From: Stigmatella aurantiaca
Lineage (GTDB): Bacteria > Myxococcota > Myxococcia > Myxococcales > Myxococcaceae
Assembly: GCF_900109545.1 (NCBI RefSeq)
Contig: NZ_FOAP01000012.1
Span: 62,001-126,000 of the forward strand
Direction: 5' to 3'
Length of the DNA stretch: 64,000 nucleotides
Positions 1 through 64,000 of the stretch are shown here, in pieces (position 1 is the first letter of the stretch; each line of letters begins with the position of its first letter). The notes under the pieces were generated by a model. That model worked only from the letters and a program-made list of their open reading frames with translations. It was not told the origin of the DNA and did no database searches. The translations under genes and the position numbers were made by a program.

Positions 1-31
1 TATAAGGATACGCATGCCCCCGGGATGGACA

Positions 32-60
32 GGTAGGATGCGCGCCTCCCCTATCCTACC
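32..60 (-). terminator. inverted repeat at the recG stop
   Basis: GGTAGGAT (32-39) and ATCCTACC (53-60) form an 8-bp stem with a 13-base loop that includes the recG stop codon. No T-run follows on the minus strand within the window, so it is only a candidate transcript-end structure. Confidence 0.3.
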
Positions 61-2783
61 CGGGCCAGCGCCAGACGGCCTTCCCAGCGTTCCTCCAGGG
101 CCTTCACGAGCCCCAGGTGCTCGGGCGCCTGGAGGTGGGCATCGCGTTCGAGAATCTTCCGCGCCTCGATCTGGGCCAGGGAGAGCAGGTCCCCGTCCCG
201 GACGAGGTTGGCCACGGCCAGCTCCGGCAGGCCGCTCTGGCGCGTGCCGAGAAACTCCCCGGGGCCGCGAATCTCCAGGTCCTTCTCGGCGATGACGAAG
301 CCGTCGCTGCTGTGCTCCATCACGGACAGGCGCTCGGTGGACTCCCAGGAGCGCGCGAGGCTGGCGATCAGGAAGCAGAAGCTGATGGCGGCGCCGCGCC
401 CCACCCGGCCCCGGAGCTGGTGAAGCTGCGAGAGCCCGAAGCGCTCGGCGGCCTCGATGACCATGACGGAGGCATTGGGCACGTCCACGCCCACCTCCAC
501 CACGGTGGTGCACACGAGGATGTGAATCTGCCGCTCGCGGAACGCCTCCATCACCGCGTCCTTCTCCTCGGGCTTCATCCGCCCATGGAGCAGCCCCACG
601 CGGGCGTGCGGAAACACCTGCTGGAGCTTCTCCGCGCCCTGCGTGGCGTCCTCCAGGTCCAGCTTCTCGGACTCCTCCACCAGCGGATAGACGATGTACG
701 CCTGGTGCCCCTTGGCGATCTCCGCGCCGACGGCCTCGTACACGCGGGCTCGCTGCTGGGCGTTGAAGACGCGGGTGGACACGGGGGTGCGCCCCGGGGG
801 CAGCTCGTCGATGATGGAGACGTCCAGGTCCCCGTAGAGCGTCATCGCCAGGGTGCGGGGAATGGGCGTGGCGGTCATCACCAGCACATCCGGCGTGGGG
901 CCCTTGCTCATCAGCGTGTGGCGCTGGAGCACCCCGAAGCGGTGCTGCTCGTCGATGACGGCGAGCCCCAGCTTCTCGAAGGCCACCCCGCCCTGGATGA
1001 GGGCATGGGTGCCCACCGCGAGGTGAATCTCCCCCCGGGCCACGGCCTCGCGCACCTCGCGCTTGTGCTTCGCCGTCCCGGCGGCGCTGACCAGCCCCAC
1101 GCGGAAGCCCAGCGGCTCCAGGAGCCGGCGGAAGCTGCGCTCGTGCTGCTCGGCGAGGATCTCCGTGGGGGCCATGACGGCCACCTGGTAGCCGTCCTGC
1201 AACGCGAGCAGCGAGGCCACCACCGCCACGGCCGTCTTGCCCGAGCCCACGTCCCCCTGGACGAGCCGGTTCATGGGCTCGGCGCGGGCCATGTCCTCGG
1301 CCAGCTCGTCCACCACGCGCGACTGCGCGCCGGTGAGCTGGAAGGGCAACGCCCCCCGCGCCCGGGCCATCCGCTCCCGGGAGACATTGAAGGCGATGCC
1401 CCGCTCCGTCTTCACGTTCTGGCGCTTGAGCCCCATGCCGAGCTGCAGGAAGAACAGCTCATCGAAGGCGAGCCGCCGGTGCGCGGGGCTCTGGTGTGAA
1501 TCCAGCGCCTCCAGGTCCGCGGTGTCCGGAGGAAAGTGGATGCTGCGCAGCGCCTCGGGCAGCGTCACCAACCCGAGCCGCTTGCGCAGCGCCTCGGGCA
1601 GCGGCTCCTCGAGCTGCTGGGCGTAGTTCTCGCTCACCCGGGCGGCCACATCGCGGAACGAGCGTTGATCCCCCCGCTCGAAGCCGGGATAGATGGGGAC
1701 GATGCGGTTGAAGTGGACCGAGGAGGACTCCAGATCCTCCGCGGGCTCGATCTCCGGGTGCGCCATCTCCCGGCCGGACATGGAGGCGCGGACCTCGCCG
1801 GAGAGCACGAGCCGCTTGCCCACGGTGAAGCGGCTCTTGAGCCACGGCCCGGCGTGGAAATACGTGGCGGCGATGCTACCCGACGGGTCGGCGACCACGG
1901 CCTTGAAGTAGCGCTTGCCGTTGCGGCCGGCCACGTAGTCCGCCGACTTCACGGTGCCCACGGTGACGCCGCGCCTGCCCGGCTCCAGCCCGGCGATGGT
2001 GTGCAGCTTCCGCCGGTCCTCGTAGCAGCGCGGCAGCAGGAAGAGGATGTCCCCCATGCGCCGCAGCCCCTTCTTGTCGAGGGCATTCAGCAAGCGCGGA
2101 CCGAGCCGCTTGCCCAGCGTCTTGAGCGGCGTGGACAGCGGCCCCGAGCGCGGCGCGATGGACAGCAGCTTCGCCTCGGCGCGGGATTCCTCGGCCCCCG
2201 CCGCGCGCTTGCGCTTCTTGCCCGCGGCGGCCTTCTTCGGTGCGTCGGCCTTTGGCTCCGGCGCCTTCTGCGCGGCCGTGGCTGGAGGCTTCACGGCGGG
2301 GGGCTTCGCGGCGGCGGGCTTGGGTGCGGCCGGAAAGGCCAGCCGCCCGGAGGCAGGGCCCACGGGAGGTGGCTCCGCGGCCTTCCACGGGGGAACGCCC
2401 TCGCGCACGGGCTCGACTTTCGCGGCGGGAGCGCGCTCCGGGACCGGAGCCTCCGGCGCGGCCACGCGGGCCAGCTCGGGGGGAAGCTCCAGGCCACTGA
2501 GCTGAAGCGCGGACACGATGCGCCGCAGCGCGGCCTTGCGGTGCTCCACCTGCGGCGCATCCACGTGGGGCAGCGCGGCGCGGAGCACCGTCAGCGCCTG
2601 GGAATCAACCCCCGAGGCGCCCGCGAGGGCCCGCTCCAGCAGGCCGCGCAAATCCCTCACCGTGGACAGCTGGGCGAAGTCCCGCTGACAGGCGTACCGC
2701 AGAGGCCCTACGAGGCTGACGAGTGGATGGCTCACGTGCGAATCCGAGCGCTCATCGTAAAGAGCGGGGATGACGTTCCGCAC
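51..2783 (-). CDS. recG: ATP-dependent DNA helicase RecG
   Basis: RecG is a superfamily 2 helicase that remodels stalled replication forks and Holliday junctions. The protein (910 aa) has the RecG wedge/OB region at about residues 220-400 and then the helicase core. Walker A GDVGSGKT is at 510-517, the DEQH box at 611-614 and TATPIPRT at 638-645. The usual family length is near 690 aa; the extra length is an N-terminal region of about 200 residues containing a Pro/Ala/Lys-rich stretch (about 110-197) ending in a basic KKRKR patch. The start used here is GTG at 2783. A second in-frame GTG at 2735 (protein beginning SHPLVS after the start) is an equally good candidate because neither has a strong ribosome site. 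The stop codon lies inside a small inverted repeat. Confidence 0.93.
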   Translation of the reverse strand: MRNVIPALYDERSDSHVSHPLVSLVGPLRYACQRDFAQLSTVRDLRGLLERALAGASGVDSQALTVLRAALPHVDAPQVEHRKAALRRIVSALQLSGLELPPELARVAAPEAPVPERAPAAKVEPVREGVPPWKAAEPPPVGPASGRLAFPAAPKPAAAKPPAVKPPATAAQKAPEPKADAPKKAAAGKKRKRAAGAEESRAEAKLLSIAPRSGPLSTPLKTLGKRLGPRLLNALDKKGLRRMGDILFLLPRCYEDRRKLHTIAGLEPGRRGVTVGTVKSADYVAGRNGKRYFKAVVADPSGSIAATYFHAGPWLKSRFTVGKRLVLSGEVRASMSGREMAHPEIEPAEDLESSSVHFNRIVPIYPGFERGDQRSFRDVAARVSENYAQQLEEPLPEALRKRLGLVTLPEALRSIHFPPDTADLEALDSHQSPAHRRLAFDELFFLQLGMGLKRQNVKTERGIAFNVSRERMARARGALPFQLTGAQSRVVDELAEDMARAEPMNRLVQGDVGSGKTAVAVVASLLALQDGYQVAVMAPTEILAEQHERSFRRLLEPLGFRVGLVSAAGTAKHKREVREAVARGEIHLAVGTHALIQGGVAFEKLGLAVIDEQHRFGVLQRHTLMSKGPTPDVLVMTATPIPRTLAMTLYGDLDVSIIDELPPGRTPVSTRVFNAQQRARVYEAVGAEIAKGHQAYIVYPLVEESEKLDLEDATQGAEKLQQVFPHARVGLLHGRMKPEEKDAVMEAFRERQIHILVCTTVVEVGVDVPNASVMVIEAAERFGLSQLHQLRGRVGRGAAISFCFLIASLARSWESTERLSVMEHSSDGFVIAEKDLEIRGPGEFLGTRQSGLPELAVANLVRDGDLLSLAQIEARKILERDAHLQAPEHLGLVKALEERWEGRLALARVG

Positions 2784-2846
2784 GGAATGGAACGGGGGGA
2801 GCGGGCACGGGCCCCCTCCCCCGGTCGCTGCTCCGGCGGCAGTGCG

Positions 2847-3356
2847 TCAGGGGGCCGGGGCGGACTCGTCGTCCTGCGGATCCTCGAAGCGGATGTCCTG
2901 GATCTCGAACTCGCGCTCGCCCCCGGGACTGCGCACCAGGGCCACATCCCCCACGCGCTTGCCGATCAGCGCCCGGGCCACCGGCGAGGTAACGGCGAGC
3001 CAGCGCTTCTTGATGTCGGCCTCCAGCTCGCCCACGATGCGGTAGGTCACCGTCTTGTCGGTGTCCGGATCCAGCAGCACCACGGTGGCGCCGAAGACGA
3101 CCACATCGCCCTTGAGCTTGCTGGTATCGATGACCTCGGCCCGGGCAATCCAGTCATTGAGGTCCAGGATGCGGCCCTCGATGTGGCCCTGCTTCTCCTT
3201 GGCCGCGTGGTACTCCGCGTTCTCGCGCAGATCTCCATGGGCCCGGGCGACCTCGATCTCCCGAGAAATCTTCCCGCGCTCGACGGTCTGGAGCTGCTTG
3301 AGCTCCTCCTTGAGCTTCCGGAGACCGGAGGGGGTCATCGGGATGTTACCGCTCAT
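2847..3356 (-). CDS. greA: Transcription elongation factor GreA
   Basis: GreA binds the secondary channel of RNA polymerase and stimulates cleavage of backtracked transcripts. The 169-aa protein has the family layout: an N-terminal antiparallel coiled coil (about residues 8-80) with the acidic tip region around DLRENAEYHAAKE, then an FKBP-like C-terminal domain (about 85-160). Length is close to the usual 158 aa, with a short acidic tail. ATG 3356 follows a good GGAAGGAG ribosome site. The gene lies 63 bases upstream of recG on the same strand, so the two may be co-transcribed. The leader holds a terminator-like hairpin directly before the ribosome site (separate entry). GreB is less likely, but Gre paralogues cannot be separated with certainty by eye. 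Confidence 0.93.
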   Translation of the reverse strand: MSGNIPMTPSGLRKLKEELKQLQTVERGKISREIEVARAHGDLRENAEYHAAKEKQGHIEGRILDLNDWIARAEVIDTSKLKGDVVVFGATVVLLDPDTDKTVTYRIVGELEADIKKRWLAVTSPVARALIGKRVGDVALVRSPGGEREFEIQDIRFEDPQDDESAPAP

Positions 3357-3377
3357 CGAACCAGCTCCTTCCAGGGC

Positions 3378-3425
3378 AAAAAATAAAAAGGGCCGCCTGC
3401 CGGCACGCCCTTTCCAGGGGCGGCC
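3378..3425 (-). terminator. Intrinsic-terminator-like attenuator in the greA leader
   Basis: Read on the minus strand, GGCCGCC (3425-3419) and GGCGGCC (3397-3391) form a 7-bp GC stem. It is followed at once by CTTTTTATTTTTT (3390-3378), a classic intrinsic terminator. It ends only about 20 bases before the greA start, just ahead of the ribosome site, and downstream of a candidate promoter. It therefore sits inside the greA leader instead of behind a gene. Confidence 0.7.
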
Positions 3426-3453
3426 GGAGAGCGGCTACCGCAAAGCTGCCCCA

Positions 3454-3482
3454 AATGTAGGAGAGCTTTGACTATCGAGCAA
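3454..3482 (-). promoter_or_regulatory. Candidate sigma-70-type promoter for greA
   Basis: On the minus strand TTGCTC (3482-3477), a 17-bp spacer and TACATT (3459-3454) resemble -35 and -10 boxes. The predicted start is near 3447, giving a leader of about 90 bases that contains the terminator-like hairpin. Confidence 0.45.
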
Positions 3483-3553
3483 ACGAAAGCAGCCGGCACG
3501 GCCCGATAAGCGTCTGGGTGTTCGGCGGACAACCAACCCACTAGGCTGGGCGC

Positions 3554-4081
3554 ATGCTGTTGGTTCGCGAGGTCCGGGCCCTGGCGGGCAATCTTCAGAA
3601 AGAGGACTTCCTGCGGCAGGTGGGGCCCTTCGTCCTCGTGCGGCAGCCGCCGGATCCGGTGATGGAGCGGCTGGCGTTGCGGCTCGGGGCGCACCGCACC
3701 CGGGTGGCGCGCGCACAGGCTTCCGCCAAGATGCTCATGGCGGAGCTGCTTCAGCACCTGGATGACCTGAGCGTGGCCACGCTGCCGCCCATCCGGGGCA
3801 GCGAGGAGCTGCAGATTGGCCGCCTGCCCGACAATGATCTCGTCGTGGACGACCCGTCCGTCTCCAAGCGTCACGCGGTGCTGCGCTGGGACGCGCTGGC
3901 GCGCCGGTGCATGCTGACGGACCTGGGCTCACGCAACGGCACGTTGATCAACGCCGAGTACATCCGCGACGCCAATGCCCTCGTGAGCGACGGGGACATG
4001 CTGAGCTTCGGGGATACGGAATTCTGTTTCCTGGAGACGCTCAGTCTCCTGTCGATGTTGCACACCGCGCACTACGCTTGA
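3554..4081 (+). CDS. FHA-domain protein (first of a tandem pair)
   Basis: A 175-aa protein with one C-terminal forkhead-associated domain, a phosphothreonine-peptide binding module. The FHA signature residues are present: GR at 89-90, SKRH at 104-107 and SRNGT at 126-130. The first 75 residues form a conserved lead-in (VREVRAL...FLRQVGPFVLV) shared with the next gene, so the two are tandem paralogues. No membrane segment, kinase or effector domain is visible, so it probably acts as a small cytoplasmic adaptor for Ser/Thr kinase signalling; that role is inferred. It is divergent from greA, with about 200 bases between them. The next gene starts 12 bases after its stop. Confidence 0.85.
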   Translation: MLLVREVRALAGNLQKEDFLRQVGPFVLVRQPPDPVMERLALRLGAHRTRVARAQASAKMLMAELLQHLDDLSVATLPPIRGSEELQIGRLPDNDLVVDDPSVSKRHAVLRWDALARRCMLTDLGSRNGTLINAEYIRDANALVSDGDMLSFGDTEFCFLETLSLLSMLHTAHYA

Positions 4082-4093
4082 GGCACACCCGTC

Positions 4094-4615
4094 ATGATCT
4101 CCGTCAAGGAATTGCGAGCACTCGGCACGTCGCTCCCGCTGGACGCCTTCCGCCGCCAGCTGGGCCCCTTCGCGCTCATCCAGCGCCCCCCCACCGAGGA
4201 CCCCACGGCGGGGGCCATCACCACCCGGGTGGCGAACCCCAAGGTGATTGAACAGGGCATCGTCTCGCTGCTGTTCGAGTTCGACGAGCTCATCGTCGCG
4301 CTGCTGCCCCCGCTGGAGGCCACCGACGCGCTGTCCATTGGCCGCATCACCGGCAACGAGCTGGTGGTGGAGGATGGCTCGGTGTCCAAGCAGCACGCGC
4401 GGCTGCAATGGAACCAGGCCGAGCGCCGGTGCACGGTGAAGGACCAGGGCTCGCGCAACGGCACCTTCCTCAACGGCACGCTCATCATGGACCGGGAGGT
4501 GACGCTGCGCGACGGCGACATCCTGAGCTTCGGGCACGTGCAGTTCTGGTTCCTGCTCACCGAGACCCTGCACGCGCGGCTGCGCGGGGAGCTGGCCGGC
4601 GGGCGCCAGAAGTAG
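4094..4615 (+). CDS. FHA-domain protein (second of a tandem pair)
   Basis: A 173-aa paralogue of the preceding gene with the same two-part layout: an N-terminal block (VKELRAL...FRRQLGPFALI) and a C-terminal FHA domain with GR at 83-84, SKQH at 98-101 and SRNGT at 120-124. All residues normally needed for phosphothreonine recognition are present. The 12-base spacing implies one transcript. Divergence between the copies is greatest in the linker between the lead-in and the FHA core, which may give them different partners. It is convergent with the monooxygenase gene downstream. Confidence 0.85.
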   Translation: MISVKELRALGTSLPLDAFRRQLGPFALIQRPPTEDPTAGAITTRVANPKVIEQGIVSLLFEFDELIVALLPPLEATDALSIGRITGNELVVEDGSVSKQHARLQWNQAERRCTVKDQGSRNGTFLNGTLIMDREVTLRDGDILSFGHVQFWFLLTETLHARLRGELAGGRQK

Positions 4616-4642
4616 CGGGGCGCCCGCGCACGGCCGTGCGGC

Positions 4643-5794
4643 TCAAGGGGCGGAGAAGGCGATCCTGCTGCGCATCTCCTGCGTCACGTGCGTGGGGGCC
4701 GTCGCCTTCAGGAGCTTCTCCCGCACCCAGCACGCGGCGGGGTTCGTCCACTGGCCAATCTGGCCAATCCGGTAGGACCGGGTGACGAATTCATTGGCCC
4801 GCTTCACGCGCAGGGCCTGGTAGCGGCCGAGCGCCGCGGGCAGCTCCGCCTCCACGGCCAGGCACCGCGCGAGCACCACGGCATCCTCCACGGCCTGGCA
4901 GCCCCCCTGCCCCATGTTGGGCGTCATCGGGTGCGCCGCATCGCCCAGGAGCACCACGCGCCCCTTCGTCCACTGCTTGATAGGGGGCCGGTCGTGGATG
5001 TCCGTGCGCAGGATGGCCGAGTTCGGCGTGTTCTGGATGAGCTGCGGAATGGGGGCATGCCATCCGGCGAAGCGCTTGAGCAGCTCCGTCCGGGCATCCG
5101 GCTGGTCCACGCCGTGCTCCGGGGCGTTCGCCGTGGCGAACCAGTACGTCTGCCCGTTGCCAATGGGGACGACGCCGAAGCGGACCCCCGGCCCCCAGCT
5201 CTCGGAGGTGTAGTCCGGACGCACCCCGCCGGACACCTCGCACACCCCGCGCCAGCTCGTGTAGCCCGAGTAGCGCGGCGCGGGCTCTTGCAGCATCTGC
5301 GCCCGGACCGCCGAGCGCAGGCCGTCGGCGGCCACGAGCAGATCGCCCCGGACTTCGGTGCCGTCCGCGAGCTTGACGAAAACCCCATCGGGCCCGTCCC
5401 GGTAGCCCTCCACCTTGGCCCCGAGCGTCAGGCAGTCGTCTCCCACCGCCTGGTGGAGCACGTCCTGGAGCAACCCCCGGTGGAGGGTGATCATGGGCGC
5501 GCCCGCCGCCTCGGACACCTCCCTCACCATCATGGAGTTGAGCGTTTCGTTCTGGGGCGTGAGGATGCCGCCCGCGTTGATCTGCTGCCCGGCCGCGGCC
5601 ACCTGAGAATCAATGCCCAGGGTGCGGAAGGCCAGCATCGCATTGCTTTGCATCGAGATGCCCGCGCCCACCTTCAGCATGGCGGGAGCACGCTCGAAAA
5701 TCCTGAAAGCGATTCCCGCCCGGCGCAGGGCCACCCCGAGCGTGAGTCCACCAATACCACCGCCCGCGATGAGCACCGTGAATCCAGTCTTCAT
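4643..5794 (-). CDS. FAD-dependent monooxygenase (aromatic hydroxylase family)
   Basis: A 383-aa group A flavoprotein monooxygenase of the salicylate/6-hydroxynicotinate hydroxylase type. These use NAD(P)H and O2 to hydroxylate an aromatic substrate. The N-terminal Rossmann motif GGGIGG is at residues 11-16. The central DG motif (VAADGLRSAVR) and the C-terminal GD motif (LLGDAAHPMTPNMGQGG) are both intact. The reading frame stays open far upstream, but ATG 5794 is the natural start because the FAD-binding strand begins directly after it. The substrate cannot be read from the sequence. It stands alone, between an FHA gene (convergent) and a lipoprotein gene (divergent). Confidence 0.9.
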   Translation of the reverse strand: MKTGFTVLIAGGGIGGLTLGVALRRAGIAFRIFERAPAMLKVGAGISMQSNAMLAFRTLGIDSQVAAAGQQINAGGILTPQNETLNSMMVREVSEAAGAPMITLHRGLLQDVLHQAVGDDCLTLGAKVEGYRDGPDGVFVKLADGTEVRGDLLVAADGLRSAVRAQMLQEPAPRYSGYTSWRGVCEVSGGVRPDYTSESWGPGVRFGVVPIGNGQTYWFATANAPEHGVDQPDARTELLKRFAGWHAPIPQLIQNTPNSAILRTDIHDRPPIKQWTKGRVVLLGDAAHPMTPNMGQGGCQAVEDAVVLARCLAVEAELPAALGRYQALRVKRANEFVTRSYRIGQIGQWTNPAACWVREKLLKATAPTHVTQEMRSRIAFSAP

Positions 5795-5894
5795 GCGGGC
5801 GGACTTAGCACCAGCCCGCGGGCGCGTCCCGATTCTTTCCCAGGCCTCCTCTGGCATTGCCGGCGGCGCTCCATTGGGCTTTCCTAGAACGCCA

Positions 5895-7826
5895 ATGCGC
5901 TCATGGAACCGTGCCGCCCGGGCCCTGGCCGGGATGCTGCTGCTGCTGCTGGCCATCGCCTGTGGCGAGCCGCAGGAGATGGTGGTCGTCCACGAGGAGC
6001 TGGGGCTCCGCGAGGAGCCGCACCCCGAGGCCCCCGTGGCGGAGAAGCTGCCCCGGGGCTCCCGGCTGAAGGTACAACCCGCCCGCCCCTGGGAGACCGA
6101 GGGGTGGCGCCGGGTGATGACCCCCTCTGGCATGCGCTGGACGACGCTCGAGGGGCTCGCCCCATTTCCGCTCCAGGGTGAGCTCCGCTTCGTCTGGCAG
6201 GAGGAGCTTGCCGTCCATTCCAATCCGGACCCTTCCGCGGAGACCGTCGAGACGCTGAAGCTGGGCGACGAGGTACACCTGCTGGCCACCCCGGTGCCGG
6301 GCGTGGCCGGGTACACCGGCGTCATTCGCCAGGGCACGCTGCTGGGCTTCGCGGACACCTCCGCGCTCCTCCCCCAGAAGCCCACGGCGGAGCTGCTCCG
6401 GGATGAAGTCCGCGCGCGGCTCAAGCAGGGCGACTTCGCCCAGGCGATGCGCTGGGCCCGGTCCGCCCGCGCCCTGGCCGAGGGCACGGGGCGCAGCGGA
6501 GCGCTCGTCGATGCGCTGGAGCGCGCCGGCACGGAGCCCGCCTCGCTCCAGACGGAGCTCGACTTCTCCGAGAAGGCCCGCGGCGCGGAGCCGCCCCGCG
6601 TGGGGGCCAAGGGCTGGGTCATCCCCTCCCGCGTCCACCTGCGCGAGGGCGCGGACCTGCGGGACAGCATCATCACCGTGCTGTCGGCGGACGCGGCGGT
6701 GGAGGTGCTGGACATCCAGGCCCCCTGGGCGCACGTGGCGCTCGTGACGCCGCAGACGCCCTGGATGGCGGTGGACCTGGGGGACTTCGCCGAGGTGCGC
6801 GGCGGCAAGGTCCAGCGCGCCTCCTTCTTCACCCGCCAGCGCGGCCAGAGCCGGGGCTACCTGCCCATCGCCGCGCTCCAGGCCCAGCGCCTGAGCGCCA
6901 CCGGGCAGCTCACCCAGGCGATGGCGCTGGAGCCCGGCGCCGCCCGGCTCGAGCTGCTCAAGCGCGCCGTGGCCCTCGCAAAGCCGGACGAGCGCGCCCA
7001 GGTGGCCCCGGCGCTCATCGACGCGGCCTTCCAGGAGGAGCGGTACCGGCTGGCGGTGGCCGCCGCCCTGCGGCTGAAGGACCCCGGCGCCCCGGCCCCC
7101 TCCGTCCGCAAGGAGCCGAAGCTCGACGGCGTGACCAGCCTCTATGGCTGCACGGGCCACCCCCTGGAGGCGCGCGTGGAGCCGGTGGAGTTCTCGCTGG
7201 GCATGAAGCTCGCGAAGCCCCAGGGCTCCGTCTGCGCCCAGGTCTCCGGCCTGGAGTCCCCATGCGATGTGTGCCTGTCGGACCTCTCCGACTACGATGC
7301 CGAGGCGCATCAGCACATCCTGCGCAACAAGGCGGGGGTCGACCAGATGCTCGGCGAGCACGAGGAGATCATCACCCAACATTTGAAGGACTCGTCGCGG
7401 CTGGAGAACCTCTACGCCAAGCCCTCGCGGATGCGGGTGAGCGTGAAGCCCGGCTCGCAACCCGGCCTCTCGCTCTACCTCTTCGAGCTGCCGCTGGAGG
7501 TGAACCGCTACCAGGACAAGCCCGTGCTCACCCCGGCCTTCCGGGAGGCGCGCATGCTGGAGGCCCTCCTGCCGCTTGGCCCGGCCGAGGGCCGCTGGGA
7601 GTACTGGATAAGCACCCTCCAGTGGGAGGACTCGGCCCATGGCGCGATCCTCGGGATGGACGCCACGGCGGCCTGGAAGGTCATGCAGGACTTCGCCCAG
7701 GCCCTGAAGAAGACGCCCGAGGCGTTCCTCGAACGCAACGAATACGAGGGCGTGGTGTACACGTTGCACCTCTCCCGGCACTGCGGAAAGTGCCCCACCC
7801 GTCAGAAGGTCCGTCCCGGTCGGTGA
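5895..7826 (+). CDS. Predicted lipoprotein with SH3-like repeats
   Basis: A 643-aa protein with a lipoprotein signal: a short basic start, a Leu-rich core and the lipobox LAIAC with Cys about 23 residues in. After it come segments resembling bacterial SH3 domains (about residues 28-80, 100-150 and 245-290, each with a LREG/LREE-type turn). A helical middle and a C-terminal region with four cysteines (around YGCTGH and PCDVCLSDL) follow. SH3-like domains often bind peptidoglycan or peptides, so an envelope role is likely but unproven. The reading frame extends upstream, but ATG 5895 puts the lipoprotein signal at the N-terminus. I do not recognise the C-terminal half. Confidence 0.75.
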   Translation: MRSWNRAARALAGMLLLLLAIACGEPQEMVVVHEELGLREEPHPEAPVAEKLPRGSRLKVQPARPWETEGWRRVMTPSGMRWTTLEGLAPFPLQGELRFVWQEELAVHSNPDPSAETVETLKLGDEVHLLATPVPGVAGYTGVIRQGTLLGFADTSALLPQKPTAELLRDEVRARLKQGDFAQAMRWARSARALAEGTGRSGALVDALERAGTEPASLQTELDFSEKARGAEPPRVGAKGWVIPSRVHLREGADLRDSIITVLSADAAVEVLDIQAPWAHVALVTPQTPWMAVDLGDFAEVRGGKVQRASFFTRQRGQSRGYLPIAALQAQRLSATGQLTQAMALEPGAARLELLKRAVALAKPDERAQVAPALIDAAFQEERYRLAVAAALRLKDPGAPAPSVRKEPKLDGVTSLYGCTGHPLEARVEPVEFSLGMKLAKPQGSVCAQVSGLESPCDVCLSDLSDYDAEAHQHILRNKAGVDQMLGEHEEIITQHLKDSSRLENLYAKPSRMRVSVKPGSQPGLSLYLFELPLEVNRYQDKPVLTPAFREARMLEALLPLGPAEGRWEYWISTLQWEDSAHGAILGMDATAAWKVMQDFAQALKKTPEAFLERNEYEGVVYTLHLSRHCGKCPTRQKVRPGR

Positions 7827-7890
7827 GCCCCCTTTAGGCATCCCTGAAGTACAGGTTTTCTTCGCTTCCGGCCGGCCTCACGTTGCGGCC

Positions 7891-8919
7891 ATGAACACCA
7901 GCGCCGACCCGTCCCGGTACCCCAAGGACACCCGGGCGCGCGCCCACAGCATCACCTACGCCATCCGGAAGGAAGAGCACCGCCTCCGGATGCGGCACGC
8001 CTGGCTCCAGTACCAGAGCCAGGCGGGCCTGGTCTTCCTGCTGGCCAGTCTGGCGGCCCTGGCGCTCATCGCCTCGCTCTACGCGCGCGGGCACCTCGCC
8101 GGGTGGTTGGCCCTTCCGCTGATGGCGCTGCCGCTCTCCGTCATTCACGAGCTCGAGCACGATCTCATCCACCACCTCTACTTCCGCCACCAGCCCTGGC
8201 TGCAAAACCTCCTGCTGGGGGTGACGTGGGTGTGCAAGCTGGGCATGAACCCGTGGACGCAGCGCGAGCTGCACCTGCACCACCACAAGGTGAGCGGCCA
8301 GCGCGAGGACGTCGAGGAGCGGATGCTGGGGCTGGGCACCCGGAGCCTGTTCCTGCGGCTGGTGCTTGCCACCTCGCCCCTGGGCAGCACGCTGCTGCTG
8401 CTGGGCATCCGCAAGGACGCGCCGGGCTTCCCGCCCAGGCAGATCCTCGCGGGGCTCCTGCCCACGAGGCTGTTCGCCGATCTGCTGCTGCTCTTGGCCC
8501 TGGCCTACGGGCTGACGGGCAGCATGCATCCCGGAGGCCCCCTGCCCGCCTGGGGCTGGCCGTGGGTGAGCGGCGCCGTGACGCTCTGGGTGCTGCCCAA
8601 CCTGCTGCGCCAGGCCTGCCTGACGCTCATCTCCTCCTACAGCCACTACTACGAGGACATCCCCCAGGGAGATGTCTTCTTCCAGAACCAGATCCTCCAC
8701 CACCCGCTGGTGTGGCCGCTCAACCTCTTCACCTTCAACTTCGGCAAGACGCACATCATCCACCACTTCGTGGCCAACCAGCCGTTCTACCTGCGGCAGA
8801 TGGTCGCGTCCGTGGCGTTCGAGGAGCTGAAGAAGCAGGGCGCGCGCATCAATGACTTCAGCGTCATCTCGCGCGCCAACCGCTGGGGCAACCCGCGCTA
8901 CTCGATCTTGAACTCCTGA
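7891..8919 (+). CDS. Membrane fatty-acid desaturase family protein
   Basis: A 342-aa integral-membrane di-iron enzyme of the fatty-acid desaturase/hydroxylase superfamily. Three histidine clusters are visible: HELEHDLIHH beginning at residue 86, HLHHH at 128-132 and HIIHH at 288-292, matching the HX3-4H, HX2-3HH and HX2-3HH pattern. Hydrophobic spans at about 45-65, 70-90, 155-175, 190-210 and 222-245 fit the four-helix topology. It could desaturate or hydroxylate an acyl chain or a specialised-metabolite substrate. The 3' end overlaps the convergent hydrolase gene by 22 bases. No clear ribosome site precedes ATG 7891. Confidence 0.85.
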   Translation: MNTSADPSRYPKDTRARAHSITYAIRKEEHRLRMRHAWLQYQSQAGLVFLLASLAALALIASLYARGHLAGWLALPLMALPLSVIHELEHDLIHHLYFRHQPWLQNLLLGVTWVCKLGMNPWTQRELHLHHHKVSGQREDVEERMLGLGTRSLFLRLVLATSPLGSTLLLLGIRKDAPGFPPRQILAGLLPTRLFADLLLLLALAYGLTGSMHPGGPLPAWGWPWVSGAVTLWVLPNLLRQACLTLISSYSHYYEDIPQGDVFFQNQILHHPLVWPLNLFTFNFGKTHIIHHFVANQPFYLRQMVASVAFEELKKQGARINDFSVISRANRWGNPRYSILNS

Positions 8920-10436
8920 CCGAACGGCCAGAGGAAGCCCGGCGTCCGGACCACCTCGGGGGCACCGCGCCCCTTCCAGCGCATCGCCTCGCCGGGCCGC
9001 AGCAGCAAGGCCCGGGGCCCCTGGGCCCCGCGCACCTGCGCCAGCCGCTCCGGGTACGGGTCCGCGTCCGGGTTCTCGTCCAGGGTGCTGGCCCCCGTGA
9101 CGGGCTCGCCGGGGTAGCCCGGGTAGCGCGGCCCCATGCCCTCGCGCCAGTACCAGGGCGCCCCGCCGTCCGCGCACGGAACGACGTAGCGGGCGCCGAG
9201 CAGCGCGCCGAACGCCAGCGCCTCCTCGGGCCCGGCCATGAGCTGCTGGGGCTCGGTGAGGTGCTCCAGGGGCACATCCACCAGGAAGGCATCCAGCGTG
9301 GAGAAGCCGAAGAAGAGCGGCTTGAGCCGGAAGCCGCGCACGCCGCAGAACAGCACATCCACGGGCCCCTCCTCGCGCACGCGCCGGCACACCTCACGCA
9401 TGTCGCCGCGCACATCGTGCCCCGCGTCCGCGAAGAAGGCCGCAGAGAAGCCCGGGGCCCGCACGAGCCAGGTGTTCCCCTCGTTGAAGAGCTCCCCGTA
9501 GAGCCCCTTCTGGTCCGTGGGCTGCTCGCCATGGAACGGCAGGGCCCGGACGGTGAGGTCTCCCACCTGACGCTCCTCTCCCCAGCGCAGGGGCTCCACG
9601 CGCGTGAAGCCGAGCTGCTCCAGCCGCAGCACACAGTCCGTGGAGAAGAGGCTCTCGCGCGCCACCGCCGGGACGAAGATGCGCGTGTCCCTGGGCAGCC
9701 GCAGCAGGGAGCCCAGGTGGAAGTGGTCCCCGTGCGAGTGGGTGATGAGCACCGCGTCCACGGGCCCCAGGTCCCCCGGCTGCATCGGCTGGTACTCCGG
9801 CCCATCCACCCCGCTCGAGGGCCGGAAGTACGGGTCCACGAGGACGCGCCCCTGGCGCCCCGCCACGAGCACGGTGTTGTGGCCCACGAAGAGCGCCCCG
9901 GGCGTGGGTACCGTCACGGGGCCCGGGTGGCGGACGAGCCAGCCTGCCCCCGCCATGTCCGCGAGCAGCGCGCCCACCGCGGGCGCCGCCGAGAGCGCGC
10001 GAAGCTCCGCCCGGCTCGCCCCGCGCGACAGGCAGGCGAACAGCTCCGAGAGCACCGGCCACTCGGCCTGGGACACGGGAACATCGAGCCCGAGCTGCTC
10101 CTGGCGCAGGTGCAGCACCCGGGGACGGTGACGGCGGGCGTCCGGAAAGAGCACCTCGTGCCGGAGGACCCGGCGGCCCCGCCGCCGCTTCCCGTCCTCA
10201 CAGAGCGCGGCGTAGCGCGGGGTGTCCTCCAGCCACCGCACCAGGGCCCGGGCCTCCTGCAGCGCCCGGGAGGGGCCCAGCACCGCGAGCTGCCGCTTCA
10301 GCGCGGCGTGGGCCCGGCGCACGGGCCGCGAGGTGGGACCCTGGATGCTGCACCCCAGGTCTTCATGGTGCTCGGCCTCGGTCCGGGCCGAGGCGAGCAC
10401 CGCCAGGCTGACGCCCCGGTGAAGGGTGAGCTTCAT
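8898..10436 (-). CDS. Metallo-beta-lactamase-fold hydrolase with N-terminal helical/winged module
   Basis: A 512-aa protein. The MBL-fold hydrolase domain occupies about residues 180-440, with the metal motif THSHGDH at 232-238, a later His in LPFHGEQ and an Asp in FFADAGHD. The first 170 residues are not part of the fold. Residues about 120-168 (LSELFACLSRGASRAELRAL... to AGAGWLVR) look like a winged-helix or PqqD-like segment, a module often seen next to peptide- or carrier-modifying enzymes. The function is unknown. Its end-to-end overlap with the desaturase gene suggests linked evolution but not co-transcription. Confidence 0.75.
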   Translation of the reverse strand: MKLTLHRGVSLAVLASARTEAEHHEDLGCSIQGPTSRPVRRAHAALKRQLAVLGPSRALQEARALVRWLEDTPRYAALCEDGKRRRGRRVLRHEVLFPDARRHRPRVLHLRQEQLGLDVPVSQAEWPVLSELFACLSRGASRAELRALSAAPAVGALLADMAGAGWLVRHPGPVTVPTPGALFVGHNTVLVAGRQGRVLVDPYFRPSSGVDGPEYQPMQPGDLGPVDAVLITHSHGDHFHLGSLLRLPRDTRIFVPAVARESLFSTDCVLRLEQLGFTRVEPLRWGEERQVGDLTVRALPFHGEQPTDQKGLYGELFNEGNTWLVRAPGFSAAFFADAGHDVRGDMREVCRRVREEGPVDVLFCGVRGFRLKPLFFGFSTLDAFLVDVPLEHLTEPQQLMAGPEEALAFGALLGARYVVPCADGGAPWYWREGMGPRYPGYPGEPVTGASTLDENPDADPYPERLAQVRGAQGPRALLLRPGEAMRWKGRGAPEVVRTPGFLWPFGQEFKIE

Positions 10437-10471
10437 CGGCGGACCACCGGAGCGTCAGGCACGGCCCATTC

Positions 10472-12331
10472 CTACGGGACCACCTGAATGCGGCCCAGCG
10501 CCGGGACGGTCAGCGGGTTGTTGGCGCGCAGATAGACTTCCAGCGCGTCCACGTCGATGGGGCCCATGAGCAGGTCCTTGCCCTCGGTGAACACCGAGTA
10601 GTTGTCCCCACCCGAGGCCATGAAGTTGTTCATCGACACGCGGTAGCTCGCCGCCGGATCGATGGGCACCCCGTTGAGGGTCATCGACGAAGCGTGCACC
10701 TTGCTGCCCGCGGGGGCGGACAGGGAGAACCGGTAGAAGAAGCCCCTGGAGACCTGCATGATCGACGGGTTGGCGTTGATGGGCGGGAACTGCTGCTCCA
10801 GCACGCGCTTGAGCTGATCGCCCGTGAGCGTCATCGTCGCCACGTTGTTGGCGAAGGGCTGCACGGTGAACACCTCTCCGTAGGTGATGTCCCCGGCGTT
10901 GATGTCGGCGCGCACGCCGCCCGGGTTCATCAGGGCGATGACCGCCCCGCCCTTCTCGGGGGCCTGGGTGATGGCCAGCATAGCGTCGGCGATGACGTTG
11001 CCCAGCACGGACTCGCCCGAGTTGGTGACCGACGGCGCACGCACGGGCCGCAGCAGCTCGGCCTCGGTGTAGCCGATGACCTTGTCGCGCAGGGGCGCGG
11101 CCTTGGCGACGTAGGTGTTCACCGTCGTCTGCACGGGCGCGTTCGCCGTCTCGCGGGTGACGATGACGTTGCGCGCCGTGATTTCCTTCACGTCCTTCGT
11201 GCCGGTGTTCAGCACCAGGTCCACGTCCGTGACGATGCGCCCGTAGCTGGCGCCGCTGGTGACGCGGATGCCGTTGATGACGCAGTTGTAGGCCTGGTGC
11301 GTGTGGCCGGAGACCACCAGGTCCACTTCCTTGTTAAACCGGTTGACGATGTCCAGCAGGGGGCCCGAGATGCCCTTGCAGTCGTTGTAGAGCCCGTCCG
11401 CCTCCTGCAGGCCACCCTCGTGGATGATGACCGCGACGGCCTTCACACCCTGCGCGTTCAGCTCGGGGATGAGCGCGTTGACGGTCTCCGCCTCGTCCTT
11501 GAACGTCAGGCCGGTGATGCCGCTCGGGTTGACGATGGTGGGCGTGCCCTCCAGCGTCATCCCGATGAAGGCCATCTTCACGCCCTCGAACTCACGGATG
11601 GCGTAGGCCGGGAAGAGCGTCTGCCTGGTGGGCACGTCCGTGAAGACGTTGGCCGAGAGGAACTTGAACTGCGCCCCCGCGAAGTTCGGGCTGCCCTGGC
11701 AGCCATCCACCGGGTGGCATCCGCCCGTCTGCATGCGCCGCAGCTCGGCGGAGCCCTCGTCGAACTCGTGGTTGCCCACGGAGTTGAGGTCCAGGCCGAT
11801 CTGGTTCATCACCTCGATGGTGGGCTCGTCGTGGAACAGCGCCGAGACCAGCGGCGAGGCGCCGATCAGGTCTCCCGCGGACACGACGATGGTGTTGGGG
11901 TTGTCCTTGCGCAGCTCGGCGATGTGGTGGGCGAGGTACGACACGCCACCCGCGTTCACCTCGGTGTCCGGCGCGGTCCGGACGCGGCCGCTGCTGCCCG
12001 TGGGCGGCTCGAGGTTGCCGTGGAGATCGTTGATGGAGAGCACCTGCACGCGGACATCGCGGGGCTCGGGGTCCGGCCCGGCATCCCCGCCGCCATCCGG
12101 CGTCCCGTCGCCACCATCGGGCGTCCCATCGCCACCGTCGGGCGTCCCATCGCCACCGTCCGGCGTTCCGCCGCCGCCATCCGGCGTTCCGGGCTGTTCG
12201 GTGGGGGGCTTATCATCATCATCGCCACAGCCGGCATGCAGGACGAGCAGCGAGGCAGCGGCACAGGCACTCGCCAACAGCAAGGCCTTGGAACGCTTCG
12301 AGCCACGAGGGGCAGAGGAGGACGAGGACAT
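10472..12331 (-). CDS. 5'-nucleotidase/2',3'-cyclic phosphodiesterase-type lipoprotein
   Basis: A 619-aa exported metallophosphoesterase of the UshA/YfkN family, which hydrolyses nucleotides outside the cytoplasm. The signal ends in the lipobox LHAGC (Cys35). A linker of five GTPDGG repeats follows (residues 48-82). The calcineurin-like domain starts with LSINDLHGNLEP near 98 and includes VGNHEFDEG and VVSGHTHQAYN. A C-terminal 5'-nucleotidase domain follows (about 400-610, with GGVRADINAGDITYGEVFTVQPF). All main metal ligands seem present. It probably scavenges phosphate or nucleosides at the cell surface. It is divergent from the RNase Z-like hydrolase gene, 126 bases away. Confidence 0.9.
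   Translation of the reverse strand: MSSSSSAPRGSKRSKALLLASACAAASLLVLHAGCGDDDDKPPTEQPGTPDGGGGTPDGGDGTPDGGDGTPDGGDGTPDGGGDAGPDPEPRDVRVQVLSINDLHGNLEPPTGSSGRVRTAPDTEVNAGGVSYLAHHIAELRKDNPNTIVVSAGDLIGASPLVSALFHDEPTIEVMNQIGLDLNSVGNHEFDEGSAELRRMQTGGCHPVDGCQGSPNFAGAQFKFLSANVFTDVPTRQTLFPAYAIREFEGVKMAFIGMTLEGTPTIVNPSGITGLTFKDEAETVNALIPELNAQGVKAVAVIIHEGGLQEADGLYNDCKGISGPLLDIVNRFNKEVDLVVSGHTHQAYNCVINGIRVTSGASYGRIVTDVDLVLNTGTKDVKEITARNVIVTRETANAPVQTTVNTYVAKAAPLRDKVIGYTEAELLRPVRAPSVTNSGESVLGNVIADAMLAITQAPEKGGAVIALMNPGGVRADINAGDITYGEVFTVQPFANNVATMTLTGDQLKRVLEQQFPPINANPSIMQVSRGFFYRFSLSAPAGSKVHASSMTLNGVPIDPAASYRVSMNNFMASGGDNYSVFTEGKDLLMGPIDVDALEVYLRANNPLTVPALGRIQVVP
12098..12181. repeat. 21-bp tandem repeat coding the GTPDGG linker
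   Basis: Four consecutive 21-bp units (12098-12118, 12119-12139, 12140-12160, 12161-12181) differ by only a few bases; the two middle units are identical. Each encodes seven residues of the lipoprotein linker. A partial further unit follows. Such an array can change length by slipped-strand replication without breaking the frame. Confidence 0.9.
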
Positions 12332-12457
12332 GGATACGAGAGGAAATATCCGAAAACCGGCCCGCGCGGAACCACCCCGCCGGTAACGATCCCGTCAACG
12401 CCACGGGAGCGCGGAATTCCCCGGAACCGCGCGGCCCTCGCCATTAACGTCACGGTC

Positions 12458-13309
12458 ATGATGACCGCCGTGCAGGCAGGCCCCTACACCGTCCAAGGCA
12501 TCTCCCTGGGCGGCGTCTACACCTCGCTGCAAGTCCCCGAGCTGGGGGTGGTGCTCGATGCGGGCGTCCCCCTGCGGAGCTTCGCCGGCACGGACCGGCT
12601 CTTCCTGAGCCACGGCCACCCGGACCACTCCAGCGCGCTTGGCTCCTTGCTGGGAATCCGTGGATTGATGGGCAAGACGGCGCCGCTCCAGGTGTTCCTC
12701 CCGGCGGAGATCGAGGCGGCGGTGCAGGAGTCCCTGGCGGCCGCGGGAAGGCTGCACCGCTCGGCCACCGCCATCCAGGCCATCCCCCTGCTCCCGGGGG
12801 ACGAGCGCCACCTCTCGCATGATCTCTGGGTGCGTGCCTTCCGCACGCACCACGCGGGGCCCTCGCTGGGCTACCAGTTTCTGCGGCGCGTCACCAAGCT
12901 GAAGCCCGAGCACCACGGGCTGCCGGGGCCGGAGATTGCCCGGCTGCGCCAGCAGGGCGCCGCCATCTTCGAGCAGACGGAGCGGCTGGAGCTGGCCTAC
13001 GCCACCGACACGCTGTCGGACGTGCTGGAGACCGCGCCGGGCATCCTCCAGAGCCGCGTCCTCATCCTGGAGAGCACCTACGTGGACTCGCGGCAGACGG
13101 TGGAGGCGGTGCGCGAGCGGCTGCACACCCACCTGGATGAAATCATCGCCCGGGCGGACCGCTTCCAGAACGAGGCCCTGGTGCTCATGCACTTCAGCCA
13201 GGCCTACGCCCCCGCCCAGGTCCACGCCATCCTCCGGGAGCGGCTCCCGGAGGGCCTCCGGGAGCGGGTGCGCATCTTCGCCCCGGAGTCAGGCCCCTGG
13301 TTCGGCTGA
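12458..13309 (+). CDS. Metallo-beta-lactamase-fold hydrolase, RNase Z-like
   Basis: A 283-aa MBL-fold protein related to RNase Z. The metal site HGHPDH lies at 52-57, a second His is in FRTHHAGPS, and the RNase Z-type ELAYATDTLSD and LILESTY segments follow. RNase Z enzymes trim tRNA 3' ends, but this one lacks an obvious exosite arm and may act on another phosphodiester. Adjacent ATG codons at 12458 and 12461 are both possible starts; the reading frame is open far upstream but carries no recognisable protein there. Its 3' end overlaps the convergent HD gene by 21 bases. Confidence 0.75.
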   Translation: MMTAVQAGPYTVQGISLGGVYTSLQVPELGVVLDAGVPLRSFAGTDRLFLSHGHPDHSSALGSLLGIRGLMGKTAPLQVFLPAEIEAAVQESLAAAGRLHRSATAIQAIPLLPGDERHLSHDLWVRAFRTHHAGPSLGYQFLRRVTKLKPEHHGLPGPEIARLRQQGAAIFEQTERLELAYATDTLSDVLETAPGILQSRVLILESTYVDSRQTVEAVRERLHTHLDEIIARADRFQNEALVLMHFSQAYAPAQVHAILRERLPEGLRERVRIFAPESGPWFG

Positions 13310-13915
13310 GCCTCTTCCGGGGGTGGGAGGCCTCAAGGCCTGGAGCTCCGCGAACAGGGCCTGCAGTTGGGGCGTCTCCAGCACCTTCTGCGCGGAGGCG
13401 AAGAACTGCGAGAGGTCTCCCATGCCCTGGTGCTCGTAGACACACGCCTGGAGCCCCATCTCCAGCCGGTCCACCTGGCGCACGAGCCGGGCCTCGAAGG
13501 AGCTGCCCTGCTCGTACTCGTCCCAGAGCGCCAGATACTCCGCGCCCCGGGGCAGCTTGCCGAGGATCTGCTCCACGGCCTTGCGCTCCAGGACATGCTT
13601 CTGCCCGGGGCTCACGCCGTCATGGGGGGTGATGTCCCCCACCCGGGCCTCGCCCAAGTCGTGCAGGAGCGCGATGCGCACGGTCTTGAACGCATCCGCC
13701 TCGGGAAACCAGCTCTCGGCGAGGAACAGGCACAGCAGCGCCACCCCCAGCGAGTGCTCCCCCACGCTCTCGCAGCGCTCCGGGGGCACGCCCACGCGCA
13801 GCCAGCCCTGACGGTAGAGCTGCTTGAGGTGGTTGAACTCGAAGTAGGCCTCGATGAGCGGCAGGGCCGCCCTCCCGGCCAGGTGGGTGATGGGCGGGGG
13901 GGCCTTCGTCTTCAT
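13289..13915 (-). CDS. HD-domain phosphohydrolase (YfbR-like)
   Basis: A 208-aa protein with a single HD domain of the 5'-deoxynucleotidase YfbR/YGK1 type. His54 (VGEHSLGVALL), His85-Asp86 (LLHDLGEARVGDI) and a later Asp in VRQVDRLEMG supply the metal-binding H...HD...D set. Relatives dephosphorylate deoxynucleoside 5'-monophosphates. The length is typical. The start lies 4 bases after the stop of the BamE-like small gene, so the two form an operon. Substrate assignment is by family resemblance only. Confidence 0.8.
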   Translation of the reverse strand: MKTKAPPPITHLAGRAALPLIEAYFEFNHLKQLYRQGWLRVGVPPERCESVGEHSLGVALLCLFLAESWFPEADAFKTVRIALLHDLGEARVGDITPHDGVSPGQKHVLERKAVEQILGKLPRGAEYLALWDEYEQGSSFEARLVRQVDRLEMGLQACVYEHQGMGDLSQFFASAQKVLETPQLQALFAELQALRPPTPGRGSAEPGA

Positions 13916-13919
13916 CGGC

Positions 13920-14429
13920 TCACGGCCCCGGGGGGGCGGGCGCGGGAGTGGCCTGCGTGGGCGGGGGGCCCATCTGGATGCCCGCGGGGACGAAGGTGCC
14001 GTCGGGTCCCACGCCCCAAAGCGAGTAGCGGCGGGTGGACACGTCCCGGAGCTGCCCCCCCTCGTAGCAGAGCACGTACAGGGTGGTGGACGGCTCGGTG
14101 AGGGAGAACTGGCCGTGCTGGAAGCAGTCCTGCCCTGCGGCGTTGCGCTCCCGGCCCACGGGGCGGCCCAGCATCCGGAGCACTTCCTCCTGGGCCATGC
14201 CCGGGCTCACCATCTTGATGCCGTTGGCGGTGATGATGCGCATGGAGCCAGGCACCTCGTGCAGCGAGGCCCAGGCCGCCAGGGCCGCCAGCGCCGGCAC
14301 CAGCAGGGCCACCAGCCACCAGCGGCGGTTCGGGGTCCGCTGCTCACGAAAGGCGCTGAAGAGGACCTCGTCCGCCGAAGTCCCCTGCCCGCTCACGGAG
14401 GAAGGATTCATGCTGTCTGGCACGCTCAC
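13920..14429 (-). CDS. Small membrane-anchored protein with BamE/SmpA-like motif
   Basis: A 169-aa protein of unknown function. One hydrophobic segment (about residues 37-56, after a basic NRRWW stretch) makes it a probable inner-membrane anchor. It is followed by a small periplasmic domain containing SPGMAQEEVLRMLGRP, which matches the 'GM-x3-V-x2-lLG-xP' motif of BamE/SmpA-type domains. The tail is Pro-rich. The start used is GTG 14429, with GAGG four bases ahead; ATG 14411 is an alternative. It is co-directional with the HD hydrolase (4-base gap). Confidence 0.6.
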   Translation of the reverse strand: MSVPDSMNPSSVSGQGTSADEVLFSAFREQRTPNRRWWLVALLVPALAALAAWASLHEVPGSMRIITANGIKMVSPGMAQEEVLRMLGRPVGRERNAAGQDCFQHGQFSLTEPSTTLYVLCYEGGQLRDVSTRRYSLWGVGPDGTFVPAGIQMGPPPTQATPAPAPPGP

Positions 14430-14555
14430 GCTGCCTCACATGCCGCTGTCTGCCCGGAGAATGCAAGCAAACCCTCGGGGACCCCGGCCCAACCGCCGCT
14501 CTGGCGCGGCGGACCCAGCCTAACGCCCTGCCCCCGCCGGTTCATTCCGCGCCCC

Positions 14556-15758
14556 TCAGCCGAGCAGCGAGGCGACCAGGGCCGGGAAGTCCGTGCCGGG
14601 AGGAAGCCGCCCCTCGGCGTGCTCGGGACGTCCCCCGCCCCGCCCGCCGGCCGCCTCCGCCAGCCGCTTGAGGAAGGCCCCGCACCCGAAGGAGGAGCCC
14701 GCCCCGCGCGCAATCAGCACCGGCATCCCCTCGGGAAGCCGGCCCGCCAGCAACACGGCCGCCTCCGGCCGCGAGGTGAGCCGCGCCGCGACGGCCCGCA
14801 GGGACTCCGGCGAGGCGCCCTCCAGCACCGCCACCACCCGGTGCTCCGGCGAGCGCTCCAGCGCGGCGGCCAGCTCCCCGGCGGCGTGCTCGGCGAGCTG
14901 GGCCCGGGCGGCGCCCAGCGCCTCGCGGGCCTCGGTGAGCTCCCGGCGCAGCTTGTCGATGGAGGTGGGCACCTCGCCCGGCCCACACGTGAAGGCCCGG
15001 CTCAGCCCGCGCAGGGTGTCCGCCTCCGCCCACAGCTCACTCCGGGCCCGGCGCCCCGCCGAGAACGTCACCCGGCCCTTTCCTTTGTAGCGCTCCACGC
15101 TCAGCACCCGGATCATCCCCACCTGCGCGGAGCGGGTGCAGTGCGTGCCCCCACACGGGGACACATCGAAGCCTTCGATCTGCACCACGCGGATGTTCTC
15201 GGTCACCTTCGGCGCCCGGCGCAGCGTCAGCGCCGCCAGCTCCTCGGGGGTGGGGAAAAAGGCGCGGATGGCCACATCGTCATCGATGACGGCGTTCACG
15301 AACGCCTCCGCCTCGGCCACCTTGCGCTCGTCGAGCACGTCCAGGTCCACATCGATGGTGCAGAGCGTCTCGCCCAAGCGGGAGGAGACGGTGTTCGCGT
15401 TGGCCACATCCACCAGGGCCCGCGAGAGCATGTGCTGGCCGGTGTGCAGGGCCATGTGGAGGCGGCGGCGCATCCGGTCGATCTCGCCGGAGACCTCGGT
15501 CCCAATCGCGGGAAGGCTTGCCCCCTCGGGCAGCTCCAGCAGGTGGTGAACGAGCCCCGCGTCATCCACCTGGACGTCGCGCACGGGGACAGCCCCCAGC
15601 AAGCCCCGGTCGGCCATCTGCCCGCCGGCCTCGGGATAGAACGCGGTGCGCTCCAAAATGACCGAGGGGACTCCTTCCCAAGTGGAGTGGGCCACGACAC
15701 GGCCCTGGAACCGGTGCAGAAATGGATCAGCGAAATAGAGACGTTCGGTGGATGCCAT
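14556..15758 (-). CDS. Alanyl-tRNA editing protein (AlaX-L type)
   Basis: A 400-aa free-standing relative of the editing half of alanyl-tRNA synthetase; it hydrolyses mischarged Ser- or Gly-tRNA(Ala). The zinc motifs HTGQH (105-109) and CGGTH (202-206) are intact. After the editing domain comes a helical linker (about 255-300) and a C-terminal DHHA1-like domain with the Gly-rich GGRGGGRPEHAEG signature near 375-387. This makes it the long AlaX form. The start at 15758 aligns the N-terminus with family members; the frame extends to 15821. It is divergent from gltB, with about 270 bases between them. Confidence 0.88.
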   Translation of the reverse strand: MASTERLYFADPFLHRFQGRVVAHSTWEGVPSVILERTAFYPEAGGQMADRGLLGAVPVRDVQVDDAGLVHHLLELPEGASLPAIGTEVSGEIDRMRRRLHMALHTGQHMLSRALVDVANANTVSSRLGETLCTIDVDLDVLDERKVAEAEAFVNAVIDDDVAIRAFFPTPEELAALTLRRAPKVTENIRVVQIEGFDVSPCGGTHCTRSAQVGMIRVLSVERYKGKGRVTFSAGRRARSELWAEADTLRGLSRAFTCGPGEVPTSIDKLRRELTEAREALGAARAQLAEHAAGELAAALERSPEHRVVAVLEGASPESLRAVAARLTSRPEAAVLLAGRLPEGMPVLIARGAGSSFGCGAFLKRLAEAAGGRGGGRPEHAEGRLPPGTDFPALVASLLG

Positions 15759-16029
15759 GGGTTGTCCCAGGGATAACACAGCGCCCAGGCGCGGCAGCCC
15801 CGGAGCCCCCCAAGAACCCAAGGCGCGTCCGGCCGGAACCCCTTGTGATTAAAGGTTTTTCGCCAGAGCGGACGACCTGCCCGCTCGCTGGTGTTTCAAG
15901 CAAATTCGGCCAAAGCCCCTCCCCGAGAAGCTTCTTTCCCAACTTGACGTGTCGCATTAGCGTAGTGCGTTACGGACTCTGGGTGTGCCCGTACCGGGTG
16001 CGGCCCGAGTGCAAAGAAGGAGCCAACTG

Positions 16030-20589
<4,560 letters not shown>

Positions 20590-20592
20590 AGC

Positions 20593-22056
20593 ATGGGAAA
20601 GCCAACAGGGTTTCTGGAGTGGAGCCGCCGTCCGGCCCCCAAGCGCGAGAAGGCCGAGCGCGTGCAGGACTGGAAGGAGTTCGTGCTGCCGCTGGCGCCC
20701 GACGAGGCCAAGCGGCAGGCGGGCCGGTGCATGGACTGCGGCGTGCCCTTCTGTCAGCAGGGCTGCCCGCTGGGCAACCCCATCCCGGACTTCAACGACG
20801 CGGTCTACCACGGGCGCTGGAAGGCGGCGTACCTGGCGCTGAGCGGCACCAACAACTTCCCGGAGTTCACGGGCAGGCTCTGCCCCGCACCGTGTGAGGC
20901 CGCCTGCGTCCTGTCCATCAACCAGGATCCGGTGACCATCGAGCAGATGGAGAAGGAGATCGCCGAGCGGGCCTTCGCCGAGGGCTGGGTGACGCCGCGT
21001 CCGCCGGCCACGCGCACGGGCCGCCGGGTGGCGGTGGTGGGCTCGGGCCCGGCGGGGCTCGCCGCGGCGGCGCAGCTCAACCAGGCGGGCCACACCGTCA
21101 CCGTGTACGAGCGGGACGACCGGCTGGGCGGGCTGATGCGCTACGGCATCCCGGACTTCAAGATGGAGAAGTCCGTGCTGGACCGGCGCCTGGCGGTGAT
21201 GGAGGCCGAGGGCGTGCAGTTCCGCACCGGCGTGGACGTGGGCAAGGAGATCGGCTTCAAGGCCCTGCGCGAGCAGCATGACGCGGTGGTGCTGGCCATG
21301 GGCGCGCGCAAGGCCCGCGAGCTGGAGGTGCCCGGCCGCGAGCTGGAGGGCGTGCTGCCCGCGATGCAGTTCCTGGAGCACCAGAACCGGGTCGTCTCGG
21401 GGCTGGCCACGCTGGACCCGCGGCTGAGCGCGGCGGGCAAGCGGGTGCTCATCCTGGGCGGTGGCGACACCGGCTCGGACTGCCTGGGCACGTCCATCCG
21501 CCAGGGGGCCACGAGCGTGACGCAGGTGGAGCTGATGCCCGCGCCGCCCCAGGTCCGGGCCGCCGACAACCCGTGGCCGCGCTGGCCGCTGGTGTTCCGC
21601 ACCTCCTCCAGCCAGGAGGAAGGCGGCGTGCGCGAGTTCGGCTTCATGACCAAGCACCTGTCGGGCCAGGACGGCCGGCTCCAGGCGCTGCACGCGGTGA
21701 AGGTGGAGCCCCGGCGCGACGGGGACGGCCCGTTCCGGCTGGTGGAGGCCCCCGGCACCGAGGTGAGGCACGAGGTGGACCTGCTCATCCTCGCCATGGG
21801 CTTCACGGGGCCGGACACGGCACAGCTCAGCGAGCAGCTCGGGGTGAAGCTCTCGCCCCGCGGCACGGTGCAGATCGACAAGGGCTTCGCCACCTCGGTG
21901 GACGGCGTGTTCTGCGCGGGAGATGCAGGCCGAGGGGCCAGCCTCATCGTCTGGGCGCTCTCCGAGGGGCGCGAGGCGGCGAAGGCCGTCGACACGTACC
22001 TCTCGGGGCTGCCCTCGGCGCTGCCGAGCCGCGGCCGGGACGCCGCGTTCGGCTGA
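20593..22056 (+). CDS. gltD: Glutamate synthase small subunit
   Basis: A 487-aa glutamate synthase beta subunit that oxidises NADPH and passes electrons through Fe-S clusters to GltB. The N-terminal cysteine sets are present: CMDCGVPFCQQGCP near residue 46 and CPAPCEAAC near 97. The FAD-binding VVGSGPAGLAAAA is near 147, and an NADPH-binding LILGGGDTGSDC lies near 290. The C-terminal flavin motif FCAGDAGRGASLIVWA is intact. Length is normal. It is tightly coupled to gltB (3-base gap), and a strong hairpin terminator follows 6 bases after its stop. Confidence 0.97.
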   Translation: MGKPTGFLEWSRRPAPKREKAERVQDWKEFVLPLAPDEAKRQAGRCMDCGVPFCQQGCPLGNPIPDFNDAVYHGRWKAAYLALSGTNNFPEFTGRLCPAPCEAACVLSINQDPVTIEQMEKEIAERAFAEGWVTPRPPATRTGRRVAVVGSGPAGLAAAAQLNQAGHTVTVYERDDRLGGLMRYGIPDFKMEKSVLDRRLAVMEAEGVQFRTGVDVGKEIGFKALREQHDAVVLAMGARKARELEVPGRELEGVLPAMQFLEHQNRVVSGLATLDPRLSAAGKRVLILGGGDTGSDCLGTSIRQGATSVTQVELMPAPPQVRAADNPWPRWPLVFRTSSSQEEGGVREFGFMTKHLSGQDGRLQALHAVKVEPRRDGDGPFRLVEAPGTEVRHEVDLLILAMGFTGPDTAQLSEQLGVKLSPRGTVQIDKGFATSVDGVFCAGDAGRGASLIVWALSEGREAAKAVDTYLSGLPSALPSRGRDAAFG

Positions 22057-22062
22057 GCCAGG

Positions 22063-22094
22063 GAAGAGGCCCCTGTGGGTTCAGGGGCCTCTTC
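22063..22094. terminator. Bidirectional terminator between gltD and the TPR gene
   Basis: GAAGAGGCCCCTG (22063-22075) pairs perfectly with CAGGGGCCTCTTC (22082-22094) around a six-base loop. It lies between two convergent genes. T-runs are short, so it may rely on the very stable 13-bp stem. Confidence 0.8.
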
Positions 22095-22101
22095 GTCCTG
22101 C

Positions 22102-22791
22102 CTACTTGGGCTGGAGCTCGCTCTTGCTCTGCTGCGCCATGGCCGCCATGTTGCGCAGGTGCGGCTCGGTGGCGTTGCTGAACCGCTGGATGATGTCGTC
22201 GTAGGCGGCGATCGCCTCCGGGTGGCGGTTCTTGAAGCGCAGGACCATGGACTTGCTGAAGAGCGCCCCGGCCACCAGCGGCTTCAGCGCGGGATCGCTG
22301 CTGGCGCCAAACCGCTGCACCACCTCGTCATAGAGCGGCAGCGCCTCGTCCTGGCGGCCCAGGGTCGACAGCGTGTCGGCCATGGTGAAGAGCGCGCCGG
22401 CCACCGGCACGGGCATGGCCGAGGCGGCAATGCCCTTGATCAGGTCGGCACACAGCGCCATGGCCTGGTCGTTCTGGTTGAGCTCGCGCAGGATGTTGGC
22501 CTTCTGCAGAAGTGCCTTCGCGGACGCCTCGCGCAGGGCCGGCTCGTTGCCCTCGGCCCGCTTGATGGCCTCGTCGTAGAGCGGCAGGGCCTCCAGGGGC
22601 TTCTGCTGCCGGTGCAGGGCAATGCCCTTGTTGGTGAACGCGCGCGCCACCTGCACGCGGAGGCCGGACTCGGAGGCCGTCCCAAACTTCTGGATCACCT
22701 CGTCATAGAGCGGCAGGGCCTCCTGGATCTGGTTCGCGTCGGACAGCCCCACTCCCTTATCGACGAGTTGCTTCGCGACTTGCTCGGACAT
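22102..22791 (-). CDS. Tetratricopeptide-repeat protein
   Basis: A 229-aa, almost wholly helical protein made of about five tandem TPR-like units with a period near 42 residues. Each unit carries a variant of EALPLYDEVIQKFG followed by a helix with A-x-AL/LF-x-KA. TPR arrays bind other proteins; no catalytic domain, signal peptide or membrane segment is present, so it is probably a cytoplasmic adaptor. The partner is unknown. ATG 22791 is the only sensible start. It is convergent with gltD. Confidence 0.8.
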   Translation of the reverse strand: MSEQVAKQLVDKGVGLSDANQIQEALPLYDEVIQKFGTASESGLRVQVARAFTNKGIALHRQQKPLEALPLYDEAIKRAEGNEPALREASAKALLQKANILRELNQNDQAMALCADLIKGIAASAMPVPVAGALFTMADTLSTLGRQDEALPLYDEVVQRFGASSDPALKPLVAGALFSKSMVLRFKNRHPEAIAAYDDIIQRFSNATEPHLRNMAAMAQQSKSELQPK

Positions 22792-22968
22792 CCACCACCT
22801 CGTGCATTGGCAGGCCTGTCCTCCGCTTCCGGAGGCCCAGACGGGGAAAGGCCCCCGTTCTACCCCTTCCTAAGGAAACCTACATCCAGAAACCCGTTCC
22901 AGGGCCTTGCGCCCCGCGTCAGGTACAGTCGATCGGGACGGTCCCCGCCTCCGACAGAAAGCTCGATC

Positions 22969-24441
22969 ATGACCCTGGCAACGGTGCCCAGCGGTGTCCG
23001 GCCGCTGTACTCGAATCGCTACAAGGCGGGGGTGCTGGGCCTGCTGCTGGCCACCTACACCTTCAACTTCGTCGACCGGACCATCATCTCCACGCTCGGC
23101 CAGGCCATCAAACTGGACCTGCGCATCAGCGACACCCAGCTGGGATTGCTGAGCGGGCTCTATTTCGCCCTGCTCTACACCTTCCTGGGCATTCCAGTTG
23201 CCCGCTTGGCCGAGCGCTGGAACCGGGTGACGATCATCTCGCTCTCGCTGGTCATCTGGTCCGGCTTCACCGCCCTGTGCGGCAGCGCCGCCAACTTCGC
23301 CCAGCTGGCCCTCTACCGGTTCGGGGTGGGCGTCGGCGAGGCGGGCTGCTCGCCGCCCTCCCACTCGCTGATCAGCGACTACTACGAGCCCCGGAAACGC
23401 GCCTCGGCCCTGGCCGTCTACTCCTTCGGAATCCCCCTGGGCACCTTGTTCGGAGCCGTCATCGGCGGCTGGCTGGCCCAGGAGTTCAGCTGGCGTGTGG
23501 CCTTTGTCATCGTCGGCCTGCCGGGGGTGCTGCTCGGCGTGGTCCTCAAACTGGCCGTCCAGGAGCCGCCGCGCGGCCATTCGGAGCCGGCCGCGCGGCC
23601 CTCCGCCCTGCCCCCCTTCTCGCTGGCCCAGGAGTTCCGCGAGCTGGGCGCGGTGGCCAAGACCCTGTTCGGCACCTGGCCCGTGTTGCATACCGTCCTG
23701 GGCGTGACCCTCGCCTCGTTCGGCTCCTACGGCTCGGGGGCGTTCGCGCCCCCCTACTTCGTGCGGGGCTTCGGCCTGAGCCTGACGCAGGTGGGGATGA
23801 TTGTCGGCCTGGCCGCGGGGGTCTCGGCCGGCGTGGGCACCCTGGTGGGCGGCTTCGTCACCGACTGGGCCGTGCGCCGCAGCACGATCTGGTACGCGTT
23901 GATTCCCGCCATCGGCTTGATGGTCTGCGCGCCGATCTACATCACCGCGTATCTGCAAACCGATTGGAAGATGGCGGCGGCCATCCTGTTGATTCCAGGC
24001 CTCTTCCACTACGTCTACCTGGGGCCGACATTCAGCGTGGTGCAGAACTCGGTCGAGCCGCACCGCCGGGCCACGGCCACGGCCCTGCTGTTCTTCGTGT
24101 TGAACCTGATCGCCCTGGGCGGAGGCCCGGTGTTCACCGGCTGGTTGATCGACCGGCTGGCCCAGTTCCACTTCAACCACGAGCACGTCACCGGGCTGCT
24201 GCCCTCGCTCACGGGAGCCTTCGGCGCGCCGGAGGGAGCGAGCTTCCTCGCCGCCTGTCCCGGAGGCACCGCGCCCCAGGACGCGGCGGCCGGGCTTGTC
24301 CAGGCTTGCCAGGGCGCCCTGGCCCGCGCCACCCAGCAAGGCATCCTCGTCACGCTGTGCTTCTACGTCTGGGCAGGCCTGCACTACGCCCTGGCCGCCA
24401 TTGGCATGGTCCGTCACATGAAGGCACGGGCGGTGGCCTGA
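22969..24441 (+). CDS. MFS transporter, spinster-like
   Basis: A 490-aa major-facilitator protein with 12 predicted membrane spans. The TM1 motif TYTFNFVDRTIISTL and loop 2-3 GIPVARLAERWNR fit the spinster-like MFS subgroup, as does YRFGVGVGEAGCSPPSHSLISDYYEPRKRA. Bacterial members carry varied lipophilic or organic-acid substrates; none can be named here. A long loop near residues 400-450 (Pro/Ala/Gly-rich, two Cys) separates late helices. ATG 22969 is used although the frame is open upstream, because the first helix follows closely. No operon partner is evident. Confidence 0.85.
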   Translation: MTLATVPSGVRPLYSNRYKAGVLGLLLATYTFNFVDRTIISTLGQAIKLDLRISDTQLGLLSGLYFALLYTFLGIPVARLAERWNRVTIISLSLVIWSGFTALCGSAANFAQLALYRFGVGVGEAGCSPPSHSLISDYYEPRKRASALAVYSFGIPLGTLFGAVIGGWLAQEFSWRVAFVIVGLPGVLLGVVLKLAVQEPPRGHSEPAARPSALPPFSLAQEFRELGAVAKTLFGTWPVLHTVLGVTLASFGSYGSGAFAPPYFVRGFGLSLTQVGMIVGLAAGVSAGVGTLVGGFVTDWAVRRSTIWYALIPAIGLMVCAPIYITAYLQTDWKMAAAILLIPGLFHYVYLGPTFSVVQNSVEPHRRATATALLFFVLNLIALGGGPVFTGWLIDRLAQFHFNHEHVTGLLPSLTGAFGAPEGASFLAACPGGTAPQDAAAGLVQACQGALARATQQGILVTLCFYVWAGLHYALAAIGMVRHMKARAVA

Positions 24442-24449
24442 AGAGCGCG

Positions 24450-24478
24450 TTGACTTCACCCCCTCTGCACCCAACAAT
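24450..24478 (+). promoter_or_regulatory. Candidate promoter before the methyltransferase
   Basis: TTGACT (24450-24455), a 17-bp spacer and AACAAT (24473-24478) lie at the start of an unusually AT-rich 70-base stretch after the MFS gene. If used, transcripts would have a leader of about 160 bases before the methyltransferase start, containing a short open frame. Confidence 0.45.
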
Positions 24479-24539
24479 ACAAGACAGCCCAATAAAACCA
24501 GAAATATAAGAACTTCCAGTTTTGCAAGGAGCCCGCGCT

Positions 24540-24653
24540 TTGGTCAGTAACGGTACCGTGAAGGAAGTGCGCTACGGGGATTGTCTCGGCCGCGGCGGCT
24601 TCGGTGTCCTGCAGAGGCTGCTCCGTCTTCTCTGGGGAGGCCACCATGCGTGA
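24540..24653 (+). other. Short open frame resembling a kinase glycine loop
   Basis: A TTG-initiated frame of 37 codons with AAGGAG nine bases ahead encodes VRYGDCLGRGGFGVLQ in its middle. That looks like the glycine-rich ATP loop that opens Ser/Thr protein kinase domains. The frame then loses kinase character and stops at TGA 24651-24653, overlapping the methyltransferase start (ATGcgTGA arrangement). It could be a relic of a kinase gene, a translated leader coupled to the methyltransferase, or chance in GC-rich DNA. Confidence 0.3.
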
Positions 24654-25638
24654 GTGGCTGATGGACCTCTTGGCGTGCCCCGCGTGCCGTGGGCGCATCG
24701 AGCTGGCGAATGGGACGCTGGGCGAAGGCACCTTGCGCTGCGTGGGCTGCACGAAGACCTTTCCGGTGAGGGACTCCGTGCCGGAGCTGTTCGTGGTGCC
24801 ACCGGCGCGGGTGGACTTCGCGGAGCAATGGAAGCTCCGGTGGACCGGCCGCTTCGAGCGCGAGGGCCTGATTTACGGCGTCGATGCCGATCGCCGCGCC
24901 CGGTGGATCGCCGACGCCTGCCTGGGGCGGCCCTCCCCGGGCGAAATCGTGCTCGATGTCGGCTGTGGCAGCGGGGATACCGCCGCGAGCATCGCCCGGG
25001 ACTATCCCGAGGTGAAGGTGGTGGGGCTCGACATGACGCCCACGCTCTCGCGGTGCCAGGAGCGATTCCGGGACCTGAAGAACCTCTCGTTCGTGCGGGG
25101 CAGCGCGTTGAAGCCACCGCTGCGCAAACAGGCGTTCTCGCGGGCACTGAGCTTCGGCGTGCTGCACCACACGGGCGATACCCGGGGAGGCCTCCATGCC
25201 GTGGGTGACTTGGTGGCCCAGGGCGGCCGGCTCGCGGTCTGCCTCTACCGTCATCCGGACGAGGCCCCGTCCTGGCGCCCCTATTACTGGGTGCGGGACA
25301 AGCTGCACTTCGGACGGGGCCACAAGCTGCCCCCCAAGGCGCTCTTCTGGCTGGTGCACGCGGAAGGGCTGGTGGTCGCGCCGATCATGTGGGCCCTGTT
25401 CCAGACCTCCAACGCGGCGCGGGCGACAGCTCCCGCCGAGTGGGATTTGCCATCGCTCGGCCTGCGCGAGATGTACGACTACATGGTGTTCACGCTGTAC
25501 GACGCGCTGTCGCCGGAGTTTCAGGACCGGCCCGCGACCCCTGACATCGAACAATGGTTCGCGGATTCCGGGTTCGGGCAGGTGTCGCATGACCTCTACG
25601 GAAACCACTGGGCGGACCGGAACCACGCCAAGAGCTGA
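24646..25638 (+). CDS. SAM-dependent methyltransferase with zinc-ribbon N-terminus
   Basis: A 330-aa class I methyltransferase. Residues about 9-45 form a Trm112-like zinc ribbon with CPAC and CVGC pairs. The SAM-binding motif I is VLDVGCGSGDTAASIA (near residue 105); motif II follows at VVGLDMTP and motif IV at ALSFGVLHHTGD. This layout (Trm112-like ribbon, then a methyltransferase) is common among bacterial small-molecule or lipid methyltransferases. The C-terminal 130 residues may recognise the substrate. ATG 24646 has the ribosome site GGGGAGG. The next gene is convergent. Confidence 0.85.
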   Translation: MREWLMDLLACPACRGRIELANGTLGEGTLRCVGCTKTFPVRDSVPELFVVPPARVDFAEQWKLRWTGRFEREGLIYGVDADRRARWIADACLGRPSPGEIVLDVGCGSGDTAASIARDYPEVKVVGLDMTPTLSRCQERFRDLKNLSFVRGSALKPPLRKQAFSRALSFGVLHHTGDTRGGLHAVGDLVAQGGRLAVCLYRHPDEAPSWRPYYWVRDKLHFGRGHKLPPKALFWLVHAEGLVVAPIMWALFQTSNAARATAPAEWDLPSLGLREMYDYMVFTLYDALSPEFQDRPATPDIEQWFADSGFGQVSHDLYGNHWADRNHAKS

Positions 25639-25676
25639 ACACGCGGAACCTGGCCACGCCCCTTCGCCCTCGCTCC

Positions 25677-26903
25677 CTACCGGGGGGCCATCTGCGAGAG
25701 CTTCTCCAGGAGGCCTGAGCTCTGGAGCCACAGCATGAGGGCGAAGTTGACCGTGTTGAAGGCGGCGTGGGCGAACACCACCGAGAGCAGGCGCGCGCGC
25801 TGGATGAAGACGAACCCGAACCAGGCGCCCAGCATGGCCGTCTGGAAGACCGCGAGCGTGCCCTCGTAGACATGTCCCAGTCCAAAGAGGGCGGCGGCCA
25901 GCGCGACCGCCCCGTACCAGTGCCCACCCAGCACAGCGCGCAGCCGCGGCACCAGGAAGCCCCGGAAGGTCAGCTCCTCGAAGCCGGTGACGAGCACCAT
26001 CATCAGCGCGAAGGCAGGCACGCTCAGCCCGGTCTCCACGAGTGAGCTGGCCACCTCCCTGCGGGCAGCCATCTCCGCGCCCGAGAGCTTGAGGAGGGCG
26101 CCCAGGGTGGCCACCGGCACGGACACCGCGATGTGGACGGCGTACGTGCAGGCGAACACGGGCAGCCCCCAGAGCAGCTCGCGGCCGAGCCCCTCGCGCA
26201 CGAGCCCCACCTGGGCGGGCCCCTGGCCATTGCGCCACAGCAGCAGGGCCACGAGCAGGCACATCCCGAGCGCCCGGATGCACAGCCACGTCATGGCATT
26301 GCCCTGGAAAGGCCGGGCCTTGCGCGAGGGGCCCACGGGCACCTCCACCTCGCGCACCTGCCCCGCGCGCTCCAGGGTGAAGCGAATCGTGGTGGCCTCA
26401 CCGTCTCCGGCCTCCCGCACGCGCGTCTGGAAGTCCAGCTCGGGCTCGGACTCGGCCAGGGGCGAGCCATTCACGGCGAGGATGCGGTCCCCCTTCTCCA
26501 GCTTTCCTTCGGCCGGCAGTCCCGGCTTCACCGAAGTCAGCTCGACGCCCGGGCCGGAGGGCTGGGTATGGGTCACGCCCAGCCGGGGGGGCGGCGCGGC
26601 GGGATCCATGAACCAGGCGCCCCCCAGCGAGGCCCCGAGTGCCAGGGGCCACAGGAGCACAGTCAGCACGGCCTGCGCCCGCTGGCCCGCGCGCCACGGC
26701 ACCCACGGGCGCAGCAGGGCGAACCCCGCGACGGCGAGCACGCCCGTGGCGGCGATCAGCGGCGCGCGTCCGAGGGCACCGAGGTTCGCGGGCAGGAAGA
26801 CGGTGGCCAGCACGAGCGCCGCTTCGGCCAGGGCTCTGCCCCGCGGGGGGGCGTTGTCACAGAGGGAAGCGGCCAGCGGGGGCACATCGCGCACGGGCCA
26901 CAT
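25677..26903 (-). CDS. CPBP-family intramembrane protease with embedded PDZ domain
   Basis: A 408-aa membrane protein. Three hydrophobic spans (about 28-45, 48-65, 78-98) are followed by a PDZ domain (about 107-190, with PGLPAEGKLEKGDRILAVNG). The CPBP/Abi (Rce1-like) glutamic protease domain follows (about 205-400). The catalytic motifs are present: EELTFR at 309-314, His344 in FGLGH and HAAFN at 379-383. The PDZ domain would face the same side as the preceding loop and could present or sense substrate tails. The combination is unusual: PDZ is common in site-2 metalloproteases, not in CPBP proteins. ATG 26903 lies 1 base after the upstream gene's stop, so they form an operon. Confidence 0.82.
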   Translation of the reverse strand: MWPVRDVPPLAASLCDNAPPRGRALAEAALVLATVFLPANLGALGRAPLIAATGVLAVAGFALLRPWVPWRAGQRAQAVLTVLLWPLALGASLGGAWFMDPAAPPPRLGVTHTQPSGPGVELTSVKPGLPAEGKLEKGDRILAVNGSPLAESEPELDFQTRVREAGDGEATTIRFTLERAGQVREVEVPVGPSRKARPFQGNAMTWLCIRALGMCLLVALLLWRNGQGPAQVGLVREGLGRELLWGLPVFACTYAVHIAVSVPVATLGALLKLSGAEMAARREVASSLVETGLSVPAFALMMVLVTGFEELTFRGFLVPRLRAVLGGHWYGAVALAAALFGLGHVYEGTLAVFQTAMLGAWFGFVFIQRARLLSVVFAHAAFNTVNFALMLWLQSSGLLEKLSQMAPR

Positions 26904-26904
26904 G

Positions 26905-27252
26905 CTAGGCCCTCTTCGAGAGGTGGACGGCCACCCGCTCGATGAGGCCGTAGGGAATGGGCTGGTTCAGCGGGAACTTGAGGGTGTCCTTCGCATCGCG
27001 GTAGGGCGCGAGCTCCTCCTCGATGGGCGCCTCGGAGCGGTAGACCGGGTAGAGCCCGATATGGCGCTTCCATGCCGCGAAGTACACCGCGTGCCGCTCG
27101 TTGAGCATGACGGCGGGCATCCCGTATTTGATCTTCTCCTCCGCCGTGGGCAGCACCTTCCGGATCGACTGCCGGATCTGGCGGAGGATGGCCTGGACGT
27201 CCTCGGGAAACGAGGCGATGTACTCATCGATCGTGGAGAACTTGCTGGCCAT
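26905..27252 (-). CDS. DUF1801 family (YdhG-like) protein
   Basis: A 115-aa protein of the DUF1801/YdhG family, with the typical start TIDEYIASFPEDVQAILRQIRQSIRKVLPTAEE split here only by normal spacing, then KYGMPAV and the C-terminal KFPLNQPIP stretch. Members have a compact alpha/beta fold, and some relatives bind iron chaperone partners, but the biochemical role is not settled. No signal peptide or membrane segment. It is one base upstream of the CPBP protease gene on the same strand. Both genes may be co-expressed for convenience and not for a joint task. Confidence 0.85.
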   Translation of the reverse strand: MASKFSTIDEYIASFPEDVQAILRQIRQSIRKVLPTAEEKIKYGMPAVMLNERHAVYFAAWKRHIGLYPVYRSEAPIEEELAPYRDAKDTLKFPLNQPIPYGLIERVAVHLSKRA

Positions 27253-27382
27253 ACCATGAGCCTCGGGAAGCGGGGGAGCAACGTTCCCAGCCTATCCTCT
27301 AAACGCCAGAGGCCGCAGTCCGGCTTGCCGGCCCCGGGGGCTTCGGCGAGGCTCCCCTCCCCTCTCTCCCTCCCGAGGTTCC

Positions 27383-29152
27383 ATGCACTCGATGCGAGTC
27401 CTGGGCGCGCTCTCCACGCTCCTCCTGCTCTCTCCTGCTTGCACCGCCTCGCGCCCACCCGCCTCCCAGGCTCCGGTGGACGCCTCCGCCCTGTCTCCCG
27501 CTCAGACGGCCTTGCGCGCCTTCGTGGACGCGCACTTCGAGGACCACTTCCGCCGCTTTCCCCTCTCGGCCACCCAGGCGGGCATCCACACCTATGACGC
27601 GGAGCTGCGAGGCTTCACGGTGGAGGAGCGCACCGCCCACCTCGCGCACCTCAAGGCCGAGCTGGAGGCCCTGCCCCAGCGGGTGGACCGCCAGGCCCTG
27701 CCCCCCCTGGACCAGGCGGACTACGACATCCTGGAGAACCACCTGAGGGCCCGGATCCTCGACCACGAGGCCGTGCGCGGCTGGGAGCGCAACCCCAACA
27801 CGTACCTGGGCATCGCCTCCAACGCCGTCTACCAGCTCATCAACCGGGACTTCGCGCCAATGCCGGAGCGCATGCGCTCGGCGGTGAGCCGCATGAAGAC
27901 GGTGCCCGCGGTCTTCACCGTGGCCCAAGGCACGCTGAAGAACCCACCCCGGCTGTGGACGGAGATCGCCCTCCAACAGGCGGCCGGCACGCGCGCCCTC
28001 TATGCCGAGACGCTGCCCAAGGCCTTCGCCTCCGTGAAGGACGAGGCCTTGCACGCCCAATTCCAACAGGAGCAGGCGCGCTGCCTGGCCGCCATCGACG
28101 GCTACCTCCGCTTCCTGCGCGAGGACCTGCTGCCCCGCTCCCAGGGCGAGTTCCCCATCGGGGAGGCGGTGTACCGCCAGAAGCTGCGCTACGAGGAAGG
28201 CGTCACCGAGGACATCGACTCGCTGCTGGCCTGGGGCCACGCGGAGCTGAAGCGCACGCAGGCCCAGTTCCACGAGGTGGCCGGGCGTATTGCCCCCGGC
28301 CAGGCGCCCATGGCCGTCTACCAGACGCTGGGCAGGGAGCACCCCTCGCCGGAGGCGCTGGTGGACACCACGCGCGCCACACTGGAGGAGCTGCGCCAGT
28401 TCGTCATCGACCGGAACATCATCACCGTGCCCAGCGAGGTGCGCGCCCAGGTGGCGGAGACCCCCGCCTTCAACCGGGCCCTGTCCTTCGCCAGCATCAG
28501 CATCGCCGGCCCCTTCGAGACGAAGGCCACCGAGGCCTACTACTACGTGACGCCGCCCGAGCCCACGTGGACCCCGGAGCAAGTCGCACAGCACATGAGC
28601 TTCTACAACCGCTACGCGCTGCCCATCGTCTCCGTCCACGAGGCCTACCCTGGCCACTACGTGCAGTTCCTGTGGACCCGGAAGGTGGACTCGAAGGTGC
28701 GGCGGATGCTCGGCTCGGGCTCCTTCAGCGAGGGCTGGGGCCTCTACACCGAGCAGATGATGCTGGATGAGGGCTACGGCAGCGGCGCCCAGGCGGACAA
28801 GCTGCGCCTCAACCAGCTCGCGCTCTACCTCCAGCGCCTGGCGCGCTACGTGGTGGGCCTGTCCCTGCACACCCGGGGGATGACGTACGAGCAGGCCGTG
28901 AGCTTCTTCGAGAAGGAGGCGTACATGACGCGCGTCAACGCCGAGCGGGAGGCGCGCCGGGGCACGTCGGATCCGACCTACCTCGTCTACGCCCTGGGCA
29001 AGAAGCTCATCCTCCAGCTGCGCGAGGACGCCCAGGCGAAGTGGGGCCAGGACTTCACCCTGAAGCGCTTCCACGACGAGCTGGTCTCCTACGGCTACCC
29101 GCCCATCCCCATCCTGCGCAGGCTGATGCTCGGCGAGGCTGCGGCCCCATGA
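27383..29152 (+). CDS. DUF885 family lipoprotein, putative metallopeptidase
   Basis: A 589-aa exported protein of the DUF885 family, thought to be gluzincin-like metallopeptidases. The N-terminal signal ends with the lipobox LLSPAC at about residue 20. The conserved motif HEAYPGHYVQF (near residue 418) carries the HExxxGH zinc-binding pattern, and FSEGWGLYTEQM (near 452) gives the downstream glutamate. The length is typical. ATG 27383 has GAGG four bases ahead. The stop overlaps the next start (ATGA), so translation of the acetyltransferase is probably coupled. Confidence 0.85.
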   Translation: MHSMRVLGALSTLLLLSPACTASRPPASQAPVDASALSPAQTALRAFVDAHFEDHFRRFPLSATQAGIHTYDAELRGFTVEERTAHLAHLKAELEALPQRVDRQALPPLDQADYDILENHLRARILDHEAVRGWERNPNTYLGIASNAVYQLINRDFAPMPERMRSAVSRMKTVPAVFTVAQGTLKNPPRLWTEIALQQAAGTRALYAETLPKAFASVKDEALHAQFQQEQARCLAAIDGYLRFLREDLLPRSQGEFPIGEAVYRQKLRYEEGVTEDIDSLLAWGHAELKRTQAQFHEVAGRIAPGQAPMAVYQTLGREHPSPEALVDTTRATLEELRQFVIDRNIITVPSEVRAQVAETPAFNRALSFASISIAGPFETKATEAYYYVTPPEPTWTPEQVAQHMSFYNRYALPIVSVHEAYPGHYVQFLWTRKVDSKVRRMLGSGSFSEGWGLYTEQMMLDEGYGSGAQADKLRLNQLALYLQRLARYVVGLSLHTRGMTYEQAVSFFEKEAYMTRVNAEREARRGTSDPTYLVYALGKKLILQLREDAQAKWGQDFTLKRFHDELVSYGYPPIPILRRLMLGEAAAP

Positions 29153-29697
29153 CTCCCCCCGTCCTAGAGACGAAGCGCCTGCTCCTCCGGCTCCCCACGG
29201 CCGAGGACTTCGAAGGCTTCAAGCTCCTGCACGGAGACCCGGAGGCCAGCCGCTTCCTGGGAGGGGTGCAGCATCCCTCCGTGGTCTGGCGCCAACTGAG
29301 AACCCTGGCGGGCGCCTGGGCGCTGGATGGCTTTGCCATGTTCTCGGTGATCGAAAAATCCACCCATCGCTGGGTGGGCAGACTCGGTCCCTGGCAACCC
29401 GATGGCTGGCCTGGCACCGAGGTGGGCTGGGGGCTGATCCGCGAGGCCTGGGGCAAGGGGTACGCCACCGAGGGGGCCACCGCCGCCATCGACTGGACGT
29501 TCGACACCCTGGGCTGGACGGAGATCATCCACTCCATCGAGCCATCCAACGCGGCCTCCATCAAGGTGGCCGAGCGGCTGGGCTCCCGCTACCTCCGGCC
29601 CGGCCGCCTGCCCCCTCCTTACGACAAGATGGAGATGGGCCTGTGGGGACAGAGCCGGGAAGAGTGGCGCAAACGCCGCGCGGCAGACCACACTTGA
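29149..29697 (+). CDS. GNAT N-acetyltransferase (RimJ/RimL type)
   Basis: A 182-aa GCN5-related acetyltransferase. It starts with the family's LETKRLLLRLPTAEDFE and has the acetyl-CoA-binding region around EVGWGLIREAWGKGYATEGA, followed by the SIEPSNAASIKVAERLG segment typical of the RimJ/RimL subgroup. The acceptor is unknown (protein N-terminus, amino acid or small molecule). It overlaps the DUF885 gene by four bases, so it belongs to the same operon. Confidence 0.88.
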   Translation: MTPPVLETKRLLLRLPTAEDFEGFKLLHGDPEASRFLGGVQHPSVVWRQLRTLAGAWALDGFAMFSVIEKSTHRWVGRLGPWQPDGWPGTEVGWGLIREAWGKGYATEGATAAIDWTFDTLGWTEIIHSIEPSNAASIKVAERLGSRYLRPGRLPPPYDKMEMGLWGQSREEWRKRRAADHT

Positions 29698-29722
29698 GGC
29701 CCCTCGAAGAAAGAGCGCGCTC

Positions 29723-32716
29723 ATGAGCCCACAGCCCCCCGCGCCGGGAGGGCCTGATGCCCCCCTCCTCCCGCCCAGCGGCCTGGACTGGCTCGTGGGC
29801 GGCGGGGAGATGGGCAAGCTGATCCGCGCCATGGACTGGTCCCAGACACCCCTGGGGCCGGTCGAGTCCTGGCCGCAGAGCTTGCGGACCACGGTCAGCC
29901 TCTGCCTCTCGTCCACCTTCCCCATCCTGATCGCCTGGGGCCCCGAGCACGTTCAGATCTACAACGACAGCTACCGCCCCATCTGCGGGGAGAAGCACCC
30001 CCAGTCGATGGGGCAGCGCTTCCGGGAGTGCTGGGCCTCGGCGCTCCCCGCGGTGGGCGGCGTCTTCGACCGTGCCCAGCAGGGTGAGGGCTCCTACATC
30101 GAGAACCTGCGCATGTTTCTCGATCGCTACGGGTACCTGGAGGAGGCCTTCATGACCTTCTCCTTCAGCCCGATCCGGGATGAGTCCGGCAAGGTCGGCG
30201 GGCTCTTCCACCCCATCACCGAAGTCACCGAGAAGATGCTCAGCGCCCGGAGAACCCAGGCGCTCCGGACCCTCTCCGAGAGGCTCGGCAAGGCAAAAAC
30301 CCTTCAGCAGATCTGGGACGCCACGGTGCAGTCGCATGGCGACTACGAACTCGATCTGCCCTTCCTGCTCATCTACCGGCTCGACAGCACCGGCACCACC
30401 GCCCACCTGGCCAGCGCCGCTGGACTGGCGCCGGGCACCCCCGCCGCCCCCGAGCACCTCGGGACCGGGGAGACGGAGGCACCGGCCGCCTGGCCCGTGG
30501 CGCGCATGCTCCAGTCACGGCAGACCGAGCCAGTGGACGCGCTGGACCCGCGGTTGGGCCCCCTGGGCTGTGGCCCCTACCCCGAGTCCCCCACCTCGGC
30601 CCTGCTGATTCCCATCATCCCCTCGGGCATGAGCACGCCCCTGGGGTTCCTCGTGGCGGGGGTCAGCGCCCGGCGGGCGATGGACTCCACCTACCGGGCC
30701 TTCTACGAGCAGCTCGAGACGACGGTGACCACGGCGGTCTCCAACGTGCGGGCGTATGAGCAGGAGCAGCAACGGGCCGCGGCGCTCGCGGAGATCGACC
30801 GGGCCAAGACGGCCTTCTTCTCCAACGTCTCGCACGAGTTCCGGACGCCCCTGACGCTGATGCTGGGGCCGCTGGAGGAGTCCCTGTCCACCGGCGAGGG
30901 CCTCACGCCGGCCCAGCGCGAGCGCCAGCAACTCATCCACCGCAACGCGCTGCGCCTGCTCAAGCTCGTCAACTCGCTGCTGGACTTCTCCCGCATCGAG
31001 GCCGGACGGGTCCAGGCGTCCTACCGGGCCACGGACCTGCCGAAGCTCACCGCGGACGTGGCCAGCTCCTTCCGCTCGGCGATGGAGAAGGCCGGACTCC
31101 AGTACCACGTCACCGTCCCGGAGCACCTGGAGCCCGTCTATGTCGACCACGACATGTGGGAGAAGATTGTCCTCAACCTCATCTCCAACGCCTTCAAGTT
31201 CACCCTCCAGGGAGAGATCGAAGTCAAACTGACGCCGCTCGAGGGCCGGGTGCGGCTGACCGTGCGCGACACCGGAACGGGGATTCCCGAGGCGGAGCTG
31301 CCCCGCCTCTTCGAGCGGTTCCACCGGGTGGAACACTCCCAGGGACGGACCTTCGAGGGCACGGGCATCGGGCTGGCCCTGACGCAGGAGCTCGTGAAGA
31401 TGCACGGGGGCACCCTCGGCGTGCAGAGCACCGAGAACGTGGGCAGCACCTTCCACGTCGAGCTTCCCCTCGGCCACGCGCACGTGCCCGCGGACCGCAT
31501 CGTCCCCGGGGACGCGCCGGCCGGGCCGGGCACCCTGAGCGCGTCCTTCGTCGAGGAAGCCCTCCGTTGGCTTCCGGGCTCCGATGCCCCCACCCCCTCC
31601 CCCGAAGGGCCGGCCGTGCTGGGCGTGCCAGGCCAGCGCCCCCGGGTGCTCGTGGCGGACGACAACGCGGACATGCGGGGCTACATCCGGTCGCTGCTGG
31701 AGCAGTCCTGCGAGGTGGAGACCGTCCCGGATGGCGAGGCGGCCTATCTCGCCGTCCTCGAATCCCCCCCGGACCTGGTGCTCAGCGACGTGATGATGCC
31801 CCGGCTCGACGGCTTCGGGCTCATCCAGAAGCTGCGCGCGAACCCGAAGACCCAGCGCGTCCCGCTCATCCTGCTGTCCGCGCGGGCGGGGGAAGAGGCC
31901 CGCATCGAGGGCCTCCAGGCCGGCGCGGATGACTACCTGGTGAAGCCGTTCCACGCGCGGGAGCTGCTCGCACGGGTCGAAAACGCGGTGCGGCTGGCCC
32001 GGGAGCGCTCGGACCGGGAGCGGCAGGCGCAGGAGCGCATCGAGCTGGAGCAGCAGCTCATTGGCATCGTCAGCCATGACCTGCGCAACCCCATCTCCGC
32101 CATCTTGATGTCCACCGCCTTCCTGTTCCGGCTGGGCACCCTGGACGAGAAGTCCGCCAAGGTGGCCACCCGCATCCAGGCGAGCGCGGACCGGGCCATG
32201 CGGATGGTGCGGGATCTGCTCGACTTCACCCAGGCCCGGCTGGGCGGGGGGCTGCGCATCGATCGCCGCGCGGCCGAGCTGCAGCACATCGCCTGGCTGG
32301 CCATCGAGGACGTGAAGCTCGCCTACCCGGATCGGGACATCCTGTTCGAGGCCGGGGACGTGAGGGAGGGCGAGTGGGACGATGACCGCCTCTTCCAGCT
32401 CGTCACGAACCTGGTCACCAACGCGGTGAAGTACAGCCCCGCTTCCACCCGGGTCACCGTGCGGCTCAGCGGAACGCAGGACGAGACCCAGCTCCAGGTG
32501 CACAACGAGGGCGAGCCCATCCCGCCAGAGCTTCAGGCCCGGCTCTTCATGCCCATGCAACAGGGTTCGGGAGGAGGAGACCGCGGCGGCCGGAGCATCG
32601 GGCTGGGGCTCTACATCGTCTCCCAGATCGTCCGCGCGCACGGCGGGACGATCCACGTGGTCTCGGCCCACGGCGTGGGCACCACCTTCACCGTGCGCAT
32701 GCCCCTGCGGGGCTGA
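29723..32716 (+). CDS. Hybrid sensor kinase with two kinase cores flanking a receiver
   Basis: A 997-aa soluble protein with no membrane segment. Domains in order: PAS-like (about 40-170), GAF-like (about 180-345), histidine kinase 1 (His371 in SHEFRTPLT; N-box NLISNAFKF near 485; GTGIGLAL near 546), receiver (about 641-755; Asp689 in SDVMMP, Lys741 in KPF) and histidine kinase 2 (His785 in SHDLRNPIS; N-box NLVTNAVKYS near 896; GLGLYI near 960). Both kinase cores look intact. The protein could pass phosphate from the first core to the receiver and have the second signal onward, or act as a branched relay. It starts 25 bases after the acetyltransferase gene. A strong terminator follows. Confidence 0.9.
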   Translation: MSPQPPAPGGPDAPLLPPSGLDWLVGGGEMGKLIRAMDWSQTPLGPVESWPQSLRTTVSLCLSSTFPILIAWGPEHVQIYNDSYRPICGEKHPQSMGQRFRECWASALPAVGGVFDRAQQGEGSYIENLRMFLDRYGYLEEAFMTFSFSPIRDESGKVGGLFHPITEVTEKMLSARRTQALRTLSERLGKAKTLQQIWDATVQSHGDYELDLPFLLIYRLDSTGTTAHLASAAGLAPGTPAAPEHLGTGETEAPAAWPVARMLQSRQTEPVDALDPRLGPLGCGPYPESPTSALLIPIIPSGMSTPLGFLVAGVSARRAMDSTYRAFYEQLETTVTTAVSNVRAYEQEQQRAAALAEIDRAKTAFFSNVSHEFRTPLTLMLGPLEESLSTGEGLTPAQRERQQLIHRNALRLLKLVNSLLDFSRIEAGRVQASYRATDLPKLTADVASSFRSAMEKAGLQYHVTVPEHLEPVYVDHDMWEKIVLNLISNAFKFTLQGEIEVKLTPLEGRVRLTVRDTGTGIPEAELPRLFERFHRVEHSQGRTFEGTGIGLALTQELVKMHGGTLGVQSTENVGSTFHVELPLGHAHVPADRIVPGDAPAGPGTLSASFVEEALRWLPGSDAPTPSPEGPAVLGVPGQRPRVLVADDNADMRGYIRSLLEQSCEVETVPDGEAAYLAVLESPPDLVLSDVMMPRLDGFGLIQKLRANPKTQRVPLILLSARAGEEARIEGLQAGADDYLVKPFHARELLARVENAVRLARERSDRERQAQERIELEQQLIGIVSHDLRNPISAILMSTAFLFRLGTLDEKSAKVATRIQASADRAMRMVRDLLDFTQARLGGGLRIDRRAAELQHIAWLAIEDVKLAYPDRDILFEAGDVREGEWDDDRLFQLVTNLVTNAVKYSPASTRVTVRLSGTQDETQLQVHNEGEPIPPELQARLFMPMQQGSGGGDRGGRSIGLGLYIVSQIVRAHGGTIHVVSAHGVGTTFTVRMPLRG

Positions 32717-32745
32717 GCGTCCAGCGGAACCCTCCCGCTGGACGC
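32717..32745. terminator. Bidirectional terminator
   Basis: GCGTCCAGCGG (32717-32727) pairs with CCGCTGGACGC (32735-32745), an 11-bp perfect stem with a seven-base loop. It begins directly at the kinase stop and lies between convergent genes. Confidence 0.75.
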
Positions 32746-32767
32746 CCGCTTCAAGCGCCGGGGCGCT

Positions 32768-34864
<2,097 letters not shown>

Positions 34865-35041
34865 TTCGTGAATACTCCCAGGATGACATGAAATGCACGA
34901 CAGCGGCCGGACCGGCCTCTGTCTCCTCGTCCTTCCATGCCCAGAGCATTCCGCTGCCCGCGCGCATCAAATCCATGCGGCGGCTCAGCGCACGTCTCTG
35001 GACGGCCGCATCGCCCCCTGATGTTTCACGCGGTATTAATG

Positions 35042-35070
35042 ATGGTAGGCGTAACAATTTTCAGTGTCAA
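35042..35070 (-). promoter_or_regulatory. Strong candidate promoter for the subtilase gene
   Basis: On the minus strand TTGACA (35070-35065), a 17-bp spacer and TACCAT (35047-35042). The -35 is a perfect consensus and contains the TGA stop of the upstream hydrolase gene. The surrounding 60 bases are markedly AT-rich for this genome. The leader would be about 170 bases. Confidence 0.6.
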
Positions 35071-35921
35071 CCGTCTGTATCACCGTCAAGAAACGCGAGG
35101 ATGCGCTGGGCACAGGCCTCGGGTTGTTCCAACGGAAACAGATGGGTGGTGTCCGGAAGCACCTCGGTCCGCACGTTGGGAACGGTGCCGCGGACGCGCT
35201 CCAGGGCGTCGGGGAAAAACACATCCGAGTCTCCGCCACGCATCACCAGCACGGGCACCCGCACGGCGCGAAGGCTTCGCCAGACATGGCGTGGAGAGGT
35301 CTCGAAGATGCGGGCCTCCCAGGCCCTGGGGATGGACAGGCGGAACGTGCCTTCCGGCGTCCCGGTGAGGCCCGAGGTGATGTAGTCCTGGAAGCACTCG
35401 GGATCGAACCGCTGGAACAGGGGCTTGTGGCGCAGCTTCCGGGCGGCCTCCTCGCGGGACGGCCAGAGCTCGCGCCGGTGCCGGGCCTGGCTCGCGGGGG
35501 GAAACCAGCCCCGGAGCTTGAGCCAGGTCAGCACCCGGAGCAGCCGCTGGCGCCGGCCGGTGAGCAGCACCGGATCCAGCGCCACCACGGCCCGGAACAG
35601 GCCCGGATCCTGGGAGGCGGCCAGCAGGGTGGCCACGCTGCCCAGGCTGTGGCCCACGCCCACAATCCGCTCCAGGCCCCGCGCCCGGAGGGCCTGGACC
35701 AGATCCCCAGCCACGTCATCCCAGGCGTGGATTTCCCGGGGGTCGGTCCCCGGCACAAGCCACCGGTTGCGCAGCGTGAAGACGTGGTAGCGGGGCTTCA
35801 GGAACCCGATGAGCTTGCGGTAGGTGCCCGGTGGAAAGCCATTGGCATGCGCCAAGTGCAGCACCGGGCCGTTGCCGCCCCAATCCTCGAGCTCCAGGGG
35901 AAATGCACGTGAGCCCGTCAC
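35067..35921 (-). CDS. Alpha/beta hydrolase
   Basis: A 284-aa alpha/beta-hydrolase-fold protein. The nucleophile elbow GHSLGS puts Ser92 as catalytic residue. HANGFP at 25-30 gives the oxyanion-hole loop, and the C-terminal PDTTHLFPLEQPE provides the His. Asp in MRGGDSDVFFP completes the triad. It lacks a signal peptide, so it is cytoplasmic. The start is GTG 35921, 6 bases after the outer-membrane protein gene, so the two form an operon. The substrate is unknown. Confidence 0.82.
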   Translation of the reverse strand: MTGSRAFPLELEDWGGNGPVLHLAHANGFPPGTYRKLIGFLKPRYHVFTLRNRWLVPGTDPREIHAWDDVAGDLVQALRARGLERIVGVGHSLGSVATLLAASQDPGLFRAVVALDPVLLTGRRQRLLRVLTWLKLRGWFPPASQARHRRELWPSREEAARKLRHKPLFQRFDPECFQDYITSGLTGTPEGTFRLSIPRAWEARIFETSPRHVWRSLRAVRVPVLVMRGGDSDVFFPDALERVRGTVPNVRTEVLPDTTHLFPLEQPEACAQRILAFLDGDTDG

Positions 35922-35927
35922 GGAGGC

Positions 35928-36533
35928 TCAGTTGTACGTCGCGGAGAACATGATCATGACGCTGGCGGTGTTCCAATCATCATCGGTGTCATCGCTGCGG
36001 ATCCGCCCGAACATCACCTCGGCGCCCAATCCCAGTCCCCAGTTGTCGCTCACCCACCACTCCTTGCCCAACCCCAGGTGCAGGGCTCCGCCCAGGTCCG
36101 TCTCGCCCAGGGTCTCGCCGTCCACGCTGATGCTCAGCTGGGTGAAGGACAGCGCGCCCGAGACATAGAAGTTGCTGGGCATGAGGTAGTAGCTGGCGCC
36201 CAGGCCGATCGCGGAGAAGTTGAGGCTCACGTCGTCATCCCCCCGGATGAGTCCAGCGCCCGCCTCGATGTCCGGCCCCGGCGCGGCGGAGCCCGACAGC
36301 TTGCCGTAGAGGATGAAGTTGCGCGTCACCGCGCCACCAATCTCCGCGTTGAGGCCGGCGGCGCCCCCCTTGAGCTTCAGGTCCACCGACGTCGCGTCGG
36401 CATGGTTGTAGCCGCCGCCCAACTGCAGGCGCAGGAAGAAGCCGTCGTGGGTGTGGCGGCCCTCATCATTCTGGGCGCTCGCGAGCGTCGCCGTGAGGAG
36501 CACGGCGGCGAAGATCCAACTGTTCCGCATCAT
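35928..36533 (-). CDS. Outer-membrane beta-barrel protein (predicted)
   Basis: A 201-aa exported protein. It has a signal peptide (cleaved near ASAQ, about residue 21) and alternating hydrophobic/polar strands (FFLRLQLGGGYNHA, NFILYGKLSG, FSAIGLGASYYL, NFYVSGALSF, LGGALHLGLGKEW, GLGLGAEVMFG). These fit an eight-stranded OmpA/OmpW-like barrel, ending with VMIMFSATYN. The usual C-terminal Phe is replaced by Asn after a Tyr. ATG 36533 has AGGAG eight bases ahead. It is followed at 6 bases by the hydrolase gene. Confidence 0.75.
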   Translation of the reverse strand: MMRNSWIFAAVLLTATLASAQNDEGRHTHDGFFLRLQLGGGYNHADATSVDLKLKGGAAGLNAEIGGAVTRNFILYGKLSGSAAPGPDIEAGAGLIRGDDDVSLNFSAIGLGASYYLMPSNFYVSGALSFTQLSISVDGETLGETDLGGALHLGLGKEWWVSDNWGLGLGAEVMFGRIRSDDTDDDWNTASVMIMFSATYN

Positions 36534-36624
36534 GGAGAAGACTCCTATGAGCCCGTCCGGCCCGGGGCCCACGGCTGTTATGCCGTGAGTGGGCTCCGGG
36601 AGGCCAGCATTCCATGGAGGGGGC

Positions 36625-39573
36625 TCACGCGAAGAGCTCGAGCAGATCCTCGCGGGTGATGGCCGTGGCCGAGCCCGCCTCGCTCAGGGCCGCCTCGAAG
36701 AGCGCGCGCTTCTTTTCTTGGAGTCCGAGGATCCGCTCCTCCACGGTTCCCTGGGACACCAACCGGTACACCATCACGGGACGCTCCTGGCCGATGCGGT
36801 GCGCGCGGTCCGCGGCCTGCGCCTCCACGGCCGGGTTCCACCAGGGGTCCATCAGGAACACGTGGTCCGCCGCGGTGAGGTTCAACCCGGTGCCGCCCGC
36901 CTTGAGCGACATCAGCATGACGGGCGCGCCCTCCGGGGCCTGGAAGCGCGTGGTGACCCCGCCCCGGTCGGCCGTCGTTCCATCCAGGCGCTCGAAGGCG
37001 ATGCCCGCCCCCTTGAGCCCGGGCTCGATGAGGTCCAGCAACGAGGTCCACTGGGAGAACACCAGCGCCTTGTGGCCCTCCGAGACGGCGGTGCTGAGCG
37101 CCTCCACGAGCGTCTGCACCTTCGAGGACGTGGTGGCGTGCTGGCCCGGCACGAGCGCCGAGTGGCACGCCGCCTGGCGCAGGCGCAGCAGCGCCTCCAG
37201 CGCCTTCAGCACGCTGCCGCCTTCGTTCAGCAGGGCCACCACCTCCGCGCGCGTCGCCGCCATGACCGCGTCGTAGACGGCCCGCTCCCGGTCATCCAGG
37301 GACACGTGCATCACGGACTCGGTGCGCGGCGGCAGCTCGGGCGCCACGTCCCGCTTGAGCCGCCGCAGAATGAAGGGCCGGATGCGCCGGCGCAGCCGGT
37401 CGGCCGCCTCGGGCTGGCCCTCGGTGATGGGCCGGGCCAGGCGCTCCTCGAAGAAGCGGCGCCCGCCCAGCAGGCCCGGGTTCACGAAGTGCATCAGGCT
37501 CCAGAGCTCCTCCAGCCGGTTCTCCATCGGCGTGCCGCTGATGGCCAGGCGGAAGCCCGCCTTGAGCCCGAACGCCGCGCGCGCCACCTGGCTCTCGGGG
37601 TTCTTGATGGCCTGGGCCTCGTCCAGGATGACGGCATCCCACGCGCGCCCCCCGAGCACCGCGGCGTCCAGCCGCAACAGGGCATACGTCGTGAGCGTCA
37701 CGTCCGTGGCGTCATCCAGCGCGCGGCCCGGCCCGTGGTAGATGCCCACGCGGAGCGAGGGCCGGAAGCGCTTGAGCTCCGCGGCCCAGTTGGGCAGCAC
37801 GCTCGTGGGGCACACCACGAGCGTCTTCGGCCCCAGGACGCACAGCGTCTGGAGCGTCTTTCCCAGGCCCATGTCGTCCGCGAGGATGCCGCCGAGCCCC
37901 GCCTCCCGGAGGAAGCGCAGCCAGCTCACGCCCTGCAGCTGGTACGTGCGCAGCGTGGCGGTGAGATCCTCGGGCAGGCCCGGCGGCGGAAGCTTCTCGA
38001 AGCCCTGGAGCATCGGCGCCAGCCGGTCGAGCCCCAGGGGCGGCGGCTGCTCCAGCGTCTCGCACAGCGCCGCCAGCTCCGGCAGGGCATGGTTGGCCAC
38101 CTTGCCATCCGGCTGCCGCGCCGCCAGCAGGTCCGCCACGCGCTGGCCGTTCTTGTCCAGCCACGCCCGGGGCAGCGGGGCCCACCCTCCCCCCTCCAGC
38201 GGCACCAGGCCCAGCCCCTCGTTCCACGCGCGAATCACCGCCGCGGCGTCCACCATCTGCGCTCCGCCCTTGCCGCCCTCCACCTGGAACTCGAGCGTGA
38301 AGCGCACCTCGGGCACCCCCGTGCCGGAGACGGCCGACTCCAGCTGGAGCGAGGGCCGGAGGCGGACATCGGGGCTGACGATGCCCGCGCCGTCCCCGGT
38401 GAGGTCTCCCCGCCAGCGCCGCAGCTTGTCCGCCCAGCGCACCATCTCCGGGCCCTGCACCGTCAGCCGCCGGCCGGGCACCAGGTTCAGCTCGTCCCGG
38501 AGCTGGTGGACCAGGCGCTGCTCGGCCGCCTCGTCGCGCAAGGGCACTGCCCCGCGCAGGTAGACCATCTTGCCGTTGTCGATCCGCACCGAGGGCGGCG
38601 CCCCGTAGACGAGCGTCGGCAGGACCGAGAGCCCCGAGTCGAGCTGGTGCAGCTCCACCTGGATGCGCGGCTTGAGGTCCCGGTCGATGGACGGCAGGCG
38701 CTTGCTGCGGACCTCCACCGGAAGGCGGCGGACCAGCTCGGGCAGCACCTTCGCGGACAGCTCGCCGAGCTGCTCGGGCGCGTAGGTGCGCACGATGGGG
38801 AGGTTCTGGAGCCAGGGGCCCGTCATCTGCGTCTCGCCCAGCCGGGCCAGCGCATCCCCCAGCAGCGCGACACCCGGGCTCACCACCTCCACGATGCGGG
38901 GGTCGCGCATCACCGTCACGGCCCACTGCGAGCCCCGGTCCTCCACCACGGCCTTCGGGACGACGGGCTCGTCCGAGATGGCCACGGGGCGCCCATCGAG
39001 CAGCACGTTGCGCGCGGGCTCCAGGGCCTTGAGCAGCGCATCCAGCCGCTCGGGCGGCAGGGCCCCGCGGGTGCGGCGCTCCAGGAGCCGGTCCACGACC
39101 AGGTCCGCCTGTTCGATCTGCATCTCCGCGGCCCGGGCCGGCTGCGCCATGAGGGACGTCAGGCTGCCCTCGAAGGGCTCCTCGCGCCCGTCCGCGTGTA
39201 CCAGCGTCCGGTGGATCTGCAGCCCGCCGTCCACCCGGGTGAAGTGGTACACCACGCGGGTCCACCGGTTCGCCGTGGCCACGAGCGGCGTCTCCTGCTT
39301 CTCCGCCTGCTGCACCGAGATGGCCGCCGCCACCACGTGCTCGCACGGGTCCACCTGGCTGGGGCAGTCGCACTCCCAGACGTCATCGCCCGGGTACAGG
39401 TTGACGGTGAGGGCCACCGAGCGGCCCGGAGCCCGCACGCGCAGCTCCAGCATCTTGTCCGTCTGGGACTGGAGCGCGACGGCCCCGGCACGGGCCAGCT
39501 TCACCCCGTTGGCCCAGATTCCCGGACGGGCTTCCTTGCGCACGGCTTCGAGCAGTTGAGCGGTCGAGGACAT
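36625..39573 (-). CDS. SWIM-domain SNF2-family helicase/ATPase
   Basis: A 982-aa Swi2/Snf2 ATPase. The N-terminus carries a SWIM zinc finger (Cys68, Cys70, Cys77, His79), thought to bind DNA or protein. A long middle region follows, with the bacterial-SNF2 accessory part. The helicase core has DDMGLGKT near residue 570, [21 protein letters not shown], the C-terminal [16 protein letters not shown] and [27 protein letters not shown]. It probably remodels nucleoprotein or RNA polymerase complexes, as RapA does. The start is set at ATG 39573; the frame continues upstream but is low-complexity and unlike family members. Confidence 0.9.
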
Positions 39574-39760
39574 GAGGACACGCGACCTACGCCCCACGCG
39601 TGCCGCGCGCAACGCGGATGAGGCCAGGGGTGCGAGAAGGGGCCTCCCTGTCCGCCCATGCCGCGCCGCGTCATCTTCCGCCTGACGGGAATCCTTCTCA
39701 TTCATTGACCGGCCTGGGGGCAGCAGGGAACCTTCCCGCGAAGGTTTGCGCGGAGGGGAC

Positions 39761-41830
39761 ATGCGGGGTCTGGCAACGAAGTTGGGGTGGGCACTGCTCG
39801 CCATCGTGGGGGCGTTCTGCCTGGGCACGGTGGCGCTGCACCGGGGAGAGACGATCAACGCGACCTGGCTGGTGGTGGCCGCGGTCTCCGTGCTGATGAT
39901 CGGCTACCGCTTCTACAGCCGCTTCATCGCCCAGAAGGCGCTGCAGCTGGACGCCACCCGGGCCACGCCCGCCCAGCGGCACAACGACGGGCTGGACTAC
40001 GTCCCCACCGACAAGTGGGTGCTCTTCGGGCACCACTTCGCCGCCATCGCGGGCGCGGGCCCCCTGGTGGGTCCGGTGCTCGCCGCGCAGATGGGCTACC
40101 TGCCGGGCACCCTGTGGATCCTCACGGGCGTGGTGCTGGCCGGCGCGGTGCAGGACTTCATCGTCCTGTTCCTGTCCGTCCGGCGCGACGGCAAGTCGCT
40201 GGGCGACATGGTGCGCATGGAGCTGGGGCCCGCGGCCGGCGTGGTGGCGATGATCGGCGTGCTGATGATCATGATGATCATCCTCGCGGTGCTCGCGCTG
40301 GTGGTCGTCAAGGCGCTGGCCTCCAGCCCCTGGGGCACCTTCACGGTGGCGATGACCATCCCCATCGCCCTGATGATGGGCGGCTACCTGCGCTACCTGC
40401 GCCCGGGCAAGGTGCTGGAAGTCTCACTCATCGGCTTCGTGCTGCTGATGCTGTCGATCTGGCTGGGCGGCATCGTCGCCGGGGATCCGGCCCTGGCGCC
40501 GCTGTTCACCTATGACGGCAAGGCGCTCGCGTGGATGCTGATTGCCTATGGCTTCTGCGCCTCGGTGCTGCCGGTGTGGCTGCTGCTGGCCCCGCGCGAC
40601 TACCTGTCCACCTTCCTGAAGATCGGCACCATCCTGGTGCTGGCGGTGGGCATCGTCCTGGCCATGCCCGAGCTGCGCATGCCCGCGGTGACGCGGTTCA
40701 TCGACGGCAGCGGGCCGGTGTTCTCCGGCAACCTCTTCCCCTTCCTGTTCATCACCATCGCCTGCGGCGCGGTGTCCGGCTGGCACTCGCTCATCTCCTC
40801 GGGCACCACGCCGAAGATGCTCGCCAACGAGAGCGAGGCGCGCCTGGTGGGCTACGGCTCCATGCTCATGGAGGCGTTCGTCGCCATCATGGCGCTCATC
40901 TCCGCCTCGGTGCTGCAGCCGGGCGTGTACTTCGCCATGAACTCCCCGCCGGGCCTGATTGGCACCACCGCCGAGCAGGCCGCACAGGTCATCAGCCAGT
41001 GGGGCTTCGTGATTACCCCGGAGGTGCTCATCCAGACCGCCAAGGAGATCGGCGAGACGTCCATCCTGTCGCGCGCGGGAGGCGCCCCGACGCTGGCGGT
41101 GGGCATGGCGCAAATCCTCCACGGGCTCGTCGGCGGCGAGGGCATGATGGCCTTCTGGTACCACTACGCCATCCTGTTCGAGGCGCTGTTCATCCTCACC
41201 ACGGTGGACGCGGGCACCCGCGTGGGCCGCTTCATGATCCAGGAGCTCGCGGGCCTCGTGTACGCGCCCCTGAAGCGGACCGACTCCTGGGGCGCCAACC
41301 TGCTCGCCACCGCGGTGTGCGTGGCCGGCTGGGGCTACTTCCTCTACCAGGGGGTGGTGGACCCGCTGGGGGGCATCAACACGCTGTGGCCGCTGTTCGG
41401 CATCGCCAACCAGATGCTCGCCGCCATCGCGCTCATCCTCTGCTGTGTCGTCCTCGTGAAGATGAAGCGCGAGCGCTTCGCGTGGATTCCCGCCCTGCCG
41501 GCCGCGTGGCTCATCATCTGCACGCTGACCGCCGGGGCCGAGAAGGTGCTCAGCAGCAACCCGCGCGTCAGCTTCGTCGCCCATGCCCGGGGCTTCCAGG
41601 AGGCGGTGGCCAACGGCAAGGTGCTCGCCCCCGCCAAGTCCCTGGAGGAGATGCAGCAGGTCATCACCAACGACTACGTGGATGCTGCCCTCACCGTGCT
41701 GTTCATGCTGGTGGTCATCTCCACGCTCGGCTTCGGCATCCGCGCCGTGCTGAAGGCCCGCCGCTCGGCGGTCCCCACCGCCCAGGAGAGCCCCTACGTG
41801 CCCCTCACCCCCACCGGGCCCGCGGCATGA
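39761..41830 (+). CDS. cstA: Carbon starvation protein CstA family transporter
   Basis: A 689-aa membrane protein with many (about 16-18) predicted spans, belonging to the CstA/BtsT family of peptide or pyruvate/H+ symporters induced on carbon starvation. The hallmark stretches [28 protein letters not shown] and [16 protein letters not shown] are present. ATG 39761 has a GGAGG ribosome site. It overlaps ybdD by four bases (ATGA). Length is similar to E. coli CstA. It could import amino acids or pyruvate released by the secreted hydrolases nearby; this is inference. Confidence 0.95.
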
Positions 41831-42021
41831 CCGGGGCGCTCACCCACTTCTGGCGCCGGGCGGTGCAGACCGCCCGGCTGCTCATCGGCGTGCCCGACTA
41901 CGGCACCTATGTCGAGCACATGCGGCGGCACCACCCGGAACGGCCGGTGATGAGCTACGCCGACTTCTTCAACGAGCGGATGCAGGCGCGGTATCGCAGC
42001 GGCGGAGGGCGCTGCTGCTGA
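41827..42021 (+). CDS. ybdD: YbdD/YjiX family small protein
   Basis: A 64-aa protein of the DUF466/YbdD family, the usual companion of CstA-type transporters. The recognisable core is [28 protein letters not shown], with a Cys-Cys end. The start overlaps the cstA stop (ATGA), so translation is coupled. Family members are thought to assist the transporter, but the mechanism is unclear. Confidence 0.9.
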
Positions 42022-42043
42022 GCCCCAGGGCGGACGGGAGTCA

Positions 42044-42076
42044 TTGCCAGCGTCAGATAAAACCGTATTATCTGAC
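42044..42076 (+). promoter_or_regulatory. Promoter with overlapping dyad upstream of the small secreted peptide
   Basis: TTGCCA (42044-42049), a 16-bp spacer and TATTAT (42066-42071) form a strong sigma-70-like promoter. A perfect 9-bp inverted repeat GTCAGATAA/TTATCTGAC (42052-42060 and 42068-42076, seven bases apart) covers the spacer and the -10, the usual place for a repressor site. It could also act as a weak terminator after ybdD. Confidence 0.55.
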
Positions 42077-42113
42077 TTGTCTCAATAAACCCGTCAACCT
42101 GGAGAAATCCGTG

Positions 42114-42275
42114 ATGCACCAGAGCCGCCGTGTGTCGCTCGTGCTGTCTTTGCTGGCCGCTGCCGTGGGGGCCGCGCTCGTGGCTCCGGCCGCCGCGGTG
42201 GCCGCGGACTGTACCCCCCATTGCTACAAGCACCCCATCACCGGGGAGCTGATCTGCACCCCGCCCTGTCCGTAA
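42114..42275 (+). CDS. Small secreted four-cysteine peptide
   Basis: A 53-aa protein I do not recognise. Residues 1 to about 31 form a clear signal peptide: basic MHQSRR, an Ala/Leu/Val core and an Ala-rich cleavage region ending AVAA. The mature part is only about 22 residues and has four cysteines in a symmetric pattern: C-x3-C, ten residues, C-x3-C (CTPHC and CTPPC). Two disulfides or a metal site would be needed for stability. GGAG stands nine bases before ATG 42114; GTG 42111 is an alternative start. It has its own candidate promoter and terminator, so it is a single-gene unit between cstA-ybdD and the hydrolase island. Confidence 0.65.
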   Translation: MHQSRRVSLVLSLLAAAVGAALVAPAAAVAADCTPHCYKHPITGELICTPPCP

Positions 42276-42294
42276 CCCCCTTGCAACAGCCCTC

Positions 42295-42328
42295 CGCGCC
42301 CGGCCGCTCTCCTGAGTGACCGGGCGCG
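42295..42328 (+). terminator. Terminator after the small peptide gene
   Basis: CGCGCCCGG (42295-42303) pairs with CCGGGCGCG (42320-42328) across a 16-base loop, followed by AGTGTTTCT. It lies between the peptide gene stop and the GH30 start. Confidence 0.55.
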
Positions 42329-42355
42329 AGTGTTTCTCCCCCTCCGGAGTTGTTC

Positions 42356-44254
42356 ATGAACGCACAGTCCCCCACGCGCCGCGCCCCGCGCGGCAAGCTG
42401 ACCCTCGCCACACTCCTGCTGAGTGCCCTTCCCTTCTCCGCCGCGCACGCCGCGGGCGAGTCCGTCCAGGTCTGGTTGACCACCAGCTCGGGCAACACGC
42501 TCTCGAAGAAGCTGAGCGCCGAGGCCGCCAAGAAGTTCGGCCCGGAGAGCGGCACCGCCACCGCCATCGACGTCAACGAGGCGGTGACGTACCAGACCAT
42601 CGATGGCTTTGGCGGCGCGCTCACCGACTCGTCCGCCTGGCTCATCTTCAACTCGCCCCAGCGCAACGCCATCATGAACGACTTGTTCAACGTGGGCAGC
42701 GGCGGCGGGTACAACGTGGTCCGCCTGCCCATGGGCTCGTCGGACTTCGCGCGCAGCCACTACACCTACGACCAGACGTGCTGTGACTTGAATGACTTCT
42801 CGGTGAGTCACGACGTCCCCTACATCATTCCGCTCCTGCAGCAGGCGCGGCAGATCAACCCCGAGGTGAAGATCATGGCGGTGCCGTGGAGCGCGCCCGC
42901 CTGGCTGAAGTTCAACAACTCGCTCACCGGCGGCGGCTACCTGCGCAACGACCAGTACGGCCTGTACGCCAACTACTTCGTGAAGTTCCTCCAGGCCTAC
43001 AGCGGCCACGGGCTGCCCATCCACGCCTTCCTCATCCAGAATGAGCCGCACCACGCCGCCGGCGACTACGCCTCCATGCAGATGGAGCCGGCGGACCAGT
43101 CGAACTTCGCGGCCAACAACCTGCGGCCCGCGCTGAACAGCGCCGGCTTCGGCGGCGTGAAGATCCTCGCCTGGGACCACAACTGGCAGGAGAACGGCAG
43201 CACGTCGCGCTTCCCGTTCGACGTGATGAGCCACAACGGCGGCCAGGCCCAGGCGGCCGTGGCCGGCGTGGCCTACCACTGCTACGAGAGCGCGGACGGG
43301 TCCTACAGCGTCCAGTCCGACTTCCGCAACGCCTACCCCAACGAGGAGGTCCACTTCACCGAGTGCTCGGGCGGAGCGTGGGCCACGGACGCGGCCGGCA
43401 ACCTGTCGTGGGAGCTGCGCAACAACATCATCGGCCCGCTGCGCAACTGGGCGCGCACCTCGCTGTACTGGAACATCGCGTTGGATCCCAACAACGGCCC
43501 GCGCGTGGGTGGCTGCACGAACTGCCGCGGCATGCTCACCGTGAACAACGGCAACGGCACCTACACGAAGAACGAGGACTATTACGCCTGGGCGCACTTC
43601 GCCAAGGTGGTGCGCGCCGGCGCCGTGCGCCTGTCGTCCACGTCGCTGGGCAACAACAACATCGAGACCGTGGCCTTCCGCAACCCGGACGGCTCGCTGT
43701 CGATGGTGGCGCACAATTCCAACGGCTCCCAGGCCATCACCTTCAAGGTGCGCTGGGCCGGCCAGTCCTTTGACTACACGCTGCCGGCGCGCTCGGTGGC
43801 CTCCTTCAAGTGGAGCCGGGGCGCGGCGGCCACCGCCTACCGCCTCGTGAACAAGGCCACGGGCCGCTGCCTGGACGTCTCCGGCCCCAGCACCACGGAC
43901 GGCGCCGCCATCCACCAGTGGGGCTGCCACACCGGCTCCAGCCAGCAGTGGTCCATGGAGGCCACCGACAACGGCTACTACCGCTTCGTGTCGCGCTACA
44001 GCGGCAAGGCGCTGGATGTCGCCGACATGAGCGCCGCCGATGGCGCGAAGCTCCAGCAGTGGAGTGTCACCGGGGCCACCCACCAGCAGTTCAAGCCCAT
44101 CTCCCTCGGCAATGGCTACAACCGCCTGGAGGCCCGCCACAGCGGCAAGGTGCTGGACGTCACCGACTGCGCCACGAGCACCGACGGTGCCCGGATCCAG
44201 CAGTGGGCCTGGGCCAACAATGATTGTCAGCAATTCCGGCTTGAGCCGATGTAA
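42356..44254 (+). CDS. Secreted GH30 glycosidase with ricin-type lectin domain
   Basis: A 632-aa exported glycoside hydrolase family 30 enzyme. A signal peptide (about 1-34) precedes the barrel, with Glu230 in QNEPHH as acid/base and Glu336 in FTECSGG as nucleophile. The side beta-domain ends near 485. A CBM13/ricin B-type module (about 490-632) follows, with three QxW-like repeats (HQWGCH, QQWSVT, QQWAWA). GH30 members include beta-1,6-glucanases and glucosylceramidases; the fungal-wall context favours beta-1,6-glucan. ATG 42356 lies six bases after GGAG. Confidence 0.92.
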   Translation: MNAQSPTRRAPRGKLTLATLLLSALPFSAAHAAGESVQVWLTTSSGNTLSKKLSAEAAKKFGPESGTATAIDVNEAVTYQTIDGFGGALTDSSAWLIFNSPQRNAIMNDLFNVGSGGGYNVVRLPMGSSDFARSHYTYDQTCCDLNDFSVSHDVPYIIPLLQQARQINPEVKIMAVPWSAPAWLKFNNSLTGGGYLRNDQYGLYANYFVKFLQAYSGHGLPIHAFLIQNEPHHAAGDYASMQMEPADQSNFAANNLRPALNSAGFGGVKILAWDHNWQENGSTSRFPFDVMSHNGGQAQAAVAGVAYHCYESADGSYSVQSDFRNAYPNEEVHFTECSGGAWATDAAGNLSWELRNNIIGPLRNWARTSLYWNIALDPNNGPRVGGCTNCRGMLTVNNGNGTYTKNEDYYAWAHFAKVVRAGAVRLSSTSLGNNNIETVAFRNPDGSLSMVAHNSNGSQAITFKVRWAGQSFDYTLPARSVASFKWSRGAAATAYRLVNKATGRCLDVSGPSTTDGAAIHQWGCHTGSSQQWSMEATDNGYYRFVSRYSGKALDVADMSAADGAKLQQWSVTGATHQQFKPISLGNGYNRLEARHSGKVLDVTDCATSTDGARIQQWAWANNDCQQFRLEPM

Positions 44255-44277
44255 CACGTTTTAACGTCGTGACGGCC

Positions 44278-44292
44278 TGCGTCAATGACGCA
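44278..44292. promoter_or_regulatory. 15-base palindrome between GH30 and GH3 genes
   Basis: TGCGTCA-A-TGACGCA is a perfect 7-bp dyad around one base. It lies 24 bases after the GH30 stop, before the terminator. It could be a regulator site or part of a larger RNA fold; nothing more can be said. Confidence 0.3.
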
Positions 44293-44305
44293 AGAGGCCA
44301 TCCCC

Positions 44306-44343
44306 GTCCCGTGCTCCTCTCGACATTCGAGGGGGCACGGGAC
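44306..44343 (+). terminator. Intrinsic terminator after GH30
   Basis: GTCCCGTGC (44306-44314) pairs with GCACGGGAC (44335-44343), and the inner bases continue the stem almost fully to a three-base loop. TGTTTCATTT follows. This is a long and convincing intrinsic terminator, separating the GH30 gene from the GH3 gene. Confidence 0.85.
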
Positions 44344-44444
44344 TGTTTCATTTCAGCGTGTCATCCCCTTCTGATAGGCCATTGCCCGGAGTTTGCGCAC
44401 TCGCTGGACCGCCATCCTCCACCACCACCCCCGAAGGAGAAGAC

Positions 44445-47693
<3,249 letters not shown>

Positions 47694-47726
47694 CGGAAAC
47701 CCCCCGCGATTCTGGGGTGCCATCGG

Positions 47727-47766
47727 GACGGGGTGCTGTTAGTTCAGCGCCCCGTCTTTCTTTTTT
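47727..47766 (+). terminator. Intrinsic terminator after GH3
   Basis: GACGGGGTGCTG (47727-47738) pairs with CAGCGCCCCGTC (47745-47756), a 12-bp stem with one G-T pair and a six-base loop, followed by TTTCTTTTTT (47757-47766). A textbook intrinsic terminator. Confidence 0.92.
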
Positions 47767-47787
47767 CCCCCAAGGGAAGGAACCGCG

Positions 47788-48813
47788 ATGGCCAAGGAAC
47801 TCAAAGGGCGTGCAATCCACCTGAAGTCCCGTCCGCAGGGCGAGCCCACCGCCGCCAACTTCGAGCTGGTGGAGACCGCCGTCCCCGAGCCCGCCGAGGG
47901 GCAGATCCTCGTGTGCAACCTGTTCATGTCCGTGGACCCGTACATGCGCGGGCGCATGAACGACGTGAAGTCCTACGTGCCCCCCTTCCAGGTGGGCCAG
48001 CCGCTGGACGGGGGCGTGGTGGGCCAGGTGGTCCACTCCAAGGCGCTGGGCTACGAGGAGGGGGACTTCGTCACCGGCATGGGCGGCTGGCGCGAGTACC
48101 ACGTCGCCCCGGCCAACCAGTACATGAAGGTGGACCCGGGCGTGGGCTCGCTGTCCGCGTACCTGGGCGTGCTCGGCATGCCGGGCATGACGGCGTACGT
48201 GGGGCTGCTGGATCTCGGCAAGCCCCAGGCCGGCGAGACGGTGTTCGTCTCCGGCGCGGCCGGCGCGGTGGGCGGCCTGGTGGGGCAGATCGCCAAGCTC
48301 AAGGGCTGCCGGGTGGTGGGCAGCGCGGGCTCCGCGGAGAAGGTGAAGCACCTGCGCGAGGAGCTCGGCTTCGATGACGCCTTCAACTACAAGGACGGCC
48401 CGGTGGCGCAGACCCTGGAGCGCACCTGCCCCGGCGGCATCGACGTCTACTTCGACAACGTGGGCGGCGAGCACCTGGAGGCCTCCATCGGGAAGATGAA
48501 CAACTACGGGCGCATCGTCCTGTGTGGCGCCATCTCCCAGTACAACGCCACGGCGCCCGCGCCCGGCCCCCGCAACCTCATGCTGGCCGTGGGCCGGCGC
48601 CTCACGCTCCAGGGCTTCATCATCAGCGACGAGCGCCACATGGAGCGGCGCCCGGACTTCCTGCGCGATGTGGGCGGCTGGCTGCGCGAGAAGAAGGTGA
48701 AGGAGGTGGAGACGGTGGTGGAGGGGCTGGACAAGGCGCCCGAGGCCTTCATCGGCCTGCTGCGGGGCCACAACACCGGGAAGATGGTGGTGAAGCTGGC
48801 CTCCCCCGTCTGA
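47788..48813 (+). CDS. NADP-dependent alkenal/one oxidoreductase (MDR family)
   Basis: A 341-aa zinc-free medium-chain reductase of the leukotriene B4 dehydrogenase/CurA group, which reduces alpha,beta-unsaturated carbonyls with NADPH. Family marks are SVDPYMRGRMND near residue 48, the PGMTAYVGLL segment, the nucleotide loop VSGAAGAVGGLVGQIAKL near 152 and YFDNVGGEHLEA. The typical zinc-binding cysteines are absent. ATG 47788 has AAGGGAAGG. It stands between hydrolase genes with terminators on both sides, so it is transcribed alone and its presence in the island may be incidental. It could detoxify reactive carbonyls. Confidence 0.92.
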   Translation: MAKELKGRAIHLKSRPQGEPTAANFELVETAVPEPAEGQILVCNLFMSVDPYMRGRMNDVKSYVPPFQVGQPLDGGVVGQVVHSKALGYEEGDFVTGMGGWREYHVAPANQYMKVDPGVGSLSAYLGVLGMPGMTAYVGLLDLGKPQAGETVFVSGAAGAVGGLVGQIAKLKGCRVVGSAGSAEKVKHLREELGFDDAFNYKDGPVAQTLERTCPGGIDVYFDNVGGEHLEASIGKMNNYGRIVLCGAISQYNATAPAPGPRNLMLAVGRRLTLQGFIISDERHMERRPDFLRDVGGWLREKKVKEVETVVEGLDKAPEAFIGLLRGHNTGKMVVKLASPV

Positions 48814-48840
48814 GCCCCGGGAAATACGACAGGGGCTTTT
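48813..48840 (+). terminator. Candidate terminator after the MDR gene
   Basis: AGCCCC (48813-48818, beginning at the stop codon's last base) pairs with GGGGCT (48832-48837) around a 13-base loop, with four T residues following. Moderate strength. Confidence 0.5.
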
Positions 48841-48879
48841 GACCCGAAAGTCAGGTTGTCCACCTCTATCCTCGTGAAC

Positions 48880-48909
48880 CCGGAAGGCAGTTTTTTCCCT
48901 GCCTTCTGG
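48880..48909 (+). other. Stem-loop in the chitinase leader
   Basis: CCGGAAGGCAG (48880-48890) pairs with CTGCCTTCTGG (48899-48909), 11 bp including one G-T pair, with an eight-base loop TTTTTTCC. It lies 29 bases before the chitinase start and its ribosome site. It may stabilise the mRNA or modulate translation. Confidence 0.5.
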
Positions 48910-48938
48910 ACACCCGCTGGAACAGAGAGGACACCCCC

Positions 48939-50369
48939 TTGGCCCGCTTCGTCTCCCCGTTTCGACACCTGGTCTTTGGCGCCGCTTGCCTGAGCGCGCT
49001 GGCGGCCTGCTCCGGACCGATGGACGCTCCCACCGAGGAGCCCACGGCCACGCAGGAGCAGCCCGCGCTCGCCACCAAGGTGGTGGGCTACTTCCCCAGC
49101 TGGGCCGGCGACGTCAACGCCATCCAGTACGACAAGCTCTCCCACATCAACTACGCCTTCATCGTCCCCACCGCGCAGGGTGGGCTGACCGGGCCCAGCA
49201 GCAGCGACAGCCGGCTCCGCTCGCTGGTGTCCGCGGCGCACGCCCGGGGCGTCAAGGTCTCCATCGCCGTGGGCGGATGGAACAACGGCAATGACTCGGG
49301 CTTCGAGCAGCTGGCCGCCAACCCCAGCACCCGCACGGCCTTCGTCAACAACCTGGTGAACTACGTGAACCAGGCCGGGCTGGACGGCGTGGACATCGAC
49401 TGGGAGTACCCGGATCCGGGCACCTCGGCGACCAACTTCGCGGCGCTGATGCGCGAGCTGTCCACCGCGATGCACAGCCGCGGCAAGCTGCTTACCGCCG
49501 CCGTGGTGGCCAACGGCTACACGGGCGGCGGCGTCCCCACGGCCACCTTCGCCGACGTGGATTTCCTCAACATCATGGCCTACGACGGCGGCCAGCCGCA
49601 CTCGACGTACACCTACGCCGTCCAGTCGCTGGACTACTGGCTGGGCCGCGGCCTCCCCAAGGAGAAGGCCGTGCTGGGCGTGCCGTTCTACGGCCGCTCG
49701 CCGTCCACCTACGAGGGCTACAAGTCCCTGGTCGCCCGTGACTCGCAGGCGCCCTACAAGGACAACGTCGGCGACGTCTATTACAACGGCATCGCCACCA
49801 TCCAGTCGAAGACCACGCTCGGGATGCAGCGCGGCGGCGGCGTGATGATCTGGGACATCTCGGATGACGCCACCGGCAGCGCCTCGCTGCTGACCGCCAT
49901 CTACCAGCGGGCGCAGGGCACCACGCCCCCGGTGACGGGCAACCTGCTGGCCAACGCCGGCTTCGAGAACGGCAACCTGTCGAGCTGGAACTCCGAGTGG
50001 CACAACGCCGCGCTGGCGCACAAGGTGGACACGGACACCGTCTACGCGGGCAGCTACAAGCTCACCCACTACGCCTCCGCGGCCTACCAGCAGGTGACGG
50101 GCCAGTCGCTGTCCGTGACCAACGGCACCTACCGCGCCAGCGTCTGGGCCCGCTCCAGCGGCGGCCAGCGCGCGCTGCGCCTGTATGCCAAGAACCACGG
50201 CGGCGCCGAGCTGACCGCGGAGGTCGGCTCCGGCGCGGTGACGGGGTGGACGAAGTACACCATCAGCAACATCCCGGTCACCACGGGCGCCGTCGAAATC
50301 GGCGTCTACAGCGACGCCAACGCGCAGAACTGGTCGGCCTTCGATCAGTTCGAGCTCGTCAAGCAGTAA
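48939..50369 (+). CDS. GH18 chitinase lipoprotein with C-terminal carbohydrate-binding module
   Basis: A 476-aa exported glycoside hydrolase family 18 enzyme, which cleaves chitin with a retaining, substrate-assisted mechanism. The lipobox LAAC gives Cys24; a short Pro/Thr/Glu linker leads to the catalytic domain (about 46-325). The active-site DGVDIDWE is at 149-156 with Glu156 catalytic, and SIAVGGW at 108-114. The C-terminal 142 residues form a beta-sandwich module nearly identical to that of the next gene. The start codon is TTG 48939, preceded by AGAGAGG; no ATG gives the signal peptide. Chitinase with GH3 and GH30 neighbours points to fungal or arthropod material. Confidence 0.93.
   Translation: MARFVSPFRHLVFGAACLSALAACSGPMDAPTEEPTATQEQPALATKVVGYFPSWAGDVNAIQYDKLSHINYAFIVPTAQGGLTGPSSSDSRLRSLVSAAHARGVKVSIAVGGWNNGNDSGFEQLAANPSTRTAFVNNLVNYVNQAGLDGVDIDWEYPDPGTSATNFAALMRELSTAMHSRGKLLTAAVVANGYTGGGVPTATFADVDFLNIMAYDGGQPHSTYTYAVQSLDYWLGRGLPKEKAVLGVPFYGRSPSTYEGYKSLVARDSQAPYKDNVGDVYYNGIATIQSKTTLGMQRGGGVMIWDISDDATGSASLLTAIYQRAQGTTPPVTGNLLANAGFENGNLSSWNSEWHNAALAHKVDTDTVYAGSYKLTHYASAAYQQVTGQSLSVTNGTYRASVWARSSGGQRALRLYAKNHGGAELTAEVGSGAVTGWTKYTISNIPVTTGAVEIGVYSDANAQNWSAFDQFELVKQ
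49941..50366 (+). repeat. Carbohydrate-binding module copy A
   Basis: A 426-bp segment encoding the chitinase C-terminal module. Its counterpart at 51865-52290 has the same length without gaps, and about 118 of 142 residues agree. A 73-base stretch (50150-50222) is identical in DNA to 52074-52146. Confidence 0.9.
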
Positions 50370-50397
50370 GCCCTCGCGCCCCCACCGAATACACACC

Positions 50398-52293
50398 ATG
50401 AATTCTCTGACGACGTGGAAGCGCCGGGCGGCTTCGGCCCTGGCCCTGGGCACCCTCGCCGCGGGAACGGCCGCTTCGGCCGCCCCCACCGCGCAGGTCA
50501 TCTGGAGCTCCGAGAAGAACCCGGGCAACGGCAGCTGGTTCAGCGGGCCCTCCTCCATTCCCTACGCCCTGAGCCCGCAGGCCAACATCGCCCTGACGAG
50601 CCCCACCACCACGCAGGCCACGACGCTCGCGGTGGACCCCGCGGTGCAGTACCAGACCATGCTGGGCATCGGCACCTCGATGGAGGAGTCGACCATCTAC
50701 AACCTGTCGCGCATGTCCCTGGCGAAGCGGACCGAGGTGCTCAAGCAGCTGTTGGATCCCGCCACCGGCGCGGGCATCAACCTGCTGCGCATCACCTTCG
50801 GGGCCTCTGACTTCACCGCGCGCGCCTTCTACACGTACGACGACCGGCCCGCGGGACAGACGGACCCCAACCTCACGTACTTCTCGATCCAGAAGGACAT
50901 CGACTACAACATCATCTCGACGCTCAAGCAGGCGCTGGCGGTCAACCCCAACCTGAAGATCTTCGCCAGCCCCTGGAGCCCGCCGGCCTGGATGAAGGAC
51001 AACGGCAGCCTCATCGGCGGCAAGCTGCTGACGCAGCACATCCCCACCCTGGCGGTGTACTACCGCAAGGCCATCCAGGCCTACCAGCAGCAGGGCATCC
51101 CCATCTACGCGATGACGGTCCAGAACGAGCCCCTGTACACGGCCCCGGACTACCCCAGCACGTCGGTGAGCCCCGCGCAGTCCAAGCAGCTCACGCTCGC
51201 GCTGAAGAACGAGCTGAACGCGCACGGGCTGAGCACGCGCATCTGGGCGTATGACCACAACTTCGACTCGGCCTGGTCCTACGTGCCCACCCTCCTGGAT
51301 GACGCCGCGTCGAACGCGGCGGTGGATGGCGTGGCCTTCCACGACTACGCGGGCGAGCCCAGCGTCATGACCGAGGTGCGCAACGCCTACCCGAACAAGA
51401 ACATCCTGATGACCGAGCGCGCCGTGTGGGGCACGGCGGGCGCGGACCGGATGGCGCAGTACTTCCGCAACTGGGCGGCCGGGTACAACTCCTGGGTGAC
51501 GATGCTGGACAGCAACATCCAGCCGGAGAAGTGGACCGGAACCCCGGGCCCCACGATGCTCATCCAGAGCGCCTCCGCGCCTGACACGTACTGGGCGCTG
51601 CCCGAGTACTACCTTCTCGGCCAGTACTCGAAGTACGTGAAGGCGGGTGCCAAGCGCATCTCCAGCAGCTACGGCTCGGCCAGCACCGTGACGAACGTGT
51701 CCTTCCTCAACCCGGACAACACGGTGGTGTCCGTCGTCATCAACCAGACCGCCGCGAGCCAGCGCTTCAAGCTGTCCTCGGATGGGTGGGAGTTGCTCGC
51801 CACGCTGCCGGCGAAGACGGTGGGCACGTACGTCTGGACGCGCGAGGCCGGCCCCACGCCCACGAACCTGCTCACCGACCCCGGCTTCGAGAACGGCAAC
51901 CTGTCGGCCTGGAACTCCGAGTGGCACAGCGCGGAGCTGGCCCACAAGGTGGACACGGACACCGTGTACACGGGCAACTACAAGCTCACCCACTACTCGG
52001 CCGCCACCTACCAGCAGCTCACCGGCCAGACGAAGGGCGTGGCCAACGGTACCTACCGCGCCGGTGTCTGGGTCCGCTCCAGCGGCGGCCAGCGCGCGCT
52101 GCGCCTGTATGCCAAGAACCACGGCGGCGCCGAGCTGACCGCGGAGATCGGCACGGGCGCGGTGACGGGGTGGACGAAGTACACCATCAACAACATCCCG
52201 GTCACCACGGGCACCGTCGAAATCGGCGTCTACAGCGACGCCAACGGTCAGAACTGGGCGGCCTTCGACCAGTTCGAGCTCGTCAAGCAGTAG
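50398..52293 (+). CDS. Secreted GH30 glycosidase with C-terminal carbohydrate-binding module
   Basis: A 631-aa exported GH30 enzyme, only distantly similar to the other GH30 in this island. A signal peptide (about 1-28) precedes the catalytic domain, with Glu244 (VQNEPLY) as acid/base and Glu340 (LMTERAVWG) as nucleophile. The beta-side domain runs to about 485. The C-terminal module (about 490-631) is the same as the chitinase's. It starts 28 bases after the chitinase stop and lacks a visible ribosome site; the two genes probably share a transcript. A likely job is beta-1,6- or related glucan cleavage. A terminator follows. Confidence 0.92.
   Translation: MNSLTTWKRRAASALALGTLAAGTAASAAPTAQVIWSSEKNPGNGSWFSGPSSIPYALSPQANIALTSPTTTQATTLAVDPAVQYQTMLGIGTSMEESTIYNLSRMSLAKRTEVLKQLLDPATGAGINLLRITFGASDFTARAFYTYDDRPAGQTDPNLTYFSIQKDIDYNIISTLKQALAVNPNLKIFASPWSPPAWMKDNGSLIGGKLLTQHIPTLAVYYRKAIQAYQQQGIPIYAMTVQNEPLYTAPDYPSTSVSPAQSKQLTLALKNELNAHGLSTRIWAYDHNFDSAWSYVPTLLDDAASNAAVDGVAFHDYAGEPSVMTEVRNAYPNKNILMTERAVWGTAGADRMAQYFRNWAAGYNSWVTMLDSNIQPEKWTGTPGPTMLIQSASAPDTYWALPEYYLLGQYSKYVKAGAKRISSSYGSASTVTNVSFLNPDNTVVSVVINQTAASQRFKLSSDGWELLATLPAKTVGTYVWTREAGPTPTNLLTDPGFENGNLSAWNSEWHSAELAHKVDTDTVYTGNYKLTHYSAATYQQLTGQTKGVANGTYRAGVWVRSSGGQRALRLYAKNHGGAELTAEIGTGAVTGWTKYTINNIPVTTGTVEIGVYSDANGQNWAAFDQFELVKQ
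51865..52290 (+). repeat. Carbohydrate-binding module copy B
   Basis: A 426-bp segment ending the second GH30 gene, collinear with 49941-50366. The 3' two-thirds are far more alike than the 5' third, with one run of 73 identical bases (52074-52146). Confidence 0.9.
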
Positions 52294-52304
52294 CCTCCCC
52301 TGCC

Positions 52305-52331
52305 GCCGGTGCCCTTTTCCTGGGCACCGGC
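52305..52331. terminator. Bidirectional terminator after the GH18-GH30 pair
   Basis: GCCGGTGCCC (52305-52314) pairs perfectly with GGGCACCGGC (52322-52331) around TTTTCCT. It lies between the convergent GH30 and amt genes. Confidence 0.8.
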
Positions 52332-52341
52332 CGGTGGGCGC

Positions 52342-53724
52342 CTACGCCGGGACTGGAACAGAGCGCTCCGGGGTGGGCGCCTCGGCCTTGAGGGCCGGGG
52401 AAGCCTCGGGCGCGGCGGCGGCCACGGCCGTCTCGCCCACGGTCTCCCCGTGCTGGCTGAGATCCAACCCTTCCTCCTCCTGCGCCTGCGTGACGCGCAG
52501 CGGAACGATGAGGTTGACCACCTTGTAGAGGAGGTAGGAGCCCGCGAAGGAGAAGACGGTGACGATGCCCAGCGCGAGCAGGTGCATCAGGAAGGTGTCC
52601 GTCTTGCCGGTGATGAGGCCCACGTCCTTGGCCAGCACGCCGGTGAGCACCATGCCCACCACGCCGCCCAGGCCGTGGCAGGGGAACACATCCAGGGTGT
52701 CATCCAGCGCGGTGCGGCTCTTGAAGTGCGCCGCGGCGTTGCTGACGACGCTGGCCACGAAGCCCACCAGGATGCTCTGGCCCACGGTGATGAAGCCGGC
52801 CGCGGGCGTCACGGCCACCAGGCCCACCACCGCGCCCACGCAGGCGCCCAGGGCGTTCGGCTTGCGGCCGCGCATCCAGTCGAAGGCCATCCACGTGAGC
52901 ATGGCGGAGGCCGAGGCGGTGTTGGTGGTGGCGAAGGCGAGCGTGGCCAGCGACGAGGCGGACAGCGCCGAGCCCGCGTTGAAGCCGAACCAGCCGAACC
53001 ACAGCATGCCCGTGCCCAGCAGGACGAACGGGAGGTTGGCGGGCGTGTGGGGGGTGTTCTCCACGTGCACCTTGCGGCGGCCCAGCACCAGGGCGCCGGC
53101 CAGCGCCGCGAAGCCCGCGGACATGTGCACCACCGTGCCGCCCGCGAAGTCGAGCACGCCCCACTTGCGCAGGAAGCCCTCCGGGTGCCACGTCCAGTGC
53201 GCCAGCGGCGCGTAGATGAACAGGCTGAAGAGCACCATGAAGAGGACGTACGCCTTGAAGCGCACGCGCTCGGCGAACGCGCCGGTGATGAGCGCCGGGG
53301 TGATGATGGCGAACTTCAGCTGGAACAGCGCGAAGAGCATCAGCGGGATGGTGGGCGCCAGGTCCGGGTGCGTCTCCCCGCCCACGCCGCTGAACATGAA
53401 GAACGTCCGGGGGTCTCCGATGAGGCCGTGGAAGCTGTCACCGAAGCACAGGCTGAAGCCCACCACCACCCACATCAGGGTGATGACGGCCATGGCCATG
53501 TAGCTCTGGAGCAGCGTGGACACGACGTTCTTCAGCCGCACCATGCCGCCGTAGAAGAACGACAGCCCGGGCGTCATCAACAGCACGAGCGCCGTGGCGG
53601 TGAGGATCCAGGCCGTGTCGGCCGCGTTGATGGGTCCTCCCTGCTTCACCTGGGCCGCCGGTGTCACGAATGCGCCCAGGACCGCCAGGACCGCCAGGAC
53701 CGCTACCGCCCACCCCTTCTTCAT
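52342..53724 (-). CDS. amt: Ammonium transporter
   Basis: A 460-aa Amt/MEP/Rh channel that takes up ammonium. A cleavable-type hydrophobic N-terminus precedes 11 predicted spans. Signature parts are FFYGGMVRLKNVVSTLLQS, the pore-lining DFAGGTVVHMSAGFAALAGALVLG (here with the first pore His) and CHGLGGVVGMVLTGV (the second). The tail is extended with an Ala/Glu/Pro-rich end. ATG 53724 has AGAGGAG five bases ahead. A sigma-54-like promoter lies upstream. No glnK is next to it, unlike the arrangement in many bacteria. Confidence 0.95.
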   Translation of the reverse strand: MKKGWAVAVLAVLAVLGAFVTPAAQVKQGGPINAADTAWILTATALVLLMTPGLSFFYGGMVRLKNVVSTLLQSYMAMAVITLMWVVVGFSLCFGDSFHGLIGDPRTFFMFSGVGGETHPDLAPTIPLMLFALFQLKFAIITPALITGAFAERVRFKAYVLFMVLFSLFIYAPLAHWTWHPEGFLRKWGVLDFAGGTVVHMSAGFAALAGALVLGRRKVHVENTPHTPANLPFVLLGTGMLWFGWFGFNAGSALSASSLATLAFATTNTASASAMLTWMAFDWMRGRKPNALGACVGAVVGLVAVTPAAGFITVGQSILVGFVASVVSNAAAHFKSRTALDDTLDVFPCHGLGGVVGMVLTGVLAKDVGLITGKTDTFLMHLLALGIVTVFSFAGSYLLYKVVNLIVPLRVTQAQEEEGLDLSQHGETVGETAVAAAAPEASPALKAEAPTPERSVPVPA

Positions 53725-53759
53725 GGCTTCTCCTCTGCAGAGACCGACGCACTGCATCG

Positions 53760-53776
53760 TGCAGATGAGATGCCTA
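53760..53776 (-). promoter_or_regulatory. Possible sigma-54 promoter for amt
   Basis: The minus strand reads TAGGCATCTCATCTGCA, with the GG and GC doublets ten bases apart as in -24/-12 promoters (consensus TTGGCAC-N5-TTGCA). It lies 36 bases before the start codon. The -24 has two mismatches and the -12 one; amt genes are often sigma-54 controlled. Confidence 0.45.
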
Positions 53777-53805
53777 AATTTCAAGCCCTCTCGTATTAAT
53801 TACCA

Positions 53806-53857
53806 ACCCACAAGGCTAAATCCGGCGGTGGTTAGCCTAATTTCCAGTCTTGTGGGT
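53806..53857 (-). terminator. Nested inverted repeat after carB
   Basis: ACCCACAAG (53806-53814) pairs with CTTGTGGGT (53849-53857), and inside it GCTAA (53815-53819) with TTAGC (53832-53836). It lies 12 bases after the carB stop, in an AT-rich patch upstream of amt. It could end carB transcripts or serve as a regulatory dyad for amt. Confidence 0.5.
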
Positions 53858-53868
53858 GGACGTGGGGA

Positions 53869-57111
<3,243 letters not shown>

Positions 57112-57231
57112 CGGGCGCCCCCCATACCAACCTCCACCCGCACATGCACGTGGGGATTGAAGTCGCCCGCTCACCTACCTACGGCCGGCGGCACCCGGCT
57201 CTGATAGAACCCCCCGGCTCCTGGAGGCTCC

Positions 57232-57831
57232 ATGCGTCGCTGGTCCCTGGCCCTGCTCCTGTCCCTCGCATCCCCCGCCCTCGCCCAGGCGCCGGACCCG
57301 GCGCCCGAGGCCGCTGCGCCTGCCCCCACGCCCGCCCCTGCCGCAACCCCGCCGCCCCCGCCCGCCCCGGCGGCTCCTGCCCCCCGGCCTTCGGCGCCCC
57401 CGCCCGCTCCCCCTCCGGCCGCTCCGGCGGTGGCGGCCTCGGACGCGGAGATCCGGAGCCAGGTGAAAACGGAAGCCCGCGCCATCTTCGAGAACCTGCT
57501 GATGGGGGATGTCCGGAGCTTCGCGGAAGAGCTGCTCTACCCCTTCCAGTTGGAGGACAAGCGGTATGGCACCGCGCCCGAACTGGTGACGGCGTGGGTG
57601 AAGCAGCTCCGGCAGAAGCGCACGGATCTCGTCACGCTCTACGGGATTGAGGTGCTGTCCCTGGCCGAGATGGAGAAGAAGTACGGCAAGCCCCCGGCGC
57701 GGCTGGGGCTCGGGGCGCTGAAGGAGCCGGACCTCTACGCGGCCGTCGCCAACCTCTCCGGACACCCCGCCGTGCTGCTCTTCCGGGCGCCGCGGGAAGG
57801 CCTGCCGCACGCCTTCGCCTATACCGACTGA
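57232..57831 (+). CDS. Secreted protein with Pro/Ala-rich linker
   Basis: A 199-aa exported protein. A signal peptide (about 1-19, ending ALAQ) is followed by a 50-residue Pro/Ala-rich stretch (about 20-68). A folded domain of about 130 residues follows that I do not recognise; its pattern of helices and strands (IFENLLMGDVRSFAEELLYPF, then LYAAVANLSGHPAVLLFRAP) recalls the nuclear-transport-factor-2-like fold. The linker could span the cell wall. ATG 57232 has GGAGG five bases ahead. It is divergent from carB, 120 bases apart. Confidence 0.7.
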   Translation: MRRWSLALLLSLASPALAQAPDPAPEAAAPAPTPAPAATPPPPPAPAAPAPRPSAPPPAPPPAAPAVAASDAEIRSQVKTEARAIFENLLMGDVRSFAEELLYPFQLEDKRYGTAPELVTAWVKQLRQKRTDLVTLYGIEVLSLAEMEKKYGKPPARLGLGALKEPDLYAAVANLSGHPAVLLFRAPREGLPHAFAYTD

Positions 57832-57846
57832 GGCGCGCGCGCCGGC

Positions 57847-58338
57847 TCAGGGCTTGGGCGGGGTATGCCCGAACTTCTCCAGCAGCTTCGCGTTCACGTT
57901 GGCGGGCACCAGCCCCGAGACGTCCCCGCCCAGCGAGGCCACCTCCCGGACGAGCTGGGAGGAGATGTAGAAGTAGTCCTCGCCCGTCATCATGAAGACG
58001 GTCTCGATGCCGGGGGCCAGCTTGCGGTTCATGTTGGCGAGCTGGAACTCGTACTCGAAGTCCGACACGGCGCGCAGCCCGCGGATGAGGACGTGCACCT
58101 GGCGCTGCTTGGCGTACTCCACCAGCAGGCCCTGGAAGGAGTCCACCTCCACGCGGTCATCCTGGCAGGCCTCGCGGATGAGCACCTTGCGCTCCTCCAG
58201 CGAGAACAGCGGCGTCTTCTTGGGGTTCACCGCGATGGCCACGATGAGCCGGTCGAACATCTTGAGGCCGCGCTGGATGAGGCTGAGGTGCCCGTTGGTG
58301 AGCGGATCGAACGAACCTGGATAGATGGCCACCGGCAT
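57847..58338 (-). CDS. coaD: Phosphopantetheine adenylyltransferase
   Basis: A 163-aa CoaD, which joins ATP and 4'-phosphopantetheine to make dephospho-CoA in CoA synthesis. The nucleotidyltransferase motifs [13 protein letters not shown] (residues 6-18) and [26 protein letters not shown] (C-terminal ISSS/T-type site with VRE) are present. [22 protein letters not shown] in the middle binds phosphopantetheine. Length is normal. It lies 33 bases after rsmD on the same strand. Confidence 0.97.
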
Positions 58339-58371
58339 GGCCCGGGAGTCTCGGCGGGCCCCCCGGGCCGG

Positions 58372-58929
58372 TCAAGGATTGCGGTAGAAGCTGGCCACCG
58401 TGTCCCCGAACTTGCGCTGATCCACGCGCTCCAGCCCCTCGTGGCCCTCGGGCGCCTCCTCGCGCTTGTCGTGCTCGACGACGAGCATGCCCCCGGCCGT
58501 CAGCAGCTTCGAGCGCGTGACTTGCTCCAGCACCGTCTCCACCACCCGCGCCGCATAGGGCGGATCGGCGAAGATGAGCTCGAAGGCCTGGCCCTGCTGG
58601 CTGAGCTGCGCCACCGCCCGCGCCACCGGCAGGGACAGCAGCTCCACCTGGTCAGAGAAGCCCAGGGCCTGGGTGTTCTGCTGGCACAGGGCCTGGGCCT
58701 CGCGGTCCGAGTCCACCAGCACCGCCCGGCCCGCCCCCCGGGAGAGCGCCTCCAGCCCCAGCGCGCCCGTGCCCGCGTAGAGGTCCAACACGGCCTGGCC
58801 CTCCAGGAACTGGCCGAGCACGTTGAAGAGTGTCTCTCGGACCCGGTCCGCCGTGGGACGGATGTGCCGGGAGGTGGGCTTGGGACCCTGAAGGGCACGG
58901 CCCCGGGCACTGCCAGCAACGATTCGCAT
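58372..58929 (-). CDS. rsmD: 16S rRNA (guanine966-N2)-methyltransferase
   Basis: A 185-aa RsmD, which methylates G966 of 16S rRNA during 30S assembly. It has the family start MRIVAGSARGRAL, the RPTADRVRETLFNVLG segment, SAM motif I LDLYAGTGALGLEALSRG and the catalytic DPPY in IFADPPYAA. ATG 58929 directly begins the family N-terminus. The gene starts 4 bases after the upstream barrel-like gene and is followed by coaD, a common pairing. Confidence 0.95.
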   Translation of the reverse strand: MRIVAGSARGRALQGPKPTSRHIRPTADRVRETLFNVLGQFLEGQAVLDLYAGTGALGLEALSRGAGRAVLVDSDREAQALCQQNTQALGFSDQVELLSLPVARAVAQLSQQGQAFELIFADPPYAARVVETVLEQVTRSKLLTAGGMLVVEHDKREEAPEGHEGLERVDQRKFGDTVASFYRNP

Positions 58930-58933
58930 GTGC

Positions 58934-59977
58934 TCACTCGCTCCGATGCTCGGCCAGCCACTCCATGGAGCGCCAACCGGTTCTCGCCGACCCGAGCGCG
59001 GCCAGCACCTCGGTCGCCTCCGAGAAGGACAGCGCCTCCAGGCGCTCGCGCGCGGCGGGCTCCAGCGCGGGGAGTTGCTCTTCCAGCAGGCTGAGCAGCT
59101 CGCCGGGCGGAAGCCCCAGGGCCTGGGCCTTGCGCTCCACCAAGGCCCGGGCCTCCGGGGGCCAGGCCGCCAGGGACAGCCGCTCGAAGGGGCCGCCACA
59201 GTCGAGCTTCCGCGCCCCGGCCGCCACGAACGTGGGCAGCGCCCGCGCCGAGCGCTCCGCCACGCCGCCCACCGTCACGCTCGCGCCGTACTCCGCGGCC
59301 AGCTCCACCAGCGCGCGCAGCATCGCCACGTCCGGCTCGCCCTCTCCGAGCGCCCCGAGGGGAATCCGCACGAAGCGGACCGGGACGCCCCCTTGGCGCA
59401 GCCCCTCGAGCAGCGCGCGGGCCGTGTCCGTCAAGGTCGCGAACCCGGTCGCGGGCGCCGGCAGCGTCAGCTCCAGCGGAAGCTCCCGCTCCCGCAAGGG
59501 GGCCACCAGCGTGCGCACCGCCCCCACCGCCCCGTCCGTGTCCCAGCGCGACACATCCAGCGACACCAGGGAGAACCCGGCATCCACCAGGTGGAAGATG
59601 GCCTCCTGCTGGGACTGCAACCCCTCCGGCCCTGAGGGGGACACCCGCACCGGCCCTGCCTGGAGGAACAGGGGGCGCCGGTGCTCGGCCTCCTGGGCCG
59701 CGGCCTTCACCGCCTCCAGGAAGCGCAGCGCCGTTCCCCGGTCCGCCAGGGGGTGCGGACAGGCCAGCCCCAGCACCGCATCCTCCGCCCGCGCCGCGCG
59801 CAGCAAGCCCGGCAGGGCCGCCTTCGTCTGCACGGGCAGGCACGGCAACGCCATGGGGAGCCCGTCCAGCGCCCGGAGCAGCTCATGGGGGCTGAGCACC
59901 GGCACCTGGGAGCCCGGGCCCAGCCGCGCCACGACGTTTGCGGGCCGCAATGTCAGCACCTTCTCCAGCACGCTCAT
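58934..59977 (-). CDS. Unknown protein, predicted TIM-barrel (class II aldolase-like)
   Basis: A 347-aa protein I do not firmly recognise. Eight alternating hydrophobic strands and helices can be read (for example MALPCLPV, VLGLACPHPL, PLFLQAGPV, FSLVSLDVSRWD, LPLELTLPAP, VRFVRIPLG, ASVTVGGV, ARKLDCGGPF), followed by a helical tail. This suggests a (beta/alpha)8 barrel, perhaps related to class II fructose-bisphosphate or tagatose-bisphosphate aldolases. The metal-binding histidines of those enzymes are not obvious, so it may lack the activity. It heads a minus-strand operon with rsmD (4-base gap) and coaD. ATG 59977. Confidence 0.6.
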   Translation of the reverse strand: MSVLEKVLTLRPANVVARLGPGSQVPVLSPHELLRALDGLPMALPCLPVQTKAALPGLLRAARAEDAVLGLACPHPLADRGTALRFLEAVKAAAQEAEHRRPLFLQAGPVRVSPSGPEGLQSQQEAIFHLVDAGFSLVSLDVSRWDTDGAVGAVRTLVAPLRERELPLELTLPAPATGFATLTDTARALLEGLRQGGVPVRFVRIPLGALGEGEPDVAMLRALVELAAEYGASVTVGGVAERSARALPTFVAAGARKLDCGGPFERLSLAAWPPEARALVERKAQALGLPPGELLSLLEEQLPALEPAARERLEALSFSEATEVLAALGSARTGWRSMEWLAEHRSE

Positions 59978-60061
59978 TGCACGCCGTTATGTGCCGGCTC
60001 CGCCAGCTCCGCAAGCCAACTGCCACGCGAGCGTCCGTTGCCTACCGCTCCGCCCCGGGCG

Positions 60062-61069
60062 TCAGTGCACCTCGCCCAGGTGGGCGTACGTCTCGCTTTC
60101 GATCTGGATGGTGGTGTGATCGATGCCGAAGCGGTCGAACAGCTCGTGCTTCACCGACGAGAGAATCTCATCGTTGTTGCACACCCTGGGGTCGGCCACC
60201 ACCAGATGCGCCGAGAGCGCGTACAGCCCGCTGGAGATGGTCCACACGTGCAAGTCATGCACGGCGCTCACCCCGCGCACCTGCATCAGCAGCGTCTTCA
60301 CCGACTCCAGGTCCACGTGCGCGGGCACCGCCTCCAGCAGCACATCCACCGCGTCACGCACCAGCCGGATGGCGCCCACGACGATGACGATGGAGATGAG
60401 GATGGAGATGAGCGGATCCACCACGTACCAGCCCGTCAGCGCCATGATGCCGGCGCCCACGAGCACCCCCACGCTGGACAGCGCATCCCCCAGCACGTGG
60501 AGGAACGCGCCGCGCACGTTCATGGAGTGCGTGCGGTGCAGGAAGCCCAGCGCGGCCAGGTTCGCCGCCAGGCCCACGAGCGCCACCACCGCCATGGGCC
60601 CGAGCTGCACCGGCGCGGGCTCGCGGAAGCGCTGCCAGGCCTCGTAGACGATGACCGCCGTGAGCCCCAAGAGCAGCATGCCGTTGAAGAGCGCGCTGAG
60701 GATCTCCATCCGGTAGTAGCCGTAGGTCTTCTTCAGGTCCGCCGGCTTGCCCGCGAACCACAGCGCCAGCAGGCTCAGCGCCAGCGCGGAGATGTCCGTC
60801 AGCATGTGGCCCGCGTCGGACATCAGCGCCAGCGAGTTGGTGAGGTAGCCGCCCACCGCCTCCGCCAGCGCGATGGTGGCCGTCAGCACCAGCGCGAACA
60901 GCAGCCGCTTGCGGTCCTTGCGCCGCTCGTCCGCCAGTTGAGAGGGCCTGCCGGACGGCCCATGCCCGTGGCCATGGCCGTGTGAGTGGTCATGGCCGTG
61001 GTGATCATGGTCATGCCCTCCGCCATGCCCGTGCTTCGTCTTGCCAGGCGGGTGTGCTGATGTAGTCAC
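60062..61069 (-). CDS. Cation diffusion facilitator (zinc/cobalt exporter)
   Basis: A 335-aa CDF-family metal/H+ antiporter, of the CzcD/ZitB type, in the inner membrane. The N-terminus is extremely His-rich (residues about 13-38, alternating His, Asp and Gly), a presumed metal-collecting tail. Six spans follow. The transport site is formed by DAGHMLTD in TM2 and HVLGD in TM5. The C-terminal cytoplasmic domain has VHDLHVWTIS. The start is GTG 61069; no ATG is available before the conserved region. The gene is divergent from the sigma-54 activator gene. Confidence 0.93.
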   Translation of the reverse strand: MTTSAHPPGKTKHGHGGGHDHDHHGHDHSHGHGHGHGPSGRPSQLADERRKDRKRLLFALVLTATIALAEAVGGYLTNSLALMSDAGHMLTDISALALSLLALWFAGKPADLKKTYGYYRMEILSALFNGMLLLGLTAVIVYEAWQRFREPAPVQLGPMAVVALVGLAANLAALGFLHRTHSMNVRGAFLHVLGDALSSVGVLVGAGIMALTGWYVVDPLISILISIVIVVGAIRLVRDAVDVLLEAVPAHVDLESVKTLLMQVRGVSAVHDLHVWTISSGLYALSAHLVVADPRVCNNDEILSSVKHELFDRFGIDHTTIQIESETYAHLGEVH

Positions 61070-61147
61070 GGGAAAGAACCCTTCGGACAGCGTGCGGATG
61101 TCACAATAGGGCCGGTGGCTGAAATTCGGACACCCTTGGGGTTGAGG

Positions 61148-61166
61148 CTGTCCAATTGGGGGACAG
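61148..61166. promoter_or_regulatory. Small dyad and GGACA repeats upstream of the sigma-54 activator
   Basis: CTGTCC (61148-61153) and GGACAG (61161-61166) are inverted around AATTGGG, 17 bases before the activator start. The same GGACA/TGTCC core occurs at least twice more between 61080 and 61150. It is a possible binding site for the activator itself or for a divergent regulator. Confidence 0.3.
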
Positions 61167-61182
61167 GCACGCGAGGAGAAGG

Positions 61183-62757
<1,575 letters not shown>

Positions 62758-62761
62758 GACC

Positions 62762-63670
62762 ATGGGACGCTTTTTCCGCCAGGACTTCCTCCCGCTCGCC
62801 GATGGGACGCGGATCTACTACCAGCTGCTGGGCGAGCCCCGCGGGGACGCGCCCGCGATGGTGCTCTGTGACGGGCTGGGCTGCGACGGCTTCGCCTGGA
62901 AGTACCTGGCCCCCTACCTCGCGCGGCACCACCGGGTGCTGCGCTGGCACTACCGGGGCCATGGCCGCTCCAGCGTGCCCCGGGACCTGGCCCGCCTGGG
63001 CATGCTCTACACCTGTGACGACCTGGCCCGGCTGATGGACGCCACGGGCCTGCGGCAGGCGGTGCTCTTCGGGCACTCCATTGGCGTGCAGGTGGCCCTG
63101 GAGTTCCACCGCCGCCATGCGCGCCGCGTGAAGGGGCTGGTGCTCATCTGCGGCAGCTACGGCAACCCGCTGGACACCTTCCACGACTCCACCGTCCTCA
63201 AGCGCCTCTTCCCGCTGCTGCGCCGCACGGTGGAGCGCTACCCCCGGCCCGCCGCCCGGCTGGTGCGCGCGGTGCTGAGCACCGAGCTGGCCATGCAGGT
63301 GGCCATCCTGGTGGAGCTCAACCGGGAGCGCATCGCCCGCCAGGACATGGTCCCCTACTTCAAGCACCTGGCCTCCATGGATCCGGTGGTGTTCGTGCGG
63401 ACGCTGGAGTCCATGGCCCAGCACAGCGCCAGGGATCACCTGCCCTACGTGGACGTGCCCACGCTCATCATCGGCGGAGGGCGGGACAAGTTCACCCCCG
63501 TGCGGCTGTCCCGGGAGATGGCCCGGGACATCCCCGGGGCCGAGCTGCTGCTCCTGCCGCAGGGCACCCACACCGTCCCCCTGGAATACCGGGACACCGT
63601 GGAGCTGCAAGTAGGCCGCTTCCTCCAGGGGCGGCTGGGCCTGTCCCCGCCCCCTGGGACAAGGGGGTAG
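62762..63670 (+). CDS. Alpha/beta hydrolase
   Basis: A 302-aa alpha/beta-hydrolase-fold protein. The nucleophile motif GHSIG places Ser106 as catalytic residue. The oxyanion-side [11 protein letters not shown] and [10 protein letters not shown] precede it, and Asp in GGGRDKFTP and His in LPQGTHTVP complete the triad. It has no signal peptide. Lying 4 bases after the sigma-54 activator, it is co-transcribed and may be the ligand-processing partner or target of that regulator. The substrate is unknown. Confidence 0.85.
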
Positions 63671-63717
63671 ACACCCGGGTAGGGCCCCCCTGCTCGGGCG
63701 GGGGGTACGCACGCTGA

Positions 63718-63746
63718 TTGCAGGCGGGAGGCGTGCGGCATATAAG
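63718..63746 (+). promoter_or_regulatory. Candidate promoter for typA/bipA
   Basis: TTGCAG (63718-63723), a 17-bp spacer and TATAAG (63741-63746). The -10 differs from consensus by one base. The predicted start is about 77 bases upstream of the GTPase start codon. Confidence 0.6.
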
Positions 63747-63830
63747 CGCCCGCCTCGTGCGTTCCGGTGGGTTCAGGGTCCTCCTGCAAAACGGAAGGCA
63801 CCCGTACCCTCAGCACAAAGTCCTGCTCGT

Positions 63831-64000
63831 ATGATTGCTCGCGAAAACATCCGGAACGTCGCCATCGTCGCCCACGTTGACCATGGCAAGACCACACTCG
63901 TTGACCACATGCTCCGCCAGGCGGGCATCTTCCGCACCAATGAGGCGGTCGTTGAACGGGTGATGGACTCGAACGACCTCGAGCGCGAGAAGGGCATCAC
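63831..64000 (+). CDS. typA: Ribosome-associated GTPase TypA/BipA (5' part)
   Basis: The first 56 codons of a translational GTPase, cut by the window end. The sequence starts [22 protein letters not shown], with the G1 P-loop AHVDHGKT at 14-21. It continues with [13 protein letters not shown], leading into the G2 threonine of BipA. BipA binds ribosomes under stress and helps 50S assembly. Start ATG 63831. Its GC content is lower in this first part than in neighbours. Confidence 0.9.

Follow-up and report, generated by a model that had tools for sequence, protein, structure and literature searches.

The greA locus

We analysed a window of 64,000 nucleotides from Stigmatella aurantiaca, and positions are those of the window unless another locus is named. 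The gene greA lies on the minus strand (2847..3356, with its ATG at 3356) and encodes a protein of 169 amino acids with the Pfam domains PF03449 and PF01272. The next gene downstream is recG (51..2783, minus strand). Upstream of greA, and divergent from it, is an FHA-domain gene (3554..4081, plus strand). Together with its neighbor it makes up a tandem pair encoding FHA-domain proteins (3554-4081 and 4094-4615, both on the plus strand).

On the same strand as greA, and upstream of its start codon, a hairpin and a T-tract follow a promoter-like element (TTTGCTCGATAGTCAAAGCTCTCCTACATT, 3454..3483), which is a sequence match only (-35 TTGCTC, 17 nt, and -10 TACATT, at 3482-3454). Judging from the -10 element, transcription would start near 3447, which would leave about 12 nt of RNA (3436..3447) ahead of the hairpin. 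The hairpin is of the terminator type, with a GC stem, a length of 44 nt (3392..3435) and a predicted energy of -32.0 kcal/mol. Two nucleotides (CC) beyond it is the T-tract, TTTTTATTTTTT (3378..3389), which ends 21 nt ahead of the ATG, and then the Shine-Dalgarno sequence GGAAGGAG (3365..3372), which is the same or similar in the leaders of the family that have a promoter. An alternative stem near the T-run, GGCCGCC/GGCGGCC (3425-3419 with 3397-3391), uses the same bases as the main hairpin.

The first-pass annotation had described a GC stem and a T-rich run about 20 bases before greA, between a promoter-like element and the ribosome site, and this arrangement is present, with a gap of 21 nt. 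The run is real, at 12 bases instead of the 13 that had been counted. An RNA of about 70 nt had also been proposed as the product of termination, and this size agrees with the layout: from a start near 3447, we would predict 65-70 nt.

Because the FHA-domain gene is divergent, the hairpin cannot serve as 3' terminator for a neighbor on the minus strand, and we ruled out a terminator of the upstream gene. In the window, a short reading frame runs to the greA start, but we rejected a leader peptide, as another leader, L006, has not retained the start codon of this frame (by eye). No Rfam family reached its gathering score in the window.

Hairpin and T-tract compared with background

The window contains 14 T-rich sites on its two strands (T score of at least 3.5). 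The site in the greA leader has the top T score (5.18), and its hairpin is also the most stable, at -32.0 kcal/mol versus -24.6 kcal/mol for the runner-up. The same scoring recovered the GraL terminator of E. coli, which was our positive control (T score 5.07, -18.6 kcal/mol). By itself, the energy of the hairpin is not unusual in DNA this rich in GC (z of -0.66, or -1.03 against dinucleotide shuffles). The exceptional part is the pairing of the hairpin with the T-run, not the hairpin energy. A consensus scan of positions 1-9000 gave neither the greA-leader terminator (the scan has a loop limit of 8) nor any promoter.

TTTTTNTTTTTT has a single match in the genome of 9,365,767 bases (9.37 Mb), and this match is the greA leader. 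Across the 96 genomes of the family (f1), 45 have at least one match. Three relatives in the genus have 1, 3, and 2 matches, one of which falls in the greA leader in each genome, and TTTTTNTTTTTT is absent from the entire genomes of the other three relatives. The genome has no second copy of the greA leader (the next best hit has E of 0.085), so we ruled out a repeated mobile hairpin.

Conservation in the genus and the family

The stem is not missing from close relatives, an absence that the first-pass annotation had named as grounds for rejecting its reading. All seven greA leaders of the genus can fold into a hairpin (-24 to -34 kcal/mol), but it is joined to a T-tract in only four of the seven genomes. 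In the three without a T-tract, the hairpins are at -24 to -29 kcal/mol, and two of these are no better than shuffles (z of -0.40 and -0.36). Where the T-tract is present, it is identical at 12 of 12 positions in the four genomes, and the upper stem is altered on both arms with pairing retained. At the 4-fold sites of greA, two of the T-tract genomes differ from the window's genome by 22% and 28%, and the third differs by 5%. The intergenic region is well conserved throughout the genus, so the T-tract does not stand out sharply by its conservation.

We found greA in 94 of the 96 genomes of the family, which includes Myxococcus, Corallococcus, and others, and we read all 94 upstream regions. 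A run of at least 10 T in 11 occurs in four of them: the window's genome, its near twin, and two other members of the genus. A promoter-like element (TTGACC or TTTGCC type, then TACATT type) is present in 65 leaders. These 65 have a mean fold z of -1.56 against dinucleotide shuffles. For 43 of them the value is below -1, and for 23 it is below -2; for the leader in the window it is the -1.03 given above. Most of the leaders with a promoter have a hairpin without a strong T-tract. With looser criteria for a terminator (T score of at least 3.0 and a hairpin of -12 kcal/mol or lower, within 85 nt), we found sites in 13 of the 94 leaders: 13 of the 65 with a promoter and none of the other 29.

In the predicted consensus stems, 7 of 14 pairs have changed on both sides in the group of the window's genome, as have 4 of 10 in Myxococcus-Corallococcus and 5 of 17 in the genus groups g3/g7; these counts come from few and related sequences, with the structure predicted from the same alignment and with no control. 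The hairpin has been lost from three leaders, L053, L054, and L055 (genomes G024, G026, and G021), of which one is from Corallococcus and the others are from the same genus group. These retain the promoter and the ribosome site, with a short leader of about 25-35 nt from the promoter to the start codon, and relatives alongside them have the hairpin. The leader hairpin is therefore dispensable in these genomes.

Frequency of predicted terminators ahead of greA in the order

Across the order, we found greA in 142 of 145 genomes and took 60 greA regions of up to 16 kb. From outside the family, these include 44 of 48 hits (all but G096, G097, G103, and G121), and from within it, 16 of 94; the 16 were hand-picked, including three genomes with the T-run, and the other 78 were left out of the control test. 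A site that satisfies our terminator criteria lies within 110 nt in 32 of the 60 greA leaders versus 27 of 502 other ORF starts from the same loci (odds ratio of 20; the control starts are those of other ORFs of at least 130 amino acids, guessed by a simple rule rather than annotated, and the statistics ignore the relatedness of the genomes). The counts for greA leaders and for other starts are 12 of 22 and 4 of 170 in Anaeromyxobacter (f3), 7 of 9 and 1 of 70 in f2, 8 of 13 and 16 of 103 in f4-f9, and 5 of 16 and 6 of 159 in the window's family. In three of the 32 positive leaders (L205, L220, and L241), the counted site is 72-95 nt upstream and not beside the ribosome site. From the background elsewhere in the loci, the same criteria would predict 0.004 to 0.061 sites per leader.

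A looser search of 46 of the 60 loci (L232-L245 were left out) found a hairpin with a T-run in 38, and 36 of these are among the 44 from outside the family. Among the eight loci without one are L202-L204, where coding sequence seems to reach greA (by eye, in unannotated sequence). From the sites predicted in the 60 loci, terminators ahead of greA look frequent in this order. In a set of genome contigs that was counted at greA loci only, terminator-like sites precede greA in 21 of 80 loci.

Outside the order, six greA leaders (L148, L149, L159, L160, L171, and L172) have a hairpin and a T-run 19-38 nt before the greA start. Four of the six have an upstream ORF on the same strand.

The hairpin of the other families

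The 36 greA-leader hairpins from outside the family, when aligned, have GCGGCCG...CGGCCGC arms in common. These leaders had been selected for a stable hairpin before the pairing statistics were computed: 92.2% of their cells are paired (89.2% in shuffles), and 16 cells are changed on both sides versus 7.9 in shuffles, with none of 500 shuffles as high. In the same alignment, the number of pairs with a change on both sides (58 of 500 shuffles) and the number of pair types (300 of 500) are not unusual.

A model built from these 36 leaders (R1) has matches at E of 0.01 or lower in 132 of 145 genomes. Among the matches listed, many are away from greA, which weakens the idea of an RNA fold that is specific to greA. 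We inspected 12 such matches, and four lie just after the stop codon of an ORF on the same strand; the other eight are without clear context. The position after a stop codon is the usual one for a terminator. The occurrence of the R1 stem away from greA, sometimes after stop codons, implies that it may be a common shape for intrinsic terminators in this group. It may well be so, and this would support termination as its function and would count against a fold found only at greA.

R1 has 15 matches in the whole window, and the greA leader is not among them. Scored alone, the window's leader obtained 7.8 bits, and its opposite strand obtained 7.7 bits. Among the loci of the family that were scored, one greA leader stood out: L026, from another genus (G001), with 12.3 bits at an E of 0.53. 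By eye, this leader looks intermediate. It is plausible, from their positions, that the hairpin in the window and those of the other families have a shared ancestry, and possible that the T-tract was gained separately in the window's group.

R1 also scores 20.8 bits (E of 0.0019 for that search) at L170:1405-1459, which is the greA leader on a contig titled as uncultured Kordiimonas (alphaproteobacterial). Another terminator-like hairpin, GCGGGCGGTCCCGGG...GCCCGC followed by TTTTT, is found away from greA at L258:1442-1499, which is contig 35 of the window's own genome, and at L259. This hairpin is alike in the own genome and in G037, and matches with comparable scores are present in G036 and G038.

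A proposed attenuator and its alternatives

We propose that the hairpin and T-tract are an intrinsic terminator that serves as an attenuator in the greA leader, yielding an RNA of 65-70 nt and lowering the amount of greA mRNA. From the predicted features we consider this to be quite likely, and many greA transcripts probably end early. RNA polymerase would start near 3447, and the hairpin would form once about 55 nt had been transcribed. On the U-tract, a share of the complexes would release an RNA with its end near 3380, while the remainder would read through into greA, and perhaps also recG. We infer the start site, the termination, and the resulting small RNA from the layout and the comparisons above, and likewise the proportion of read-through and any feedback by GreA. 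The roughly 12 nt ahead of the hairpin leave little space for an antiterminator, so we expect that the strength of the terminator is either fixed or tuned by factors. We found no antiterminator alternative in the 12 lowest-energy folds that were printed, all of which retain the terminator stem. Read-through would then probably be set by general factors, such as elongation speed, NTP supply, NusA/NusG, and possibly GreA, rather than by an RNA that binds a ligand.

GreA might also increase termination at its own leader and so keep its level constant, with the short RNA perhaps acting in trans. The gene is the same as in the GraL system of E. coli, the layout is similar, with a short stretch of RNA ahead of the hairpin, and such sites are in excess in the greA leaders of the order. 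PMC6829880 reports that autoregulation needs catalytically active GreA and the GraL sequences in cis, but also that the effect was seen in vivo and not in vitro. Also counting against it, 81 of the 94 leaders of the family lack a site by the terminator criteria. We regard this feedback as possible but rather doubtful.

We considered two further readings. The hairpin could be a 5' stabilizer of the greA mRNA, with the U-tract as a landing site for the ribosome (S1) before the Shine-Dalgarno sequence and no real termination, and a leader of this type, with a hairpin and a U-tract, is known from rnd of E. coli. The U-tract is indeed directly ahead of the ribosome site, and the many promoter-bearing leaders of the family that have a hairpin but no strong T-tract suggest that a use beyond termination is possible. 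However, the gap of 2 bases between stem and T-tract is what a terminator has, the same ribosome site is retained where the T-tract is missing, and forms of the related model with a hairpin and T-run were found after stop codons (4 of 12 places). We think that a stabilizer is unlikely. It is far less likely still that the 5' end of the leader masks the ribosome site by pairing with the Shine-Dalgarno sequence across the hairpin. The minimum-energy fold of the window's leader does pair CAGCUUU with GGAGCUG, but across the 65 leaders the mean energy of such pairing is -6.39 kcal/mol, versus -6.37 kcal/mol for pieces drawn at random from the same upstream DNA. On average, a fraction of 0.49 of the controls were equally good (0.12 for the window's leader itself).

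Relation to known greA leaders

The first-pass annotation had compared the leader to GraL of E. coli as a similar arrangement in a distant group. This comparison holds, as both have an intrinsic terminator (a predicted one in the window) between the greA promoter and the start codon, and greA attenuators had already been reported from Proteobacteria, bacilli, and Clostridia in the main text of PMC2965389. The RNA ahead of the hairpin is 19 nt in GraL, according to the account in PMC6829880, versus about 12 nt predicted here. The short RNAs are 37-59 nt in E. coli and would be 65-70 nt in the window, and the distance from the start of the T-tract to the ATG is about 101 nt in E. coli but 33 nt in the window. 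Two promoters, imprecise ends, and dependence on GreA are reported for GraL of E. coli only. According to PMC6829880, the GraL terminator lets about one third of transcripts through, and GreA must be catalytically active to repress, an effect that was not reproduced in vitro. The Rfam model of the enterobacterial greA leader (RF01769) had no match in window 3200-3600 up to an E of 10, and the E. coli control scored 127.5 bits.

In the main text of Naville and Gautheret 2010 (PMC2965389), greA/rnk ranks seventh in a list of gene families that have 5' terminators, and its occurrences range from Proteobacteria to Clostridia. These leaders have a premature terminator before greA, as is predicted for the window's, but that text gives a clear antiterminator in each case, whereas the window's leader has little room for one. 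The rimP-leader of the same text is also alike: it is a short conserved terminator hairpin with no visible antiterminator, ahead of an operon of transcription factors. It belongs to another gene, and its 5' arm is G-rich and its 3' arm C-rich, in contrast to the GCGGCCG/CGGCCGC arms of the hairpins from the order's other families. The main text of PMC2965389 contains none of the terms Myxococc-, Anaeromyxobacter, Stigmatella, and deltaproteobacteria, and we found no literature on a myxobacterial greA leader among the open-licence papers listed. Attenuators of greA are thus known already from Proteobacteria to Clostridia, and the new part is their frequency in this order.

We tentatively suggest, as a reading that could easily be wrong, that premature termination before the ribosome site is an ancestral control of GreA levels in this order, without an antiterminator RNA. 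The full terminator would be found in the Anaeromyxobacter family, the other families, and the Stigmatella-like group, whereas in many genomes of Myxococcus, Corallococcus, and their relatives it would have become weaker, leaving a hairpin whose T-tract is poor. If so, then together with E. coli, bacilli, and Clostridia, this would mean that greA was repeatedly placed behind its own terminator because GreA tunes termination. GreA rescues stalled polymerase, and its dosage must be in balance with the other factors that share its channel in the enzyme. GraL in E. coli is a hard-to-classify case of feedback via a leader terminator. The natural variants among close relatives (with the full T-tract, with the hairpin only, and with no hairpin) would be a comparative system for the role of the terminator and the action of GreA.

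The window's own genome has further matches to GreA at C21:102753-103223, C5:392107-392523, and C1:787149-787370, with 40%, 37%, and 26% identity. One of the three has a stop within the matched stretch.
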